A stretch of 64,000 nucleotides of DNA from Alphaproteobacteria bacterium (GTDB lineage Bacteria > Pseudomonadota > Alphaproteobacteria > Sphingomonadales > Emcibacteraceae): contig JAUIDN010000008.1 in NCBI GenBank assembly GCA_030428615.1, positions 1 to 64,000 on the forward strand, read 5' to 3'. The notes under the pieces were generated by a model. That model was not told the origin of the DNA, did not search any database, and was given only the letters and a program-made list of their open reading frames with translations. Below, piece after piece: positions 1 through 64,000 of the stretch; position 1 is the first letter of the stretch; the number at the start of each line of letters is the position of its first letter. A program made the translations under genes and the position numbers.

Positions 1-1434
1 ATGCGTTCCTTCAAGGAAGCCATCAGGCTGGACCCGGATAATGCCATGGCCTATTGGGGCTGGGCCCTGACCCTTGGCAGAAATCTTAACCTGCCGATGC
101 TTGTGAATTCAATGGAGCAAGCCAATTATGCTATCGGCATGGCAGTATCGCTAAAGGACCGTGTGAGCGAACGTGAAGCCGATTATATTGATGCGCTTGC
201 CGCGCGTTACAGTACTGACCTGTCAATTCCCCGTGAAGTGCTTGATGAAGCCTATGCGGTGGCGATGGAAAAACTGATGAACAAATATCCGGATGATCCG
301 GATGCTGCGGTGCTGTTTGCGGGTGCTGCCATGAACACTCAACCATGGGATTACTGGAACGCGGACGGGACACCCAAGGGCAGAACGGAACAAATTATTG
401 CCGTTCTTGATAAGGTGATTGAAAATCACCCGGATCACGCCGCCGCCCTTCATTATCATATTCATGTGACTGAATCCATGCGTCCGGAACTTGCTGTTGA
501 AAGTGCCGATAACTTGGCACCCCTACTTCCCGGATCTGGCCATCTGGTTCATATGCCTTCCCATATTTTTATGCGCGTTGGCCGTTATCAGGATGCGTAT
601 GATACCAACGTGATTGCCGCGAAAGTGGACGAAGACTACATTACGCAATGTAATGCGCAGGGGCTTTACCCGCTGGCCTATTACCCCCATAACCTTCATT
701 TCCTTGCGTGGTCATCCATGTATACGGGACGCAGCGGAGAATCGCTTGACGCAGCGTGGAAAGTGAAAAACAGAATTGAAGCCGGGTCGCGGACAAATAC
801 ATGGGGCCTTAACGAAACATTCCGTTCACAACCCATATTTGTGATGACAAGATTTGGCATGTGGGAAGACCTTCTTAAGGTTAAGAAGCCGTTTATGCGC
901 GCCCAATTTATGACAGGTGTCTGGCATTATGGCCGAAGCCTAGCGCAACTTCATCTTGGTAATATGGATGAAGCGGAAAAAGAACTGGCATCACTTGGAA
1001 AACTTGTCGATAAACTTAACGAAGGCGCGCCCGGCTATAAGAACTTTGAAGATGTCGGCGGACTTTTAAGTATTGCTGAAAATGTCGCCGCAGGTGAAAT
1101 AGAAGCAAAAAAAGGCAATTTCGACAAAGCGCTTTATCACTTGGGTGCGGCAGTGCGTATGGAAGACAGTCTTGCCTATAACGAGCCACCATCATGGTAT
1201 TTTCCAACCCGTCATATTTTAGGCGCGATCCTTCTTGATGCCGGTCGCCCGGTGGAGGCTGAAGTGGTGTATTGGGAAGACCTGAAACATAATCCCGATA
1301 ACGCTTATTCACTTTACGGAATGTATCAGGCATTGAGCGCACAAAATAAAGAAGCACTGGCCATGGAATTTAAAGCAAAATACGATCAGATGTGGGCCAA
1401 TTCCGATGTCAAGCTTGCCAGTTCCAGGTTCTGA
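1..1434 (+). CDS. TPR-repeat protein, 5'-truncated by the window edge
   Basis: The frame is open from base 1 and the first 477 residues already lie inside a tetratricopeptide repeat (EAIRLDPDNAMAYWGWA), so the true start is probably upstream and the ATG at base 1 is likely internal. Further helix-turn-helix pairs recur along the chain, including YQDAYDTNVIAAK near residue 198 and a C-terminal repeat (LLDAGRPVEAEVVYWEDLKH). No catalytic motif and no membrane segment is visible in the part present. Large soluble TPR proteins of this kind usually act as protein-binding scaffolds, but no partner can be named. The stop codon lies six bases before the proposed start of the next gene, so the two may be co-transcribed. 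Confidence 0.8.
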   Translation: MRSFKEAIRLDPDNAMAYWGWALTLGRNLNLPMLVNSMEQANYAIGMAVSLKDRVSEREADYIDALAARYSTDLSIPREVLDEAYAVAMEKLMNKYPDDPDAAVLFAGAAMNTQPWDYWNADGTPKGRTEQIIAVLDKVIENHPDHAAALHYHIHVTESMRPELAVESADNLAPLLPGSGHLVHMPSHIFMRVGRYQDAYDTNVIAAKVDEDYITQCNAQGLYPLAYYPHNLHFLAWSSMYTGRSGESLDAAWKVKNRIEAGSRTNTWGLNETFRSQPIFVMTRFGMWEDLLKVKKPFMRAQFMTGVWHYGRSLAQLHLGNMDEAEKELASLGKLVDKLNEGAPGYKNFEDVGGLLSIAENVAAGEIEAKKGNFDKALYHLGAAVRMEDSLAYNEPPSWYFPTRHILGAILLDAGRPVEAEVVYWEDLKHNPDNAYSLYGMYQALSAQNKEALAMEFKAKYDQMWANSDVKLASSRF

Positions 1435-1439
1435 TAAAT

Positions 1440-2141
1440 TTGGGAAGTTCGCATCACAGGTTTAAATATTATGATTTGATGATGGCCGCCTTTGTGGTGG
1501 TCCTCATCTGTTCAAATGTGATTGGTCCCGCGAAGCTCGCGACTATTAATATATTCGGTGAAAATTTCATCTACGGGGCAGGGGTTTTATTTTTCCCCCT
1601 GTCCTATGTTTTTGGTGATGTGCTCACGGAAGTGTATGGTTACGCCCGTGCCCGTAAAGTAATCTGGGTCGGTTTCTGCGGTGTTTTCTTCGCCAGCATC
1701 ATGAGCTTCATTATCGTTGAATTGCCGCCAGCTCCGGGATGGGAAGGGCAGGAAGCATATGCCCTTATCTTTGGTCAGGTGCCACGCATTGTACTTGCAT
1801 CGCTTATTGCCTTTTTTGCCGGTGAAATGATTAATGCCTATGTGATGGCACGTATGAAAATTCTGACCCGGGGGAAGCATCTTTGGACGCGTACAATCGG
1901 GTCCACCATTGTCGGGCAGGGAGCAGACAGTCTGATATTTTACCCTGTCGCCTTTTTCGGGATTTGGGAAAATGATATTCTCGTCACTGTGATGTTTTCG
2001 AATTTTTTAATTAAAGTGTCCTGGGAGGCAATCTTAACGCCGATTACCTATAAGATTGTTGGCACACTGAAAAAGGCGGAAGGCGTCGAAATTTTCGATG
2101 ATGATACCGATTTTACGCCTTTCAAGATAGATACTGATTAA
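1440..2141 (+). CDS. Queuosine-precursor transporter, YhhQ/VUT family
   Basis: This is an integral membrane protein of about 233 residues with roughly six hydrophobic segments. It carries the family features CSNVIGPAK near the N terminus, FPLSYVFGDVLTEVYGYARAR, and GADSLIFYPVAF in the second half. YhhQ-type (DUF165) proteins import 7-deazaguanine precursors (preQ0/preQ1) for queuosine modification of tRNA. The frame is open back to a GTG at 1392 inside the preceding gene. The TTG at 1440, six bases after that gene's stop and preceded by an AGG at suitable distance, gives a start just before the conserved YYDLMMAAF segment. The ATG at 1479 is another candidate. Confidence 0.85.
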   Translation: MGSSHHRFKYYDLMMAAFVVVLICSNVIGPAKLATINIFGENFIYGAGVLFFPLSYVFGDVLTEVYGYARARKVIWVGFCGVFFASIMSFIIVELPPAPGWEGQEAYALIFGQVPRIVLASLIAFFAGEMINAYVMARMKILTRGKHLWTRTIGSTIVGQGADSLIFYPVAFFGIWENDILVTVMFSNFLIKVSWEAILTPITYKIVGTLKKAEGVEIFDDDTDFTPFKIDTD

Positions 2142-2168
2142 ACAGCTTATCGTCAAATCCCTTCAGGA

Positions 2169-2576
2169 TTATTCTTCCTGCTCGCGTTTTATATATACTT
2201 CAAAAGTTCCAAGACCGCATGTCGCACCGGCGGAAATCGGCGTAGCCGTTAAAACCGTGATGGTATCCACGTTGCATAATTGGCCTACTGTGACCCTGTA
2301 TGAAAACCTGTCTTCAACTGCAAGTCGGGGGCAGCGGTGCGGTAGGGTATTGAGGTATGCTTCGCCGCCACGTAATTCGAACAGGATATGTTGGTTGTCA
2401 ATAACTTTGGTTCTTCGGATATCGTTAACCCGCACGCATTTTTTTGTGGTGCCGGTCGCCTGATATTCCTCAAGCGCTTTGGCGAGCGCATCTTCGTTTT
2501 GGCCACCTGCGAAAGCCAGTGAATGTTGAAGGATGATAGTTGCTAACAAGGAAACGAACAGAGTGAAATATTTCAT
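2169..2576 (-). CDS. Small secreted protein, DUF6491-like
   Basis: This 135-residue protein has a clear Sec signal peptide (hydrophobic residues about 3-22, ending LAFA). The mature part has the pattern KKCVRVNDIRRTKVIDNQHILFELRGGEAYLNTL, then a second Cys in HRCPRL and later Cys residues (QLCNVD, ATCGLG). This spacing resembles the DUF6491 family, whose function is not known. A good AGGA ribosome-binding site lies nine bases before the ATG. It is convergent with the transporter gene and followed on its own side by xth. Four cysteines in an exported protein suggest disulfides, which is an inference. Confidence 0.6.
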   Translation of the reverse strand: MKYFTLFVSLLATIILQHSLAFAGGQNEDALAKALEEYQATGTTKKCVRVNDIRRTKVIDNQHILFELRGGEAYLNTLPHRCPRLAVEDRFSYRVTVGQLCNVDTITVLTATPISAGATCGLGTFEVYIKREQEE

Positions 2577-2650
2577 AGTTATTCCTAATAGTGCCTTAAA
2601 ACACCAGTATACACCATTTCGTAATAAAATTGAATATACGGAATTTGACC

Positions 2651-3421
2651 CTAAATATTCAGTTCACACCAGATGGGAGTGTGGTCGGAGGGCCTTTCTT
2701 TCGCCCGTGGTGTGCGGTCAATATTGCATTTCAGAAGCTTATCTGCCGCTGTCGGGCTAAGCAGTAAATGATCAATTCTTAAACCGTTATCTTTTTGCCA
2801 GGCGCCGGCCTGATAATCCCAATATGTGTAATCATGTCCGCTTGGGTGAAAGACGCGAAGGGCATCCGTAAGACCAAGATTGATCATAGTATAATACCGG
2901 TCAATGGATTCAGGTTGACATAACGCATCATTTTCGAACTTCTCCATATCGTAACAGTCTTCGTCCTTCGGACAGACGTTATAATCACCACCGAGCACAA
3001 AATCTTCTTCCGTTTTCAACAGTTCTTTGGCGTGGACAATCAGCCGGTCCATCCACTTCAGTTTATAGTCAAATTTTGGGCCCGGAACCGGGTTGCCGTT
3101 TGGCAGATAAATTGAGCTTACACGAACAGTGTTCACCGTCGCTTCGATATAGCGTGCCTGATCGTCGTCTTTGTCGCCCGGAAGGCCGCGCATGACATCC
3201 TCAATCGGGTGTTTTGAAAGAATAGCAACGCCGTTATAACTTTTTTGGCCGTGGACTTCGACGTTATAACCAAGGTCCTCGATTTCCGTGTGGGGGAAAT
3301 TTTCATCTATACATTTCAACTCCTGTAAAAGCGCGACATCCGGTTTGAATTCTTCAAGCCAATCCGTAACCCGGGGAAGCCTTGCTTTAATCGAGTTCAC
3401 ATTCCAGGAAGCTATTTTCAT
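2651..3421 (-). CDS. xth: Exodeoxyribonuclease III (AP endonuclease)
   Basis: This 256-residue enzyme belongs to the exonuclease-endonuclease-phosphatase superfamily. It cleaves DNA 5' of abasic sites and degrades 3' ends in base-excision repair. The family landmarks are present in order: MKIASWNVNSIKARL at the N terminus, QELKC with the metal-binding Glu, GGDYNVCP with the Asp/Asn pair, and the C-terminal SDHTPIW with the catalytic His. The frame extends 12 codons upstream, but MKIASWNVN is the usual family start. That start lies only 5 bp after the erpA stop, so the two genes form an operon. Confidence 0.95.
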   Translation of the reverse strand: MKIASWNVNSIKARLPRVTDWLEEFKPDVALLQELKCIDENFPHTEIEDLGYNVEVHGQKSYNGVAILSKHPIEDVMRGLPGDKDDDQARYIEATVNTVRVSSIYLPNGNPVPGPKFDYKLKWMDRLIVHAKELLKTEEDFVLGGDYNVCPKDEDCYDMEKFENDALCQPESIDRYYTMINLGLTDALRVFHPSGHDYTYWDYQAGAWQKDNGLRIDHLLLSPTAADKLLKCNIDRTPRAKERPSDHTPIWCELNI

Positions 3422-3426
3422 AAAGA

Positions 3427-3768
3427 TTATACCGCGAAAGAAGAACCACAACCGCATGAAGCAGTTGCATTTGGATTTTTTACAACAAACATTGAACCTG
3501 CTAGCTCTTCTGTGAAATCCACTTCTGATCCCGTCAGATACATAATCGACAGACCATCCACGAGCATCGTTGCCCCATCCCGCTCAACAACAAGATCATC
3601 GTCTTTTGCATCTTCAACGAGCGCAAAATCATACTGGAAGCCGCTGCATCCACCACCGTTGATGGAAATACGGAATTTTAGATTGTTATTACCCTGGCTC
3701 TCCACAAGCGCGTTAATGCGTTTTGCGGCATTAGCGCTTAAGGTTACGGGCGAATTATCATTTGTCAT
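3427..3768 (-). CDS. erpA: Iron-sulfur cluster insertion protein, ErpA/IscA family
   Basis: This A-type Fe-S carrier of 113 residues delivers clusters to apoproteins. It has the three conserved cysteines of the family, one in NGGGCSGFQYDF and two in the C-terminal ASCGCGSSF. The longer open frame adds 14 residues, but the ATG of MTNDNSPVTLS has an AGGA nine bases upstream and gives the usual length. It is the promoter-proximal gene of an erpA-xth operon transcribed away from dgt. The 130-bp divergent gap must hold both promoters. ErpA is used instead of IscA because no isc genes adjoin, and that choice is less certain than the family. Confidence 0.9.
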   Translation of the reverse strand: MTNDNSPVTLSANAAKRINALVESQGNNNLKFRISINGGGCSGFQYDFALVEDAKDDDLVVERDGATMLVDGLSIMYLTGSEVDFTEELAGSMFVVKNPNATASCGCGSSFAV

Positions 3769-3898
3769 ACTTACATATCCTGAGTAACCACCCTCTAATG
3801 GGGTTTTCATATTAAATGTATGTTATATGATTGAATTGTCAATACCAAGCCTATGATATAAACATATGCTTCAACTTTTTTTATTATGCGATTATTAT

Positions 3899-5098
3899 AT
3901 GTCAGATTTTAGAATTTTTTCATCGCGGCCAAATTATGCGCCTTATGCCCTTATCCCGGAACAAACGAGGGGGCGGCTCCATGATGAAAAAAATACGTCT
4001 AATCGCTCCGCATATCAGCGCGACCGGGACCGCATTATTCATTCCGGCGCTTTCCGTCGGTTAAAGCATAAAACGCAGGTTTTCGTCCACCATGTCGGCG
4101 ACTATTACCGTACGCGTCTAACACATTCAATTGAAGTGGCGCAAATCGGCCGGAGCATCGCCCGCGCGCTTGGGTTAAACGAAGATGTGACCGAAGCATT
4201 GGCGCTTGCCCATGATTTTGGTCACACGCCATTTGGTCATGCGGGGGAAGAAGCCCTTGATGACCTCATGAAGCCCTATAAGGGGTTTGACCATAATGCG
4301 CAGTCATTAAGGGTCGTTACCAAGCTTGAAAACAGATATGCGAGCTTTTCGGGCTTAAATCTGACCTGGGATACACTGGAGGGTCTGGCAAAACATAATG
4401 GCCCGCTGTGCGAAAAGGGGGATTTTAGCGACATTCATGTTAATTTCCGGGAATATAATGATGAACATGATCTGGAACTTCACACATTTGCCAGTGCGGA
4501 GGCACAGGTTGCGGCGATAGCAGATGATATTGCCTATAACAGCCATGATGTTGCCGATGGCATCAGAGCGGGATTGATCGATTTTGATCAGTTCTCAAGT
4601 GTCCCGCTGGTGCATAATAATGTGGTTCATGTGCATGATAAATATGGAACCCTTGACGCGAGCCGTGAACAGCACGAGGTAATCCGCAGAATTATCGGTC
4701 AGATGATAAATGATGTTATAAAAACCAGTGAGAAAAACCTGATGGATATGAAGCCGGAAAGCGCTGACGATATTCGCGGTGCCGGTAAAATAACAATTGA
4801 ATTTTCCGATGATATGAGAAATCAAGATAAAACATTGAAAAAGTTTCTAATGCGGAATATGTATCGACACTATAAAGTAAACCGCATGTCGAGCAAGGCC
4901 AGAAGAGTTGTCACAGAGCTTTTCAACCTTTACCTTTCAGAGACCGACGTTTTACCAACAGAATGGCAACAAGTCATTGAAGGAGCAACAGAAATGGAAA
5001 AAGCCAGATTGGTAGCCGATTTTATTGCCGGCATGACGGATCGGTTTGCTTTGCTCGAACATAAAAGGTTATTTGATACATCAACGTTTGAATTATGA
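3899..5098 (+). CDS. dgt: dGTP triphosphohydrolase-like protein (HD domain)
   Basis: This protein of 399 residues belongs to the dGTPase family, which removes triphosphate from deoxynucleotides and shapes dNTP pools. The HD metal site is intact: THSIEVAQ supplies the first His, [17 protein letters not shown] supplies the His-Asp, and [18 protein letters not shown] supplies the distal Asp. The [15 protein letters not shown] segment before it is typical of this family. The ATG at 3899 (MSDFRIFSS) is preferred over 3866, which adds a hydrophobic stretch not expected in a cytosolic enzyme. The stop overlaps the argS start (ATGA), so the two are translationally coupled. Confidence 0.93.
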
Positions 5099-6846
5099 AT
5101 ATATTTAAAAATTTTCAAAATAGCATCCGGGACATAATTTTGTCTTTGGGTGACAGTGGTAAATTACCATCGGATATGGATTTGGCTGCAATTACCGCAG
5201 AACCACCACGGGACCCAAGCCACGGGGATATTGCCACGAATGCTGCGATGGTGCTTGTCAAGCAGGCAAAAATGAAACCCCGCGACATAGCGGAACTGAT
5301 TGCATCGGACCTTCGTAAAATTGAAACGGTTGAGCAAGTTGATATTGCGGGTCCAGGGTTTATAAATATCCGTTTAAAAATGGCTTCTTTTCAAAATGAA
5401 GTCAGATCCATTATTGAACGCGGCATTGATTATGGTCGCAGTGAACTTGGCGGCGGAGAGAAAGTCAACGTTGAATATGTATCTGTAAATCCCACTGGGC
5501 CGCTTCATGTCGGCCATTGTCGCGGTGCAGTGTTTGGTGATGCGCTAGCAACCTTGCTTGATTATGTCGGTTATGATGTGACAAGGGAATATTACATTAA
5601 TGATGCGGGCGGACAAATCGATGTGTTGGCGCGCTCCACTTATCTTCGGTATCTGGAAGCGCTGGGCGAAGAAATTAGTGAAATCCCGGAAGGGCTCTAT
5701 CCCGGAAAATATTTAATTCCTGTTGGCGAGGCGCTTGCCGCCAGAGATGGCGATGAATGGAAAGATAAACCGGAAAGCGAATGGCTTTATCCGGTTCGCA
5801 AATTTGCGACGGATGCGATGATGGATCTGATCCGTGAAGATTTAAAAACGCTTGATATTCAGCATGACGTGTTTTTTTCCGAACTGACGCTTCATGAAAA
5901 CGGTGGTATCCAAAAGGGGTTGGAGCAGCTTGAAGAAAAGGGGCTGATCTACACCGGCGTGCTTGAGCCACCAAAGGGCAAATTGCCCGATGATTGGGAA
6001 GAGCGCCCGCAAACGCTCTTTAAATCAACACTATTTGGTGATGATGTTGACCGGGCGCTGAAGAAATCTGATGGGGCATGGACATATTTTGCGGCTGATG
6101 TTGCCTATCATAAGAACAAGGCTGACCGCGGGTTTAACATGATGATTGATGTCTGGGGGGCCGATCATGGGGGATATGTGAAGCGGGTACAATCCGTTGT
6201 TACGGCACTCACGGACGGAAAGGCGGAACTCGACGTGCGCCTTTGCCAAATGGTGAAGCTGCTACGGAATGGTGAACCCATCAAAATGTCAAAACGGTCA
6301 GGCAATTTTATCACACTGCGTGACATTGTCGAGGAAGTCGGCAAAGACGTGGTTCGGTTCATCATGCTGACCCGTAAAAATGATGCATCACTGGATTTTG
6401 ATTTCGCACGTGTTACAGAACAATCGAAAGACAATCCGGTATTTTATGTTCAATATGGTCATGCACGTGTGTTTTCAGTGTTTAAAAAAGCAAAGGAAGC
6501 GTTTTCAAACATTGATGTTTCGGATGCATCACTGAAGAAAGCTAATCTGAGCCTGCTAACCGATGAAAGTGAACTTCAGTTAATCAAGACAATGGTAAAC
6601 TGGCCACGTGTTGTCGAAAGTGCGGCGCTTGCTCATGAACCACACAGAATTTCATACTATTTATATGATCTTGCATCTGAATTCCATGCGTTATGGAATA
6701 AAGGGAATGACAGGGTTGATCTGCGCTTTATAATTGATGATAATGAAGAAATTACGCTCAGCCGACTGGCGATGATAAAAGCATTTTCAAAAATTATCGC
6801 GTCAGGGCTTCATATCCTTGGCGTTGAGCCGCTGAATGAAATGTAA
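5095..6846 (+). CDS. argS: Arginyl-tRNA synthetase
   Basis: This is a class I aminoacyl-tRNA synthetase of 583 residues that charges tRNA-Arg. The N-terminal additional domain is followed by the HIGH-type signature in [15 protein letters not shown] (around residue 138). The KMSKS-type loop is [10 protein letters not shown] (around residue 397), and a C-terminal DALR anticodon-binding domain ends the protein. The size is normal for the family. It overlaps dgt by four bases and is followed after 23 bp by the SPOR-domain gene, an order common in alphaproteobacteria. Confidence 0.97.
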
Positions 6847-6869
6847 TTGAAATAGTAGGGGCATATATT

Positions 6870-7583
6870 TTGGCCAAAAAGAATTCTGATAACGCCTCAT
6901 GGCTTCGGCCACTTCCCGCGGATTTTGCGAAAGATGGCATGTCCTCAAAAAAACGCTTGATATTTTCGGCGTTGACGGTCGTCGTTCTCGCCGGTTTCAG
7001 TGTTCTTATCTGGTTAAGCTATACATCGGAAGGTGAAGAACTCGGGCCGGTACCTGTTGTCCGCGCTGATAATTCTGTTGTGAAGAAAAAACCGGACGAA
7101 CCAGGCGGAAAGGAAATCCCGTTTCAGGATAAGGAAGTATTTTCAAGAGTTGATAATCTTCCAGCCGAGGAAGAGAATATCATTGCTTCTAGCGCGGAAA
7201 TTCCACTGAAAAGACCGGTGGCGGAAGATATTCCGCAACCCGCGGAAGAAACTGAAGCTAAAGATTTAGAAACTGAAGCTGCAGAAGTGGCTGAAAAAAT
7301 TACACCCGCAGCGCCACCCCCGCCGCCGGTAGTTAAGGCAACGTCAGGCGATTATATGATACAAATTGGTGCTTACTCTACCAGGGAATCTGCCCAAAAA
7401 GCATGGGCTATGGCTTACAAGGATCATGCTGATGTCGTTGGCAGCCTTGAGCCTGAGTATGTATTGTCCAAGTCACTGTATGTCGTTCGGGGAGGGATGA
7501 TTAACTCCCGCGAGGAGGCTGATAATATATGTACGGCTCTTAAGAAAAAGAAGCAGGGCTGTTTCGTGGTGGTTGCCAAATAA
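6870..7583 (+). CDS. SPOR-domain membrane protein
   Basis: This 237-residue protein starts at TTG with a TAGGGG ribosome-binding site eight bases upstream. A single transmembrane helix (about residues 30-49) follows a short cytoplasmic N terminus. A Pro/Glu-rich periplasmic linker then leads to a C-terminal SPOR domain from about residue 157 (YMIQIGAYSTRESAQKAW). SPOR domains bind denuded septal peptidoglycan, so a division or cell-wall role is likely. The stop is one base from the ATG of nagZ, a cell-wall recycling enzyme, which fits that role. Confidence 0.85.
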   Translation: MAKKNSDNASWLRPLPADFAKDGMSSKKRLIFSALTVVVLAGFSVLIWLSYTSEGEELGPVPVVRADNSVVKKKPDEPGGKEIPFQDKEVFSRVDNLPAEEENIIASSAEIPLKRPVAEDIPQPAEETEAKDLETEAAEVAEKITPAAPPPPPVVKATSGDYMIQIGAYSTRESAQKAWAMAYKDHADVVGSLEPEYVLSKSLYVVRGGMINSREEADNICTALKKKKQGCFVVVAK

Positions 7584-7584
7584 A

Positions 7585-8598
7585 ATGTATCATCCAGTTA
7601 TTACAGACGTAGAGGGGCTTGAAATGAGTGCCGATGAAAAGGCACTATTTCAGGAATATAGACCTTTCGGGTTTATACTCTTTCAAAGAAACTGTGATAA
7701 TCCTGCTCAGGTTCGCGCCTTGACCGATCAGATGCGTGAATATGCTGCAAATGATGATGCGCCGATATTGATCGATCAGGAAGGTGGACGGGTTGCCCGT
7801 CTTCGCCCGCCGCATTGGAAAAAGTATCCTGCGGCGCGTACCTATTCGCTTCTTTACGAAGACAATCCCGACCTTGCAACGGCGGCAGTTCAGGTTCACT
7901 CAAGCCTGATGGCATCGGATTTAGTAAATTTGGGAATTAATGTCGATTGTTATCCGGTAGTGGATATTTTTTATGATGGTGCCGATAAAGTGGTTGGTGA
8001 CCGGGCATATGGAGACCGTACAACAAAGGTTACTGTTCTGGCCCGTGCTGCTGCGGAAGGAATGATAGCGGGCGGTGTGGTTCCCGTTATGAAGCATATA
8101 CCAGGGCATGGTCGCGCAGATGTGGACAGTCATCTATCATTACCTGTTGTCGATGCACCAATTGAAGAATTAAAAAAAACGGACTTTGTACCGTTTCATG
8201 ATCTGAATGATTTGCCATGTGCGATGACGGCTCATGTGATCTACAGTGCGGTTGACAAAAAGAAGTGTGCGACGATTTCAAAAAAAGTGATTAAAAATAT
8301 TATCCGCAAAGAAATCGGCTTTAACGGAGTTCTTTTTTCAGACGACCTGAGCATGAAAGCGTTAAGCGAAAGTCCGGCCCAAAATGCGCTTGATGCGCTT
8401 GCCGCGGGGTGTGATCTGGCGCTTCATTGTAATGGATCGCTTGATGAGCGGCGGGCTGTTCTGGAAAGCACTACGCACTTAAAGCTTGATAAAGAAAACA
8501 GGTTATCGGGCACATTCAGGCAAAAAAGATCACCAAGAGACATCGATAATGAGAAACTATATGCCTGGCTTCTGGATGTTACCAAGGGATATGAATAA
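7585..8598 (+). CDS. nagZ: Beta-N-acetylhexosaminidase NagZ
   Basis: This glycoside hydrolase family 3 enzyme of 337 residues releases GlcNAc from anhydro-muropeptides in peptidoglycan recycling in the cytoplasm. The hallmark KHIPGHGRADVDSH motif contains the catalytic-loop His and the conserved Asp. DQEGGRVARLRPP lies near the N terminus, and the predicted nucleophile Asp is in GVLFSDDLSMKAL. An in-frame TTG four codons upstream overlaps the SPOR gene, but the ATG directly after that gene's stop is the simpler start. It is followed four bases later by the M50 peptidase. Confidence 0.95.
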   Translation: MYHPVITDVEGLEMSADEKALFQEYRPFGFILFQRNCDNPAQVRALTDQMREYAANDDAPILIDQEGGRVARLRPPHWKKYPAARTYSLLYEDNPDLATAAVQVHSSLMASDLVNLGINVDCYPVVDIFYDGADKVVGDRAYGDRTTKVTVLARAAAEGMIAGGVVPVMKHIPGHGRADVDSHLSLPVVDAPIEELKKTDFVPFHDLNDLPCAMTAHVIYSAVDKKKCATISKKVIKNIIRKEIGFNGVLFSDDLSMKALSESPAQNALDALAAGCDLALHCNGSLDERRAVLESTTHLKLDKENRLSGTFRQKRSPRDIDNEKLYAWLLDVTKGYE

Positions 8599-8601
8599 CA
8601 A

Positions 8602-9282
8602 ATGGCTGATTTTATTCAAACAATTACCGTCTGGGCGCTGCCGCTTCTGTTTGCGATAACCCTGCATGAAGCCGCCCACGGGTGGGTTGCCTGGAAGTTG
8701 GGTGATAATACAGCCAAGATGCAGGGAAGGGTGAGTTTTAACCCCGCCGTTCATATTGATCCGTTCGGAACCATTTTGTTGCCGTTGATTTTGCTCCTGT
8801 CCGGAACGGGATTTCTGTTTGGTTATGCCAAACCGGTACCGGTAAATTTCAACAGGCTTAAAAACCCTCGGCGTGACTCCGTTTTGGTAGCGCTTGCGGG
8901 GCCCGCAGCAAACATTCTTCTTATCATTCTTGCGGTGATCATGTTTTATTTTGCCGGTATTTTACCCGCCTTTGCGCAGGAATGGTACGTCACCAATTTG
9001 ATTAATATGGTCCTGATAAATGCCATTCTAGCGGTGTTTAATATGCTGCCTATCCCGCCGCTTGACGGAGGGCGCGTAGCAGTCGGCATCCTTCCTTATC
9101 CGCTTTCGCTCTACCTTGCGCGGCTTGAGCCATATGGTATGCTGATCATCATTGGCTTGATTTTCATAATTCCGATGGCTGGCGGGTATTTGGGAATGGA
9201 TTTAAATATTCTTTGGTATATTATGAGACCGGTAATTGACTTTATAACAGGATTGGCTTTTTCCAGTTTGCCCATGGCTTAA
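8602..9282 (+). CDS. Site-2 protease family (M50) membrane metallopeptidase
   Basis: This 226-residue multi-pass membrane protein has the zinc motif HEAAH within FAITLHEAAHGWVAWKLGD near the N terminus. The third ligand lies in FNMLPIPPLDGGRVAV near residue 150. Both are the signature of compact S2P/rhomboid-unrelated intramembrane peptidases such as YwhC. No PDZ domain is present. The substrate is not known. The gene lies between nagZ and scpA with gaps of 3 and 1 bp, so it is part of the same operon, as in many alphaproteobacteria. Confidence 0.9.
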   Translation: MADFIQTITVWALPLLFAITLHEAAHGWVAWKLGDNTAKMQGRVSFNPAVHIDPFGTILLPLILLLSGTGFLFGYAKPVPVNFNRLKNPRRDSVLVALAGPAANILLIILAVIMFYFAGILPAFAQEWYVTNLINMVLINAILAVFNMLPIPPLDGGRVAVGILPYPLSLYLARLEPYGMLIIIGLIFIIPMAGGYLGMDLNILWYIMRPVIDFITGLAFSSLPMA

Positions 9283-9283
9283 T

Positions 9284-10114
9284 ATGAATGATTTAATCGA
9301 TAACGATATTGATGAGTTTGAAATGCCGGACCCACGGTTGGTCCGTTCTGATGATATCGGCGATGATGAACGGCTGATCGTTGATATCGAGGGCTTTGAA
9401 GGGCCGCTTGACGTCCTTCTCGCACTCTCTCGGACACAGAAGGTTGACCTTAAAAGGATTTCGATCCTGGAACTGGTTAAGCAGTATCTGGAATTTGTAA
9501 ATAAGGCCCGTGCGCTACGTCTTGAACTGGCGGCTGATTATCTTGTGATGGCGGCGTGGCTTGCCTATCTGAAGTCACGGCTGTTACTTCCGGAAGAAGA
9601 TAACGAAGACGAGCTGTCGGCGGAGGAACTGGCCGCGCGCCTTACTTACCAGCTTGAACGTCTTAACGCAATCCGAGAACGGGCGGCGATATTGATGTCA
9701 CGAAATCAGATAGGGCGCGATATATTTCCGCGGGGGGCACCGGAACCGGTGATAGTTACGCGCCATCATACATATGAGCTTAGTATCTATGAACTTTTAA
9801 AAGCGTATGCTGAACATAAAACACGTGAGGCTGTCGCCGACATCAGAATTCACAAACGCGCTGTTTATACGCTGGATCAGGCAATTGACAGACTTTCTGA
9901 CATGTTGGGCCTGGCGCTTGACTGGACTGATCTTGAACAGTTCTTACCCCAGAACATTAAAGACCAACAAATGGCGAAATCGATCAAGGCAAGTATGTTC
10001 AGCGCGTCCCTGGAGATGGCGAAAATGGGAAAAGCCGATCTGGTGCAAAAGCAGATATTCGGCCCGCTTTTTATCCGTGGCAGAAAACAGGAAGAAGAGG
10101 AAGACAATGGATAA
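9284..10114 (+). CDS. scpA: Segregation and condensation protein A
   Basis: This 276-residue kleisin subunit bridges the two heads of SMC for chromosome compaction. The N-terminal motif GFEGPLDVLLALSRTQKVDL is diagnostic. The central AADYLVMAAWLAYLKSRLLLP and the C-terminal winged-helix region follow. An acidic segment (EEDNEDELSAEE) separates the domains, as is usual. Its end overlaps scpB by 8 bp, which fits co-translation of complex partners. Confidence 0.95.
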   Translation: MNDLIDNDIDEFEMPDPRLVRSDDIGDDERLIVDIEGFEGPLDVLLALSRTQKVDLKRISILELVKQYLEFVNKARALRLELAADYLVMAAWLAYLKSRLLLPEEDNEDELSAEELAARLTYQLERLNAIRERAAILMSRNQIGRDIFPRGAPEPVIVTRHHTYELSIYELLKAYAEHKTREAVADIRIHKRAVYTLDQAIDRLSDMLGLALDWTDLEQFLPQNIKDQQMAKSIKASMFSASLEMAKMGKADLVQKQIFGPLFIRGRKQEEEEDNG

Positions 10115-10739
10115 ACAGGAACAAATGAGAATTTGTGAGGCGCTTTTATTCGCATCTGATCGTCCGCTTTCCTCCATTGCGTTGGCGGAACAGCTTCCGG
10201 AGGGCAGTGATCCTGATGCGATTCTGGCCGAACTGCAGCAGAAATATGAGCATAGCGGTGTGAACCTTGTGGAAGTGGCTGGGAAATGGATGTTTCAGAC
10301 GGCCTCGGACCTCTCATTTCTGCTTCGTAAAGAAGAAGAAAAGGAAAGAAAATTATCCCGTGCGGCGGTCGAAACGCTCGCTATTGTGGCGTATCATCAG
10401 CCTGTTACCAGAGCCGAGATCGAAGAAATTCGTGGTGTAACCGTCAGCAAAGGAACACTTGATGTTTTGATGGAAGCTGTGTGGATCAGACCCCTTGGCC
10501 GACGAAGAACGCCAGGTAGACCAATGACTTACGGTACGACTGAAGATTTTCTTGTACAGTTTGGATTAAATAGTGTAAAAGATTTACCTGGCCTTGCGGA
10601 ACTTAAAGCAGCGGGTTTTCTTGACAATGTGAACACATCAAGATTGAACCTTTTAGGTGATGAAGGACCGGATGAAGAGCAACCCGACCTGCCGATGGAT
10701 GATGATGAAAGCAGTTCTGAGGAGCAGGTAATCTCTTAA
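10107..10739 (+). CDS. scpB: Segregation and condensation protein B
   Basis: This 210-residue partner of ScpA has two winged-helix domains. The first begins RICEALLFASDRPLS, and the second contains VETLAIVAYHQPVTRAEIEEIRGV, the family hallmark. The open frame reaches back to 9807, but that extension is an alternative frame of scpA. The ATG at 10107, with GGAAGAAGAGGAAG just upstream, gives the normal size. The acidic C-terminal tail (DEEQPDLPMDDDESSSEEQ) is typical. Confidence 0.95.
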   Translation: MDKQEQMRICEALLFASDRPLSSIALAEQLPEGSDPDAILAELQQKYEHSGVNLVEVAGKWMFQTASDLSFLLRKEEEKERKLSRAAVETLAIVAYHQPVTRAEIEEIRGVTVSKGTLDVLMEAVWIRPLGRRRTPGRPMTYGTTEDFLVQFGLNSVKDLPGLAELKAAGFLDNVNTSRLNLLGDEGPDEEQPDLPMDDDESSSEEQVIS

Positions 10740-10842
10740 AAAAATATATTTCTATTGATTTCCTGCTTAAGATCGTTGATCTTCTGCGTGAAAAATATAT
10801 CTCTGTTTGTATAGAGAAAAATGAATTTTAGGAGAATGGATT

Positions 10843-11076
10843 ATGAGTCCTAGTTTACCACAAATCATCATCGTTGTTGTCTTGCTTATTCTGCTTTTTG
10901 GGCGCGGAAAAATCTCTGCCCTGATGGGTGATGTCGCGCAAGGCATAAAAAGCTTCAAGAAAGGCATCGCCGACGACGAACCAGCCCAGAAAGCTGAAGA
11001 AGCAAAAATCATTGAACAGAAGGCTGATGAGCCCGTTTCCGAAGAAAAAAAAGAAGCTTCTGAAAAAACTGACTAG
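10843..11076 (+). CDS. tatA: Twin-arginine translocase subunit TatA
   Basis: This 77-residue protein has one N-terminal transmembrane helix (residues about 5-20), a short hinge and an amphipathic helix ([14 protein letters not shown]), followed by a charged tail. This is the TatA form, which oligomerises to move folded proteins across the inner membrane. The FGRGK hinge and FKKG are the family signatures. A strong AGGAGA site precedes the ATG. A 103-bp AT-rich gap separates it from scpB and may hold its own promoter. The window also encodes a likely Tat substrate at 51411. Confidence 0.93.
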
Positions 11077-11105
11077 TTTTCGATCTGCGTAGGTAAAAAT
11101 CTCAC

Positions 11106-11609
11106 ATGTTTGACGTCGGATTCCCAGAACTATTTATCGTCGCCGTACTCGCCATTGTCGTGGTCGGGCCGCGTGACCTGCCAAAAGTCATTCGTTCCGT
11201 CATGGGGATGATCAAAAAAGTTCGTGAAATGGGGAGCGAGTTTCAGGCGGGTGTAAAAAAAATGGCCGATGAAGTTGAGCTGGATGCGGTAACGCGCAAG
11301 CTCAATGAAGCGGGGAACATAAAGCTGGATGACCCGAAGCCTACAGTTGACCCGTCTGCTGAATTTTCTGATTATGCTGAGTTCGATTATGATGAATATG
11401 ATTATGATGGCACCAATTATACACCGACACCCAGTACTGATAAGTCGGCAAAATCAGACGAAGAAGAACCTGAAACAGGTGAGGGTAAAACGGACGATTC
11501 CGCCGAAGAACAGACACCGGAAGCCCCCGATATTGTAGAAGACACCGAAGCGGAAACTGAAGTCGCCACCATTGAAGAAGACAAAGTAAAGAGTAAGGCC
11601 GATGACTGA
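11106..11609 (+). CDS. tatB: Twin-arginine translocase subunit TatB
   Basis: This 167-residue protein starts MFDVGFPELFIVAVLAIVVVGPRDLP, with the Glu in the membrane helix and the GPRDLP hinge that mark TatB. An amphipathic helix follows, then a long acidic, low-complexity tail rich in Glu, Asp and Thr. TatB works with TatC in recognising twin-arginine signal peptides. The stop overlaps the start of tatC by 8 bp. The aspartate/tyrosine-rich stretch around residues 85-105 (DYAEFDYDEYDYD) is unusual but lies in the variable tail. Confidence 0.93.
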   Translation: MFDVGFPELFIVAVLAIVVVGPRDLPKVIRSVMGMIKKVREMGSEFQAGVKKMADEVELDAVTRKLNEAGNIKLDDPKPTVDPSAEFSDYAEFDYDEYDYDGTNYTPTPSTDKSAKSDEEEPETGEGKTDDSAEEQTPEAPDIVEDTEAETEVATIEEDKVKSKADD

Positions 11610-12408
11610 TGAGGCAACGGAAAATATAGATGAAAGCTCTGCACCACTTCTTGATCATTTGATCGAACTTAGATCACGGCTTATCTGGTGTGTGGCTTAT
11701 GTTATTATTGCTTTCGGCGTTTGTTTTTACTTCGCCGATCAAATATATAATTTTCTTGCCCAGCCATTTGTTGATGTGGCTCTTGCCAATGGTAAGGAGC
11801 CGACCATGATCTTCACCGGGTTACAGGATAAGTTTTTTGTCAATATCCGTTTAAGTTTTTATGTGGCGCTCTGCGTTACATTTCCGATGCTTGCGATGCA
11901 AATCTGGAAGTTTGTTGCACCGGGTCTTTACCAGAATGAAAGAAAAGCCTTTTTACCGTTTCTACTTGCCACGCCAATTCTTTTTATTCTTGGCGCCGCG
12001 ATGGCATACTATATTGTAATACCGCGAGCATGGGGTTTCTTCATGTCTTTTGAAGTTGGTGTTGGTGCTGAGGTCGCGGACGCTTTGGCGGACCAGGCGA
12101 GCCTTCAAATCCAGTCGCTTCCTGCTGTACGGGAATATTTATCGCTTACGATCCTTCTTATGTTCGCTTTTGCGTTAAGTTTCCAGCTTCCGGTACTTCT
12201 CCTGCTTTTGGCGCGTGCCGGTTTCCTGACAGCGGACGGGCTTGCAGAAAAAAGAAAATATTCAATTCTTGGCGCGTTTGTGTTTGCCATGTTTATGACG
12301 CCACCCGACCCACTCAGTCAGGTGCTTCTTGCGCTTCCCATCATAGCACTCTATGAAATATCCATATTAATTATAAGACTAACGATAAAGCAGCCAGAAG
12401 ATGTTTGA
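11602..12408 (+). CDS. tatC: Twin-arginine translocase subunit TatC
   Basis: This 268-residue protein has six membrane helices. The cytoplasmic N-terminal motif [16 protein letters not shown] and the conserved first periplasmic-loop and FxxxFE-type segment ([10 protein letters not shown]) are present. TatC is the receptor for twin-arginine signal peptides. It overlaps tatB by 8 bp and serS by 8 bp, so a continuous tatABC-serS operon is likely. Confidence 0.96.
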
Positions 12409-13675
12409 TATAAAAGCCATTCGTGAAAATCCGAAATTTTTTGACAATGCCTGGGCACGGCGGGGTATCCCACCGCAATCTGCGGCTCTTCTTGAAATGG
12501 ACAGCGAATTAAGGACCAAACAAACAGAGCTGCAGGAATGTCAGTCACGCAGAAACGAGGCCTCAAAGGCCATCGGTATTGCAAAATCAAAAGGCGAGGA
12601 TGCGTCGGGCGCCATTCAGGAAGTTGGCGAACTTAAAGAAAAAATGAGCATTCTTGAAGAAGAGGTGCGCGAGCTTTCCGAGAAACTGAACGCGGCGTTA
12701 TCGCGGATCGATAATGTTCCGGGTGCCGATGTACCGGATGGTGAAAGCGAAGACGATAATAAAGAAATCAGAAAATGGGGTGAATTGCCCGCCTTCGATT
12801 TTGAGCCAAAGCAGCATTTTGATATTGGTGAAAGTCTGGGCCAAATGGATTTTGATGGTGCTGCAAAAATGTCCGGTGCCCGCTTTGTTATTCTGAGGGG
12901 GGATCTTGCGAAGCTCGAAAGGGCGCTGGCCGCGTTTATGCTTGATATGCATACAAATGAATATGGATATGAGGAGGTCTCTGTTCCGCTTTTGGTGCGC
13001 GATCAGGCGCTTTACGGAACCAGTCAGCTCCCCAAATTTGAAGAGGACCTCTTTAAAACCACAACGGACCATTACCTTATCCCCACAGGTGAAGTGCCAT
13101 TAACCAATATGGTACGTGAAACAATTGTAGAAGAAGAAAAGCTGCCTATTCGCTTAACCTGTTTAAGTAGTTGTTACCGCTCCGAAGCCGGTTCAGCAGG
13201 GCGGGATACGCGCGGTATGATCAGACTTCACCAGTTTCAGAAAGTTGAAATGGTCAGCATCACCACTCCTGAACAGTCTGATGAAGAACTTGAACGAATG
13301 ACCGGGATCGCTGAACAGGTACTCAAACGGCTTGGTCTTCCGTATCGTGCCGTCATGCTTTGTACCGGTGACATGGGATTTGCCGCTCATAAAACATATG
13401 ACCTTGAGGTCTGGTTGCCCGGACAGAATATGTACCGCGAGATATCGAGTTGCTCAAACACGGGCGATTTTCAGGCGCGCCGCATGAAAGCCCGCTGCCG
13501 ACCTAAAAGTGATAAAAAAACCCGGTTCGTACATACATTGAACGGTTCCGGGCTTGCGGTGGGTCGCACGCTTGTTGCCGTCCTGGAAAATTATCAGCAG
13601 GCAGATGGTTCGGTCGTCATACCGGATGTTCTGAAGCCTTATATGGGGGGGCAGGAAGTCATAAACCCTTCTTAA
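12401..13675 (+). CDS. serS: Seryl-tRNA synthetase
   Basis: This class II synthetase of 424 residues charges tRNA-Ser and tRNA-Sec. An N-terminal coiled-coil arm (about residues 25-105) that contacts the tRNA long variable arm is followed by the catalytic core. Motif 2 is [15 protein letters not shown], and motif 3 is [16 protein letters not shown] near the C terminus. It is coupled to tatC by an 8-bp overlap. In many alphaproteobacteria surE follows serS, but here pcm follows directly. Confidence 0.97.
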
Positions 13676-13693
13676 TCGCGTCCAGTAATATTT

Positions 13694-14341
13694 ATGAACA
13701 GTAATTTACAATCAAAAAAAGATCAGCTACTTGATAATCTGCGCTCCCAAGGCATAACAGATGAAAAAGTGCTTGAAGTTATGGCAGAAATACCGCGGGA
13801 AGATTTCATCGCCGATTATCTGAGACCACAGGCCTATGAAAATGCAGCGCTTCCCATCGAAAGCGACCAGACGATAAGTCAGCCTTATATCGTGGCTTAT
13901 ATGACGCAGGAACTGCATGTTAAAAAAAATCATAAGGTTTTGGAAATTGGAACGGGGTCGGGATATCAATCCATCGTTCTGGCGAGGCTGTGCAAGCGGT
14001 TATTTACCATTGAACGTCATATGCCGCTCCATAAAAGTGCCGAAGAAATGTTCAAGAAATTCCGAATTTATAATATTACAACGCTTTTTGGCAACGGGAT
14101 GAAGGGCTGGATAGAACAGGAACCGTTTGATCGTATTATGGTCACGGCCGCTGGCGAAGAAATACCGGATGAGCTTTTATATCAGCTTAAGGACGGGGGG
14201 ATCATGATTATTCCCGTCGGTGGGCAGGAGGAAACACAACATATCGTAAGGATTACTCGCCATGGCGATAATTTCGATGTCAAAACCCTGCTTCCGGTAA
14301 AATTCGTTCCCCTTCTTTCTGGTATTGTGCATTCGTCATAA
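13694..14341 (+). CDS. pcm: Protein-L-isoaspartate O-methyltransferase
   Basis: This 215-residue SAM-dependent methyltransferase repairs isoaspartyl residues in aged proteins. The substrate-binding DQTISQPYIVAYMT and the SAM-binding motif VLEIGTGSGYQS are both present, and IMVTAAGEEIPDELLYQL follows, as in the family. It lies 18 bp after serS and its end is close to the M23-domain lipoprotein gene, matching the usual gene order apart from the missing surE. Confidence 0.94.
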   Translation: MNSNLQSKKDQLLDNLRSQGITDEKVLEVMAEIPREDFIADYLRPQAYENAALPIESDQTISQPYIVAYMTQELHVKKNHKVLEIGTGSGYQSIVLARLCKRLFTIERHMPLHKSAEEMFKKFRIYNITTLFGNGMKGWIEQEPFDRIMVTAAGEEIPDELLYQLKDGGIMIIPVGGQEETQHIVRITRHGDNFDVKTLLPVKFVPLLSGIVHSS

Positions 14342-14360
14342 TGGCTGCTATAATTTTTGT

Positions 14361-15341
14361 ATGAATGGTTTGCGAAAAGTAAAATATCACGTCCGTCTTT
14401 TACTGGTTTCTTTGACGCTCGCGGGTTGCTCTCTTGGCTATGACAGTAAGGGACCGTATCCTTATTCTCATGTCAATCGACCGACAACGACGACCCAGCA
14501 GCCATTACAGCCACAAACGGCAACGGCACAGGCAAAAAATTCACCGTCACCGATACCGACGCCGCGGACAAAACCTGCGCGGCAGCAAACCATAATCGCC
14601 ACGAAACCCACACCACCGGATACAACACAAATCACCGTGAGGCGGGGTGATACGGTCTATGCAATTTCCCGGCGTTATGGGGTTACGGTTCGGTCGGTCA
14701 TTAGCAGCAATAATTTAAGGGCACCATATCTTTTAAAACCGGGACAGAAACTTAGTGTTCCTGTCGGAACAACTTATACCGTGAAGCGGGGTGATACCGT
14801 TTACGGCGTATCGCGTGCCAACGGCGTTATGATGAATGATCTGGTCCGGCTTAATAACCTGAGGGCGCCATATGCCCTTCGTGTTGGTCAAAGCCTTAAA
14901 CTCCCCGGACGCGCGCAAAATGCAGCACCGCAAGTGGCGATCGGGCCACCGCCACAGATATCTGGTAAAGGCTTTATGTGGCCGGTAAGCGGTACCGTGA
15001 TTTCAAACTACGGACCAAAACAGGCGGGCTATCACAATGACGGCGTTAATATTCGCGCGCCTCACGGCAGCTCTGTTTACGCGTCTGAAAGTGGTGTTGT
15101 CGTACACGCAAGCAATAAATTAAGAGGGTATGGCAACCTGATCCTGATTAAACATCAAAATGGTTGGGTGACGGCATACGCTCATAATGACAAACTTCTC
15201 GTGCGAAAGGGCCAACAGGTCGTCCGGGGGCAGGTGGTTGCCGAAGTTGGCAGCACCGGACGGGTGGACAGCCCGCAGCTGCACTTCGAAATGCGCAAAG
15301 GGTCTCGAGCCGTCAATCCCACACTTTATCTGAAAAGCTGA
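14361..15341 (+). CDS. LysM/M23-domain lipoprotein, NlpD-like
   Basis: This 326-residue protein has a signal peptide ending in a lipobox (LTLAGC), so it should be a lipoprotein. A Pro/Thr/Gln-rich linker is followed by two LysM repeats (about residues 88-132 and 137-182) that bind peptidoglycan. A C-terminal LytM/M23 domain spans about residues 210-325. The HNDGVNI segment lacks the usual H-x-G-x-D zinc ligands, although YAHND and LHFEMR are kept. It is therefore more likely an amidase activator like NlpD/EnvC than an active peptidase. The ATG at 14361 puts the signal peptide at the N terminus; a longer frame starts 12 codons earlier inside pcm. Confidence 0.9.
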   Translation: MNGLRKVKYHVRLLLVSLTLAGCSLGYDSKGPYPYSHVNRPTTTTQQPLQPQTATAQAKNSPSPIPTPRTKPARQQTIIATKPTPPDTTQITVRRGDTVYAISRRYGVTVRSVISSNNLRAPYLLKPGQKLSVPVGTTYTVKRGDTVYGVSRANGVMMNDLVRLNNLRAPYALRVGQSLKLPGRAQNAAPQVAIGPPPQISGKGFMWPVSGTVISNYGPKQAGYHNDGVNIRAPHGSSVYASESGVVVHASNKLRGYGNLILIKHQNGWVTAYAHNDKLLVRKGQQVVRGQVVAEVGSTGRVDSPQLHFEMRKGSRAVNPTLYLKS

Positions 15342-15369
15342 TCTTAAACAGTTTGTCGTTGAGCTGGTA

Positions 15370-17937
15370 TTAATTCCTTGGCCTGTCAAAAGCCTTGGAG
15401 AAATAAAGCCCATTTAAGAACATTTTATTTGACCCATAAAAATAAGCACGAAAATTCGGGTTGTTGGCAAACAGTATGACAGACCCTTGTCCCAGACGTT
15501 CTGCAACCACGTTTGCTTTACCGGCCAGACGCGCCTGATTATCTTCGGATGCAAATCCGGATGCCAGTGCATTTTCGGGAATAGATACGACCGTAGCGTA
15601 AGGATTTTCCGGCGGATCAAACGCAATCAACGTATTGCGGTGAGTATAAATATCCCTGTTTACATAGCCATATCCAATGGGATGGGTGATATCCAGATCA
15701 CCTTCCATAATCGCGCCGCCGATAATATTTTCCACTTCGTTGGGAATTTTATCAGCATAATCCTGGCGCTCTAACGGGAATTCTTCCTTCTCATCCTTAA
15801 GATCAAGAAGGATTTCACCTGCCCATTTCGCCCCCTGCCTATGTGCGATGACGGTGCCACCTGCACGCACCCATTGGTTTAGTTTACGGCTCAGCGTCTC
15901 ATCATTCGAATTATAGGAACCACCGACAAATATGATATGCGTATAATCGCTGATATCAAGACCCGCCAGATTGCGTTTGTCGTAAAGCGTCACGGGAATT
16001 CTCATCCGGTAGTCAAGAAGGTGCCAGACTTCACCCGCATCATATGCCTGCGTGCCTTCACCAACCATAAGCAATATATTTGGTTTTTCGATGGATTTGA
16101 AATTGTTGCTTCCCAAATCGGCGCCTGCGGTCGGTGTTCGAAAACTGCTGACACTATGAACTTTTATGCCATCCTCTTTTGCGATCGCTGCCATGATTGC
16201 GTGCAACTCATCCTGCTCCAGATCGCTGCCCTGCCATCCGACGGAAACCATAATGCTGCCAACCGCCATGTCCTGGCGCCCCTCTGATGTGTCGATTGAA
16301 AAAGGCAGCGTCGCGACCTTTGGCCTTACCCCCGCTTGAAGCAGTCGGTTTAAGGCGCGCGGTGAATAATATTCGTTCCATTCAAAAAGATACGCGGCGC
16401 TGGCTTTTTCGGGTACTTCCTGTGCCATAAACACAGGCTTCACAATATTACCGGCGCTTGCCATTTCGCGCGCTCCGACGGGTGCATAATCCATGCCGAA
16501 TGAAAGTGGCATGGTGAAGCCCGATACGTCATAAAAGGTATTGTTTTCAAAGGTAGTGATTTTTTCAAAAATGCCTTTGATGAGCGTGTATTGACGCTGA
16601 TTGGTCTTCACCATAAAGCTTTTACCCGCTTTATAGGTCTTACCATCAACATTCACGTCTTCGTTCACAATATTGACATCAATCTGATGGCGCTCAAGCA
16701 TATCCCGGAAATGATAACCACGCGCGTTATCCTTTGGTGACGCGAAAATATATCCTTTGATATTATCATCTGCGGCCAGCTCCATCGCGTTCTGGTAAAA
16801 ACGTTTTTGATAATCCAGAAGGCGGGGTCTAAGCTCAAGCCCCGCCCGGACGATAGAAAGACTGAGATTCAAATAGACCCTTACATTATCCCTGAAGGAA
16901 AGTTTTCCATGAACCGTGTCAACTTCACCCAGCGTTCTTGCTTGCTCAAATAGTAAACCGATACCCGCGTTCAAGTGCGGATAGGTAGCGCCTTTTCCGA
17001 TATAAAAATTGTCGTAGCCTTCTTCACTGAAATACAGGCGTGCTTCACTATCCATAAAATCCCGTGGCCTGTCGGTTACTTCTTCCAGAAGTTCAATAGA
17101 TTCGTTTGGTATGTATGGAAACGTGCGGTCCGGCACGCCCGGTGGAATGTAAAAAGTGCTGTTGGTTCCCATTTCATGGTGATCGGTACTGATATTAGGC
17201 TTCCATTCATGAAACTTTTTCACCCATCCTTGCGGCCCCGGCTGCTGTTGCAAAAGCCATTGGCGGTTGAGGTCAAACCAATAATGATTGGTGCGCCCGC
17301 CCGGCCAGTAGGTGTTATGATTGCGTCCATTGGGATCAGTAATCGGAACGTTGGACCCATGCATGAAGTTCCACGCTGACTGGCGGGCATTGCCATCGGG
17401 ATTGAATATAGCGATGATTAAAATAACGCTGTTTTTCAATGTTTCTTCAATATACTCCCCCTGCGCGGCGGCAAGATAATATGCGACCGCCATTGAGCTG
17501 TCGGTGGAACTGACCTCTGCACCGTGGACACCATAATTAAGCCACGTTACGACCGGCATATCTTCTGATATTTCCTGGTCTGAATTTGGATCGCTCAGGG
17601 CGATGTGTGCCGCTTTTATTTCGTCAATTCGTGCCATATTTTCGGGAGAGCTTATAGTAAGCATTAAAATATCCCGACCTTCGTGGGTTTTGGCAATGGT
17701 CTCAACATTTACGCGGTCGGAAATTTCCGCCACGGTACGCATATATTTAAGTAAAAGGTCGTGGCGCGTTACCCTATGTCCAAGGGGGTGGCCGATTATT
17801 TCTTCCGGCTTGGGAATGGCAGGATCATAACTTACATTGTCAGGATAAAAGCTTTTTCCCCTTAGCTCCTGCCCAAAAGACAACGACCAAAAAAAGCAGA
17901 AAAAAAGACACGAAATTATTAGCGTGATGAGTTTCAT
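15370..17937 (-). CDS. Secreted M14-family zinc carboxypeptidase-like protein
   Basis: This 855-residue protein begins with a Sec signal peptide (hydrophobic to about residue 22, cleavage after SFG). A carboxypeptidase domain follows, with the HxxE zinc pair in NYGVHGAEVSSTD and the substrate-binding region FNPDGNARQSAW. The third His is likely in ISTDHHEMGTNSTFY. The C-terminal third contains a glutamine-amidotransferase-like fold (IIFVGGSYNSNDETL, GGTVIAHRQGAKW) seen in large M14 proteins of Proteobacteria and Bacteroidetes. It probably degrades peptides outside the inner membrane. A GGGAG site six bases upstream supports the start. It is convergent with the NlpD-like gene and divergent from the ligase gene at 18183. 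Confidence 0.88.
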   Translation of the reverse strand: MKLITLIISCLFFCFFWSLSFGQELRGKSFYPDNVSYDPAIPKPEEIIGHPLGHRVTRHDLLLKYMRTVAEISDRVNVETIAKTHEGRDILMLTISSPENMARIDEIKAAHIALSDPNSDQEISEDMPVVTWLNYGVHGAEVSSTDSSMAVAYYLAAAQGEYIEETLKNSVILIIAIFNPDGNARQSAWNFMHGSNVPITDPNGRNHNTYWPGGRTNHYWFDLNRQWLLQQQPGPQGWVKKFHEWKPNISTDHHEMGTNSTFYIPPGVPDRTFPYIPNESIELLEEVTDRPRDFMDSEARLYFSEEGYDNFYIGKGATYPHLNAGIGLLFEQARTLGEVDTVHGKLSFRDNVRVYLNLSLSIVRAGLELRPRLLDYQKRFYQNAMELAADDNIKGYIFASPKDNARGYHFRDMLERHQIDVNIVNEDVNVDGKTYKAGKSFMVKTNQRQYTLIKGIFEKITTFENNTFYDVSGFTMPLSFGMDYAPVGAREMASAGNIVKPVFMAQEVPEKASAAYLFEWNEYYSPRALNRLLQAGVRPKVATLPFSIDTSEGRQDMAVGSIMVSVGWQGSDLEQDELHAIMAAIAKEDGIKVHSVSSFRTPTAGADLGSNNFKSIEKPNILLMVGEGTQAYDAGEVWHLLDYRMRIPVTLYDKRNLAGLDISDYTHIIFVGGSYNSNDETLSRKLNQWVRAGGTVIAHRQGAKWAGEILLDLKDEKEEFPLERQDYADKIPNEVENIIGGAIMEGDLDITHPIGYGYVNRDIYTHRNTLIAFDPPENPYATVVSIPENALASGFASEDNQARLAGKANVVAERLGQGSVILFANNPNFRAYFYGSNKMFLNGLYFSKAFDRPRN

Positions 17938-18182
17938 TGAAGGCTCCCGTTCCAGATTTTAGTGCTGGCTGGTCAAATCCTATTCAAAAGTCAGAAAACA
18001 AGCAATAGCCAGCTGTGAAATTGTCATCGGGCGGAAAATAAGCATAAGGGGGTAAAAATAACAATCTGATCAAAATTTATTAAATCCGTTAAGGCTTTAT
18101 TTAAAAGATATTATTACATTGAAAGCAGATATTATGGTTTTGCTATCATTTAAATGTGATTTTCAGAAAATACAATCGATAG
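17938..18182. promoter_or_regulatory. Divergent AT-rich promoter region
   Basis: This 245-bp stretch separates the minus-strand M14 peptidase gene from the plus-strand ligase gene and must carry both promoters. It becomes strongly AT-rich from about 18040. No clear sigma-70 pair, operator palindrome or RNA fold stood out by eye, and the ATG at 18183 has only a weak ribosome-binding site. Confidence 0.4.
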
Positions 18183-20009
18183 ATGAAACAAATTGTGGGA
18201 ACAACATATGCGGGGAACTCCAATTCTTTCTCCGTGGCAGTAGGTAAATGTAAAAAAATGCGAAGTAAACTCAGGCTGGATTTTGAGGTCCTCAATCGAT
18301 ATATCGAACAGCAATGCGGTGGTAAGGAGTTTTACTTCGGGTGCTGGTCGCCGACAGCATTTGAATTTGACATCAATGAGAAACCCGCCAACATACATGT
18401 TGAGATGGGGGAAAACTGGTTCGCTATTCGAAATGGTGCGGATCAGGTGGATGGATTGTTGTTTGCGAAGGATAATGCATCTAACGATGGCCCGGAATTG
18501 GTCATACAGCGAGGCTATCTTGCGGATGCAGGATTACACACTTATTCAGACGGTGAAAAGATACGCGACTACTGGTCAGCGGATTTAGTTCGCCGACACA
18601 ATGGTGTGTTTAGCGCCGTAGTTATTTCCCAATCCGCGGGCTCGGTTTCTCTTGTCACCGATATTTTCGGTATCGGTCAGTTGTTTTACCGGAAAATTGG
18701 AAAAAAAATATTCTTTTCCTCAACGCCGGCACTTCTATCACAAGACGATGATAAGAAGAATACAATGTCGTGGGAATTCAGAATGTTGCTGGGGTATATC
18801 CCAGGCGATGATACGCTGGTAGAAGAAATTCGCAGCGCGCCACCAGCTTCGGTTCTTACCTTTTCAGGCGGACAACATGAGAGAATAGAAAGATGGTACG
18901 ATTACAGCAGTCTGGCAACGGGATCGGAACCCGTCGGCCGACATGCACTTGAAGTATCGAAAGAATATTTTACGAAAGCCATAGATCGCTGCCGAAAACT
19001 TGAGTATGGAAAAGTAAGATTGCCTCTTTCCAGCGGGTTTGACAGCCGGCGAATATTTGCTCAGCTTGAAAGCCGAAAAGCTGACTTTGAAACGGTAACG
19101 GTACAAATGCCAACGGGTAGTGGTGAAGACCTTGATGGGACACTTGCACCGCAAATTGCCGAGGATTTTGGCATTAAAAATGTCAGATTTAGAATTCCGG
19201 ATGCCAAGACATGGCATGAATATGATGTACAGCGCATTTACGGGATGGATGCACAAACTGATTATCACACATGGTCGGTGTGTATTTTTAATCACTTTAA
19301 AGGTCAGAAAATAACGTTATATGATGGTCTCGGTGGTGATGTATTGTGTTTTTATGGATGGAATTTCAAATATAATCCGGATTTATTACTGCCTAAAGGG
19401 TTGTTTCGTGCAGTAAAAGATAATGTATTTCCAACAAGTGACCAGATCAGAAAACAGCTCAAAAAGCTATATGATCAGCAACCAAAAGGAATTAATCAGG
19501 ATTTAATCAGTTTTTGTCTTTGGCAGTCGCGAAGCAGCACCGGGATATGGACCCAGCAACAGGCTCACCCGGGACAATTGATTCTATGTCCTTATTTTGA
19601 CCTCGACTATATTGAAAAAATGCTCCAGTTTTCTGTTGCAAGTGGCCAAGAATATCTCTCCCAAAAGGAACTGCTGAAAGAATTCTGGCCCGAATTATCC
19701 CGTTATAGCGGTAGCGGTGATATTCCCGAGAACCCGGAATATATCGGGGAATATAGCGAGCAAATAAAACGGTCATCATTAAGGCAGATTATTTCAAAAA
19801 CGGTTTCTTCGCAGGAATGTCGCAGACAATTTAAAAAAATGTTTAAACCGCTTCCTCTTCTGTTTCTTTATCTGTCAAAATACAGCCTGTTCATAACCAG
19901 AAAAATCGAATTCTGGATGAAAGATATTGTTGAAATAGTGTTTTGGTGGCAATCTCGGCCAATTATTATAAAATTGGATGAAGGAGATGAAGGAGATGAC
20001 GATGAATGA
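18183..20009 (+). CDS. Asparagine synthetase-like ATP-dependent ligase A
   Basis: This 608-residue protein combines an N-terminal region resembling the glutaminase fold of AsnB with an asparagine-synthase C domain. The glutaminase-like part (SLVTDIFGIGQLFYRK) has no N-terminal catalytic Cys. The PP-loop in the C domain is LPLSSGFDSRRIF, a variant of SGGxDS used to adenylate a carboxylate. Without the Cys it cannot use glutamine in the usual way, so it may join another amine or act intramolecularly, as beta-lactam synthetases and lasso cyclases do. The substrate is not known. The C terminus is hydrophobic and then acidic (DEGDEGDDDE), encoded by a short GAAGGAGAT repeat. A second family member lies at 21736. 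Confidence 0.8.
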   Translation: MKQIVGTTYAGNSNSFSVAVGKCKKMRSKLRLDFEVLNRYIEQQCGGKEFYFGCWSPTAFEFDINEKPANIHVEMGENWFAIRNGADQVDGLLFAKDNASNDGPELVIQRGYLADAGLHTYSDGEKIRDYWSADLVRRHNGVFSAVVISQSAGSVSLVTDIFGIGQLFYRKIGKKIFFSSTPALLSQDDDKKNTMSWEFRMLLGYIPGDDTLVEEIRSAPPASVLTFSGGQHERIERWYDYSSLATGSEPVGRHALEVSKEYFTKAIDRCRKLEYGKVRLPLSSGFDSRRIFAQLESRKADFETVTVQMPTGSGEDLDGTLAPQIAEDFGIKNVRFRIPDAKTWHEYDVQRIYGMDAQTDYHTWSVCIFNHFKGQKITLYDGLGGDVLCFYGWNFKYNPDLLLPKGLFRAVKDNVFPTSDQIRKQLKKLYDQQPKGINQDLISFCLWQSRSSTGIWTQQQAHPGQLILCPYFDLDYIEKMLQFSVASGQEYLSQKELLKEFWPELSRYSGSGDIPENPEYIGEYSEQIKRSSLRQIISKTVSSQECRRQFKKMFKPLPLLFLYLSKYSLFITRKIEFWMKDIVEIVFWWQSRPIIIKLDEGDEGDDDE

Positions 20010-20024
20010 AGATGGAACGCTGAC

Positions 20025-21008
20025 ATGGCTGATTTAAAGTTACCGGGGTTCGAAGATGTATTGTCGGCCGCGGAAAAAATATCGGGTCACGCCGTGAAGA
20101 CACCTTTGTTGAAATGTGAAGATCTTTCGGAAAAGCTTTCAGCAGAAATTTATGTGAAACCCGAATGTCTGCAACGCGTGGGGGCATTTAAATTCAGGGG
20201 AGCGTTTAACAGATTATGCCGACTAAACGAGGAGGAGCGAAAAAGGGGGGTTGTTGCTTATTCTTCAGGTAACCACGCACAGGGTGTGGCATGTTCCGCA
20301 AAATTACTGGGTATCGATGCGACAATCGTTATGCCTGACGATTCTCCAAAAATGAAGTTGGAAAATACCAGTAATTATGGTGCCAAGGTTATCACCTATG
20401 ACCGGGATAAAGAAAACCGGGAAGAACTGGCAAATAAAATAGCGAATGATACAGGCGCCATCGTTGTTCCATCTTTTGAAGATTTTTATATTATTGCCGG
20501 TCAGGGGACTGTCGCACTTGAGGCTGTACAACAGGCGGAAGACCGCGGCGTGAAGTTAGATATATTTATGTCTCCCGTCGGTGGTGGCGGGCTAATTTCC
20601 GGATGTGCACTCGCGATCAAGGCGTTAAGCCCGCAGACTGATATATACGGTGTCGAGCCGGAAGGCTTTAATGACGTTCAACGGTCAATTGAAAACGGTA
20701 AAATTGAATGCAATCCAACCAATTCAGGTTCGATTTGCGATGCGATTTTAACGCCATATCCGGGCGAAATGACCCTGCATATTATGAGCAACAACCTTAA
20801 GGGTGTGCTTACGGTGTCGGATGAGGAAGTTCTCAAAGCGATGAAATATGCATGGGAGAAACTCAAACTTGTTGTAGAACCTGGCGCATCTGTCGCACTT
20901 GCTGCTTTGCTTAGTAATAAGCTGGATGTCTCCGGTAAAAAAATATGCCTTGTATTGAGCGGTGGTAACGTCGACGAAGAAAATTACATCAAGGCCTTGA
21001 GTATATAA
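20025..21008 (+). CDS. Threonine/serine dehydratase (PLP fold type II)
   Basis: This 327-residue enzyme has the PLP-binding Lys in VGAFKFRGAFNR, SSGNHAQGVA for the cofactor phosphate region, and the glycine loop SPVGGGGLISG. The C-terminal LSGGNVD resembles catabolic serine/threonine dehydratases and serine racemases. It lacks the C-terminal regulatory ACT domain of biosynthetic IlvA. The likely reaction is deamination of threonine to 2-oxobutyrate or serine to pyruvate; racemase activity cannot be excluded. It lies 15 bp after ligase A and one base before the gamma-carbonic anhydrase gene, so these are probably co-transcribed. Confidence 0.88.
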   Translation: MADLKLPGFEDVLSAAEKISGHAVKTPLLKCEDLSEKLSAEIYVKPECLQRVGAFKFRGAFNRLCRLNEEERKRGVVAYSSGNHAQGVACSAKLLGIDATIVMPDDSPKMKLENTSNYGAKVITYDRDKENREELANKIANDTGAIVVPSFEDFYIIAGQGTVALEAVQQAEDRGVKLDIFMSPVGGGGLISGCALAIKALSPQTDIYGVEPEGFNDVQRSIENGKIECNPTNSGSICDAILTPYPGEMTLHIMSNNLKGVLTVSDEEVLKAMKYAWEKLKLVVEPGASVALAALLSNKLDVSGKKICLVLSGGNVDEENYIKALSI

Positions 21009-21009
21009 A

Positions 21010-21570
21010 ATGGAACAGCAAATTGGCAAAGTAACCAACGGCGGCGGGATGCTCTATCCGTTTAACGGGGTATGGCCGAAAGTCGCTGACGACTGTTTTA
21101 TTGCCCCGGGCGCACGTATTATAGGTGATGTGGAAATTGGCTCCGGGAGCAGTGTGTGGTTTAACGTCGTTATTCGCGGCGATGTTGGGACGATACGTAT
21201 CGGAAAAAACACCAATATCCAGGATGGCACCGTTATTCATGTGAGCAGCGGGGGGATTAATACCGAAATTGGTGATAATGTGCTGATTGGCCATATGGCG
21301 CTTATCCATGGCACAGTTATTGAAAATTTTGGTTTCGTGGGCTTTAACGCGGCGACAATGGATAGATGTGTGATAAAATCAAAAGGGATGCTTGCTGCCG
21401 GGTCTCTGTTAAGCCCTGGCAAAAATGTTGGTGAGGCCGAGTTATGGATGGGGCGACCAGCGAAATTTGTCCGCGAACTGGACGAGGAAATGCTTAAAAA
21501 TAATGCAATGGGAACAAAAGGGTATGCAAAAATAGCGACTCAATATCTGAAGGAGTATAATCCTCGCTAA
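21010..21570 (+). CDS. Gamma-carbonic anhydrase family protein
   Basis: This 186-residue protein is a left-handed beta-helix of hexapeptide repeats. Repeats begin around FIAPGARIIGDVEIGSGSSVWF, and the metal-ligand histidines appear in TVIHVSS and LIGHMALIHGTVI. The best-known homologues are Cam and YrdA/PaaY; many members have weak or no measured carbonic anhydrase activity. The first ATG is one base after the dehydratase stop. MLYPFNGV at residue 14 is closer to the usual family start, so the start is uncertain. Confidence 0.88.
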   Translation: MEQQIGKVTNGGGMLYPFNGVWPKVADDCFIAPGARIIGDVEIGSGSSVWFNVVIRGDVGTIRIGKNTNIQDGTVIHVSSGGINTEIGDNVLIGHMALIHGTVIENFGFVGFNAATMDRCVIKSKGMLAAGSLLSPGKNVGEAELWMGRPAKFVRELDEEMLKNNAMGTKGYAKIATQYLKEYNPR

Positions 21571-21735
21571 AGGTAACAATTTGTTATTTCTTTTGTGTTA
21601 GAAAATAAGCAATCTTCGGTAGAAGCTGAAGATAATGGATCAGAGTAACGTTTTGGATAGTATTTGTGTTTATGGAATTTAAAAGAAGTGGGGCGTTTCG
21701 AATGATCCGCCTAAAGACAATATAAGGTAATAAGA

Positions 21736-23241
21736 ATGATACATCGGGGCGAGTTTGGCACACGAACTATAATTATAAAAAAAACTGCTCAAGGTCTTAA
21801 GGCTACTGGCGATTTGAATGCTTTTATGGGGTATAAGCTTGGTGACAAAGATGGCTATCATGGCGTATTTGCTCAGTGGGATTTCCATGATGGACGTTTG
21901 GAATTCATTAATGATGAATTCGGTTTTTTCCCGATTTATTATTACCAGGACGACGAAGTATTTGCCATTTCGAATGCCCCGCTTGAACTTCTGAAAATAT
22001 CCAAAGTCAAAGAGCTGGATGTCTCTTCTATGTCAATTTTCTTACGGATGGAAATGTATCTCGGTGATATGACTCCTTTTAAAGGGATCAAAGTGCTTCC
22101 TCCCGGTCTCACGCTCACCTATGATGAAAATGGCTTGTCAATGGTTCAGGATCATTTGGCCAAAGAGGGTGAGCGAAGTGATATTTCAGTTGAAGATGCG
22201 CGAAAAAAATTTGCTGAACTGTTCCAAAAAGCAATTGAAAAATATAAAGATGCAGGGTTTAAGAAGATCGGTGTTCCACTTTCCGGCGGTCGTGATTCCC
22301 GCCATATTTTATTTGCGTTAAATAAGGCAGATATTGATGTCCACTCAGCGCTTACTACATATGCGCAGGCACCAAAACCGGACCAGGATGCTATTGTGGC
22401 ATCCGAAGTGACGAAAGCGGTTGGCGTAAATCACGTGTTATTTGATCAGCCTGCGATATCGCTTGAGCAGGAACTGGAAAAAAATAGAATTGCCAATTTT
22501 ATAGCATTGCATCATTCATGGATTGTACCTATTGCGAGGTATTTGGAAGAAAATGAATTTGACGTCATCTTTGATGGGCTTTGCGGCGGTACGTTATCGG
22601 CGGGCGAATTTCTGACCAAAGAACGTTACGATCTTTATAAGCAGGGAAAATTTGAGGAAATTGCCGATGAAGTCCTTGGTGATGACGGTTACCTTGAAAA
22701 AATGATTGGTGAAGAAAATTATAAAATTTATAACCGGGATCTTGCAATTAAGACTTTTGCAGCAGAGCTGGAGAAACATAAAAATTCCGACAATCCAATT
22801 GCCCAATTTTCACTTTGGAATATGTCAAGACGAAGTGGTGGCGCATCAAGCTGGATGATACTTCATCGAAAAACACACGTTATTGCACCATTTCTTGATC
22901 CTGAAGTATATGAATTCCTGACATCTTTACCGCCGGAATATTTTTTGGATTACTCCTTTCATACGAAGGCGATCGCCGAATATTATCCGGAATTTGCACA
23001 TCTTCCATATGAAAATAAGGGAGCGCCCCGCAAGAAGGTGAAATTTTCAGAAGCAGTTACGCAGTCGTTGAAAATTCTATGGTTTTATTTGAAGAATTTG
23101 GGGAATGGATCACTGGCAAGTTCATGGTTTGCGATCACAAGAACAATTAAAGGTATTGTGTTTCCATCATATTATAATCAGGAAAACAGCCTGCATTATA
23201 TTCCTATCTATCTGACTTACATCGAAAAATATCTAAAATAA
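21736..23241 (+). CDS. Asparagine synthetase-like ATP-dependent ligase B
   Basis: This 501-residue protein is a second member of the family found at 18183. The N-terminal part has the glutaminase-fold landmark LEFINDEFGFFPIYYY but no Cys at position 2. The C-terminal PP-loop is IGVPLSGGRDSRHILF, followed by FDGLCGGTLSAGE, where AsnB-type proteins bind ATP/substrate. It lacks the acidic tail of ligase A. AAGGTAA lies seven bases before the ATG. SGGRDSR-type homologues occur in cell-surface and natural-product loci, but their substrates are mostly unknown. It is separated from the carbonic-anhydrase gene by a 165-bp AT-rich gap and may have its own promoter. Confidence 0.8.
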   Translation: MIHRGEFGTRTIIIKKTAQGLKATGDLNAFMGYKLGDKDGYHGVFAQWDFHDGRLEFINDEFGFFPIYYYQDDEVFAISNAPLELLKISKVKELDVSSMSIFLRMEMYLGDMTPFKGIKVLPPGLTLTYDENGLSMVQDHLAKEGERSDISVEDARKKFAELFQKAIEKYKDAGFKKIGVPLSGGRDSRHILFALNKADIDVHSALTTYAQAPKPDQDAIVASEVTKAVGVNHVLFDQPAISLEQELEKNRIANFIALHHSWIVPIARYLEENEFDVIFDGLCGGTLSAGEFLTKERYDLYKQGKFEEIADEVLGDDGYLEKMIGEENYKIYNRDLAIKTFAAELEKHKNSDNPIAQFSLWNMSRRSGGASSWMILHRKTHVIAPFLDPEVYEFLTSLPPEYFLDYSFHTKAIAEYYPEFAHLPYENKGAPRKKVKFSEAVTQSLKILWFYLKNLGNGSLASSWFAITRTIKGIVFPSYYNQENSLHYIPIYLTYIEKYLK

Positions 23242-23279
23242 ACTTATTCATAAACATACTGTCGATGCATTAACTAAAA

Positions 23280-23400
23280 AATCCTTGTGGTACGCTAAGG
23301 AAATGAGATTTGCTGGTAGCGGGCCACCTTTGCATAAACTGTGATTTAAGGATTCCCGTTAAAAATATTTCCCGTTGCTTTAAGTCGCAATCTCATTAAA
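23280..23400 (+). promoter_or_regulatory. Possible structured leader RNA of the AGCS gene
   Basis: Two interleaved complementary pairs lie in the 199-bp gap before the symporter gene. AATCCTT (23280-23286) can pair with AAGGATT (23348-23354). AATGAGATTTGC (23302-23313) can pair with GCAATCTCATT (23387-23397) with one bulge. The order A-B-A'-B' is that of a pseudoknot or of two competing folds. CCTT (23283-23286) can also pair locally with AAGG (23297-23300). No known riboswitch core was recognised, and no T-run follows. Confidence 0.3.
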
Positions 23401-23440
23401 ATCATCACATAAAAAATACAAAATATGTTGGGAGATTTAA

Positions 23441-24850
23441 ATGGAAGCTGCATTCGCGGCATTTGCTGCCTGGTTAAATCAGTATGTGTGGGGGCTGCCT
23501 ATGTTGTCGTTGTTGCTCGGGACCGGGATCTACCTGACAATCGGACTTAAATTTATGCCGATTAGACGTCTGAAAGCAGGGTTTCAGACACTTTTTAGCA
23601 AAAAATCCAATACGCATACCGAGGCGCATGATGGTATTACACCGCTGCAGTCGTTGATGACGGCTCTCTCCGGAACGATTGGCGCAGGTAACATTATTGG
23701 TGTCGCATCAGCGATTTTAATTGGTGGGCCGGGCGCAATATTCTGGATGTGGATGACGGCGCTTTGCGGAATGGCAACCAAATACGCTGAAGCCCTAATG
23801 GCGATAAAATACCGGACGCGTGATCATGAAGGGTTTTTGATTGGCGGGCCAATGTATTACGCGAAAATTGGTCTTCCAAAAAAGTGGTTATTTTTAGGTG
23901 TCTCCTACGCGGTGATGATGGTGATAGCAGGACTGGCAACGGGCCATATGGTGCAGGCTAATGCGATTTCTGTTGTGCTTCAGGAAAATTTCGGTGTTAA
24001 TAACTGGGTGACTGCGGTTCTTCTTTCAATGATCGTTTTTGCGGTGATTATCGGCGGATTGCAGTCAATTGCCCGTGTGGCGGAATTTACCGTTCCGACC
24101 ATGAGTATTCTTTATTTGCTTTTTGGCGCGGCAATCCTTGTCATGAATGTTGAGCAGATACCCGTAGCATTTGGACTTATTTTTGACGGTGCATTTAATG
24201 GTACTGCCGCTATGGGGGGATTTGCAGGCGCTGCAATAACAGCGGCAATCCAGCAAGGGGTATCAAGGGGGTTATATTCAAATGAAGCGGGAACGGGAAG
24301 CGCCGCAATTGCGCACGCGTCTTCAGAAACTCAGGATCCGATAAGGCAGGGCGAAATAGCAATGCTCGGAACGGTGATTGATACCATTATTATTTGCACG
24401 TTCACATCACTGATTATTTTGACTGTTCAAATTGACGTCGGCGGCGTTATCCAGACGGCCTGGTTATTCGGAGACGATGGTAATTCAGGTGCCGTCCTGA
24501 CATCGCAGGCGTTTGCGGTGGGTGTCCCCGGTGGCGGTTATGTTGTCATAATTGGCCAGCTCATATTCTCCTTTACCACAATAATTGCCTGGAGCCTTTA
24601 TGTGGAGCGGGCAGGTGTTTTTCTTAGTAATGAAAAATACAAGTTGGTTTTTAGGGTTATGAGCGTCGGGGTCGTGTTTTTAGGCTGTATAGGCGAGTTT
24701 GCTACGATTTGGGCATTTGGATTAGCATCTCTGGGCTTAATGGCGATACCAAATCTGATAACGTTATTGCTGAAGAGCCCTGAAATATTCGAGATGACAA
24801 AGGAAGCACATGAAATCCGGCTCAATATAGAAAAACAAAATGCGAAATAA
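23441..24850 (+). CDS. Alanine/glycine:cation symporter, AGCS family
   Basis: This 469-residue protein has about ten to eleven membrane helices. The family signatures are present: ALSGTIGAGNIIGVASAI near residue 75, GPGAIFWMWMTALCGMATKYAE after it, and SNEAGTGSAAIAHASSETQ in the middle. AGCS carriers import alanine or glycine with Na+. A GGGAG ribosome-binding site precedes the ATG. The neighbouring genes encode an NSS-type carrier and an aminotransferase, which points to amino-acid uptake and use. Confidence 0.93.
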   Translation: MEAAFAAFAAWLNQYVWGLPMLSLLLGTGIYLTIGLKFMPIRRLKAGFQTLFSKKSNTHTEAHDGITPLQSLMTALSGTIGAGNIIGVASAILIGGPGAIFWMWMTALCGMATKYAEALMAIKYRTRDHEGFLIGGPMYYAKIGLPKKWLFLGVSYAVMMVIAGLATGHMVQANAISVVLQENFGVNNWVTAVLLSMIVFAVIIGGLQSIARVAEFTVPTMSILYLLFGAAILVMNVEQIPVAFGLIFDGAFNGTAAMGGFAGAAITAAIQQGVSRGLYSNEAGTGSAAIAHASSETQDPIRQGEIAMLGTVIDTIIICTFTSLIILTVQIDVGGVIQTAWLFGDDGNSGAVLTSQAFAVGVPGGGYVVIIGQLIFSFTTIIAWSLYVERAGVFLSNEKYKLVFRVMSVGVVFLGCIGEFATIWAFGLASLGLMAIPNLITLLLKSPEIFEMTKEAHEIRLNIEKQNAK

Positions 24851-24877
24851 GAGAAAAGCAAAAAAAGGTATTAAAGT

Positions 24878-26233
24878 ATGAAAGTTAGTCACGAACATGA
24901 AATGACGGCCCACTGGAAAACCAAAACAGGTTTTCTTTTTGCCGCTGTCGGTGGTGCCATTGGCCTTGGTAATATCTGGCGTTTTCCATTTGAAGCGGGC
25001 CAAAATGGTGGTGCGGCATTTGTAATTATCTATGTGGGGTTTGTCATAATTATCGGCTTTCCTCTTCTTGCCGCGGAAACCATGCTTGGAAGATATGGAA
25101 AGCAGGGGGCAATAACGAATTTTGGCCATGTTGCCCGGATGGAAGACAAATCTCAGAACTGGAAATATCTTGGCTGGTTTATCGCATCGTCTTCTTTCAT
25201 TTTATGTTCTTATTACAGTGTCATTGCCGGGACAACCGGTGCCTATGCCTTTGAGGCCATCAAAGGAAGCTTCGCTGGAATAACACCCGAAGGCGCGGTT
25301 GAGCTATATGCGAGCTATTCGGGAAGCCCGCTTAAGCTTACGTTTTGGCATGCATTTTTCATGGGGGTTTGCGCAATTATCATGTCAAAGCAGCTTAACG
25401 ATGGAATTGAGAAAATGACCTCAATTGCGATGCCGGTGTTTTTCTGTCTTCTTATTTCGCTTATTATAATGGCCGCGGTCATTGGTGATTTTGGTGCCGG
25501 GATTAAATTTCTATTTCAGCCTGATTTTTCAAAAGTGAATATTGGTGTGGTTGTCAGCGCTTTGGGACAGGCATTTTTCTCAATCGGTGTCGCGCTGGGC
25601 ATCATGCTTACCTTCGGCGCGTATCTTCCGCAGGAAACATCTATTGTAAAATCTGCGTTTATTATTTGTATTGCAGATACGATGGTCGCGGTTCTCGCCG
25701 GACTTTCCATTTTTCCGATTGTTTTTGGATTTGGTATGGAGCCCAGTGTGGGGTCGGCTCTGGTTTTTAACACGATGACTGTGGCATTCGGCCAGCTTGA
25801 ATATGGCGGCCTTATTGGTGCGGGGTTCTTCACGTTGCTGGCGATTGCGGGTTTTACGACATTAATTGCGCTTATGGAACAGATGGTCAGTTATCTGGAT
25901 AAATTCTATGGCATGAAGCGCTCAAAAGCATCGGCACTGGTAACCGGATCTATATTTGCTGTCGGGATGCTTTCGGTATTTTCAACAAATATTCTTTCAG
26001 AAGTGAAAATTGCGGGAATGGATATTCTCACCGCATTTGACTGGTGGATCAATAAAGTCGGACTGCCACTTGGCGGTCTTCTAACGGCTATTTTTGTTGG
26101 TTGGGTCATTAAAAAGCAGAATGTTATCGACGCTTTTGGTGAAAATGAAAGTCATTTGAATCTTTTATATGCCATTATCCGTTATCTGTGCCCAATTGCC
26201 ATATTCATCGTGTTTGTTTCACAGTTTGTGTGA
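24878..26233 (+). CDS. Sodium-dependent transporter, neurotransmitter:sodium symporter family
   Basis: This 451-residue protein has the NSS/SNF signature in helix 1 (AAVGGAIGLGNIWRFPFEAGQNGGAAFV), about 11 membrane helices, and the SIGVALGIMLTFGAYLP segment in the Na+-site region. Bacterial members such as LeuT, Tyt1 and MhsT carry neutral or aromatic amino acids with Na+. Its substrate cannot be read from the sequence. The gap from the AGCS gene is 27 bp, so the two carriers are likely co-transcribed. A perfect hairpin follows the stop. Confidence 0.93.
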   Translation: MKVSHEHEMTAHWKTKTGFLFAAVGGAIGLGNIWRFPFEAGQNGGAAFVIIYVGFVIIIGFPLLAAETMLGRYGKQGAITNFGHVARMEDKSQNWKYLGWFIASSSFILCSYYSVIAGTTGAYAFEAIKGSFAGITPEGAVELYASYSGSPLKLTFWHAFFMGVCAIIMSKQLNDGIEKMTSIAMPVFFCLLISLIIMAAVIGDFGAGIKFLFQPDFSKVNIGVVVSALGQAFFSIGVALGIMLTFGAYLPQETSIVKSAFIICIADTMVAVLAGLSIFPIVFGFGMEPSVGSALVFNTMTVAFGQLEYGGLIGAGFFTLLAIAGFTTLIALMEQMVSYLDKFYGMKRSKASALVTGSIFAVGMLSVFSTNILSEVKIAGMDILTAFDWWINKVGLPLGGLLTAIFVGWVIKKQNVIDAFGENESHLNLLYAIIRYLCPIAIFIVFVSQFV

Positions 26234-26262
26234 TTAAAGTTATTTTTTATCTGATTTCGGAC

Positions 26263-26295
26263 AAAATCCTGTTTTCGTAACAGGATTTTGCTGTT
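26263..26295 (+). terminator. Intrinsic terminator after the NSS gene
   Basis: AAAATCCTGTT (26263-26273) and AACAGGATTTT (26279-26289) form a perfect 11-bp stem with a TTCGT loop. The A- and T-rich stem ends give a partial U-tract. It lies 30 bp after the transporter stop and before the aminotransferase gene. Confidence 0.7.
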
Positions 26296-26339
26296 ATTAG
26301 AGTGCAGAATTTAAACATTTAATTCACCTGATGAGAGAG

Positions 26340-27554
26340 ATGATGTCTTCTGAATTTTACCGGATAAAAAGACTGCCACCCTATGTTTTTGCTGAAGTGA
26401 ATGCCATGAAAGCAAAAGCGCGCGCGGCCGGGGAAGATATTATAGACTTTGGAATGGGAAATCCTGACCTGATGCCGCCACAACATGTGATGGACAAAGT
26501 TACGGAAACCATGAAAGATCCGAAAGCGCATCGTTATTCCGTATCCAAAGGGATTTATGGATTACGAAAAGCCATGGCCGCTTATTATGAGCGCCGTTTT
26601 AATGTGACGCTTGATCCTGAAAACGAGGTTATTGCAACGCTTGGATCTAAAGAGGGGCTCGCCAATCTGGCGCAGGCGATCACAGCACCGGGGGATGTCA
26701 TTCTGGTGCCAAACCCGAGTTATCCAATCCATCATTTCGGTTTTATTATTGCTGGCGCAACCATTCGCCATTTGCCGACAACAAAAGACCATGATTTTAT
26801 GCAAATGCTGTCGCAGGCCGTAAAACACAGTGTACCAAAACCATTGGCACTGGTTATTAATTATCCGTCAAATCCGACAGCGGAAGTGGTTGACCTTGAT
26901 TTTTATAAAGAGGTGGTTGCCTTTTGTAAAAAACATGAGATTTTCATTCTTTCCGACCTTGCCTATGCAGAAATATATTTTAATGATGTTCCCCCGCCAT
27001 CAATTTTGCAGATTGAGGGTGCACGCGATATAGCGGTTGAATTCACATCAATGAGCAAGACCTATTCAATGGCTGGATGGCGGATGGGATTTGCCGTCGG
27101 AAACAGAGACCTTATTGCGGCTTTAACCCGCATGAAATCATATGTTGACTACGGTGCCTTTACGCCGATACAGGTGGCGGCGACGGCGGCGTTAAATGGC
27201 CCCCAGGACTGTATAGAAGAATACCGGCAGACATATAAGAACCGAAGGGACGTTCTTGTTGAAGGAATGAAGGGATCAGGATGGGAAATCCCGTCACCGG
27301 ACGCCACCATGTTTGCATGGGTTCCCCTTCCGGAGGACTGGAAAGAAGTTGGATCAATGGAATTTTCGAAAGCGCTACTTTCCCATGCGAAGGTTGCTGT
27401 TGCCCCAGGGGTCGGGTTTGGTGAATATGGTGATGGGTTTGTGCGAATTGCGCTGGTTGAAAACGAGCAAAGGATCAGGCAGGCTGTCCGCAACATGAAA
27501 CAGTTTATGCAAAGAAGTGATGAATACTTGTTGCAGGCAAAAGAAACGATGTAA
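26340..27554 (+). CDS. Pyridoxal-phosphate aminotransferase, alanine-transaminase-like
   Basis: This fold-type I aminotransferase of about 404 residues has DFGMGNPDLMPP near the N terminus and NYPSNPTAE for substrate and cofactor contacts. The PLP Lys is in EFTSMSKTYSMAGWRMGF. This form is the one commonly placed before hom in alphaproteobacteria and often annotated as alanine or aspartate transaminase. The frame opens at 26331, but the ATGs at 26340 and 26343 have GAGAG upstream and begin at MSSEFYRIKRLPPYVF, the usual family start. A terminator separates it from the carriers, while hom follows after 10 bp. Confidence 0.9.
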   Translation: MMSSEFYRIKRLPPYVFAEVNAMKAKARAAGEDIIDFGMGNPDLMPPQHVMDKVTETMKDPKAHRYSVSKGIYGLRKAMAAYYERRFNVTLDPENEVIATLGSKEGLANLAQAITAPGDVILVPNPSYPIHHFGFIIAGATIRHLPTTKDHDFMQMLSQAVKHSVPKPLALVINYPSNPTAEVVDLDFYKEVVAFCKKHEIFILSDLAYAEIYFNDVPPPSILQIEGARDIAVEFTSMSKTYSMAGWRMGFAVGNRDLIAALTRMKSYVDYGAFTPIQVAATAALNGPQDCIEEYRQTYKNRRDVLVEGMKGSGWEIPSPDATMFAWVPLPEDWKEVGSMEFSKALLSHAKVAVAPGVGFGEYGDGFVRIALVENEQRIRQAVRNMKQFMQRSDEYLLQAKETM

Positions 27555-27564
27555 GGGTAAAATA

Positions 27565-28857
27565 TTGAGTAAACCATTAAAGATAGCTGTCGCAGGCCTT
27601 GGCAATGTCGGCGTCGGTGTTGTGAAAATTCTGGAAACGCATAAAGGTCTGATCGCTGAACGTGCTGGTCGCGAAATTGTGATCAAGGCCGTTTGCGCCA
27701 GAAACCATAATGCTGATCGCGGGGTTGATTTATCACCTTACGCGTGGGAAGCGAATGCAGCCAATCTGGCTGACCGTGACGATGTGGATATTGTTGTTGA
27801 ACTTATCGGTGGTGAACACGGTATTGCTTATGATACCGCGAAAAAGACATTGAGCAAGGCCAAATCTCTTGTCACAGCGAACAAAGCATTGATAGCCCAC
27901 CATGGGGCGGAACTTGCTGATCTGGCGCAGAAAAATGACGTGGCATTGCGTTATGAGGCTGCTGTGGCTGGCGGTATCCCGATCATAAAAGCAATCGGCG
28001 AAGGTCTGGCGGCCAACGAATTATCGCTTGTTTATGGTATTATGAACGGGACAACCAACTATATGTTAAGCCAGATGGAGGCACGGGGCCTGACGTATGA
28101 TGAAATACTTGCCGAAACGGAAGCGCTTGGCTATCTGGAAGCGGACCCGTCACTTGATCTGGACGGTATTGACGCAGCGCACAAATTGGCCATCCTCAGC
28201 AGTGTTGCGTTTGGAACAAAAACAGATTTTGATAATGTCTATATTGAGGGTATCCGTGAAATTGAAACGGTTGATATCGAATATGGCAAGGAACTTGGTT
28301 ACCGCATAAAACTTTTGGGTATAACGAGTTTTGAAAATGGTATGTTGTCCCAGCGGGTCCATCCGGTCATGATTGACCGAAAGCTTCCTATTGCTGGTGT
28401 TATGGACGGTTTTAATGCGATTGTGGTTGACGGTGATTTTATTGACCGTACCTTTTATCAGGGACGTGGCGCGGGTGAGGGACCAACCGCGTCTGCCGTT
28501 GTTGCCGACCTTATTGATATTGCACGGGGCCATTCCGGCCCGGCTTTTTTCAAACCCGCATCAACATTGGTAAAGGCAAAACCGGTTTCCATTAATCAAC
28601 GGAAAGGGGCGTATTACGTGCGTCTCCATGTTAAAGACCGTGCGGGCGTTATTGCAGATATCACGGCCGCATTGAAACAATCAAATGTATCCGTTGAAAC
28701 CATGCTTCAAAAAGGAACTGAACAGGATGGCACCGTTTATGTCGTGATGGTGACGCATGATACGACAGAAAAGGCAATGAAAGATGCGCTTAATCGTATC
28801 AATGAGCTATCATCTGTGATAGAAAAGCCGCTATCTATAAGAATTGAAAAATTATAA
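27565..28857 (+). CDS. hom: Homoserine dehydrogenase
   Basis: This 430-residue enzyme reduces aspartate semialdehyde to homoserine for threonine and methionine synthesis. The N-terminal nucleotide-binding motif is VAGLGNVGVGVV. The catalytic domain contains NGTTNYMLSQME and DPSLDLDGIDAAHKLAIL. A C-terminal ACT domain (about residues 350-430, LHVKDRAGVIADITAAL) suggests feedback control by an amino acid such as threonine. The TTG at 27565, with AAGGG upstream, is the likely start; the frame opens 16 codons earlier inside the aminotransferase gene. Confidence 0.95.
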   Translation: MSKPLKIAVAGLGNVGVGVVKILETHKGLIAERAGREIVIKAVCARNHNADRGVDLSPYAWEANAANLADRDDVDIVVELIGGEHGIAYDTAKKTLSKAKSLVTANKALIAHHGAELADLAQKNDVALRYEAAVAGGIPIIKAIGEGLAANELSLVYGIMNGTTNYMLSQMEARGLTYDEILAETEALGYLEADPSLDLDGIDAAHKLAILSSVAFGTKTDFDNVYIEGIREIETVDIEYGKELGYRIKLLGITSFENGMLSQRVHPVMIDRKLPIAGVMDGFNAIVVDGDFIDRTFYQGRGAGEGPTASAVVADLIDIARGHSGPAFFKPASTLVKAKPVSINQRKGAYYVRLHVKDRAGVIADITAALKQSNVSVETMLQKGTEQDGTVYVVMVTHDTTEKAMKDALNRINELSSVIEKPLSIRIEKL

Positions 28858-28906
28858 AATTAAGCTATAGTCGCGAGTAAGGGACTAATAATAATAGGAA
28901 TAAATT

Positions 28907-29884
28907 ATGGCAGTTAATTCGACATTGGATCGTATTTTTGTATTGGAACTTGTGCGTGTCACAGAAGCTGCGGCGATTGCTGCTGCGAAACTTGTTGGAA
29001 TGGGCGACGAAAAAGCGGCTGACGCCGCAGCGGTCGATTCTATGCGAAATGAACTGAATGAACTTAAAATAAAAGGTCGAATTGTCATTGGCGAAGGGGA
29101 GCGCGATGAAGCCCCAATGCTTTATATTGGGGAAGAAGTCGGAACTGGTGAAGGCCCTGAAATCGATATCGCTCTTGATCCGCTCGAAGGGACAACAATC
29201 GCCGCTAAAGCAATGCAGAATTCACTTGCGGTGGTCGCTCTCGCTGAAAAAGGTAATCTTTTAAACGCACCGGACGTTTATATGGATAAAATTGCTGTGG
29301 GATCAGGTCTTCCCAAAGGGATTGTCGATCTTGATGTTTCAGTTGAAGATAACATAAAAGCGGTCGCAGACGCCAAAGACCGTATGGTGAGTGATATGCT
29401 TGTTTGTGTTCTCGATCGACCACGGCATGTGGAACTTATTGAACGTATTCGCGCAACCGGTGCGCGGGTAAAACTCATTGGTGACGGTGATGTTGCCGGT
29501 GTTATTGACACCACCGACCCGGACACTTCAGTTGATCTTTATATGGGTTCCGGTGGGGCTCCGGAAGGTGTTCTGGCCGCGGCGGCGCTCAGATGTATTG
29601 GTGGCCAGATTCAGGGTCGTCTGACATTCAGGAATGAAGCAGAACGTGACCGCGCCCGTAAATGGGGCATTGAGGATCTTGACCGCAAATATTCAACCGA
29701 AGAAATGGCGGCAGGTGATGTCATATTTGCTGCAACCGGTGTAACGGACGGCACCCTTCTTCGTGGTGTACACACAACACCGGATGGCAAAGCTTATACA
29801 ACAGATACCGTCGTGATGCGGTCGGCATCCAAAACTGTGCGTAACATTAAAACGGTTCATGACCGCGAAATCAAACTTTCCTGA
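28907..29884 (+). CDS. glpX: Fructose-1,6-bisphosphatase class II
   Basis: This 325-residue enzyme dephosphorylates fructose-1,6-bisphosphate in gluconeogenesis. The GlpX landmarks are GRIVIGEGERDEAPMLYIGEEVG, then the metal-binding DPLEGTTIAAKAM and GSGGAPEGVLAAAAL. An AGGA ribosome-binding site lies before the ATG. It follows hom after about 50 bp and precedes recJ after 8 bp, the usual order in this class. Confidence 0.96.
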   Translation: MAVNSTLDRIFVLELVRVTEAAAIAAAKLVGMGDEKAADAAAVDSMRNELNELKIKGRIVIGEGERDEAPMLYIGEEVGTGEGPEIDIALDPLEGTTIAAKAMQNSLAVVALAEKGNLLNAPDVYMDKIAVGSGLPKGIVDLDVSVEDNIKAVADAKDRMVSDMLVCVLDRPRHVELIERIRATGARVKLIGDGDVAGVIDTTDPDTSVDLYMGSGGAPEGVLAAAALRCIGGQIQGRLTFRNEAERDRARKWGIEDLDRKYSTEEMAAGDVIFAATGVTDGTLLRGVHTTPDGKAYTTDTVVMRSASKTVRNIKTVHDREIKLS

Positions 29885-29892
29885 AGGCGTAA

Positions 29893-31701
29893 ATGACAAT
29901 AGATAAAAATTCCATAGCTGAGAATGATTTGATCTTGGCTGTGGAACAATCAGTCACGGGGCGGGCATGGGTCGCGCGACCGACGGAGCACCGCGTCATA
30001 CAGGCCATATCGCAAAATCATGATTTGCCGGAAATTGTTGCCCGTGTTGTCGCGGGGCGCGGAGTTTCCATTGAAGACGCGCCGGTTTTCCTGAATCCGA
30101 CCCTGAAAGAAACACTTCCCGATCCATCAATTTTCAAAGATATGGATAAAGCCTGTGCCCGTATCGCCGATGCGATTGAAGCCGATGAAAAAGTGGCTGT
30201 GTTTGGTGATTATGATGTGGATGGTGCGACGTCCGCAGCGATATTTAAGCGGTTTTTTAACGCCATTTCACGCAAAATATCTGTTTATATTCCCGACCGG
30301 ATGACAGAAGGGTACGGCCCCAACAGAAAAGCCCTGCTTGAGCTGAAGGCCGCTGGTCATAAGTTGGTAATCACAGTGGATTGTGGCATCGTATCATTTG
30401 ACGCCATAAGCGCGGGAACGCAAGCCGGTCTTGATATTATTGTCCTTGATCATCATCAGGCGGAAGTCACTTTACCTGACGCCGTTGCGGTCGTTAATCC
30501 CAATCGTTTGGATGAAGACCCCGGATATGGCCAACTTGCAGCCGTAGGGGTTAGTTTCATCACCATCGTCGGCATAAATCGGGAACTGAGGAACCGGGGA
30601 TGGTATCAGAAAAACAATATCAGTGAACCAAACATCATTGAATGGTTGGATTTGGTTGCTTTGGGGACTATTTGCGATGTAGTGCCGTTGGTTGGTGTAA
30701 ACCGCGCTCTGGTGTCGCAGGGTCTGAAAATTATGGCGGAACGACGGAATGCGGGACTTCAGGCATTAAGTGATGTAGCGGGGATCTCGGAAGCGCCGGG
30801 TACATATCATGCGGGGTTCCTACTCGGGCCGCGGGTCAACGCCGGTGGCCGCGTCGGCAGATCGGAAGCCGGCGCCATTTTACTGAGCACCGATGATGCA
30901 GAAGAAGCATTGGCCATTTCATCAGAACTGAATACCTATAATGCGGAAAGGCAAGCTATTGAAGCAATGGTGCTTGAAGACGCGATGAGCCAGGTGCAGG
31001 GCAGGATAGGTGTTGGTGGAATTGTGCCCCCTGTTATTATAGCGTCGAATGTCGGGTGGCACCCCGGCGTGATCGGGATCGTTGCCGGCCGGCTGAAAGA
31101 ACATTTTAACCGCCCAACCATTGTCATTGCGATTGATGAAAGCGGCGATGCCAAAGGTTCCGGTCGCTCTATCATGGGCGTTGATCTGGGTTCCGCTATC
31201 ACAGCAGCACGACAGGCCGAACTATTGACCGCCGGCGGCGGCCATGCCATGGCGGCAGGCCTCAGCATGAGGGCGGAAAAAATACAGGACCTGTATGAAT
31301 TTTTGGAAACACGGCTTCGCCTGAAAGTTGAAGACGCCATGACGTCACTTTCTCTGAAGCTGGATGGTGCCCTTAGCCTGTCGGCAATAAAGCCGTCATT
31401 GGTTGAAACACTCGACAGAATTGGCCCTTATGGACAGGGCAATGCGCCACCACGATTTGCGTTTGCGGATGTGCATTTATCTTATGTGGATGTTGTTGGT
31501 AAAGACCATGTGAAATGCAGCCTGAAAGGGCCTGACGGAAGCGTGGTCAAGGCGATGGCATTTCGCGCTGCGGATAAGCCACTTGGCCGGTTGCTGTTAG
31601 AATCTCGTGGTAAAAATATCAAAATAGCAGGCACGATCCGTAACAACCACTGGAATGGTCGTACCGGCGCTGAGATTTTCATCGAAGATGCTGCAGAATA
31701 A
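29893..31701 (+). CDS. recJ: Single-stranded-DNA-specific exonuclease RecJ
   Basis: This 602-residue DHH-family 5'-3' exonuclease acts in recombination and mismatch repair. The order of motifs is VAVFGDYDVDGATSAAIFKRF, LVITVDCGI, and the DHH motif in IIVLDHHQAEV. The DHHA1 domain has GGGHAMAAGLSMR near residue 450, followed by an OB-fold C-terminal domain. AAGG lies before the ATG. It is the last gene of its operon; tRNA-Glu follows after about 100 bp. Confidence 0.97.
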   Translation: MTIDKNSIAENDLILAVEQSVTGRAWVARPTEHRVIQAISQNHDLPEIVARVVAGRGVSIEDAPVFLNPTLKETLPDPSIFKDMDKACARIADAIEADEKVAVFGDYDVDGATSAAIFKRFFNAISRKISVYIPDRMTEGYGPNRKALLELKAAGHKLVITVDCGIVSFDAISAGTQAGLDIIVLDHHQAEVTLPDAVAVVNPNRLDEDPGYGQLAAVGVSFITIVGINRELRNRGWYQKNNISEPNIIEWLDLVALGTICDVVPLVGVNRALVSQGLKIMAERRNAGLQALSDVAGISEAPGTYHAGFLLGPRVNAGGRVGRSEAGAILLSTDDAEEALAISSELNTYNAERQAIEAMVLEDAMSQVQGRIGVGGIVPPVIIASNVGWHPGVIGIVAGRLKEHFNRPTIVIAIDESGDAKGSGRSIMGVDLGSAITAARQAELLTAGGGHAMAAGLSMRAEKIQDLYEFLETRLRLKVEDAMTSLSLKLDGALSLSAIKPSLVETLDRIGPYGQGNAPPRFAFADVHLSYVDVVGKDHVKCSLKGPDGSVVKAMAFRAADKPLGRLLLESRGKNIKIAGTIRNNHWNGRTGAEIFIEDAAE

Positions 31702-31799
31702 GGACAAATTCAGCCGTTTTGTAAAAAAGTAATAGTTATTATAAAAAAAATATTGACCCGTGCCCTGCGAAGGGTTAGAAACCATCCACCGACTTGGAC

Positions 31800-31874
31800 G
31801 GCCCCTTCGTCTAGCGGTTAGGACGCGGCCCTTTCACGGCTGAAACACGGGTTCGATTCCCGTAGGGGTCACCA
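31800..31874 (+). tRNA. tRNA-Glu (anticodon TTC)
   Basis: The acceptor stem GGCCCCT pairs with AGGGGTC with one G-U pair. The D arm, the anticodon stem CGGCC/GGCTG with loop CTTTCAC and the T arm GGGTTCGATTCCC all fit. The anticodon TTC is at 31833-31835. The discriminator base at 31871 is followed by an encoded CCA (31872-31874). Confidence 0.97.
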
Positions 31875-32028
31875 CTTCTTCCTTCGAAATTTTTGTGGCG
31901 GGCTTGTTCGTATAATCGTCTTTCCCCAATTTTATTTATTTGTTTTACCATGATTTGCAAAGTGGGAATTCATCAGATAGAGTTACGATCTAACTGATTA
32001 GTTGCCGATCAATGAGCGGGAGTTAGTC

Positions 32029-32052
32029 ATGATCAAATATAAAACCAACTGA
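32029..32052 (+). CDS. Possible 7-residue mini-ORF (leader)
   Basis: An ATG at 32029 is preceded by GGGAG (32018-32022) at ideal spacing and encodes MIKYKTN before TGA. It is too short for any homology call. It is listed because it is the first of three tandem ribosome-binding-site/ATG units before the oxygenase. It may be a leader peptide or chance. Confidence 0.2.
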   Translation: MIKYKTN

Positions 32053-32072
32053 CGAAACAGACGGAGTGCCGT

Positions 32073-32147
32073 ATGGCTCAACAATGCAAGAGAGCGAAAA
32101 ACCGTTTCATTACCTCAAATATAATAAAAACTGAGAAAGGGAGGTGA
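32073..32147 (+). CDS. Possible 24-residue basic mini-ORF upstream of the oxygenase
   Basis: This frame starts MAQQCKRAKNRF and ends in KTEKGR. It has GGAG about five bases upstream of its ATG and a TGA two bases before the oxygenase ATG. Its last codons (GGG AGG TGA) form the strong ribosome-binding site of the oxygenase, so translation of one would affect the other. The peptide has nine Lys/Arg residues and one Cys. It could be a translational-coupling leader or, more speculatively, a substrate of the oxygenase. Confidence 0.3.
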   Translation: MAQQCKRAKNRFITSNIIKTEKGR

Positions 32148-32149
32148 AA

Positions 32150-32686
32150 ATGGATGCCGTAACACTGAAAATTTTTCCAACTGCCATTCATATAGTTAAA
32201 ACCAGTGGATGGGATAAATATAAGCATCATCTTTTCGACTTTATGAAGGAAGTGAAAGATCCGGCATATCGCCCGAGAGAGGATTTTTATACAGACTATG
32301 GACAGGATCAACCTTGGCGTAAGGTTATTTGGGAAGAATTTATAGAGCCGCAAATAAGACCGTTACTTGATCATACTCATACCAAGCTCCAGGATATATG
32401 GGCGCAACAATACATAGATCAGGCCGGTTTTACAGCGCATCGGCATCAGGCTATGGGCTATAGCTGTGTTTTTTATGCTGAGTTTGACCCAGAAGTCCAT
32501 TGGGCTACAACACTGTTTCGACCATTTTTCGATCCGAATGATATACGCAATGTTAATGATGTTTTTACACCAAAGGTCACGCAGGGTGATATTATTGTAT
32601 TTCCATCGTGGATGATGCATCAGGCTACGCCAAGTGATACCCAGGTGCCGCGAACAATCATTGCTTTCAATCTGGAACCAAAATAA
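32150..32686 (+). CDS. Putative 2OG-Fe(II) oxygenase family protein
   Basis: This 178-residue protein has an FTAHRHQAMGYSCVFYAEF segment and a distal FPSWMMHQATPSDTQVPRTIIAFNLEPK. Their placement matches the iron-binding His and the His/Arg end of compact 2-oxoglutarate oxygenases of the 2OG-FeII_Oxy_5 type, found in phages and marine bacteria. The expected second acidic ligand is not obvious (HRHQ rather than HxD), so activity is uncertain. A near-perfect ribosome-binding site (AAGGGAGGTGA) precedes the ATG at 32150. It sits alone between tRNA-Glu and an aldolase-like gene, which suggests an acquired gene. Confidence 0.6.
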   Translation: MDAVTLKIFPTAIHIVKTSGWDKYKHHLFDFMKEVKDPAYRPREDFYTDYGQDQPWRKVIWEEFIEPQIRPLLDHTHTKLQDIWAQQYIDQAGFTAHRHQAMGYSCVFYAEFDPEVHWATTLFRPFFDPNDIRNVNDVFTPKVTQGDIIVFPSWMMHQATPSDTQVPRTIIAFNLEPK

Positions 32687-32818
32687 GAGAGTAGCTATAT
32701 TTTCTCAGTGCTCTTTTTAACGGGTTAATTGTGTTGAAGGACCTCATTTTGATATCATCATTAAAACGGGCATGTAAAAAATCATAAACCACCCGAATAA
32801 CACTTCAGGAGAGCAAGG

Positions 32819-33940
32819 ATGATGCAACGCCCGCCGGCCGAAATCGGAATGCTTATTGACGAAATTGACACACCGGCTTTGGTGGTTGATCTGGATATTT
32901 ATGAACGCAATCTGGATAAAATGGCAGAATTAATCGAAAAATCCGGTAAAATGCTCCGCCCCCACGCCAAAATGCACAAGTCGCCGGCCGTCGCCCTTGA
33001 TCAGATAAAACGGGGTGCCGTTGGCATATGTTGCCAGAAAATATCCGAAGCGGAAATCATGGTTGAAGGCGGCATCGAAGATGTTCTTATTACCAATGAG
33101 ATTGTCTCCCGCGGGAAACTTGCCAGAGTTGCGAAGCTCGCGAAGAAAGCGAAGGTCGGGATTTGTGTTGATAATGCCGTTGCCACAACAACGTTAAACG
33201 AAGAATGCGTACGTGAAAATGTCAATATCCGGGTGTTAGTTGAAATTGATGTGGGCGGGCATCGCTGCGGCGTGACAAATCCGGAAGATGCGTTAAATCT
33301 GGCGAAAATTATTACCGCATCAGGCAACCTTTCGTTTGGTGGCTTGCAGGCTTACCACGGATCGGCACAACATATGAGAACCGTGGAGGAACGCTCAAAC
33401 GCGGTGAATGATGCCGCCCGAATTGTCAGGGAAACGGTTGATAGGCTCAAATCATCGGGTATTGATTGTCCCGTCGTAACCGGTGGCGGCACGGGAACAT
33501 TAATGCATGATATCGGCCATGATGAATGGGATGAGCTTCAATGTGGTTCTTACGCATTTATGGATGCGGATTATGCCAAAAACAAATTTGCCAATGATGA
33601 TTTCGGCACCGGGTTTTCCCATAGCTTTTTTGTCCGCACCATGATCATGAGCACATGTCAGCCCGACATGGTGGTGGCAGATGCCGGGCTAAAGGCGATT
33701 GCATCGGATTCTGGTAATCCGACAATTGCGGGGCATGAGCATTTAACCTACAGAATGACATCGGATGAACATGGATGTATTTCCATCAGTGATCAGGATA
33801 ATTTTAAACTGGGGCAGATATTGATGCTGGTTCCCGGCCACTGCGACCCTACCGTTAATTTATATGACTGGATTGTCGGCATCCGCGGGGACAAAGTTGA
33901 AACGCTTTGGCCCGTGGCGGCGCGCGGCGCGATTGCCTGA
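32819..33940 (+). CDS. DSD1-family PLP enzyme (D-threonine / 3-hydroxy-D-aspartate aldolase-like)
   Basis: This 373-residue protein has the alanine-racemase-type N-terminal barrel with the PLP Lys in LRPHAKMHKSP. The landmarks QAYHGSAQHM, VTGGGTGT, ELQCGSYAFMDADY and the metal-binding VPGHCDPT follow. This set is that of D-threonine aldolase and 3-hydroxy-D-aspartate aldolase (BhcC), which split beta-hydroxy amino acids to glycine and an aldehyde or glyoxylate. No other beta-hydroxyaspartate-cycle genes adjoin, so the substrate is open. AGGAG lies seven bases before the first of two ATGs. Confidence 0.87.
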   Translation: MMQRPPAEIGMLIDEIDTPALVVDLDIYERNLDKMAELIEKSGKMLRPHAKMHKSPAVALDQIKRGAVGICCQKISEAEIMVEGGIEDVLITNEIVSRGKLARVAKLAKKAKVGICVDNAVATTTLNEECVRENVNIRVLVEIDVGGHRCGVTNPEDALNLAKIITASGNLSFGGLQAYHGSAQHMRTVEERSNAVNDAARIVRETVDRLKSSGIDCPVVTGGGTGTLMHDIGHDEWDELQCGSYAFMDADYAKNKFANDDFGTGFSHSFFVRTMIMSTCQPDMVVADAGLKAIASDSGNPTIAGHEHLTYRMTSDEHGCISISDQDNFKLGQILMLVPGHCDPTVNLYDWIVGIRGDKVETLWPVAARGAIA

Positions 33941-34080
33941 TCCGGATTGTGCTGGGCGAACCATTATTATAAAAGATTTCTGGAGGGATAAGCCTTTTCG
34001 GTTTCATCTAAATGTCACATATGATATGAAGCGATTCATTAAATTGTGTAACGCTTCAATACCGAATGTGAGTGTGCTCT

Positions 34081-34515
34081 ATGCCAAAAGAAGTTATTGC
34101 GATTGCCAGCGACCACGGCGGTTTCGAATTTAAAGAAATCCTTAAAAATGAACTTGAAACTTTGGGCTTTGATGTCAACGATCTGGGTTGTCATGATGAA
34201 AGTTCTGTTGATTATCCGGATTATGCAGACGCTCTTGCCGATGTCATGAGGGACGGGGTTATCAAACGGGGCGTTCTTGTTTGCGGTTCCGGCATTGGTA
34301 TAAGCATCGCAGCTAATCGCCACGCGCATATTCGTGCGGCGCTTGTTCATGACGGGCTTACCGCGCGTCTTTCCCGCGAACATAATGATGCCAACGTGCT
34401 TGTCCTTGGTGGTCGCACAACAGGTGTTGAAGTCGCAAAAGATTGCTTGAAAATATTTTTAAACACGGGTTTTGAGGGTGGCCGCCATCAAAACCGCATC
34501 AATAAAATGTCATAA
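34081..34515 (+). CDS. rpiB: Ribose-5-phosphate isomerase B
   Basis: This 144-residue LacA/RpiB-fold protein interconverts ribose-5-phosphate and ribulose-5-phosphate. It begins MPKEVIAIASDHGGFEFKE, and the catalytic loop VCGSGIGISIAANRHAHIRAAL follows. The start at 34081 is three codons inside the longest frame and matches the family. glyA follows after 32 bp, a pairing common in alphaproteobacteria. Confidence 0.94.
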   Translation: MPKEVIAIASDHGGFEFKEILKNELETLGFDVNDLGCHDESSVDYPDYADALADVMRDGVIKRGVLVCGSGIGISIAANRHAHIRAALVHDGLTARLSREHNDANVLVLGGRTTGVEVAKDCLKIFLNTGFEGGRHQNRINKMS

Positions 34516-34547
34516 TTTATAATTAATTTTTTAAAGGCTTATCAAAT

Positions 34548-35825
34548 ATGTCATCAAATCTTGAAACTTTTTTTAATGCACCCCTGAAGGAAACAGATCC
34601 GGAACTGCTCGAAAGTATTGATCTGGAGCTGGGCCGTCAGCAAAAGCATATTGAACTTATAGCGTCGGAAAATATTGTAAGCCGCGCCGTGATGGAAGCG
34701 CAGGGCTCTATCATGACAAATAAATATGCGGAAGGGTATCCGGGGCGTCGTTATTACGGCGGCTGTGGATATGTTGATATCGCCGAAACCCTTGCGATTG
34801 AGCGGGCAAAAAAGTTGTTCAATTGCGAATTTGCCAACGTGCAGCCACATTCAGGGGCGCAGGCCAATGGTGCCGTCATGCTCGCTCTTGCCAAACCCGG
34901 TGATACAATCCTTGGTATGTCGCTTGATGCGGGAGGGCATTTAACACACGGTGCGCCGCCAGCCCAGTCCGGAAAATGGTTTAATGCGGTTCAATATGGT
35001 GTGCGCCGTGACGATCATTTGATGGATTTTGAGCAAATCGAAAGCCTTGCGAAGGAACATAAACCAAAGGTCATCATCGCTGGTGGTTCCGCATATCCAC
35101 GCGAAATTGACTTTAAACACATGCGGGAAATTGCTGACAGTGTTGGTGCCTACCTGCTTGTGGATATGGCCCATTTTGCAGGGCTCGTCGCAGGCGGGGA
35201 ACATCCAAGCCCGCTTGAACATGCCCATGTGGTGACAACAACAACACATAAAACACTTCGTGGCCCGCGCGGCGGCATGATCCTGACAAATGATCTTGAT
35301 CTGGGTAAAAAATTCAACAGCGCGGTATTTCCCGGATTGCAGGGCGGCCCGCTTATGCATGTGATTGCGGCAAAGGCCGTCGCGTTCGGCGAAGCACTTA
35401 AGCCCGAATTCAGGGATTACGCCAGACAGGTTAAGGCTAATGCACGGGCACTGGCAGCAAAGTTAAAGAACGGCGGCTGTGATATTGTCTCCGGCGGCAC
35501 GGATACACATTTGTTGCTTGTGGACCTTCGGCCAAAAAGCCTTACGGGTAAGGCGGCGGATGCATCACTTGGGCGCGCAAATATGACCTGTAATAAAAAC
35601 GGTGTGCCGTTTGATCCTGAAAAGCCGATGGTCACGTCTGGTATCCGTTTGGGTACACCAGCGGGGACAACGCGCGGTTTTGGGATCGCGGAATTTGAAC
35701 AGGTTGGCGATTATATTCTTGAAATACTTGACGGACTTAAAGATAATCCCGAAGATAACAGTGCGGTGGAGGCAAGGGTGCGTGAAAAAGTAATTGCCCT
35801 TTGTGATAAATTCCCGATTTACTAA
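34548..35825 (+). CDS. glyA: Serine hydroxymethyltransferase
   Basis: This 425-residue PLP enzyme interconverts serine and glycine and loads one-carbon units on tetrahydrofolate. The PLP Lys lies in [20 protein letters not shown], with [13 protein letters not shown] and [12 protein letters not shown] at the N terminus. Length and motifs are standard. It lies in the rpiB-glyA-nrdR-ribD series. Confidence 0.97.
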
Positions 35826-35845
35826 TGTTAAAAAGGACGTAAATG

Positions 35846-36307
35846 ATGCGGTGCCCATTTTGCGGAAATGAAGATACCCAGGTAAAGGACAGCCGTCCGA
35901 CTGAGGACAATTCTGCAATTCGGCGCCGTCGGTCCTGTAGTGGTTGTGGCGGACGCTTTACAACATTCGAACGTGTGCAGCTCCGCGAACTTACCGTGCT
36001 TAAAACTTCAGGTAAAAAAGTACCGTTTGAACGTGAAAAGCTGGAACGTTCAGTGCAAATGGCGATCCGCAAACGCCCGGTAGAGGAAGAACAGGTCGAA
36101 CGAATGGTCAGCGGTATTGTCCGTCAGCTCGAAAGTATGGGTGAAAGTGAAATTCCCTCGGAAACGATTGGTAAGCTGATCATGGAAGGGCTTGAGCAGC
36201 TTGATACTGTGGCTTATGTGCGCTTTGCATCGGTGTATAAAAACTTCCGTGAAGCAAGTGATTTTGAACATTTCGTCAGCGAGATTGCTGATCATGACGA
36301 AAGCTGA
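35846..36307 (+). CDS. nrdR: Transcriptional repressor NrdR
   Basis: This 153-residue repressor controls ribonucleotide reductase genes. A four-Cys zinc ribbon (MRCPFCG and [15 protein letters not shown]) is followed by an ATP-cone domain from about residue 48 ([16 protein letters not shown]) that senses ATP/dATP. Two adjacent ATGs exist; the second gives the standard MRCPFCG start with AGGA eight bases before it. Its end overlaps ribD by 14 bp. Confidence 0.96.
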
Positions 36308-37412
36308 CCACACATTCTCAGAAGAAGATCATGCCTACATGAAGATGGCACTTAATCTTGCCAGGCGTGGGCTTGGAACGGTTGCGCCCAATCCGGCCGT
36401 CGGCTGTGTGATCGTTAAAGACGGTCATGTCATTGGTCGCGGCTGGACCGGTAAGGGCGGTCGGCCACATGCGGAAACCATCGCCCTTAAACGGGCAATC
36501 AATGCTGCGGGATCAACCGCTTATGTAACACTGGAACCCTGCGCGCATCACGGCGAGACGCCACCATGCGCAGAGGCACTTGTGGTGGCAGGCGTAAAAA
36601 AAGTAATCATTGCGACGGTTGATCCCGACCCGCGCGTCAAAGGCGGCGGAATAAAAATACTGAAGGAAGCGGGTGTCGAAGTGGACTTGGGCCTTATGAA
36701 GGTGGAGGCGGAAACGATCAATCAGGGCTTTTTTCAGCGCGTAACAGAAAATCGACCCTTGGTTACAGTAAAAATTGCCAGTTCTCAGGACGGAAAAATC
36801 GCAAAAAATAAAGGCGAGCAGACATGGATCACCGGCCCTGAAGCCAGAAGGCGCGGGCATCTATACAGGGCTAATCATGATGCCATAATGGTTGGCATCG
36901 GCACAGCCCTTATTGATGACCCAATGCTCGATTGTCGTATTGCGGGGCTTCATGACCGGTCGCCGATACGTATAGTAATTGATACGAATTTAAGGATAAA
37001 TGCGGGTAGCAAACTGTGTGAAACTGCGAATGATATTCCGCTATGGATCATGACGGCAAGCGAAGATAAAAAGAAAAAGCAGCGGCTAAAGGAAAAAGGC
37101 GTAAAAATATTTCAGATCAATGTCAACGAATTTGATCAGCTTGACCTGGGTAAGGTGATGAACACGATCGCGGATCAGGGAATTACACGCCTTCTTTGCG
37201 AAGGTGGTGCCCAACTTAATGCTTCCCTGATCAGGGCAAGTCTGGTAGACCGTCTCGTGTGGTTTAAATCCGCTGATTCTATTGGTGAAAACGGTGTCAG
37301 TGCGCTATATGATATAGCCATAAATGATTTGGATCATTATTTAAAACTGACCCTGATGGACGAAGGTAAAACGGGCGATGACCAGTGGCAGGAATTTAAG
37401 GTATTACGCTAG
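36294..37412 (+). CDS. ribD: Bifunctional riboflavin deaminase/reductase RibD
   Basis: This 372-residue enzyme carries out steps two and three of riboflavin synthesis. The N-terminal deaminase has the zinc site PHAETIAL and [12 protein letters not shown]. The C-terminal reductase begins around [16 protein letters not shown] and includes [13 protein letters not shown]. The frame runs back to 36192, but that extension is out-of-frame nrdR sequence; [12 protein letters not shown] at 36294 is the likely start. Confidence 0.95.
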
Positions 37413-37419
37413 GTAAAGA

Positions 37420-38016
37420 ATGTTTACAGGAATTGTAACGGATATAGGCGAGGTAAGATCGCTCAAAAAAAACGGTGACACGCGTATTGCTGTCACCACA
37501 GCCTATGATACGTCAACAATTGAATTTGGTGCGTCAATTTCATGCTCCGGTGTTTGCCTTACAGTCGTTGATAAGGGGGAAGACTGGTTCAGCGTTGATG
37601 TTTCGGCGGAAACGCTGTCCTGTACTACGCTGGGTGACTGGAAAGAAGGAAGCAAAGTCAATCTGGAACGGGCGCTCAAGGTCGGTGAAGAACTTGGCGG
37701 TCACTTGGTCACCGGACATGTTGATGCCGTAGGCGATGTGGTCTCAGTGGAACCGGAAGGTGACAGTAAAAAAATTACTTTTTCAATCCCGGCCAATTTG
37801 AAAGCGTTTATTGCGGCGAAAGGCTCCGTTACTATTAATGGTGCCTCGTTGACCGTTAATGATGTCGTTGATGAAAAAAGCAGGACGCTTTTTGGCATCA
37901 ATATAATTCCACACACACAGGAAAAAACAACATTCGGCGATCTCAAAAGTGGTGATCAGGTGAATATCGAAGTTGATATCCTTGCCCGCTATGTGGCCAG
38001 AATGCGTGATATTTAA
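37420..38016 (+). CDS. ribE: Riboflavin synthase alpha chain
   Basis: This 198-residue enzyme converts two 6,7-dimethyl-8-ribityllumazine molecules into riboflavin. It starts with the diagnostic MFTGIVTDIGEV and has two lumazine-binding repeats (SCSGVCLTVV and VTINGASLTVND). It lies between ribD and ribBX with short gaps, forming the riboflavin operon. Confidence 0.96.
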   Translation: MFTGIVTDIGEVRSLKKNGDTRIAVTTAYDTSTIEFGASISCSGVCLTVVDKGEDWFSVDVSAETLSCTTLGDWKEGSKVNLERALKVGEELGGHLVTGHVDAVGDVVSVEPEGDSKKITFSIPANLKAFIAAKGSVTINGASLTVNDVVDEKSRTLFGINIIPHTQEKTTFGDLKSGDQVNIEVDILARYVARMRDI

Positions 38017-38053
38017 TCAATAAAAGAAAAAGAAGAAAATTTGCGAGATAAAT

Positions 38054-39190
38054 ATGCCTCATAATTTTTTATCCCCTATCGAAGATGTGCTTGAAGATGC
38101 GAAAAACGGCAGGATGTTTATTCTTGTTGACGACGAAGATCGGGAAAATGAGGGTGATTTGATCATCCCGGCACAGATGGCAACGCCCGATGCTATTAAC
38201 TTCATGGCTACACACGGTCGGGGACTGGTCTGCCTGGCATTAACAGAAAGACGGTCAAAAGATCTCGGTCTGGAGATGATGTCTCAGAAAAATGCAACAC
38301 GCCATCAGACGGCTTTTACGACATCCATCGAAGCGGCCGAAGGGGTAACCACCGGCATTTCAGCGGCGGACAGGGCACACACAATTGCCGTTGCGATTGA
38401 TCCCACCAAAAAGAAAGATGATATCGTCACGCCTGGACACGTTTTTCCGATCGTTGCAAAGCGCGGCGGTGTTTTGGTGCGTGCGGGACACACAGAAGCA
38501 GCCGTTGATGTAGCGCGTCTCGCAGGGTTGATCCCATCGGGTGTGATTTGCGAAATAATGAAAGATGACGGGACAATGGCCCGTTTGCCGGATCTTGTTG
38601 AATTTGCGAAGAAACACAATTTAAAGGTTGCGACGATTGCTGATCTGATTGCTTATAGGCGTCGCAACGATAATCTTGTTGAATGTATTGATACGACAAA
38701 TGTTGATCTGGAATTTGGCGGCAAATTTTTAATGAAAGCATATCTTGCCAAAGACGATGGCATTCAGCATTTTACTTTGGTTAAAGGGAACCCTAAAACA
38801 GCGAAGCGTGTTCTGGTGCGGATGCATTCATTTAATATTTTCGAAGACTTACTTGGGCAAAAAGGCCCCCGCAGAAGCCAGTTTAACAGGGCGATGGAGG
38901 AACTTGGCAAAGAAGAATGTGGTGTTATGGTTTTCTTACGCGAAAACAGAAAAACTTATATCACTGATGAAATCGCCAAAAAAGATCAGAAAGTGAAAAA
39001 CAAATCACCAAATATCAAAAACTATGGGATTGGCGCGCAGATACTCCTTGATCTTGGAGTTAAGGATTTTGTCTTACTTTCAGACAGCGAACAAAATGTT
39101 ATTGGTATCGAAGGGTACGGCCTTAATATCATTGGTCATCAGCGGTTTGATGAAAATCTCGACCTGCAAATTGTGAATAAGGGCAAATAG
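38054..39190 (+). CDS. ribB: DHBP synthase fused to a degenerate RibA-like domain (RibBX type)
   Basis: This 378-residue protein has an N-terminal 3,4-dihydroxy-2-butanone-4-phosphate synthase domain (about residues 1-205). Its catalytic acidic loop is VDDEDRENEGDLI, followed by TPGHVFPI and GHTEAAVD. The C-terminal half looks like GTP cyclohydrolase II but lacks the zinc-binding cysteines: where RibA has a C-x-x-G...CxC segment, this has MHSFNIFEDLLGQKGPRRS. The RibB half should therefore be active and the RibA half not, as in RibBX proteins of Proteobacteria. A separate RibA must be encoded elsewhere if riboflavin is made. Confidence 0.93.
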   Translation: MPHNFLSPIEDVLEDAKNGRMFILVDDEDRENEGDLIIPAQMATPDAINFMATHGRGLVCLALTERRSKDLGLEMMSQKNATRHQTAFTTSIEAAEGVTTGISAADRAHTIAVAIDPTKKKDDIVTPGHVFPIVAKRGGVLVRAGHTEAAVDVARLAGLIPSGVICEIMKDDGTMARLPDLVEFAKKHNLKVATIADLIAYRRRNDNLVECIDTTNVDLEFGGKFLMKAYLAKDDGIQHFTLVKGNPKTAKRVLVRMHSFNIFEDLLGQKGPRRSQFNRAMEELGKEECGVMVFLRENRKTYITDEIAKKDQKVKNKSPNIKNYGIGAQILLDLGVKDFVLLSDSEQNVIGIEGYGLNIIGHQRFDENLDLQIVNKGK

Positions 39191-39192
39191 AC

Positions 39193-39621
39193 ATGAAAAT
39201 ATTAATTGTTGAAGCGCGCTTTTATCAGGACATTGCCGATGAATTGGTAAAAGGCGCCGTGCAGGTGCTTGAAAAAGCAGGTGTGGAATATGACCGCATA
39301 TCTGTTCCTGGTGCGTTTGAAGTTCCGGCAGCAATCAGGTTCGCGGCTGACGGCGACGATCATTACGATGGTTACGTTGCACTTGGTTGTGTAATACGCG
39401 GCGAAACCAGCCATTATGACTATGTCTGCGAGGAAAGCGCGCGCGGACTGCAAAATTTGGCAGTTAATGATCGGCTGGCGATCGGGTATGGAATTTTGAC
39501 AGTTGAAAACCGCGAGCAGGCCTGGGCCCGCTGTTCAGTGGATAAGCATAACAAGGGTGCGGCAGTGACGGAAGCGGCGCTACGAATGATTGAACTTAAA
39601 AAACAATATGGTGTCAGCTAA
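39193..39621 (+). CDS. ribH: 6,7-dimethyl-8-ribityllumazine synthase
   Basis: This 142-residue enzyme makes the lumazine precursor of riboflavin. It has VPGAFEVPAAIRFAADG for substrate binding, ALGCVIRGETSHYDYV with the catalytic His, and the NKGAAVTEAALRM C-terminal helix. It begins three bases after ribBX and ends three bases before nusB. Confidence 0.95.
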   Translation: MKILIVEARFYQDIADELVKGAVQVLEKAGVEYDRISVPGAFEVPAAIRFAADGDDHYDGYVALGCVIRGETSHYDYVCEESARGLQNLAVNDRLAIGYGILTVENREQAWARCSVDKHNKGAAVTEAALRMIELKKQYGVS

Positions 39622-39623
39622 TA

Positions 39624-40079
39624 ATGTCTGATCACTCAAAACCCAAAGGTGGTGCCCGAAGCTCTGCGCGCCTTGCTGCAGTACAGGCGCTTTATCAGAT
39701 TGAAGCAAATAACCAAAAAAGCGTTGTCGTGATCCAGGAGTTTATTGATCACCGGCTAGGACAAAATATTGATGACTGTCAATTTGCCAATGCTGATACG
39801 GATTTCTTTACGGATATTGTCACGGGTACGGAAAAAAGATCAGATGAAATTGATAAACTAATTGGTGACACACTAAGTGATGGGTGGTCATTAAGCCGCA
39901 TTGAATCTGTGGCCCGCGCAGCATTACGTGCTGGAACCTATGAAATTATCGCGCGTCCGGATGTGCCCACAAAAGTTATTATCAATGAATATGTTGATGT
40001 CACGAAAGCTTTTTTTGACGACAGCACGCCGGGTTTCGTTAATGGTGTACTCGACAGGATTGTCAAAAGTAACCGCTAG
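39624..40079 (+). CDS. nusB: Transcription antitermination factor NusB
   Basis: This 151-residue RNA-binding factor takes part in rRNA antitermination. The N-terminal SARLAAVQALYQIEANN and the C-terminal IINEYVDVTKAFFDDSTPGFVNGVLDRI are the family hallmarks. Its position after ribH is widely conserved in bacteria. Confidence 0.95.
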   Translation: MSDHSKPKGGARSSARLAAVQALYQIEANNQKSVVVIQEFIDHRLGQNIDDCQFANADTDFFTDIVTGTEKRSDEIDKLIGDTLSDGWSLSRIESVARAALRAGTYEIIARPDVPTKVIINEYVDVTKAFFDDSTPGFVNGVLDRIVKSNR

Positions 40080-40103
40080 TAAAAGGAGATCAAGAAGCTG
40101 GGA

Positions 40104-41072
40104 TTGTCTGAATTTAATATTATAGACAAATATTTTAAGCCGCTCGCAACGAAGGGGGCTCCCTCATTTTCTCTTACCAATGATGCGGCGGTCTATTCTC
40201 CTGTGCCTGGAAAAGATCTGGTTTTTACCAATGATACGTTAGTATCAAATATCCACTTCTTCGAAAATGATAACCCATATTTTGTAGCACAGAAATCTCT
40301 ACGTGTGAATTTATCGGACCTCGCTGCTATGGGGGCAGAGCCAAGGGGATATTTACTTAGTTTGTCTTTACCAAAAAAGGAATTTGAGCGTGAAAAGTGG
40401 CTCGAATTATTCTCTGATGGATTGAGGAATGATCAGGAAAAATATCAGTGTTTTTTGTGGGGGGGGGATACGGTATCAACAGATGGGCCGTTGACTGTTT
40501 CCATAACCGCTATCGGTGATCTGGAGCGGGGTAAATTCGCCTCTCGAAGCAGTGCGGCACCCGGAGACGACATATATGTTTCAGGAGTTCTTGGCGATGC
40601 TGCGGTGGGGCTGGAACTGCTGAAAAACAATATTGAATGCGATGATGAGCAATATTTTAAAGGGAAATACTATCTGCCCGAACCACGTTTAGAATTAGGT
40701 GTAAAGCTGATCCCGTCGGTATCCTCCATGATGGATATTTCAGATGGTCTGATGGGTGATATTGCTCACATTTGCGATCATTCCAGGGTAGGCGCCAAAA
40801 TATTTGAAGAAAAAATACCTATTTCGGCCGCTTTCAGTAATCTTTTGGAAACCAAAAGCGAATATAATCATTTGAAATGGAGTGGGGGTGATGACTATGA
40901 ATTGTTATTCACCGCTTCAACAGAAAATAAAAAACTGATCACTGACCTATCGGAAGCGCTTGCACTAAAGGTTACAAAGATAGGCGAAATTATCGAGGGT
41001 AGTGAAGCTGTATTAATAGGTGGCGATGGTTCCCGGTTGGATTATAAAGATACTGGGTTTCGTCATTTCTGA
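40104..41072 (+). CDS. thiL: Thiamine-monophosphate kinase
   Basis: This 322-residue ATP-dependent kinase makes thiamine diphosphate. It begins SEFNIIDKYFKPL, with NDAAVYSP near the N terminus, DTLVSNIHFFE, and MMDISDGLMGDIAHIC in the second half. The start is TTG at 40104 and AGGAG lies further upstream than ideal, so the exact start is uncertain. The cluster ribH-nusB-thiL is typical of this class. Confidence 0.93.
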   Translation: MSEFNIIDKYFKPLATKGAPSFSLTNDAAVYSPVPGKDLVFTNDTLVSNIHFFENDNPYFVAQKSLRVNLSDLAAMGAEPRGYLLSLSLPKKEFEREKWLELFSDGLRNDQEKYQCFLWGGDTVSTDGPLTVSITAIGDLERGKFASRSSAAPGDDIYVSGVLGDAAVGLELLKNNIECDDEQYFKGKYYLPEPRLELGVKLIPSVSSMMDISDGLMGDIAHICDHSRVGAKIFEEKIPISAAFSNLLETKSEYNHLKWSGGDDYELLFTASTENKKLITDLSEALALKVTKIGEIIEGSEAVLIGGDGSRLDYKDTGFRHF

Positions 41073-41089
41073 ATAGTTAGGTAGACAGA

Positions 41090-41605
41090 ATGGCTAACGA
41101 AGAAGAAAAGTCAGAAGGTGAAAACGAGAAAAAGCAATCCGGGGGAGGAAAAAAACTCCTTATTATTGGTCTTTTGGCGGGATTGGTTGTTGGCGGTGGT
41201 GGCGCCGCTGGCTTTTTTCTTATGCAGTCTGGTGATGAAGAGCCCATTGTCGAAGAGCATGTGGTTGTTGAAGAGAAAAAACCAGACCTTCCTGATTATC
41301 AGTATGCTAAAATGGACAGACTTCAATTACCGGTTTTTCATAATGGTCGTATACTAAGTTATGCGGTCATGGACGTATCCATGGAAGTTATTGGCAATGA
41401 CGATAAGTTGCTTGCGGTAAAAAATGCGCTTGTTGTTAGAGATGCACTTTTAAGATATTACAGTGTGAATTCAATAGGTCGTGAGGATAACCCACGTATC
41501 GTTGATTATGATAAACTTTCTCTAAAGATAATTGAATTGGCCAACGCAGAAGCGCACCGGGATATTATTACAAGAGTGATTATTAGCGAAAGCAGAAGTT
41601 TTTAA
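41090..41605 (+). CDS. Single-pass membrane protein, FliL-like
   Basis: This 171-residue protein has a charged N terminus (Glu/Lys-rich), one transmembrane helix (about residues 22-45, Gly-rich) and a periplasmic domain from about residue 64. The topology and the strand-rich segment FHNGRILSYAVMDVSMEVI recall FliL-family flagellar proteins, but no flagellar genes adjoin and the similarity is weak. It follows thiL after 17 bp and overlaps the bamE end by 4 bp in convergent orientation. Confidence 0.5.
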   Translation: MANEEEKSEGENEKKQSGGGKKLLIIGLLAGLVVGGGGAAGFFLMQSGDEEPIVEEHVVVEEKKPDLPDYQYAKMDRLQLPVFHNGRILSYAVMDVSMEVIGNDDKLLAVKNALVVRDALLRYYSVNSIGREDNPRIVDYDKLSLKIIELANAEAHRDIITRVIISESRSF

Positions 41606-42063
41606 TTCCCCGCCTCCGGACCACCACCTGCGGATCCAAAACGGCCAATATTACCAAACAATTCAGCGAAAAAGTTGTCATTTCTTCCGAGTGTGGCTGT
41701 TTTCTTGGTTACGGGATCAATAATTTTATTATCCTTCACGGTATAATGCTTTATGTTTGAAACATAATCATCATCATCAAAAGTAATGGCCAAAATATCC
41801 ATTTCGGTGACTTTTTCTTTAAAGAAAGCCCAACGTTCTGTTTTCTTGGAATAATAGTACCAGTTTGCATCATCAAAAGTCGGCTTCATCGTGGGGTTGC
41901 CGAGCATTGTTTCAACGGTTTGTTTCGTATCAATTTCGGGTCTAATAGCGTTTACCATTTTTTCGTCGGGAACATATCCACGAGATTCCTTGATGGTCGA
42001 GCACCCGGAAAGAGTGGTGAAAATGATCAGTAAAATGAATAATTTACCCGGAATGTTTTTCAT
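41602..42063 (-). CDS. bamE: Outer membrane assembly lipoprotein BamE
   Basis: This 153-residue lipoprotein has a signal peptide with lipobox LSGC. The SmpA/OmlA-type domain reads RGYVPDEKMVNAI and VETMLGNPTMKPTFDDANWYYYS. BamE supports the BAM complex that inserts beta-barrel proteins into the outer membrane. A Gly-rich C-terminal tail is common in alphaproteobacterial forms. It is divergent from the cytochrome bc1 chaperone gene, an arrangement often seen in this class. Confidence 0.9.
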   Translation of the reverse strand: MKNIPGKLFILLIIFTTLSGCSTIKESRGYVPDEKMVNAIRPEIDTKQTVETMLGNPTMKPTFDDANWYYYSKKTERWAFFKEKVTEMDILAITFDDDDYVSNIKHYTVKDNKIIDPVTKKTATLGRNDNFFAELFGNIGRFGSAGGGPEAGN

Positions 42064-42301
42064 AATTTATGTTCGCTACTTTTACAGTAAATCCGTATCA
42101 GATTTAATTGCAGTTTTACTCGTTGCGTGTTAATTCATGCATATCAATAACAACAACGAGTGTTTTTCCTAAAGTGAAGGTCAAATTTGGCAACAAAATG
42201 ACATTTGCGGCGTCACTAGTCAATATTTTAGTACATGACGCTATATGATTTGTCGTATTCTATTTTTAGTTGACCGGTTTGCGATACCAGAAAGAAAATA
42301 G

Positions 42302-42847
42302 ATGTTTGATTTCTTGTTTAAGAAAAAAAAATTGAATAACTCGGCCCACGATTTGTTTTCAGAAGTGATTGCGCAATCTCGGTTGCCGGCATTTTATACA
42401 GATTTAAATGTGGAAGATAGTCTGGACGGCAGGTTTGATCTGATGTCACTCCACATGACCATGCTTCTGTATAAACTGGACCAGCATAACCAAGTTGAAA
42501 AAGTGAAGAAGCTGAAACGCATGTTGCAGGAAATCATGTTTGATAATCTTGACCTCACAGTGCGTGAGATTGGTGTCGGTGACTTGGGGGTAGGGAAGAA
42601 GATCAAGACGATGGCTGAGGCATTTTATGGTAGAATGATGACATATCAGAATGCATTAGAATCTGAAGATATGGCGCAAATGTCGGACGCTCTTAAGCGC
42701 AACCTTTACAGGGAAAAAAATGTAGAAGATAAGATTCTAAACGGAATGCTGAAATACGTTTTTGATCAGTGGCGGGGCATTACTTCACAGGATATAGAGA
42801 GTATTATATCAGGTAAAATTATATTTATGAAACCGGAGATCAATTGA
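42302..42847 (+). CDS. Ubiquinol-cytochrome c chaperone family protein
   Basis: This 181-residue protein resembles Cbp3/UQCC1, which helps assemble the cytochrome bc1 complex. Landmarks are SRLPAFYTDLNVEDSLDGRFDLMSLH in the first half and DLTVREIGVGDLGVGKKIKTMAEAFYGR in the middle. It is strictly paired with the DUF177 gene that starts one base after its stop. The 238-bp divergent gap from bamE must hold its promoter. Confidence 0.88.
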   Translation: MFDFLFKKKKLNNSAHDLFSEVIAQSRLPAFYTDLNVEDSLDGRFDLMSLHMTMLLYKLDQHNQVEKVKKLKRMLQEIMFDNLDLTVREIGVGDLGVGKKIKTMAEAFYGRMMTYQNALESEDMAQMSDALKRNLYREKNVEDKILNGMLKYVFDQWRGITSQDIESIISGKIIFMKPEIN

Positions 42848-42848
42848 T

Positions 42849-43424
42849 ATGTCGGGTCAGTTGCCTACAAATGAATTCAGCCGCCTTTTTAATCTCGAGA
42901 CAATAAAGAAAACAGGGACAAAGTTGGACCTTATTGCCGATAAGGAGGAGTGTGAGAAATTAGCGGTAAGGTTTTCTATACCAGAGGTCGTTTACCTGAA
43001 GGCGGTCTGTCAGTTACAAAAGATGGATGAAAAGGAAATTGGTGATTATCGCCTCGAGGTTAAAATGTCGGCGGAAGTGGTTCAGCAATGTGTGCTTACG
43101 CTGGAATATATAAACGAATCAATTGAAGAGGAATTCTGCATAATCTTTAAGGAGATATCTGTTGAGAAAGCAAATGTTGAACAAAACAAGGAAGTTGATT
43201 TTGAGCTTGAGGAAGTAGATATAGAGTTTATTTCGTCCTTGGAAGTGGACTTAGGTGAATATGTTGCGGAATATTTGTCATTATCAATCAACCCGTACCC
43301 GCGCAGGCCTGAGGTTCGGGCGGAAGAGCTTGGATATAAACTGATTGATGAAGATCAAGGGACTCTCGAAGTAAAAAAAGAAAATCCTTTTAGCGTTTTA
43401 AAAGACCTTAAACATAAGACTTGA
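42849..43424 (+). CDS. DUF177 (YceD-like) protein
   Basis: This 191-residue acidic protein belongs to the YceD/DUF177 group, found next to rpmF or plsX in many bacteria and thought to be linked to 23S rRNA or ribosome work. The segment VVQQCVLTLEYINESIEEEFCIIF carries the family Cys. No catalytic site is known. It lies between the bc1 chaperone gene and plsX. Confidence 0.85.
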   Translation: MSGQLPTNEFSRLFNLETIKKTGTKLDLIADKEECEKLAVRFSIPEVVYLKAVCQLQKMDEKEIGDYRLEVKMSAEVVQQCVLTLEYINESIEEEFCIIFKEISVEKANVEQNKEVDFELEEVDIEFISSLEVDLGEYVAEYLSLSINPYPRRPEVRAEELGYKLIDEDQGTLEVKKENPFSVLKDLKHKT

Positions 43425-43534
43425 AGATATAGGATATTGCTATATTTTAAAATAATCTTCGTATGAACTTCTTATTAATGAAGTGATTGTAAAATTAATG
43501 TGTATTTAACACGATAATAGAATAAGGGTATGCA

Positions 43535-44617
43535 TTGGCGCGTGAACTTATAATTTCATTGGACGCAATGGGCGGTGATCACGCTCCTGATATCGTAATC
43601 GAAGGGGCGAGTATTGCGCGTGAACGAGCCCCAAATCTGCGTTTTTTGATCTTTGGGGATGAAACTAAAATAGTTCCTTTGCTTACCAGATATCCAATTC
43701 TGAAAGGCTGCTGTGAAGTATGCCACACGGATAAGACAATTTCTGCCGATGAAAAACCAAGCCAGGCATTAAGGCGTGGGCGTGATTCAAGTATGGGACA
43801 ATCTATCCAGGCCGTGAAAGACGGAAAGTCCGACGCAGCGGTACTGGCTGGAAACACTGGGGCGCAAATGGCGCTTGCTAAATTTATTCTTAGAACGATG
43901 CCCGGAATAGATCGACCCGCTCTAGCGACACTGATACCTACAAGTCGCGGTGAAAGTGTGATGCTCGACCTTGGTGCTAACGTGGAATGTGATGAGAACA
44001 ACCTTGTTCAATTCGCTATTATGGGTGCGGCTTTTGCAAGAACGGTACTCGGCGTAAGCAAACCAAGTGTCGCCATATTAAATGTTGGTGTCGAAGAATT
44101 AAAAGGCAGCGATGTTATTAAGGAAGCTGACCGCATGCTCCGGGAAGCAAATATTCCTATGGATTATAAGGGTTTTACAGAAGGCCACGGACTTGGTGGT
44201 GGAGAAGTCGATGTTGTTGTCACCGACGGATTTACGGGTAACATTGCCCTTAAAACTGCCGAGGGTACAGCGAAAATGATCGCAAATCTTTTAAAGCGTT
44301 CATTAAACGAATCTCTTTTATCGAAAATAGGTGCCCTGTTCGCCAGTTCATCATTGCTGGCTTTGAAAAATCATTTAGATCCCAATAACCACAATGGTGC
44401 CGTATTCATGGGGCTTAATGGGCTGATCATAAAAAGCCATGGGGGCGCTTCAGCAAGTGGATTTGCGAGTGCCATTGGGGTTGCTGTTGACATGGCGGAA
44501 AATGATCTGGCCGGGAAAATTACCCGGGATCTGAAGAATTTTAATAGTACGGTTGAGGACGCAGACAAAATGGATGACGACACCGTTGTTGAAATGAATA
44601 TCAAGGAAAAAAAATAA
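43535..44617 (+). CDS. plsX: Phosphate acyltransferase PlsX
   Basis: This 360-residue enzyme makes acyl-phosphate from acyl-ACP for phospholipid synthesis. The start [21 protein letters not shown] and the middle [18 protein letters not shown] are diagnostic. The start is a TTG at 43535 with AAGGG six bases upstream; the ATG five bases earlier is out of frame. It is followed directly by fabH with a one-base overlap of stop and start. Confidence 0.95.
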
Positions 44618-45594
44618 TGAACGTCATTCGTTCTGTTGTTACAGGAACGGGATCATATCTTCCGGAAAAAATCCTCACCAATTATGATATTGAGCAAAAG
44701 GTCGATACGACCGATGAATGGATCGTTGAACGGACAGGAATTAAACAACGGCATATCGCCGCGCAGGATGAGGTAACTTCGGATCTTGCTGTTATTGCTG
44801 CAGAACGGGCACTCCTTAGCGCAGGGCTTGACGCGTCGGAAATTGATCTGATTATTGTTGCTACTTCAACGCCGGACCAAACATTTCCATCAACTGCTAC
44901 GACTGTACAGCGTAAGCTTGGTATTACGCGCGGTGCCGCATTTGATGTGCAGGCTGTTTGTTCCGGTTTTATTTATGCGCTAACGACGGCTGATAACTTT
45001 ATCAAAGCCGGCCAGGCGAAAAATGTTCTGGTCATCGGCGCGGAAATTTTCTCCAGAATTCTTGATTGGGAAGACAGAACGACGTGCGTCTTATTTGGCG
45101 ATGGTGCAGGGGCGGTTGTATTAACTGCCATGAGTGGCACCGGAAACGTCAGTGATCGAGGCATATTGGCCTCAAGAATTCATTCGGATGGACGTTATAG
45201 CAATCTCCTTTATGTAGATGGTGGTGTATCATCAACGGGAACGGTCGGGCATCTTCGAATGAAAGGAAAAGAAGTTTTCAAACATGCGGTACTTAATCTG
45301 GCATCGGTGGTTGGTGAGGTTCTGGAAGACTGCAATCTTAGCTCAGAACAAATCGATTGGATTGTTCCTCATCAGGCGAATAAACGTATTTTGGATGGTA
45401 CGGCGCGTAAGCTGAAAGTGTCACCTGAAAAAGTTGTGATCACTGTGCAAAAACACGCAAACACTTCTGCAGCTTCGATCCCATTGGCACTCGATGAAGC
45501 GGTTAGAGATGGCCGAATCACCCCCGGTCAGGTAGTGATTCTTGAAGCAATGGGGGGTGGATTCACCTGGGGCGCATGTCTTTTAAGGTGGTAA
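44617..45594 (+). CDS. fabH: Beta-ketoacyl-ACP synthase III
   Basis: This 325-residue enzyme starts fatty-acid synthesis by condensing acetyl-CoA with malonyl-ACP. The Cys-His-Asn triad is visible: [23 protein letters not shown] and [11 protein letters not shown]. It begins at the plsX stop. A hairpin just at its end may terminate the plsX-fabH transcript. Confidence 0.96.
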
Positions 45595-45631
45595 ATGTCC
45601 TTTTTAGTGTGACATTTATATCTTTTTTCCC
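45593..45631 (+). terminator. Possible terminator after fabH
   Basis: AAATGTC (45593-45599) and GACATTT (45611-45617) form a 7-bp stem that overlaps the fabH stop, followed by TATATCTTTTTTCC. The stem is AT-rich and the T-run begins six bases later, so it is weak. Confidence 0.4.
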
Positions 45632-45735
45632 ATTTTCTTAGATAAACTAGACTATTAGGAACTATACGCATCCCTTTGATATTGACCGTATAATCCTGCT
45701 AAAGTAGGCTTAGTGGAAAAGAAGAGGTAGGAAAC

Positions 45736-46029
45736 ATGAGTGGAAAAACAGTAACAAGGGCTGATCTGATTGAAGCCGTTTATCAGGAAGTTGGGCTTTC
45801 CAGAAACGAGTCTGCGGACCTGGTTGAAACGGTCCTTGATGAAATTGCCGGTAATCTGACAAATGGCGATAATGTGAAAATTTCCTCATTTGGTAGTTTT
45901 ATTGTTCGTGATAAAGGGGGTCGTATAGGTCGCAATCCTAAAACGGGTGAAGAAGTTCCTATTGAACCACGACGGGTTCTTGTGTTTAGACCATCACAAG
46001 TACTGAAAGATCGCGTAAGCAATTCATAA
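45736..46029 (+). CDS. ihfA: Integration host factor alpha subunit
   Basis: This 97-residue HU/IHF protein binds and bends DNA. The arm and beta region [29 protein letters not shown] contains the Pro that intercalates DNA. The position between fabH and a MerR gene is that of ihfA in alphaproteobacteria. AGG-rich sequence precedes the ATG. Confidence 0.94.
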
Positions 46030-46105
46030 GAAGTTTAAATAATACAGTTTTGAATAGTTGTTTGGTAAGGCAACTGTGCGTCTGTACAAAGAGAAATTGA
46101 GCTAA

Positions 46106-46525
46106 ATGTCAGCCTCAAAACATGCCAAATCACCGAATGCATTCCGAACTATCAGCGAAGTCGCTGATAGCATCGGTATACCACAACATGTGCTTCGCTT
46201 TTGGGAAAGTAAATTTAGCCAGATTAAGCCAATGAAACGTGGCGGTGGCCGACGGTATTATCGTCCCGAAGACGTTGAAGTGATAGACGCGATCAGACGA
46301 CTGCTTCATGATGACGGATATACCATCAAAGGTGCCCAGAAACTTCTTCGTGAGCACGGGGTAAAAGCGGTTGTTCAGCAGACTTACGTATTGCATAATC
46401 CTGACGAAAATGTTGAGCCACCAAAAGCGTCCAACGAAGACCTACCCGATGGTGCATCTCTGAAAACAATTCGTGACCGGCTTGAAAAAACCCGTGAAAC
46501 ACTTTCGAAAGCTTTGAAAGAATAA
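46106..46525 (+). CDS. MerR-family regulator
   Basis: This 139-residue protein has an N-terminal MerR helix-turn-helix ([29 protein letters not shown]) and the wing [16 protein letters not shown]. The C-terminal part is short and carries no metal-binding Cys pair, unlike the classical metal sensors. This form follows ihfA across alphaproteobacteria; its targets are not established here. Confidence 0.9.
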
Positions 46526-46526
46526 G

Positions 46527-47024
46527 TTATTCTCGAGCACCGCGAGTCTGTATAATCAGCTTGTCAATAACAGTGTCCGAATAATCCAGCAATTTACCAA
46601 AGCCAACAGCGATCTCCCGTCTTCCGGCTTTATCATAATTGTTGGCAGCAATCAGGTCGGCTTTTCTTTTTTTCAGGGCATTGTATTTTTGCAGCGTGTC
46701 CCCCTTGTAAATAAGAAAAAGGGTCTTTCCATCTGTTCGTGATGCGTCGAAAAGGTCGGTAACAAGAAAATCATCTTCCCGGTAATAGGACACACCGTTT
46801 CTTTCCGCTATATGTTTTACAACGGGCTCCCATTTGGTTGCCTCATCGGCGCTGAACATCTCGCTTAAACCGATTTGTTTGACATCCATATTGACGACCT
46901 CGGCAAAGGCCGCAATGACCCCCATATGGAAATAGATATTTTCAACTGTAAACTCTTCCAGATTTTGGGCTTTTGCGTTGGTATAAAATGAAAGTAGAAA
47001 AATAAGCGTCAGTTTTTTAAGCAT
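46527..47024 (-). CDS. Secreted protein of unknown function
   Basis: This 165-residue protein begins with a short Sec signal (hydrophobic residues 4-15, ending NAKA). The mature region is mixed alpha/beta with a charged C-terminal helix (KYNALKKRKADLIAANNYDKAGRRE, about residues 113-137). I recognise no family, and it contains no Cys. AGGG lies about six bases before the ATG. It is convergent with the MerR gene with one base between stops. Confidence 0.7.
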   Translation of the reverse strand: MLKKLTLIFLLSFYTNAKAQNLEEFTVENIYFHMGVIAAFAEVVNMDVKQIGLSEMFSADEATKWEPVVKHIAERNGVSYYREDDFLVTDLFDASRTDGKTLFLIYKGDTLQKYNALKKRKADLIAANNYDKAGRREIAVGFGKLLDYSDTVIDKLIIQTRGARE

Positions 47025-47141
47025 CCTTTTTTCCCTGTTAGGATTAATGGCAGTGTATCGTATAAATAAATGATTGAAAGATCAATTGGCCTGTTGCAGC
47101 CATGTAAAACTGCCGCTATATTGCGACCAGATTTGATTAGA

Positions 47142-47218
47142 CGGAATGTAGCGCAGCATGGTAGCGCGCTTCACTGGGGGTGAAGAGGTCGCAGGTTCAA
47201 ATCCTGTCATTCCGACCA
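47142..47218 (+). tRNA. tRNA-Pro (anticodon GGG)
   Basis: The acceptor stem CGGAATG/CATTCCG is fully paired. The D arm GCGC...GCGC, the anticodon stem CTTCA/TGAAG with loop CTGGGGG and the T arm CAGGTTCAAATCCTG fit a proline tRNA. The anticodon GGG is at 47176-47178. The discriminator A at 47215 is followed by an encoded CCA. Confidence 0.97.
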
Positions 47219-47220
47219 AT

Positions 47221-47260
47221 AAAAACCCCCTAACTATTTATAGTTAGGGGGTTTTGTTTT
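47221..47260 (+). terminator. Strong bidirectional intrinsic terminator after tRNA-Pro
   Basis: CCCCCTAACTA (47226-47236) and TAGTTAGGGGG (47241-47251) form a perfect 11-bp stem with a TTTA loop. AAAAA precedes and TTTTGTTTT follows, so it can also end transcription of the convergent bufferin operon. Confidence 0.93.
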
Positions 47261-47271
47261 AGGATCAATGT

Positions 47272-47751
47272 TTATGATAATTGTTTCTTAATCAAATGAT
47301 CTAGTGACAGGAACCCCGGGCCACGCGACATAATGAAAAGCATAGCGACTGCCCACACGGCATGATCCGGCCAACTCGCAGGATAGACAAATATCTGTAT
47401 GACAAGTGTCATGACAAGAAGTGCGCCAGCGCTTAATCTTGTTGCTAAACCGATCACGAGGAGAAGCGAAAAAAAATGTTCCGCAAAGGTTGCGATATAG
47501 GCTGCTGCCTTATAGGGAATGAGCGGTAGATTATATTCTGTTTCAAATAGCAGGAATGTAAACTCATTTATGTCCCAACCATTTACTTTTGTCTGACCGG
47601 ACCGCCAGAAAATACCCGCGACAGCAAATCTCGCAAGAAGGGAAATAGCCCAGTCTGGAATAAGCGCAAATTTACCCCAGAGGGCTTTATTGCAGGATTG
47701 CATCATTGTTAGTGGTGTTGATTGTTTTTCTTCTTCAATTATTATCGGCAT
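47272..47751 (-). CDS. DoxX-family membrane protein (bufferin operon)
   Basis: This 159-residue protein has four membrane helices and the DoxX pattern ISLLARFAVAGIFWRSGQTKV, followed by YIATFAEHFFSLLLVIGLATRLSAG. DoxX proteins often close DUF2282-DUF692-DUF2063 operons, where they may serve in redox or quinone-linked steps; the exact role is not known. It overlaps the DUF2063 gene by 17 bp and is the last gene before the strong terminator. Confidence 0.88.
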   Translation of the reverse strand: MPIIIEEEKQSTPLTMMQSCNKALWGKFALIPDWAISLLARFAVAGIFWRSGQTKVNGWDINEFTFLLFETEYNLPLIPYKAAAYIATFAEHFFSLLLVIGLATRLSAGALLVMTLVIQIFVYPASWPDHAVWAVAMLFIMSRGPGFLSLDHLIKKQLS

Positions 47752-48562
47752 GATTATTTCCTTCGTTATGATATTTATTTTGGGGGATAATTCGGTCGTT
47801 TAATTGAAACTCGGAGAAAATACCGATTGAAAGCAATTCGACAACCGCCCTGACACAATCGAATTCCGGCGCAATTGCCTCGGTCAGGGCGCAAGCTTGT
47901 TCAATATTTTTTCCACTTTCCAGCAATCGTAGAAACTTAATAAACTCAATGTTAACCGAGTGAATATTCACGCGTTCGTCAGGACGAATAATCAGAATAT
48001 TTGACCCGGTATTGAAATTGATTTCTACAGTTTCGCCGTCGGGTTGGTTATATTGCCAGATATCAAAAACAGGATATTCAGAAGTGGCAGTCTGGTATGA
48101 CGGATGAAGGATTAAACAGGCGGAGCCGAAAATATCTTCGGGAATTTGTGACAAATCCTGCGCATTGATAGGGGGAATATTTTCTGCATGATAAGAAACA
48201 TTCATCGCCCATTCCAACCTGGCGACATCTCCAAGATATGGAATTGACTTTGCAGCTTCGAAGCCGTCGAGAAAATCTGCAAACCCGCTGCCATATTCGG
48301 ACAAGGGGCCTGGTAAAGGGGGTGATTTTTGAATAAATTCGCGCGCGGCATAGTCAAAGAAATCCGACCCCACCAGTTTTTGTATTACGGGATATGTTTT
48401 TGAAAGGGCTTCTGTCAGGGTAATAAACGTATTATTTTTGTATATCGCCAGTCGTTGTGTGACACTAAGGCCATCCGGGATAATCAATTTTTCCGTGGCT
48501 TTTACATCTCCCTCAAAATGTGAAGCAAAAATAGCTGATTGATGTGTGAAAAGATCAGGCAA
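47735..48562 (-). CDS. bufC: DUF2063 / BufC-like partner protein
   Basis: This 275-residue protein has the DUF2063 N-terminal domain (QSAIFASHFEGDVKATEKLI, VTQRLAIYKNNTFITLTEAL) that binds the leader peptide or precursor in bufferin systems. The second half is variable (YQTATSEYPVFDIWQYNQ). It acts with the DUF692 enzyme in modifying the precursor. It overlaps the DUF692 gene by 8 bp, which favours complex formation. Confidence 0.88.
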   Translation of the reverse strand: MPDLFTHQSAIFASHFEGDVKATEKLIIPDGLSVTQRLAIYKNNTFITLTEALSKTYPVIQKLVGSDFFDYAAREFIQKSPPLPGPLSEYGSGFADFLDGFEAAKSIPYLGDVARLEWAMNVSYHAENIPPINAQDLSQIPEDIFGSACLILHPSYQTATSEYPVFDIWQYNQPDGETVEINFNTGSNILIIRPDERVNIHSVNIEFIKFLRLLESGKNIEQACALTEAIAPEFDCVRAVVELLSIGIFSEFQLNDRIIPQNKYHNEGNNHADNN

Positions 48563-49439
48563 GGCGCATATCTCCTTCTTCTAAGCGGGTTAGAATGCTG
48601 TTCGCTTTATCGGCTTCCGCTTTTAAAATATCGAATGCAGGGAGGCGGGTGTCCCATTCTATTAAGCTCGGAACCGCTCCAAAGTGCTTTAATGCCGTCT
48701 CGTAGATGTCCCAGACAGCTTCGGACACGCGAGAACCATGGTCATCTATTAAAATTTCCTGTCCATCCACTTTATTGACATGATGACCGGCCAGGTGAAT
48801 TTCCTGTACGAGCTGTGGATCGATCCCGTTAATCCAATCTTCAATATTTGTCTTATGGTTTTTTCCATTAACGTAAAGGTTGTTCACATCGACCAAAAGC
48901 CCACAACCGCTTTTTCTGGCAATTTCATTAAAGAATTCATGCTCGGGGATGGTGCTTTCAACAAATTGTAAATAAGTTGACGGATTTTCGATCAAAATTT
49001 GCCTGTTCAGAAAATTCTGGGTTTGGTTGACATGGTCAATCACCATTCTCAGGGCTTCTTCCGTATAGGGTAGGGGCAGCAGATCATTAAAATATGTTTG
49101 CTCAAAAACGCTCCAGGATAGATGTTCGGAAACAAGGGATGGTTCGTAGCGATTAATCAGTTTTTTTGTGCGTTCCAGGATCGATAAATTAAGAGGGCCG
49201 CCGGAGCCGATGGATAAACTGACACCATGAAAAGAAAGACAGTAGTCGTTCCGGATATCGGTTAGCCTCTTGTGATGTGGTCCACCATCGGACATATAAT
49301 TTTCTGTATGGACTTCAAACCAGAGTGGCTTTGGTTTGTTTTTTAAAATGTCTTTAAAATGCTCAGACTTAAGTCCGATCCCGGCAACAGCCGGGATCGG
49401 GGTAAGATCGAAGACACGTGGGGGAACATTTATTGTCAT
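48555..49439 (-). CDS. bufB: DUF692 / MNIO enzyme (BufB-like)
   Basis: This 294-residue TIM-barrel protein of the DUF692 family (multinuclear non-heme iron oxygenase) has metal-ligand-type segments: FEVHTENYMSD, LSFHGVSLSIGS, LVSEHLSWSVF, LLVDVNNLYVNGKNH, EIHLAGHHV, LIDDHGSRV and SLIEWDT. Family members (MbnB, TglH, ChrH, BufB) modify cysteines of short precursors, for example to oxazolone or thiooxazole groups. Here the likely substrate is the DUF2282 protein encoded 17 bp upstream. Confidence 0.93.
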   Translation of the reverse strand: MTINVPPRVFDLTPIPAVAGIGLKSEHFKDILKNKPKPLWFEVHTENYMSDGGPHHKRLTDIRNDYCLSFHGVSLSIGSGGPLNLSILERTKKLINRYEPSLVSEHLSWSVFEQTYFNDLLPLPYTEEALRMVIDHVNQTQNFLNRQILIENPSTYLQFVESTIPEHEFFNEIARKSGCGLLVDVNNLYVNGKNHKTNIEDWINGIDPQLVQEIHLAGHHVNKVDGQEILIDDHGSRVSEAVWDIYETALKHFGAVPSLIEWDTRLPAFDILKAEADKANSILTRLEEGDMRLA

Positions 49440-49456
49440 CGACTTACCTTTTCTGT

Positions 49457-49723
49457 CTATTTAACTTTGCCGCCGGCAATTTTTGTGCAGGTACCGGCAG
49501 GAACCATGATGAATGCATCAGGTTGGTGATCAACTTTAGACGTTCCTGCACATGAAGACGTTGCTGTTTGGCAATCATTCTTTCCCGCAGCGGCAATGCC
49601 ATAACATTTTTCTGCTTTAGCGCCCTGGGCCGCTACAGGTGTTGTGAGTGCCGCAGCAGAAATGGCCACGGCCATTGCAGAGCCGAGAAGAAATGAAGGT
49701 TTCGCAAGTGATTTTTTATTCAT
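49457..49723 (-). CDS. bufA: DUF2282 precursor (bufferin, BufA1-like)
   Basis: This 88-residue protein has a long signal peptide (about residues 10-32, ending VAAQ) and a core with four Cys in [22 protein letters not shown] and AGTCTKI. This spacing is that of BufA1-type DUF2282 proteins, which are exported, modified RiPP precursors that bind copper. It is the first gene of the operon and lies about 75 bp after the predicted ECF promoter on this strand. A weak AGGA-type site precedes the ATG. Confidence 0.93.
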
Positions 49724-49805
49724 GATAAAATTTCCTTTATTTTGTTTGAATAACTCTGACGGATAACCGTCGCGCTTGCCGCAAATTGAATGCGGATACC
49801 TTAAA

Positions 49806-49831
49806 GACGTGGTGTGTTTGGGAATGTTACA
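49806..49831 (-). promoter_or_regulatory. Predicted ECF-sigma promoter of the bufferin operon
   Basis: On the minus strand, TGTAAC (49831-49826) is followed after exactly 16 bases by CGTC (49809-49806) and then TTTA. This fits the GTAAC-type -35 and CGTC -10 seen for ECF sigma factors. It would start transcription about 75 bases upstream of the DUF2282 ATG. The same layout occurs on the plus strand 8 bp away. Confidence 0.6.
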
Positions 49832-49839
49832 TTTTTCTT

Positions 49840-49865
49840 TGTAACGTTTTTGTGATTACAGCGTC
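49840..49865 (+). promoter_or_regulatory. Predicted ECF-sigma promoter toward the sigma-factor gene
   Basis: TGTAAC (49840-49845), a 16-base spacer and CGTC (49862-49865), followed by ATTA, match the minus-strand element base for base in layout. Transcription would start near 49872 and give a leader of about 200 bases before the sigma gene, which suggests autoregulation. Confidence 0.6.
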
Positions 49866-49890
49866 ATTAGTATACCCGCAGCGTTTGTGA

Positions 49891-49955
49891 CAGCGGTAGA
49901 GGCATTCATATTCACGTTCTCCTGGCTATCCTCCAGGTCCTCGCTTCTACCGCTG
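49891..49955 (+). ncRNA. Putative hairpin in the sigma-gene leader
   Basis: CAGCGGTAGAGGC (49891-49903) pairs with GCTTCTACCGCTG (49943-49955) over 13 bp with one G-U pair on the plus strand; on the minus strand the same position would be an A-C mismatch. A nested CCTGG/CCAGG stem (49921-49925 and 49933-49937) lies inside. It starts about 20 bases after the predicted transcript start. The class is not recognised; a regulatory leader or small RNA is possible. Confidence 0.4.
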
Positions 49956-50053
49956 GAGCAAATCAGATTGCTAATCGTTATTGGACAGGTGATTAATACC
50001 TTGTCATGTAAATGTCATTTGTTAGGATGAAAAAGGAGCCGAAATAATAGTCG

Positions 50054-50073
50054 CGTTAACAAGTTTATTAACG
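50054..50073. promoter_or_regulatory. Inverted repeat upstream of the sigma gene
   Basis: CGTTAA (50054-50059) and TTAACG (50068-50073) form an inverted repeat with an 8-base centre, ending 16 bases before the preferred ATG. It may be a protein-binding site or affect ribosome access. The rest of the 366-bp gap between the DUF2282 gene and the sigma gene holds the two promoters and the hairpin listed separately. Confidence 0.3.
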
Positions 50074-50089
50074 TGTGGAAAGCGTAACA

Positions 50090-50704
50090 ATGCGGGTCGA
50101 TGAAAAACATCAGATAATGACAGCGGAAAACAATAACCAGATCGAGGGGCTAAAAAAAGGAGTGCCATCAGTCTGGCAGGAAGTTTTGACGCTTAATGGC
50201 CCGGGTTTGCTCGGCTATGCGACACGAATGGTCGGTGATAAAGCAACAGCGGAAGACGTTGTGCAGGACGCATTGGTGAATGTTTTTCGTTCGATCGAAA
50301 AATTTGATGGGCGCTGCACAATAAAAAGCTGGCTTTATAGGGCGATCAGAAATCGGGCCATTGATGAGATCCGTCGTCGAAAACGTTTTATTGATATCGG
50401 AGACGATCCTGAAAATGAGTATTTTGAGGATCATGATGGTCATTGGCGCGAAGATTGTTTTGAATGGGATGGTCACGCGGCGAGGGAGCTTGACAGCAAA
50501 CGTTTATTAAAAGTCGTGCATGATGAAATTAACAACTTACCCCATGCCCACCGCGAGGTGTTGTTAATGAAGGAAGTTGAAGGACTGGACGTAAAGGAAA
50601 TATGTGATGCGCTTGAAATCAGCGCCGGTAATCTGCGTATTAGAATTCACCGTGCGAGGTCTGTTCTTCGCGCGGCGGTCTGGCAAAGTTTGAACAAGGA
50701 ATAA
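50090..50704 (+). CDS. ECF RNA polymerase sigma factor
   Basis: This protein of about 204 residues has sigma region 2 (KATAEDVVQDALVNVFRSIEKFDGRCTIKSWLYRAIRNRAIDEIRRRK, about residues 47-95 in all) and region 4 (LPHAHREVLLMKEVEGLDVKEICDALEIS), joined by an acidic linker. The frame opens at a GTG at 50075; the ATG at 50090 with GGAAAG upstream is equally likely. It lies divergent from the bufferin operon and six bases before a small zinc-finger gene, which makes it the likely regulator of both. Confidence 0.92.
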   Translation: MRVDEKHQIMTAENNNQIEGLKKGVPSVWQEVLTLNGPGLLGYATRMVGDKATAEDVVQDALVNVFRSIEKFDGRCTIKSWLYRAIRNRAIDEIRRRKRFIDIGDDPENEYFEDHDGHWREDCFEWDGHAARELDSKRLLKVVHDEINNLPHAHREVLLMKEVEGLDVKEICDALEISAGNLRIRIHRARSVLRAAVWQSLNKE

Positions 50705-50710
50705 ACAGTT

Positions 50711-50986
50711 ATGTATAGAAGATGTGATGAAGTTTCGGATAAAATTTCAGAAATTATTGACCGTGAAGCGGCGTTTCTCACGCGATTTCGCTTTTATACA
50801 CATCTGATGGTGTGTTCAAAATGCCGGGATTATTTTAATCAGTTTAAATTGCTGAAATCTGCCAGCCGAGAGCCGAACCCCGGTGAATTGCCCGCTGATT
50901 TTGACAAGGTGATGGGTTTTGTTATGGATGAAGTGGAAAAAGAACTAGATAAAAACAGGGTGGATGATACGCTTCAGGGAAGCTAA
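50711..50986 (+). CDS. Small zinc-finger putative anti-sigma factor
   Basis: This 91-residue protein has the zf-HC2-type arrangement with an early Cys (MYRRCDEV) and then THLMVCSKCRDYFNQF, i.e. H-x3-C-x2-C. It has no membrane helix, so it is likely a cytoplasmic zinc-binding anti-sigma factor like RsrA or ChrR-N. It begins six bases after the sigma gene stop and overlaps the convergent YjbR gene by 4 bp. The residues suit release by metal or thiol stress, which is an inference. Confidence 0.8.
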   Translation: MYRRCDEVSDKISEIIDREAAFLTRFRFYTHLMVCSKCRDYFNQFKLLKSASREPNPGELPADFDKVMGFVMDEVEKELDKNRVDDTLQGS

Positions 50987-51339
50987 ATAACTCCCAATTC
51001 ACGCTGCATTTTTTTGGTCAGCTTCCCTTTAATAATGTCATATGAAGCTTTGATATAATCTTGAACGTCGCCGTTGCTCATCGCATCTTTGCTTGTGATT
51101 TGGACCCAATTGCCGCGGGCAAGGTATGGTGCCGGTATGATGCCTGGAAGTTCACATAAAATCTGAAAGTTGAGTTCACTGCATTTAAAACTGATGCTAT
51201 GTTCATTTTTTCCTGCCATGCCGGAATGAATGGCGAAGACTTTTCCGCCAATTTTCCATACACTCGCGTCACCCCACTGAACAACATGTGTCGTAGATTT
51301 AAGTGAGCGACAAAATATATCAAACTCTTCGCGCGTCAT
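50983..51339 (-). CDS. MmcQ/YjbR family protein
   Basis: This 118-residue protein has the YjbR/CyaY-like fold pattern: TTHVVQWGDASVWKIGGKVFAIH, FKCSELNFQIL, PAPYLARGNWVQI and the C-terminal IKASYDIIKGKL. These are small DNA-binding-like proteins of unknown role. It is convergent with the anti-sigma gene and divergent from the racemase gene. Confidence 0.9.
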   Translation of the reverse strand: MTREEFDIFCRSLKSTTHVVQWGDASVWKIGGKVFAIHSGMAGKNEHSISFKCSELNFQILCELPGIIPAPYLARGNWVQITSKDAMSNGDVQDYIKASYDIIKGKLTKKMQRELGVI

Positions 51340-51410
51340 TATTTACCTCTTCTTGACCTTACGCTTTTTAATGATACACTTTTTACGTAAAATTTAGCCA
51401 GAGGATAATT

Positions 51411-52631
51411 ATGACCAACGCAAACAGAAGAGATTTTATGAAACTTGCCAGTACGGTTTCTGCTGGTGTGGTCCTAACCGGTTCATCTGCAACATTGTCC
51501 CGTGCGCAGGAAGCGGAAATTGCCGGGCCGCCGCCGCAAACGGTAGAAGATCAGTTTGACACGTGGGTCGAATTAAATATTGATAATTTAAACCATAATA
51601 TTGCTGAAGTCAGAAAGAAAATTGATGGTCGTCCGATCATGGCGGTGATCAAATGCAATGCGTATGGCCACGGCCTTGTCGAAATGGCGCAAAGCATGGC
51701 ACTTGAAGGAATTGAGCATTTTGCCGTCGTAAAAATGGATGAAGCGGAGCATTTAAGGCATAACCAGGTTAAGGGCATGATACTGAATCTAGGGCCTTTT
51801 TCCGCCCGCGATGCGAGGACAGCGATTACACATAACATCAGCCAATCCGTTTTTTCGGATGCGGTGGATGTTTTGAATGAAGAAGCACGGAAGCTGGACT
51901 GTAAAGCAAAAGTACACGTAAAAATTGATACCGGCCTTGGGCGGGTAGGGGTACCTTATAAGATTGCTGATGCTTTTGTCGAAAAGGTCGCGAAACTTTC
52001 CAACATTGAAATAGAAGGTGTGCTGACCGCCATGACTGAAGATGCGGATTATAATCCCGTTCAGATCGAAAGGCTGAATGCGGTTTACGATAATGCGAAA
52101 GCGAAAGGCATTGATTTAGGCGTGCGTCACGCCGCGTCCAGTGCTGAAGTTGATCATGACCCTGGTTCTCATCTTGATATGGTGCGCCCCGGAAGCGCGC
52201 TGGTGGGATTGGAGCCTATGCCGAATATGGATATCAGGCCGGTACTCGGGGTTAAAACGCGAGTTATTTATGTGAAGGACATGGTTCCGGGGGAAGCAAT
52301 TGGTTATCATCAGGCCTTTAAAATTGAAAAGCCGATGCGCATTGTTACGCTGCCGTTGGGATATTCGGATGGGTTCGCTCTAAGTTCAGTGAATAATGCA
52401 AATGTTATCATTAAAGGAAAAAAATATCCGATGATTGCGTTGATCACTGCCAATCATACGTCAATTGATGTGACTGGGTCTGAAGGGATTGAAATCGGGG
52501 ATATGGTCACGATTATTGGCCGTGATGGTAATGAAGAAATAACCAACACCGAATATTCGAACCAGACAGGCGGCCATGCTTATCACACCGCCAATTGTCT
52601 TAAGCCATATTTAACCCGTCTGAAGGTTTGA
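51411..52631 (+). CDS. Tat-exported alanine-racemase-like enzyme
   Basis: This 406-residue protein starts with a twin-arginine signal (NRRDFMKLAS, hydrophobic to about residue 30). The mature part is a fold-type III racemase: PLP Lys in AVIKCNAYGHGLVEMA, FAVVKMDEAEHLR, DTGLGRVGV, and the second catalytic Tyr in LPLGYSDGFALSS. Export would place it in the periplasm in folded form with its cofactor. Near the C terminus the usual MDQ-type substrate segment is altered (LITANHTSIDVTG), so its substrate may not be alanine. AGAGGA precedes the ATG. The ABC importer genes follow after 143 bp on the same strand. Confidence 0.87.
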   Translation: MTNANRRDFMKLASTVSAGVVLTGSSATLSRAQEAEIAGPPPQTVEDQFDTWVELNIDNLNHNIAEVRKKIDGRPIMAVIKCNAYGHGLVEMAQSMALEGIEHFAVVKMDEAEHLRHNQVKGMILNLGPFSARDARTAITHNISQSVFSDAVDVLNEEARKLDCKAKVHVKIDTGLGRVGVPYKIADAFVEKVAKLSNIEIEGVLTAMTEDADYNPVQIERLNAVYDNAKAKGIDLGVRHAASSAEVDHDPGSHLDMVRPGSALVGLEPMPNMDIRPVLGVKTRVIYVKDMVPGEAIGYHQAFKIEKPMRIVTLPLGYSDGFALSSVNNANVIIKGKKYPMIALITANHTSIDVTGSEGIEIGDMVTIIGRDGNEEITNTEYSNQTGGHAYHTANCLKPYLTRLKV

Positions 52632-52774
52632 TTTCCTCGTATATATGTTGATTTACCTTTGACATGCTCCGTGTTGAGGCGGGCAAATAACTTGCTATTT
52701 TTGGGTATTATATTACTAATATGTAATGATATATCAATCAGACGGATTGAATAAAAAATACTATAGGGAAAAAT

Positions 52775-53641
52775 ATGACCATGAGCAGGAAAAGAACGGT
52801 ATTTGGCGTAGTGGCAATCATTCTGAGTTTGGTTTTTTCAGCGCCGACACTTGCCGCAAATTGTAGCACGGCACCCGACCTTCTGGAAGAAATACAGAAA
52901 AGGGGAAAAATCCGTATCGGATGGATAAATTCAAAGCCTTTTCAATTTAGAAATGAACGCGGGGAACTCGAAGGTGCATTTGTAAACGCCGGAAATATGC
53001 TCGCTCTTGAGCTTCTGAAGGTTGAGGTGGAATGGGTTGAAGCCAAATGGGATACTTTCATGGCAGGCTTGCAATCGGGTAAATATGATGTTGTCATTTC
53101 AAACGTTGCCCGTCGGCCAAACCGCGCAATTTCTGCCTGGTTTACCAAGCCGGTTGTCATTGGGTCTCAAACATTTTTGGTCCGCAAGGATAAACAGATT
53201 AAAAAACTGGCCGATCTTGATAAACCGGGCAACACAGTGGTTGTCCGCCTTGGGAGTGCCGCTCATATTACCTATACTGAAAATGATAAAGAATTTTTCA
53301 AAAATGCGACCATCAGATCATTGGCTCCACCTGCAATTCCCGAACAGGAAGTCGTAAGCGGCAGAGCCATCGCCATGGGCGCGGGGTCCGTTGAAACGCA
53401 ACAAATTGCACGTGCCAACCCTGATTGGGCAGAAGTCGTTGTGTTGCCGGAATCCCCGAGGTCAGTGGGGGCCGGTTTTGTCATGATGCAGTGCCAGCAC
53501 AATTTGCTACATTACATGAACACTTTCGTCGACACGCTTATCGAAACACGGTTTATGGCCAAGCAGGCTGAAATATATCCCGATATTGTGCTGGATGCTG
53601 TTGTCGCCCCGACCCAGCTAATCGGTGACCTGCCGCGCTAG
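52775..53641 (+). CDS. ABC transporter amino-acid-type substrate-binding protein
   Basis: This 288-residue periplasmic protein has a signal peptide (to about residue 27, LAA) and a family-3 binding-protein fold (KRGKIRIGWINSKPFQFRN, MAGLQSGKYDVVISN, LGSAAHITYTENDKEFF). Polar amino acids are the usual ligands. GGGA precedes the ATG. The permease gene starts 18 bases after its stop, so it forms an operon with the next genes. Confidence 0.92.
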   Translation: MTMSRKRTVFGVVAIILSLVFSAPTLAANCSTAPDLLEEIQKRGKIRIGWINSKPFQFRNERGELEGAFVNAGNMLALELLKVEVEWVEAKWDTFMAGLQSGKYDVVISNVARRPNRAISAWFTKPVVIGSQTFLVRKDKQIKKLADLDKPGNTVVVRLGSAAHITYTENDKEFFKNATIRSLAPPAIPEQEVVSGRAIAMGAGSVETQQIARANPDWAEVVVLPESPRSVGAGFVMMQCQHNLLHYMNTFVDTLIETRFMAKQAEIYPDIVLDAVVAPTQLIGDLPR

Positions 53642-53659
53642 ACCGCGAGTATATTTAAT

Positions 53660-54412
53660 ATGGAATTTGAGTTTCGATTTGACATTGTCTGGAATAACAT
53701 CTCTATCCTTCTGGAAGGGGTGCAGACAACGATTATGCTGTCACTTCTGACAATGCTGCTTGGCACAATTATCGGTTTATTCGTCGCGATCATAAGGTTG
53801 CGTGTCCGGCGGTTATTTGCAATACCCTTCGTCATATATGTGGAGGTTTTCCGGGGGACACCCGGCCTGATCCAGATTGTTTGGATTTATTATTGTCTGC
53901 CGATAGTGACGGGCCTTGAACTAAGTGCATTTACGTCACTTGTTATTGCGATGGCCCTTAATGTAGGTGCTTATCTTTCGGAAGTATTTCGTGCTGGTAT
54001 TCAGGCTGTTGATAAAGGGCATGTTGAAGCGGCATGCGCCCTTGGTTTTAAACCGACGCAGATTAGCCGCCGGATTGTCGTTCCGCAAGCCGCATACCGA
54101 ATGATCCCGGCAATCGGCAATGTTTTCGTATCGGCGATCAAGTTATCTTCTCTGTGCTCGGTTTTGGGCATGTCAGAACTTATGTATCAGGGGCAGTTAG
54201 TGATCGCAAATTACTTCCGTCCGATTGAGGTCTTTACCGTGGTGGCGCTCATTTATCTTATTATGGCCTATTCAACTTCTTTGTTCATGATGTTTCTCGA
54301 ATGGAAATTCGCATGGGTTAAGCGCGACAAAAACTCTTTTTGGGGCCACTTCAAGAATGTGAGCCGTACGATATTCAGTTTGAAACCGCAGGGAGATTTG
54401 ACCCGTGACTAA
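53660..54412 (+). CDS. ABC transporter amino-acid permease
   Basis: This 250-residue protein of the HisMQ type has about five membrane helices and the EAA motif ([24 protein letters not shown]) that docks on the ATPase. One permease gene alone suggests a homodimer. It overlaps the ATPase gene by 8 bp. Confidence 0.93.
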
Positions 54413-55187
54413 TGATGCTGCAAATCTGGCGATCCAAATCGAAAATCTGCATAAGTCCTTTGGCAGTCTCGAAGTGTTGAAAGGCATTGACCTCTCTGTT
54501 ACCAAAGGGGAGGTTATTTGTATTTTGGGGACGTCCGGGTCGGGAAAATCAACATTACTGCGATGTATTAACCGGCTTTTGGTGCCGGATAGTGGAATGG
54601 TTTATATTCACGGTGAACCGGTGGGGTATGTTAAAGGACCTGACGGATCATTACGTCCCGCGAACCAGAGTATGTTGGCCACACAACGCAGTAAAATAGG
54701 ATATGTATTTCAACAATTTAACCTGTGGCCACATAAAACGGCGCTTGACAATGTGGCGGAAGCGCTGGTGGTTGTGAAAAAAATGAAACGGGATAAAGCC
54801 AGGAAAATAGCACTGCAAAGATTAAATGAAGTCGGATTGGAAGAATGGAACGACGAATATCCGTCCACATTATCCGGCGGTCAGCAGCAACGGGTGGCGA
54901 TTGCCAGAATGCTTGCGATGGAACCGGATGTGATGTTGTTCGACGAGCCGACATCGGCGTTGGACCCGGAACGCGTGGGGGAGGTGATCGACGTAATGAA
55001 AGATCTGGCGACGCGAGGGAATACGATGGTTATCGCAACCCATGAAATGAATTTCGCGAAAGAAACCGCAGATCGGGCCGTGTTTATTGACGATGGTGTG
55101 ATTGTCGAACAGGCCCCGGCGGTTGAGTTCTTTAATGAACCAAAAACAGAACGACTGCAGGCCTTTTTAAAGCGGATGTTGAGCTAG
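54405..55187 (+). CDS. ABC transporter ATP-binding protein
   Basis: This 260-residue ATPase has Walker [10 protein letters not shown], the signature [15 protein letters not shown], Walker [13 protein letters not shown] and an H-loop (IATHEMNF). It resembles GlnQ-type polar amino-acid importers. It ends three bases before the PrpD-family gene, so transport and catabolism are likely linked. Confidence 0.94.
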
Positions 55188-55190
55188 CTT

Positions 55191-56606
55191 ATGACGAATA
55201 ATTCGAACACCTCACCTCCCGAACATGCCTTGGCGGCATATGTTGTAAATCTTTCCTTTGATCAAATTGGCCCGGAAGAACGTGAGCAAACCGCAAAGCT
55301 TATATTTGATACGGTCGCGATTTCAATTGGCGCGCATAATCAGAACCATAAATCAGGCCTTATTGCTGAGGATCACTGTCTTGATGTTTACGCGAGGAAT
55401 GGAAAAAGCAGACTTTGGTCGGGAAGAGGGGTGTTTCCTGCTGATATTGCGGCACTTTGTAATGGAACTTGGGCCGAACTTCTGGATTTTCAGGATGTCG
55501 TAGTCGACCCGCGAAATAACGGCCACTTGGGGGTTACGATCGTGCCTGCTGCTTTTGCTGTTGCCGAACGGGAACATAGCAGCGGTTCCGATTTAATTAC
55601 CGCCATTGCCGCCGGAATTGAGGTTTCATTGTCGATTTTGCGTGCTGTGGGACGACGCCACCGAAGCGAAGGCCGTGGATTCCGTACAACAAGTTTGGCA
55701 GCGCCGCTTGGGGCGGCAATTGCTTGCGGGAAGCTTATAGGGCTGAACGAAGCGGAAATGCTAAATGCCATGGGTATAGCGGGGGCGTGTTCGCCAAATG
55801 GGTTGATGCCTTCCCTGTCACCATCAAACGGATCCTTTGGAATGGATAAGGACTGGGTAAATGGTCTTGCTGCCCAACTAGCGGTTAATGCGGCGGATCT
55901 GGCAAAACGGGGTATGACCGGAAGTGATCGCGTTGTAACCGGTGAATTTGGCATATTGGCCAGCCATGCCCATGGCGATGAGGCCGCGCTTGTGATCCCG
56001 AAATTCGGTGCACCGGGCATGGGATCGATTGCGCTTAAAAAATTCGCGGCCTGTTACGGGGTTCATAGTGCTATGGAAGCAACGATTGAACTTATGTCGG
56101 AAAACAATATTAATGCAGATGATATTGTGGATATTATTGTCGGCGTAAAAGCAGACAGCGCGGTCACACTGTCAGGGCGCAATATTCAAAACCACATGGC
56201 GGCAAGGTTTAGTTTGGCTTACGCGGTCGCCTCTTCTGTCATTCGCGGTGAACAATCCTCTGCCAGGGATTTTGAAGAACCGGCGATATTTGATAAAAAT
56301 GTGATTGCAATGATGGATAAGGTCAAAGTGGTCGCGAACGATGAACTTACCCAATTTCATAGAAAGACGGGCGGATTTCCGGCGCATGTTGAAATACGTG
56401 CGAAAGATACGACTGTTGAACATACGATTTACTATCCTTCGGGTTCATTGCAACGTCCGATGTCATGGGATGATATTGGAGCGAAGTTTTTCGCGCTGAC
56501 CAAGGGGCACCTTCAGGATGATCAATTGCGGCACATTTTTGGTCAGGCGCAAGATTTTGAAAAACTGGAAGATATAAATAAATTTTCTGATTTACTTCAG
56601 TCTTGA
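55191..56606 (+). CDS. MmgE/PrpD family protein
   Basis: This 471-residue protein shows the PrpD superfamily order: TAKLIFDTVAISIGA near the N terminus, ALCNGTWAELLDFQDV, ALGIAGACSPNGL-type segments and KKFAACYGVHSAMEAT. Members include 2-methylcitrate dehydratase, cis-aconitate decarboxylase and iminodisuccinate epimerase. None of the prpBC genes adjoin, so a substrate brought in by the ABC importer is more likely than propionate. It ends the operon; the next gene is on the other strand. Confidence 0.9.
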   Translation: MTNNSNTSPPEHALAAYVVNLSFDQIGPEEREQTAKLIFDTVAISIGAHNQNHKSGLIAEDHCLDVYARNGKSRLWSGRGVFPADIAALCNGTWAELLDFQDVVVDPRNNGHLGVTIVPAAFAVAEREHSSGSDLITAIAAGIEVSLSILRAVGRRHRSEGRGFRTTSLAAPLGAAIACGKLIGLNEAEMLNAMGIAGACSPNGLMPSLSPSNGSFGMDKDWVNGLAAQLAVNAADLAKRGMTGSDRVVTGEFGILASHAHGDEAALVIPKFGAPGMGSIALKKFAACYGVHSAMEATIELMSENNINADDIVDIIVGVKADSAVTLSGRNIQNHMAARFSLAYAVASSVIRGEQSSARDFEEPAIFDKNVIAMMDKVKVVANDELTQFHRKTGGFPAHVEIRAKDTTVEHTIYYPSGSLQRPMSWDDIGAKFFALTKGHLQDDQLRHIFGQAQDFEKLEDINKFSDLLQS

Positions 56607-56634
56607 TATTGATGATTTGTTCAATAACACCAAT

Positions 56635-57369
56635 CTAATCATTTGTTTTATCGCCTTTTTCCGGGCTATATTTTTTTAAATACTGAGCCAACAAAGAATT
56701 GAAATAAAGAATGCCGCATATCTCCAATGTTTCCTCAATTGTAACAATGATGGCGTAGGTTACGCCCCTTTCTTTTGTGGCGACCCATCCATAAATATAA
56801 CCGGAATCATAAGCTTCTTTTGCGCCGATCATTTCCATTCCAATAACACCTGTCAGGTAAATCAAACCGGCAATCAGGAACCGCTTAAAAAAATAACGCG
56901 GTAGACTTCGCAGAAAGGACAAAGAAGAAAGCAGGACAATTAAAACCAATAGCATTCCCGCCAGAACCCAGCTGAAATATAGATAGCCGGTCAGCTCAAA
57001 ATAGCTTCTTAGCGGTAATATGAGCTGTTCGTGAAACGACAGGAGTTCATCAGCCGCGAGAAAAGAAAATAAAAATGCCAGAACCAGCCAATATTTATTT
57101 CGCTTGCTTTGTTCGGTTTTAAAATAAATGAGAGTAAGTAAATATGCGCTAAGCGCCAGCATCAGCGACGAAAAGATGGCTGAGATATTATATTCTCCGT
57201 CCAGATGGAATTGATAATCCAGTCCGTAAAAATAATTCAGATCAACGCCAAAAATCAGCACTAAAAAAATGATATGTACCCCAATAATGAACAGGGCTAA
57301 AATGGCCGAAACATTTACGAATGTTGTCGCATGGCGGGTAATATAGCTGTTCACTGTGGCATACCCCAA
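56635..57369 (-). CDS. Multi-pass membrane protein of unknown function
   Basis: This 244-residue protein has about six hydrophobic helices. Conserved-looking acidic and His residues lie near membrane faces: FLAADELLSFHEQLILPL after the third helix and VTIEETLEICGILYF near the C terminus. Together these could form a polar or metal site. I recognise no named family. It stands alone between the PrpD gene (convergent) and radC on the same strand 38 bp away. Confidence 0.7.
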   Translation of the reverse strand: MGYATVNSYITRHATTFVNVSAILALFIIGVHIIFLVLIFGVDLNYFYGLDYQFHLDGEYNISAIFSSLMLALSAYLLTLIYFKTEQSKRNKYWLVLAFLFSFLAADELLSFHEQLILPLRSYFELTGYLYFSWVLAGMLLVLIVLLSSLSFLRSLPRYFFKRFLIAGLIYLTGVIGMEMIGAKEAYDSGYIYGWVATKERGVTYAIIVTIEETLEICGILYFNSLLAQYLKKYSPEKGDKTND

Positions 57370-57407
57370 AATGTGATAATGAAAATTATTATCGCAAATA
57401 TTGGCGG

Positions 57408-58097
57408 TTAAATCAAATTCATCGATTTAAAGCTGTTGTGTCCGCCCTTCGATATGATCAGATGATCATGAAGGGCCACACCTAACCTCTGACCAGCTTC
57501 CTGAATTTTTCTGGTCATTTCAATATCATCGCGGCTCGGTGTTGGATCCCCGCTTGGGTGATTATGGACAAGAATAATCGCTGTTGAGCCCAGCTCTAAA
57601 GCACGTTTTATAATTTCCCGTGGGTATACCGGCGTGTGGTCAACGGTTCCTTCCTGCATTTTTTCATCGGAAATCAATCTGTTTTGGCGATCAAGGAACA
57701 AAACGCGGAACTGCTCATTCTTTTTGTAAGCAATTTGTGTACTGCAATAGTTGAGAAGGGCCTGCCAGTTACCGATGACGGGTTTTTCAAGCACGGCACC
57801 TTCAGCCAGCTTTTGGGCGGCCGCTTCCGCCAATTTTAACGTGGTTACAACATTATCGCCCACACCGGAAATTTCCATAAGTCTTTCCGGTTGTGCGCTG
57901 ATAACTTCGGCGTAGGATCCAAAAACTTTTATCAGTTCTTTTGCGAGCGGCTTCACATCACGACGCGGGATCGCCGTCATTAATTGAAGTTCCAGAAGTT
58001 CATAATCGGCAAGTGCGTTTAACCCGCCTTTTCTAAAACGCGCCTTTAAGCGTTCCCGATGTCCATGTCTATGATCATCATTATCATTTTTAGACAT
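57408..58097 (-). CDS. radC: RadC-family JAB-domain protein
   Basis: This 229-residue protein has an N-terminal helix-hairpin-helix-like region (LMEISGVGDNVVTTLKLAEAA) and a C-terminal JAB/MPN metal domain with VHNHPSGDPTPSRDD. RadC was named for DNA repair, but that role is disputed; its biochemical function is not settled. It overlaps map by 8 bp. Confidence 0.94.
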   Translation of the reverse strand: MSKNDNDDHRHGHRERLKARFRKGGLNALADYELLELQLMTAIPRRDVKPLAKELIKVFGSYAEVISAQPERLMEISGVGDNVVTTLKLAEAAAQKLAEGAVLEKPVIGNWQALLNYCSTQIAYKKNEQFRVLFLDRQNRLISDEKMQEGTVDHTPVYPREIIKRALELGSTAIILVHNHPSGDPTPSRDDIEMTRKIQEAGQRLGVALHDHLIISKGGHNSFKSMNLI

Positions 58098-58911
58098 AGG
58101 GGGGTTTTGTATGACCCTCCGGCGAAAGCGTGAAAATTTCCACGCCGTCGGCAGTCACCCCCATACTATGCTCAAATTGAGCAGATAGTGCTTTATCCCG
58201 TGTCACGGCCGTCCAATCGTCGGATAAAACTTTCACGTCTTTTGTGCCAAGGTTAATCATTGGTTCAATGGTAAAGAACATGCCTTCCTTGAGAACAACA
58301 CCTTCTCCCGGATTACCGTAATGAAGCACGTTTGGGCTGTCGTGAAAAATACGCCCAAGACCATGTCCGCAAAATACTTCCACAACGCTGCATCTCTGGC
58401 TGTGTGCATATTCCTGTATGGCATACCCTATGTCACCCAATGTGTTGCCGGGTTTTACCTGTGCGATGCCACGCATCAGACATTCATAGGTAATATCGAC
58501 AAGGCGCTTTGCTTTTACACTAGGTTCTCCCGCGAAAAACATGCGGCTCGTATCACCATACCATCCTTCAACAATAACAGTGACATCTATATTGATGATA
58601 TCACCTTTTTTAAGTTTCTTCGGGCCGGGAATACCGTGGCAGACTACATGATTTACGGAGGTGCAAATTGATTTTGGAAAGCCATTATAGTTCAGTGGCG
58701 CGCTTATTGCGCCGTGATCCGCCACAAAATCGGCGCATAATTTGTCAAGTTCGTCAGTTGTAACGCCGGGAACGACATGTGGTGTAATCATATCAAGGGT
58801 ACGCGCGGCAAGATCACCCGCTTTACGCATCCCTTCAAAATCGGCAGGATCGTGAATTTTTATGGCACTTGTGGCTTCAACCGGTGCTTCTGATGCTTTT
58901 ACATATCTCAT
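58090..58911 (-). CDS. map: Methionine aminopeptidase type I
   Basis: This 273-residue enzyme removes the first Met from nascent proteins. The five metal ligands are visible: DIINIDVTVIVEGWYGDTSR with two Asp, FCGHGLGRIFHDSP with the His, MFFTIEPMI with a Glu, and SAQFEHSMGV with a Glu. The frame opens 23 codons earlier, but the ATG at 58911 shares its A with the sfsA stop (TAATG), a usual coupling. sfsA-map-radC is a typical alphaproteobacterial operon. Confidence 0.95.
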   Translation of the reverse strand: MRYVKASEAPVEATSAIKIHDPADFEGMRKAGDLAARTLDMITPHVVPGVTTDELDKLCADFVADHGAISAPLNYNGFPKSICTSVNHVVCHGIPGPKKLKKGDIINIDVTVIVEGWYGDTSRMFFAGEPSVKAKRLVDITYECLMRGIAQVKPGNTLGDIGYAIQEYAHSQRCSVVEVFCGHGLGRIFHDSPNVLHYGNPGEGVVLKEGMFFTIEPMINLGTKDVKVLSDDWTAVTRDKALSAQFEHSMGVTADGVEIFTLSPEGHTKPPYV

Positions 58912-59621
58912 TAAACGTCCAAAATCTGGATACTTTGATCCACCTGAATACCCGTTGGTGTTACTGAACATATATAACAATATGCTTCTACACCGCTATC
59001 CTTTGAAACTTTTAGCGCATCTGCATAAGCGGGGTCAATGTCTGATGCAATTTTGAACGCCGTAATATCTGATCGCTGTGCAAGATAAAGCATTACACTT
59101 CTGTCACCTTTATCAACCATATCCCTTAGTTCATTTAGGTGTTTTGTACCGCGGCTGGTAATGGCATCGGGGAATTCACCGATACCTTTTTCCCGGCTTA
59201 ATGTCACGCTTTTCACTTCAACATAACAGTCCGGTTTGCTCGTAATTGACCCGCTCAGAAATAAATCAATGCGGCTATTGTTGCCATATTTCATTTCACG
59301 CCGCAGGTTTTGATAACCACTAAGTTCCGAAATGGTGCCGTCCAAAATTGCTTCTTCAACAAGCTTATTGGGAAGCGACGTGTTAATCCCGACCATGACG
59401 TCGTCTACCTTCACAATTTCCCATTTATAATCGAGCTTTGCTTTTGGGTTGGTCGCGGGCGACAGCCATACTTCGTTGCCCTCATCCTTCAGGGTAAGCA
59501 TCGAGCCACTATTGGCGCAATGCGCCGTTACAATTTCTCCGCTATCCAGTTTTACGTCCGCGAGGAAACGTTTATATCTTTTTATAAGAGTTCCATGGAA
59601 AAGTTCATGTTCAAATTTCAT
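58911..59621 (-). CDS. sfsA: SfsA, sugar fermentation stimulation protein homologue
   Basis: This 236-residue protein has the SfsA pattern GTLIKRYKRFLADVKLDSG, AHCANSGSM and CYVEVKSVTLS, followed by FPDAITSRGTKHLNEL. The fold resembles a nuclease or DNA-binding protein and its function remains unclear. It is the first gene of sfsA-map-radC and lies divergent from cinA with only 52 bp between starts. Confidence 0.94.
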   Translation of the reverse strand: MKFEHELFHGTLIKRYKRFLADVKLDSGEIVTAHCANSGSMLTLKDEGNEVWLSPATNPKAKLDYKWEIVKVDDVMVGINTSLPNKLVEEAILDGTISELSGYQNLRREMKYGNNSRIDLFLSGSITSKPDCYVEVKSVTLSREKGIGEFPDAITSRGTKHLNELRDMVDKGDRSVMLYLAQRSDITAFKIASDIDPAYADALKVSKDSGVEAYCYICSVTPTGIQVDQSIQILDV

Positions 59622-59673
59622 AAGTTAGGATATAGTCTTATTTCAAAGCATATTCAATTACGTTGATCGGAAA

Positions 59674-60426
59674 ATGGTAAAAAAAGTCAAAGCGGCGCTT
59701 GTTATTATCGGTGATGAAATCCTGTCAGGACGCACACGTGATGCAAACCTGAATTATATCGCCAAATGGCTTGGGGGAATTGGTATCATGCTTGATGAGG
59801 TTCGCGTCATCCCCGATATTGCGAAGCGCATCCAGGATGCGGTCAATGAATGCCGGGAAAATTTTGATTATGTCTTTACCACGGGAGGTATTGGTCCGAC
59901 GCATGATGATATTACCGCCGAAAATGTCGCAAAGGCATTCGGTGTTAAATTTTTACTCAATGAAGAGGCGAGAAAACTTCTTGAAGACAATATGGGTAAG
60001 GGAAACCTTACGGAAGCACGCCTTCGAATGGCAATGATCCCGGAAGGGGCTAGCCTTATAAAAAACCCTGTCAGCGCAGCACCCGGTTTTCAGATAGAGA
60101 ATGTTTTCGTGCTCGCGGGAATTCCGGTGGTAATGCAAAGTATGTTACTTGATGTTGAAAACCGCATATCGGGCGGGGCGAAAATATTATCCGAAGCGAT
60201 ACATGTGTTTCGAGGGGAAAGCTATTTCGCTGATATTCTTGCGGATGTGGAAAGTATGTTTGAGCACCTTAGCATAGGAAGTTATCCATTTTATAAGGGC
60301 GGCGAATATGGTGCGACGTTTGTACTCAGGTCCGCATTATCAGAAGAGCTTGAGCAGGCGTTGGAAATCCTTAAAAAAAGAATCTGCGACAGCGGCACCG
60401 AATATTTCACGGGTGAAGCACCCTAA
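59674..60426 (+). CDS. CinA N-terminal domain / molybdopterin-binding-fold protein
   Basis: This 250-residue protein is the MoaB/MogA-like domain of CinA alone (AALVIIGDEILSGRTRDANLNYIAKWL, FTTGGIGPTHDDITAENVAKAF). The C-terminal PncC nicotinamide-amidase part is absent, as in short CinA forms of many alphaproteobacteria. Such domains bind pterin or act on ADP-ribose; the activity here is not known. Confidence 0.9.
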   Translation: MVKKVKAALVIIGDEILSGRTRDANLNYIAKWLGGIGIMLDEVRVIPDIAKRIQDAVNECRENFDYVFTTGGIGPTHDDITAENVAKAFGVKFLLNEEARKLLEDNMGKGNLTEARLRMAMIPEGASLIKNPVSAAPGFQIENVFVLAGIPVVMQSMLLDVENRISGGAKILSEAIHVFRGESYFADILADVESMFEHLSIGSYPFYKGGEYGATFVLRSALSEELEQALEILKKRICDSGTEYFTGEAP

Positions 60427-60542
60427 ATATAGAAAAAATCAGTTTTCTGTAAAAAAAATGAAAAAAAATTATTCTCCCTGTTCCCTTCGGGATTATTATA
60501 TGGCATACCCTCTTATCGTTTTGCCAAACACGACTATTCTTT

Positions 60543-60629
60543 GCGCTCGTGGTGAAATTGGTAAACACAGCAGACTTAAAATCTGCCGCCCTCACGGGCT
60601 TGCCGGTTCAAGTCCGGCCGAGCGCACCA
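60543..60629 (+). tRNA. tRNA-Leu (anticodon TAA)
   Basis: Acceptor stem GCGCTCG/CGAGCGC is fully paired. The anticodon stem GCAGA/TCTGC with loop CTTAAAA, a long variable arm (CGCCCTCACGGGCT) and T arm CCGGTTCAAGTCCGG fit a class II leucine tRNA. The anticodon TAA is at 60577-60579. The discriminator A at 60626 is followed by an encoded CCA. Confidence 0.97.
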
Positions 60630-60645
60630 CTTTATTATAATATTT

Positions 60646-60670
60646 TAACTTATTGTAATATAATAAGTTA
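60646..60670 (+). terminator. AT-rich hairpin after tRNA-Leu
   Basis: TAACTTATT (60646-60654) pairs with AATAAGTTA (60662-60670) over 9 bp with a 7-base loop. It has no G-C core and no clear T-run after it, so termination is uncertain. Confidence 0.3.
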
Positions 60671-60985
60671 TTCAAACAAATCGCTGTTTGGATACGTAAT
60701 TTTTGTGCCATTTATATGTTTATTGATCTAGCCGGCAAACGGGATAACCTTATAATCAGGGATATTTTTTTCTCATAGCTTGGGGATGCTAATAACTTCA
60801 AAGGGGGTCTTTTAAGTTCGAAACACGGTTAATAAAGGTTAATTTTGAAAGTTTGATGTTTACAGCAACGACGTAAATCTTAACAATTTTTAGATTTTGT
60901 TAACCTTGTGAGTATAAAAATTGTTAGTCGAAAAAGGTATAAAAAAGTGGTAAACTCAAGGGATTAAGGTTAAGTAATTCGGATT
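60671..60985. promoter_or_regulatory. Non-coding region with repeated GTTAA/TTAAC elements
   Basis: No gene was found here. The part nearest the DUF2336 gene has GGTTAAT at 60827-60833 and 60837-60843 (10 bp apart), TTAAC at 60880-60884, GTTAACC at 60899-60905 and AAGGTTAAG at 60966-60974. TTAAC half-sites resemble those of CtrA-type regulators, though the full TTAA-N7-TTAA was not seen. Confidence 0.35.
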
Positions 60986-62107
60986 ATGGACGATAAATTC
61001 ACAGCACACGGCTTGATCAAGCTGGCACAGGATAATTCGGAAGGATCGAAAAAGGTCCTGACGGAGAATATCTCCGATTTATTTCTGTCCTCTGAAGGGC
61101 GGCTGAATGAACATGAACGCGTGTTGATGAATGATATTATGATCAAGCTGCTTAAGAATGTTGAAAAAACAATTCGTGCAAAATTGTCGGATAGGCTCGC
61201 AGAATCGCAAGAAATGTCTGTTGAACTGGTGACGATGCTTGCCAATGATCAAATTGAAGTCGCGCGACCAATTCTTGAAAAAAGCTCCCTTCTAAAAGAT
61301 GAAGATCTGATTGAAACCATCAGAAATCGGACTGATGCGCACAGGTTGGCCATTGCCATCCGTGCTCATGTAAGCGCGCAGGTATCCGATGAACTGATTG
61401 AACATGGCAGTGAAGATGTAATTGAAGCGCTGGTCCGCAATGAAAATGCGGAAATATCGCAGGCATCAATTGATTACCTCGTGCAGGAATCCAGATCAGT
61501 CGACCGGTTTCAGGAACCTTTGCTTAACCGTGACGATCTGCCATTTGAATTGGCGCACAAAATGTATTGGTGGGTGTCAGCGGCGTTACGGCGCAAAATC
61601 GTTGCCGAATTTGATGTGGACCAGACAATTCTGGATGATGCCCTTGAAATGGTCACCAAATCTGTTGCCAATCAACATAACGAAGAAGACGGTGTTATGA
61701 GCAAAGCAGTGCACCTAGTTAAAAATCTTGCCGAGCAGCGTAAACTTAATTTTGATTTTGTTGTCACATCTCTCAGGCAGGAACGGATTAATGTTGCGGT
61801 TGCGGCACTTGCGGAATTAAGCGGACTTGGTGTAAAAATTATCTGGCGCGTGTTACGGGAACGTAATGATGAAAGTCTGGCCGTAATTGCGCGGGCAATC
61901 GGGCTTGAAAAAAGCCAGTTTTCAACCATGTTCCTGCTTATTTTACAAACAAATAGCGGGCCAAAAGCGCGGTCTACGTCAATTTTGAATGCCATGCTTA
62001 AATTATATGATAGAATTAAACCTGATAATGCGAGAGCGGCTGTAAGATACTGGCAGCGGGACTTTAATTATCAGGAAGCACAGTTGATGCTTAAAAATGC
62101 GAGTTAA
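60986..62107 (+). CDS. DUF2336 domain protein
   Basis: This 373-residue all-helical protein has the DUF2336 pattern of HEAT-like repeats (LSDRLAESQEMSVELVTMLANDQIEVARPIL, ALVRNENAEISQASIDYLVQ) and an Arg-rich core. Members are common in alphaproteobacteria and are sometimes tied to signalling proteins, but no function is established. It precedes the PAS histidine kinase gene by 51 bp on the same strand, so the two may act together. Confidence 0.85.
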   Translation: MDDKFTAHGLIKLAQDNSEGSKKVLTENISDLFLSSEGRLNEHERVLMNDIMIKLLKNVEKTIRAKLSDRLAESQEMSVELVTMLANDQIEVARPILEKSSLLKDEDLIETIRNRTDAHRLAIAIRAHVSAQVSDELIEHGSEDVIEALVRNENAEISQASIDYLVQESRSVDRFQEPLLNRDDLPFELAHKMYWWVSAALRRKIVAEFDVDQTILDDALEMVTKSVANQHNEEDGVMSKAVHLVKNLAEQRKLNFDFVVTSLRQERINVAVAALAELSGLGVKIIWRVLRERNDESLAVIARAIGLEKSQFSTMFLLILQTNSGPKARSTSILNAMLKLYDRIKPDNARAAVRYWQRDFNYQEAQLMLKNAS

Positions 62108-62158
62108 TTGTTGCCATAAAAATATGCCACAAGGCTTTGATAGTAAACGGGAAAAAAA

Positions 62159-63832
62159 GTGCGAAACGTAAATAACATATCAGATAAAACGATTATACCG
62201 CTTGAGATCGTTGAAAAGTTGCGTGCTGAGAAGCTGGTAAAGAATCAGTTAGAAAAAAGTGAGCATCCAACGGTAAAGGACCAAATCCATTCACTTCTTG
62301 AGAAAATGAAGTTTGATGAAAAGGTTCCACTTTATGTTTCGACTATTGGGGGTGAACTGGTCTATGTCAATGACGGGTATCGCGCTCTGGTTAGCGATAG
62401 TGAATCGATCGGCGGTATTGTCCATCAACCGGGTGGTGATTACCACTTGCCGGCAAGCCTTGTTGCCATTTTAAACGAAGTGCAACTGACCCGAAGAAGT
62501 GTCACTGTTGAGGAATCGTTGCATATCCACGGTAATGTCCGGCAATATCGTTCACGTCATTTTCCGATTTGCGATGACGACGGATACGTAATTGCGGTTG
62601 GCGGCACCTATACCGATTGTACGGAACAATATAAAATCAGCAATGCTGACGATGCATCACTGACGGAACAACGGTATCGTGACTTTGCGCGTGCGACGTC
62701 CGACTGGTATTGGGAAGTCGATAAATCAATGAAACTGACCTACGTTTCAAACCGTTTTACGGCGATCACCGGCATACCCTCCTTTCTTATGATCGGAAAA
62801 CAAGTTGACGATATCGGCGAATTACGTGAGAGTTTTGAAGGTGGTACCGTATCAAGCGACTCTTTTATGAAGAAAAATGCGCCGTTTCGTGATCAATTGC
62901 TGGTTCTGGATAACCAGGACGGTGATGATATCTATATTTATTTGAGTGGTGTACCGATGTTCGATGTGGATAGCGGTGAGTTCCAAGGGTTTCGCGGTGC
63001 CGGTACGGATGTGACAGACAGTTACAACACGAAGCTTAAAGCAGAAAAGGTTCAACAATCGCTTGAAAACACACTTTATGATTTGAAGGATAAACGCGCG
63101 CAGCTTGATATCGCCACTAAGCAGGCGGAAGCAGCACTGGAAGCAAAAAGTGACTTTCTGGCGGCGATGAGCCATGAATTAAGGACCCCGCTTAACGCGA
63201 TTATCGGCTTTGCGGAAGCGATGACTATGCAGGCTTTTGGTGAGTTAAACGATCAATATATCTCATACAGTAATGATATTATGAATGCGGGGAGACATCT
63301 ACTTCACCTTATTAATGATATTCTCGATGTAGCCGTGCTGGAAAGCGGGAAAATTCAACTTGAAACCACTAATGTTTGCGTCAAGGAAGTGATAGATAAG
63401 GCTCTTAATCTTGTTGTGTTGAATGCAAACAATAAAAATATAGATATAAGCGACGTAAATGTTGATGAAAGCCATGAAATTTTTGTCGACCCGCGCCGTG
63501 CAACACAGATTTTTGTAAATCTTATGAGCAATGCTGTTAAATTCACACCCGAAGGCGGATCGATTGGTGCCCGTGTGAAGAAGGTTTCAGAAGATGTAAT
63601 TGGCATAACAATTTGGGATACTGGTATCGGCATACCGCCGGAACAGCAGGATCTGGTATTCGAGAAATTCCATCAGGATCGGGGTCATATATATTCCCGT
63701 AAGGAAGAGGGTACCGGTCTTGGACTTCATATTTCCAAGCATCTCGCCAAACAGATGGGTGGTGATATTCTTCTGAAAAGTAAGGTTGGTGAAGGATCCG
63801 AATTTACGGTGCTTATGCCACTTGCCAAATAA
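62159..63832 (+). CDS. PAS-domain sensor histidine kinase
   Basis: This 557-residue soluble kinase has two PAS regions (about residues 55-155 and 175-285; for example RDFARATSDWYWEVDKSM), a coiled coil, then HisKA with the phospho-acceptor His in MSHELRTPLNAIIGFAEAM. The ATPase domain has the N box NLMSNAVKFTPEGG, DTGIGIPPE and GTGLGLHISKHLAKQMGG. No membrane segment is visible, so the signal is sensed in the cytoplasm. The start is GTG at 62159 with GGGA upstream. No response regulator adjoins within the window. Confidence 0.94.
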   Translation: MRNVNNISDKTIIPLEIVEKLRAEKLVKNQLEKSEHPTVKDQIHSLLEKMKFDEKVPLYVSTIGGELVYVNDGYRALVSDSESIGGIVHQPGGDYHLPASLVAILNEVQLTRRSVTVEESLHIHGNVRQYRSRHFPICDDDGYVIAVGGTYTDCTEQYKISNADDASLTEQRYRDFARATSDWYWEVDKSMKLTYVSNRFTAITGIPSFLMIGKQVDDIGELRESFEGGTVSSDSFMKKNAPFRDQLLVLDNQDGDDIYIYLSGVPMFDVDSGEFQGFRGAGTDVTDSYNTKLKAEKVQQSLENTLYDLKDKRAQLDIATKQAEAALEAKSDFLAAMSHELRTPLNAIIGFAEAMTMQAFGELNDQYISYSNDIMNAGRHLLHLINDILDVAVLESGKIQLETTNVCVKEVIDKALNLVVLNANNKNIDISDVNVDESHEIFVDPRRATQIFVNLMSNAVKFTPEGGSIGARVKKVSEDVIGITIWDTGIGIPPEQQDLVFEKFHQDRGHIYSRKEEGTGLGLHISKHLAKQMGGDILLKSKVGEGSEFTVLMPLAK

Positions 63833-64000
63833 TTAGCATATAAATTGTTCGTTCAGGATACGCTCTTCCAGCGTATGTTCCTTGTCAAATAGCAGTGTTT
63901 GCGAGTTAGTCTGATCCTGCGTTACTGTGACGTTTTTTACGTTGCGTACTTCGATGGTGTCGGCAACCGCACTCACGGGCCTTTTCTCCGGATGACTTAT
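63833..64000 (-). CDS. nadK: Probable NAD kinase, C-terminal end (cut by window edge)
   Basis: On the minus strand the last 56 codons of the window form one open frame ending in TAA at 63833-63835. The reading includes KRPVSAVADTIEVRNVKNV and ends TLEERILNEQFIC. This tail, in particular LLFDKEHTLEERIL-EQF, is that of alphaproteobacterial NAD kinases, which phosphorylate NAD to NADP. The rest of the gene lies outside. It is convergent with the kinase gene with no bases between the two stops. Confidence 0.65.
   Translation of the reverse strand: MSHPEKRPVSAVADTIEVRNVKNVTVTQDQTNSQTLLFDKEHTLEERILNEQFIC

Follow-up and report, generated by a model that had tools for sequence, protein, structure and literature searches.

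Between a bufferin operon and an ECF sigma factor gene, in a 64 kb stretch of DNA that was analysed as a whole (hereafter, the window), a short intergenic region carries what looks like the same promoter on each strand. This arrangement raises the question of whether a single sigma factor drives both transcription units, its own included.

Genes and promoter sites of the divergent locus

The locus comprises the following features, in window coordinates:

47142-47218, tRNA-Pro, bounding the bufferin operon on its distal side
47272..47751, minus strand, DoxX family membrane protein (PF07681, family match), last gene of the bufferin operon
47735..48562, minus strand, bufC, DUF2063 partner protein (PF09836, family match)
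48555..49439, minus strand, bufB, MNIO bufferin maturase (NF050167 above the NCBIfam cut-off; PF05114)
49457..49723, minus strand, bufA, DUF2282 (PF10048) bufferin precursor whose N-terminus resembles a signal peptide and whose core contains four Cys
49802..49831, minus strand, predicted ECF-type promoter serving the bufferin operon, with the -35 box TGTAAC at 49826-49831 and the -10 box CGTCTTTA at 49802-49809 (motif match, and the same site in genomes G006, G008 and G004)
49840..49869, plus strand, predicted ECF-type promoter serving the sigma/anti-sigma operon, with the -35 box TGTAAC at 49840-49845 and the -10 box CGTCATTA at 49862-49869 (motif match, and the same site in 6/6 locus carriers)
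49883..49963, plus strand, conserved leader RNA hairpin of 81 nt: P1 of 6 bp, a 2x2 internal loop, P2 of 12-13 bp and an inner P3 hairpin with a pyrimidine-rich loop
50090..50704, plus strand, ECF sigma factor, 204 aa (Sigma70_r2, Sigma70_r4_2)
50711..50986, plus strand, 91-aa anti-sigma factor, soluble and of the ZAS type (zf-HC2; C5...H31-x3-C35-x2-C38 read from the sequence)

The DUF2282 precursor, MNIO, DUF2063 and DoxX genes form one operon with the content of a Buf1 (DUF2282) cluster. On the opposite side, the sigma factor, with its start set at the ATG common to its relatives (50090), contains Sigma-70 regions 2 and 4 without region 3 and adjoins an anti-sigma factor with the Hx3Cx2C motif, as is characteristic of ECF/ZAS pairs. 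The membrane anti-sigma factor NrsF (PF06532) had no match at the window locus, where the partner is the 91-aa zf-HC2 protein.

The original prediction described TGTAAC-N16-CGTC-N-TTA on both strands with the -35 boxes 8 bp apart, and exactly such a pair, accounting for all matches to this pattern in the window (n = 2), was located at 49802-49831 (minus strand) and 49840-49869 (plus strand), back to back, with 49832-49839 separating the -35 boxes. That the pair is unlikely to arise by chance was borne out by the absence of matches in 100 dinucleotide shuffles, against 2 observed, and by an expected count in the window of 0.03 for the shorter pattern TGTAAC-N16-CGTC. The assignment of one copy to the DUF2282 operon and of the other to the sigma gene holds by family matches as well, one site facing bufA-bufB-bufC-doxX and the other facing the genes for the ECF sigma and its soluble ZAS anti-sigma factor.

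A genome-wide search for the regulon, which had been proposed along with the prediction, was run with GTAAC-N16-CGTC and yielded 7 matches (40 for the reversed control pattern), five of them inside predicted coding frames, leaving the twin sites as the sole intergenic strict matches. A wider regulon with the strict consensus is thus rejected for this genome and, because no further intergenic match exists, the regulon of the sigma factor may, judging from the sequence, be limited to the twin-promoter locus itself.

The same genome encodes a second MNIO locus (G000:C1:232797-233573, within L112, G000:C1:228000-237803), which includes a small Cys-rich, precursor-like ORF with CKGQ repeats; no ECF promoter of the TGTAAC-N16-CGTC type was found upstream of it.

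Conservation of the sites and the genes they face

Comparison of the intergenic region covered the six genomes in the genus that carry the locus, the window's genome included. The sigma orthologue is 65-71% identical in four congeners; in the fifth (G005, locus L060), the gene is cut after about 65-66 codons by a rearrangement, and the promoter and the leader hairpin are intact. A scan of named genomes for the sigma factor found only a distant Shewanella sigma. TGTAAC-N16-CGTC is preserved upstream of the sigma gene in 6/6 carriers, whereas the bufferin operon has been lost from four, two of which have also lost the bufA-side copy: in G009 and G005, the operon and its site are both gone, the sigma-side site is kept and a tRNA lies directly upstream. 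The bufA-side copy occurs in both genomes that keep the operon (the window's and G006) and in two that lack it (G008 and G004). Loss of the boxes from relatives with both units, named beforehand as the observation that would speak against a shared promoter, was not seen; only two genomes, the window's and G006, keep both units, and G006, the sole such relative, keeps both boxes.

The N16 spacer is exact in all 10 sites of the six genomes, with the consensus TGTAAC-N16-CGTCWTTA, and most of the 10, on both sides, are accompanied by a stretch resembling TAnCCGC where transcription is expected to begin, which in the window is near 49797 (minus strand) and 49873 (plus strand); on the bufA side, the stretch is exact in 2/4 sites and has one change in a third. 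In G008 (L045) and G004 (L046), where the bufferin operon is deleted and the bufA-side promoter kept, a 21-aa bufB remnant was detected by tblastn and a similar bufB start remnant was seen by eye, respectively. This bufB start remnant contains an inverted repeat, and the promoter might now produce a short RNA in these two genomes.

Beyond the genus, in a sister genus of the same family (g3), sigma orthologues about 55-61% identical to that of the window, together with ZAS anti-sigma genes, are found inside an arsenic-methylation operon that includes genes for arsenite methyltransferase-like (arsM), ArsC-like, permease, MerA-like, TIGR04282/TIGR04283 glycosyltransferase and radical SAM proteins. 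TGTAAC-N16-CGTCA is present upstream of arsM at the operon head in all four contigs that reach the head. Because the same site heads this unrelated operon, the promoter appears to travel with the sigma factor while the controlled genes differ; the predicted output is swapped between copper-bufferin and arsenic-methylation genes, with sigma, anti-sigma and promoter unchanged. The comparison thereby yields a promoter consensus, clean and open to testing, for an ECF sigma factor whose output differs between related genera. No close arsM of the g3 kind was found in the window's genome, and a literature search on ECF control of arsenosugar genes returned nothing relevant. In the g3 loci L053, L054, L056 and L057, the surroundings of the sigma/ZAS pair, with TGTAAC-N16-CGTC at the head, resemble an arsenic-methylation/arsenosugar operon, and across L048-L057 a conserved TTTGTCACAAAAAAGTTATGGGAC stretch lies immediately upstream of the sigma gene, within the operon.

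These comparisons bear on two other readings of the twin sites. In three genomes, the -35 boxes are perfect inverted copies of each other across gaps of 8, 8 and 7 bp, so that GTTACA-N8-TGTAAC could serve a dimeric repressor or activator as one palindromic operator, with the CGTC boxes incidental. In G006, however, a gap of about 50 bp separates the half-sites, which argues for two independent promoters rather than one operator; the 8-bp spacing of the original prediction thus recurs, to within 7-8 bp, in three genomes but is not essential. Furthermore, the single half-site left in G009 and G005 retains its exact 16-nt distance to CGTC, the site on the arsM side occurs without a mirror copy, and no regulator of the kind required is noted beside the locus. 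Given the variable spacing and the single sites, we reject the palindromic operator as highly improbable. The other reading, that the twin promoters are read, wholly or in part, by another ECF sigma of the cell, draws on the five hits that the sigma sequence gives in the window's own genome, that is, four besides this sigma, at lower similarity, and on the activity that the Caulobacter sigF promoter retains without sigma-F (PMC3511200). We consider this reading unlikely, given that the site follows the orthologues of this particular sigma into the unrelated g3 operon and that the rest of the genome shows no enrichment of GTAAC-N16-CGTC.

The probable leader of the sigma-side transcript

The leader hairpin is predicted to begin about 10 nt past the expected start of the sigma transcript. 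Its fold has a z-score of -4.72, and none of 200 shuffles was as stable. Across the six genomes, 98.1% of the cells in the two outer helices are paired, against 35-59% in slid controls; in these helices, five pairs show two-sided change, a number reached by 1 of 500 shuffles, and the covariation score was reached by no shuffle. With the inner hairpin included by hand alignment, 137/144 cells pair, a count biased towards pairing because the alignment was fitted to the structure. At the DNA level, conservation of the hairpin equals that of the sigma gene (70% vs 69% identity), and the spacer behind the hairpin is not conserved (25% identity).

A covariance model of the hairpin had one match per carrier, only at the locus, in 6/6 carriers, 74-128 nt upstream of the sigma start, with no match in congeners without the sigma and no convincing match among 398 genomes sampled from the order and 385 from the class. 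Weak matches at L107, L109, L110, L111 and L117 were dismissed as resembling chance or low-complexity hits, the first four being within predicted frames. An Rfam search over the hairpin in the window and the five relatives identified no family. A conserved small ORF in the leader was rejected because stops, and length changes other than multiples of three, interrupt the candidate frame as read by eye.

Descriptions of ECF sigma circuits usually stay with proteins, in terms of anti-sigma control, so that a checkpoint acting through RNA in the feedback loop would genuinely extend them, as an RNA layer on the ECF positive-feedback switch. We tentatively propose that the leader could represent a new, genus-restricted class of structured RNA that limits sigma output, either by sensing a signal or by folding against the ribosome-binding region. 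As a suggestive hint, complementarity between the inner loop and the purine-rich spacer upstream of the sigma gene is greater than in shuffles (p about 0.002, a post hoc value summed over six genomes in which the positions are inconsistent). A literature search on ECF leader RNAs found nothing relevant.

Alternatively, the hairpin could form the 5' portion of a distinct trans-acting small RNA whose expression depends on the sigma factor. ECF-driven small RNAs are known, for example under Neisseria sigma-E (PMC3240639), and both the persistence of hairpin and promoter next to the truncated sigma gene of G005 (cut after about 66 codons) and the unconserved spacer are compatible with such an RNA. 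No terminator-like site was found downstream of the hairpin in the window, however, and the hairpin always occurs at the same short range upstream of the sigma start and nowhere else; we regard a trans-acting RNA as less likely than a cis-acting leader.

The proposed circuit and its known counterparts

As far as can be told from sequence, the locus is very probably an autoregulated ECF sigma/anti-sigma divergon, in which one sigma drives both its own operon and the bufferin operon. We favour this model because all 10 congener sites share TGTAAC-N16-CGTC and G006 retains the operon with both sites; with the same -35/-10 pair heading the g3 operon that bears an orthologous sigma, the claim that one sigma serves both units, itself included, remains the best reading. 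Against the model, the bufA-side site persists in G008 and G004 although the operon is gone, so this site is not strictly tied to the bufferin genes.

At rest, the sigma factor would be held by its ZAS anti-sigma partner, and metal or thiol stress, the signal that we infer, would loosen the anti-sigma factor and free the sigma. The freed sigma would then bind TGTAAC-N16-CGTCWTTA on both strands, transcribing its own operon in a positive feedback and also bufA-bufB-bufC-doxX, the latter presumably yielding a periplasmic copper-binding bufferin in this organism. The hairpin leader of the sigma-side transcript would probably tune sigma/anti-sigma translation or message stability.

The layout of sigma and bufferin units seen here was already known elsewhere (PMC3511200, PMC10304878), and sigma factors and NrsF were also noted in Buf1 clusters by a survey of MNIO clusters (PMC12452194). 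In Caulobacter crescentus (sigF-nrsF/CC3254-CC3257), an ECF sigma and its anti-sigma factor likewise adjoin a DUF2282/MNIO/DUF2063/DoxX operon, and experiments show sigma-F driving both the DUF2282 operon and its own from near-identical GTAACC-N16-CGAA promoters, a positive autoregulation shared with our model (PMC3511200). The window sites match this promoter in the -35 element (GTAAC) and the N16 spacer but have CGTC rather than CGAA as the -10; the Caulobacter anti-sigma factor NrsF is, moreover, a six-pass membrane protein, and the accessible text of that source reports no leader RNA of the window kind for sigF-nrsF (PMC3511200). Within the family of the window's genome, G017 (L081) has bufABC-doxX divergent from an ECF sigma gene with twin GTAACC-N16-CGTA promoters, but differs in its sigma, its -10 and its NrsF (PF06532) anti-sigma factor.

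In Neisseria meningitidis (rpoE-mseR, NMB2140-2145), sigma-E and a soluble ZAS anti-sigma factor, with Cys4, His30, Cys34 and Cys37 in place of C5, H31, C35 and C38 of the window protein, autoregulate an operon with DoxX and bufferin-like genes from a CGTC-type -10 (CGTCTAAH); the autoregulation and the very small regulon both liken it to the window locus (PMC2893595). It differs in being one co-directional operon rather than a divergon, in the -35 consensus and spacer as reported, in the precursor type and in having MsrA/MsrB as a target (PMC2893595). The bufferin (gig) operon of Cupriavidus metallidurans, gigPABT, is divergent from the ECF sigma/anti-sigma genes rpoQ-rsqA, as in the window, and is copper-induced, but RsqA is predicted to be membrane-bound, rpoQ itself is read by the housekeeping sigma and control of gig by RpoQ is unproven (PMC10304878); the last two points count against our model.

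Caulobacter sigF-nrsF, Cupriavidus rpoQ-rsqA/gig and Neisseria sigE-mseR are thus precedents for the layout, of which the window locus is a ZAS-type variant; new here are the ZAS anti-sigma factor in a divergent bufferin locus, the output switch between genera and the 81-nt covarying leader hairpin.
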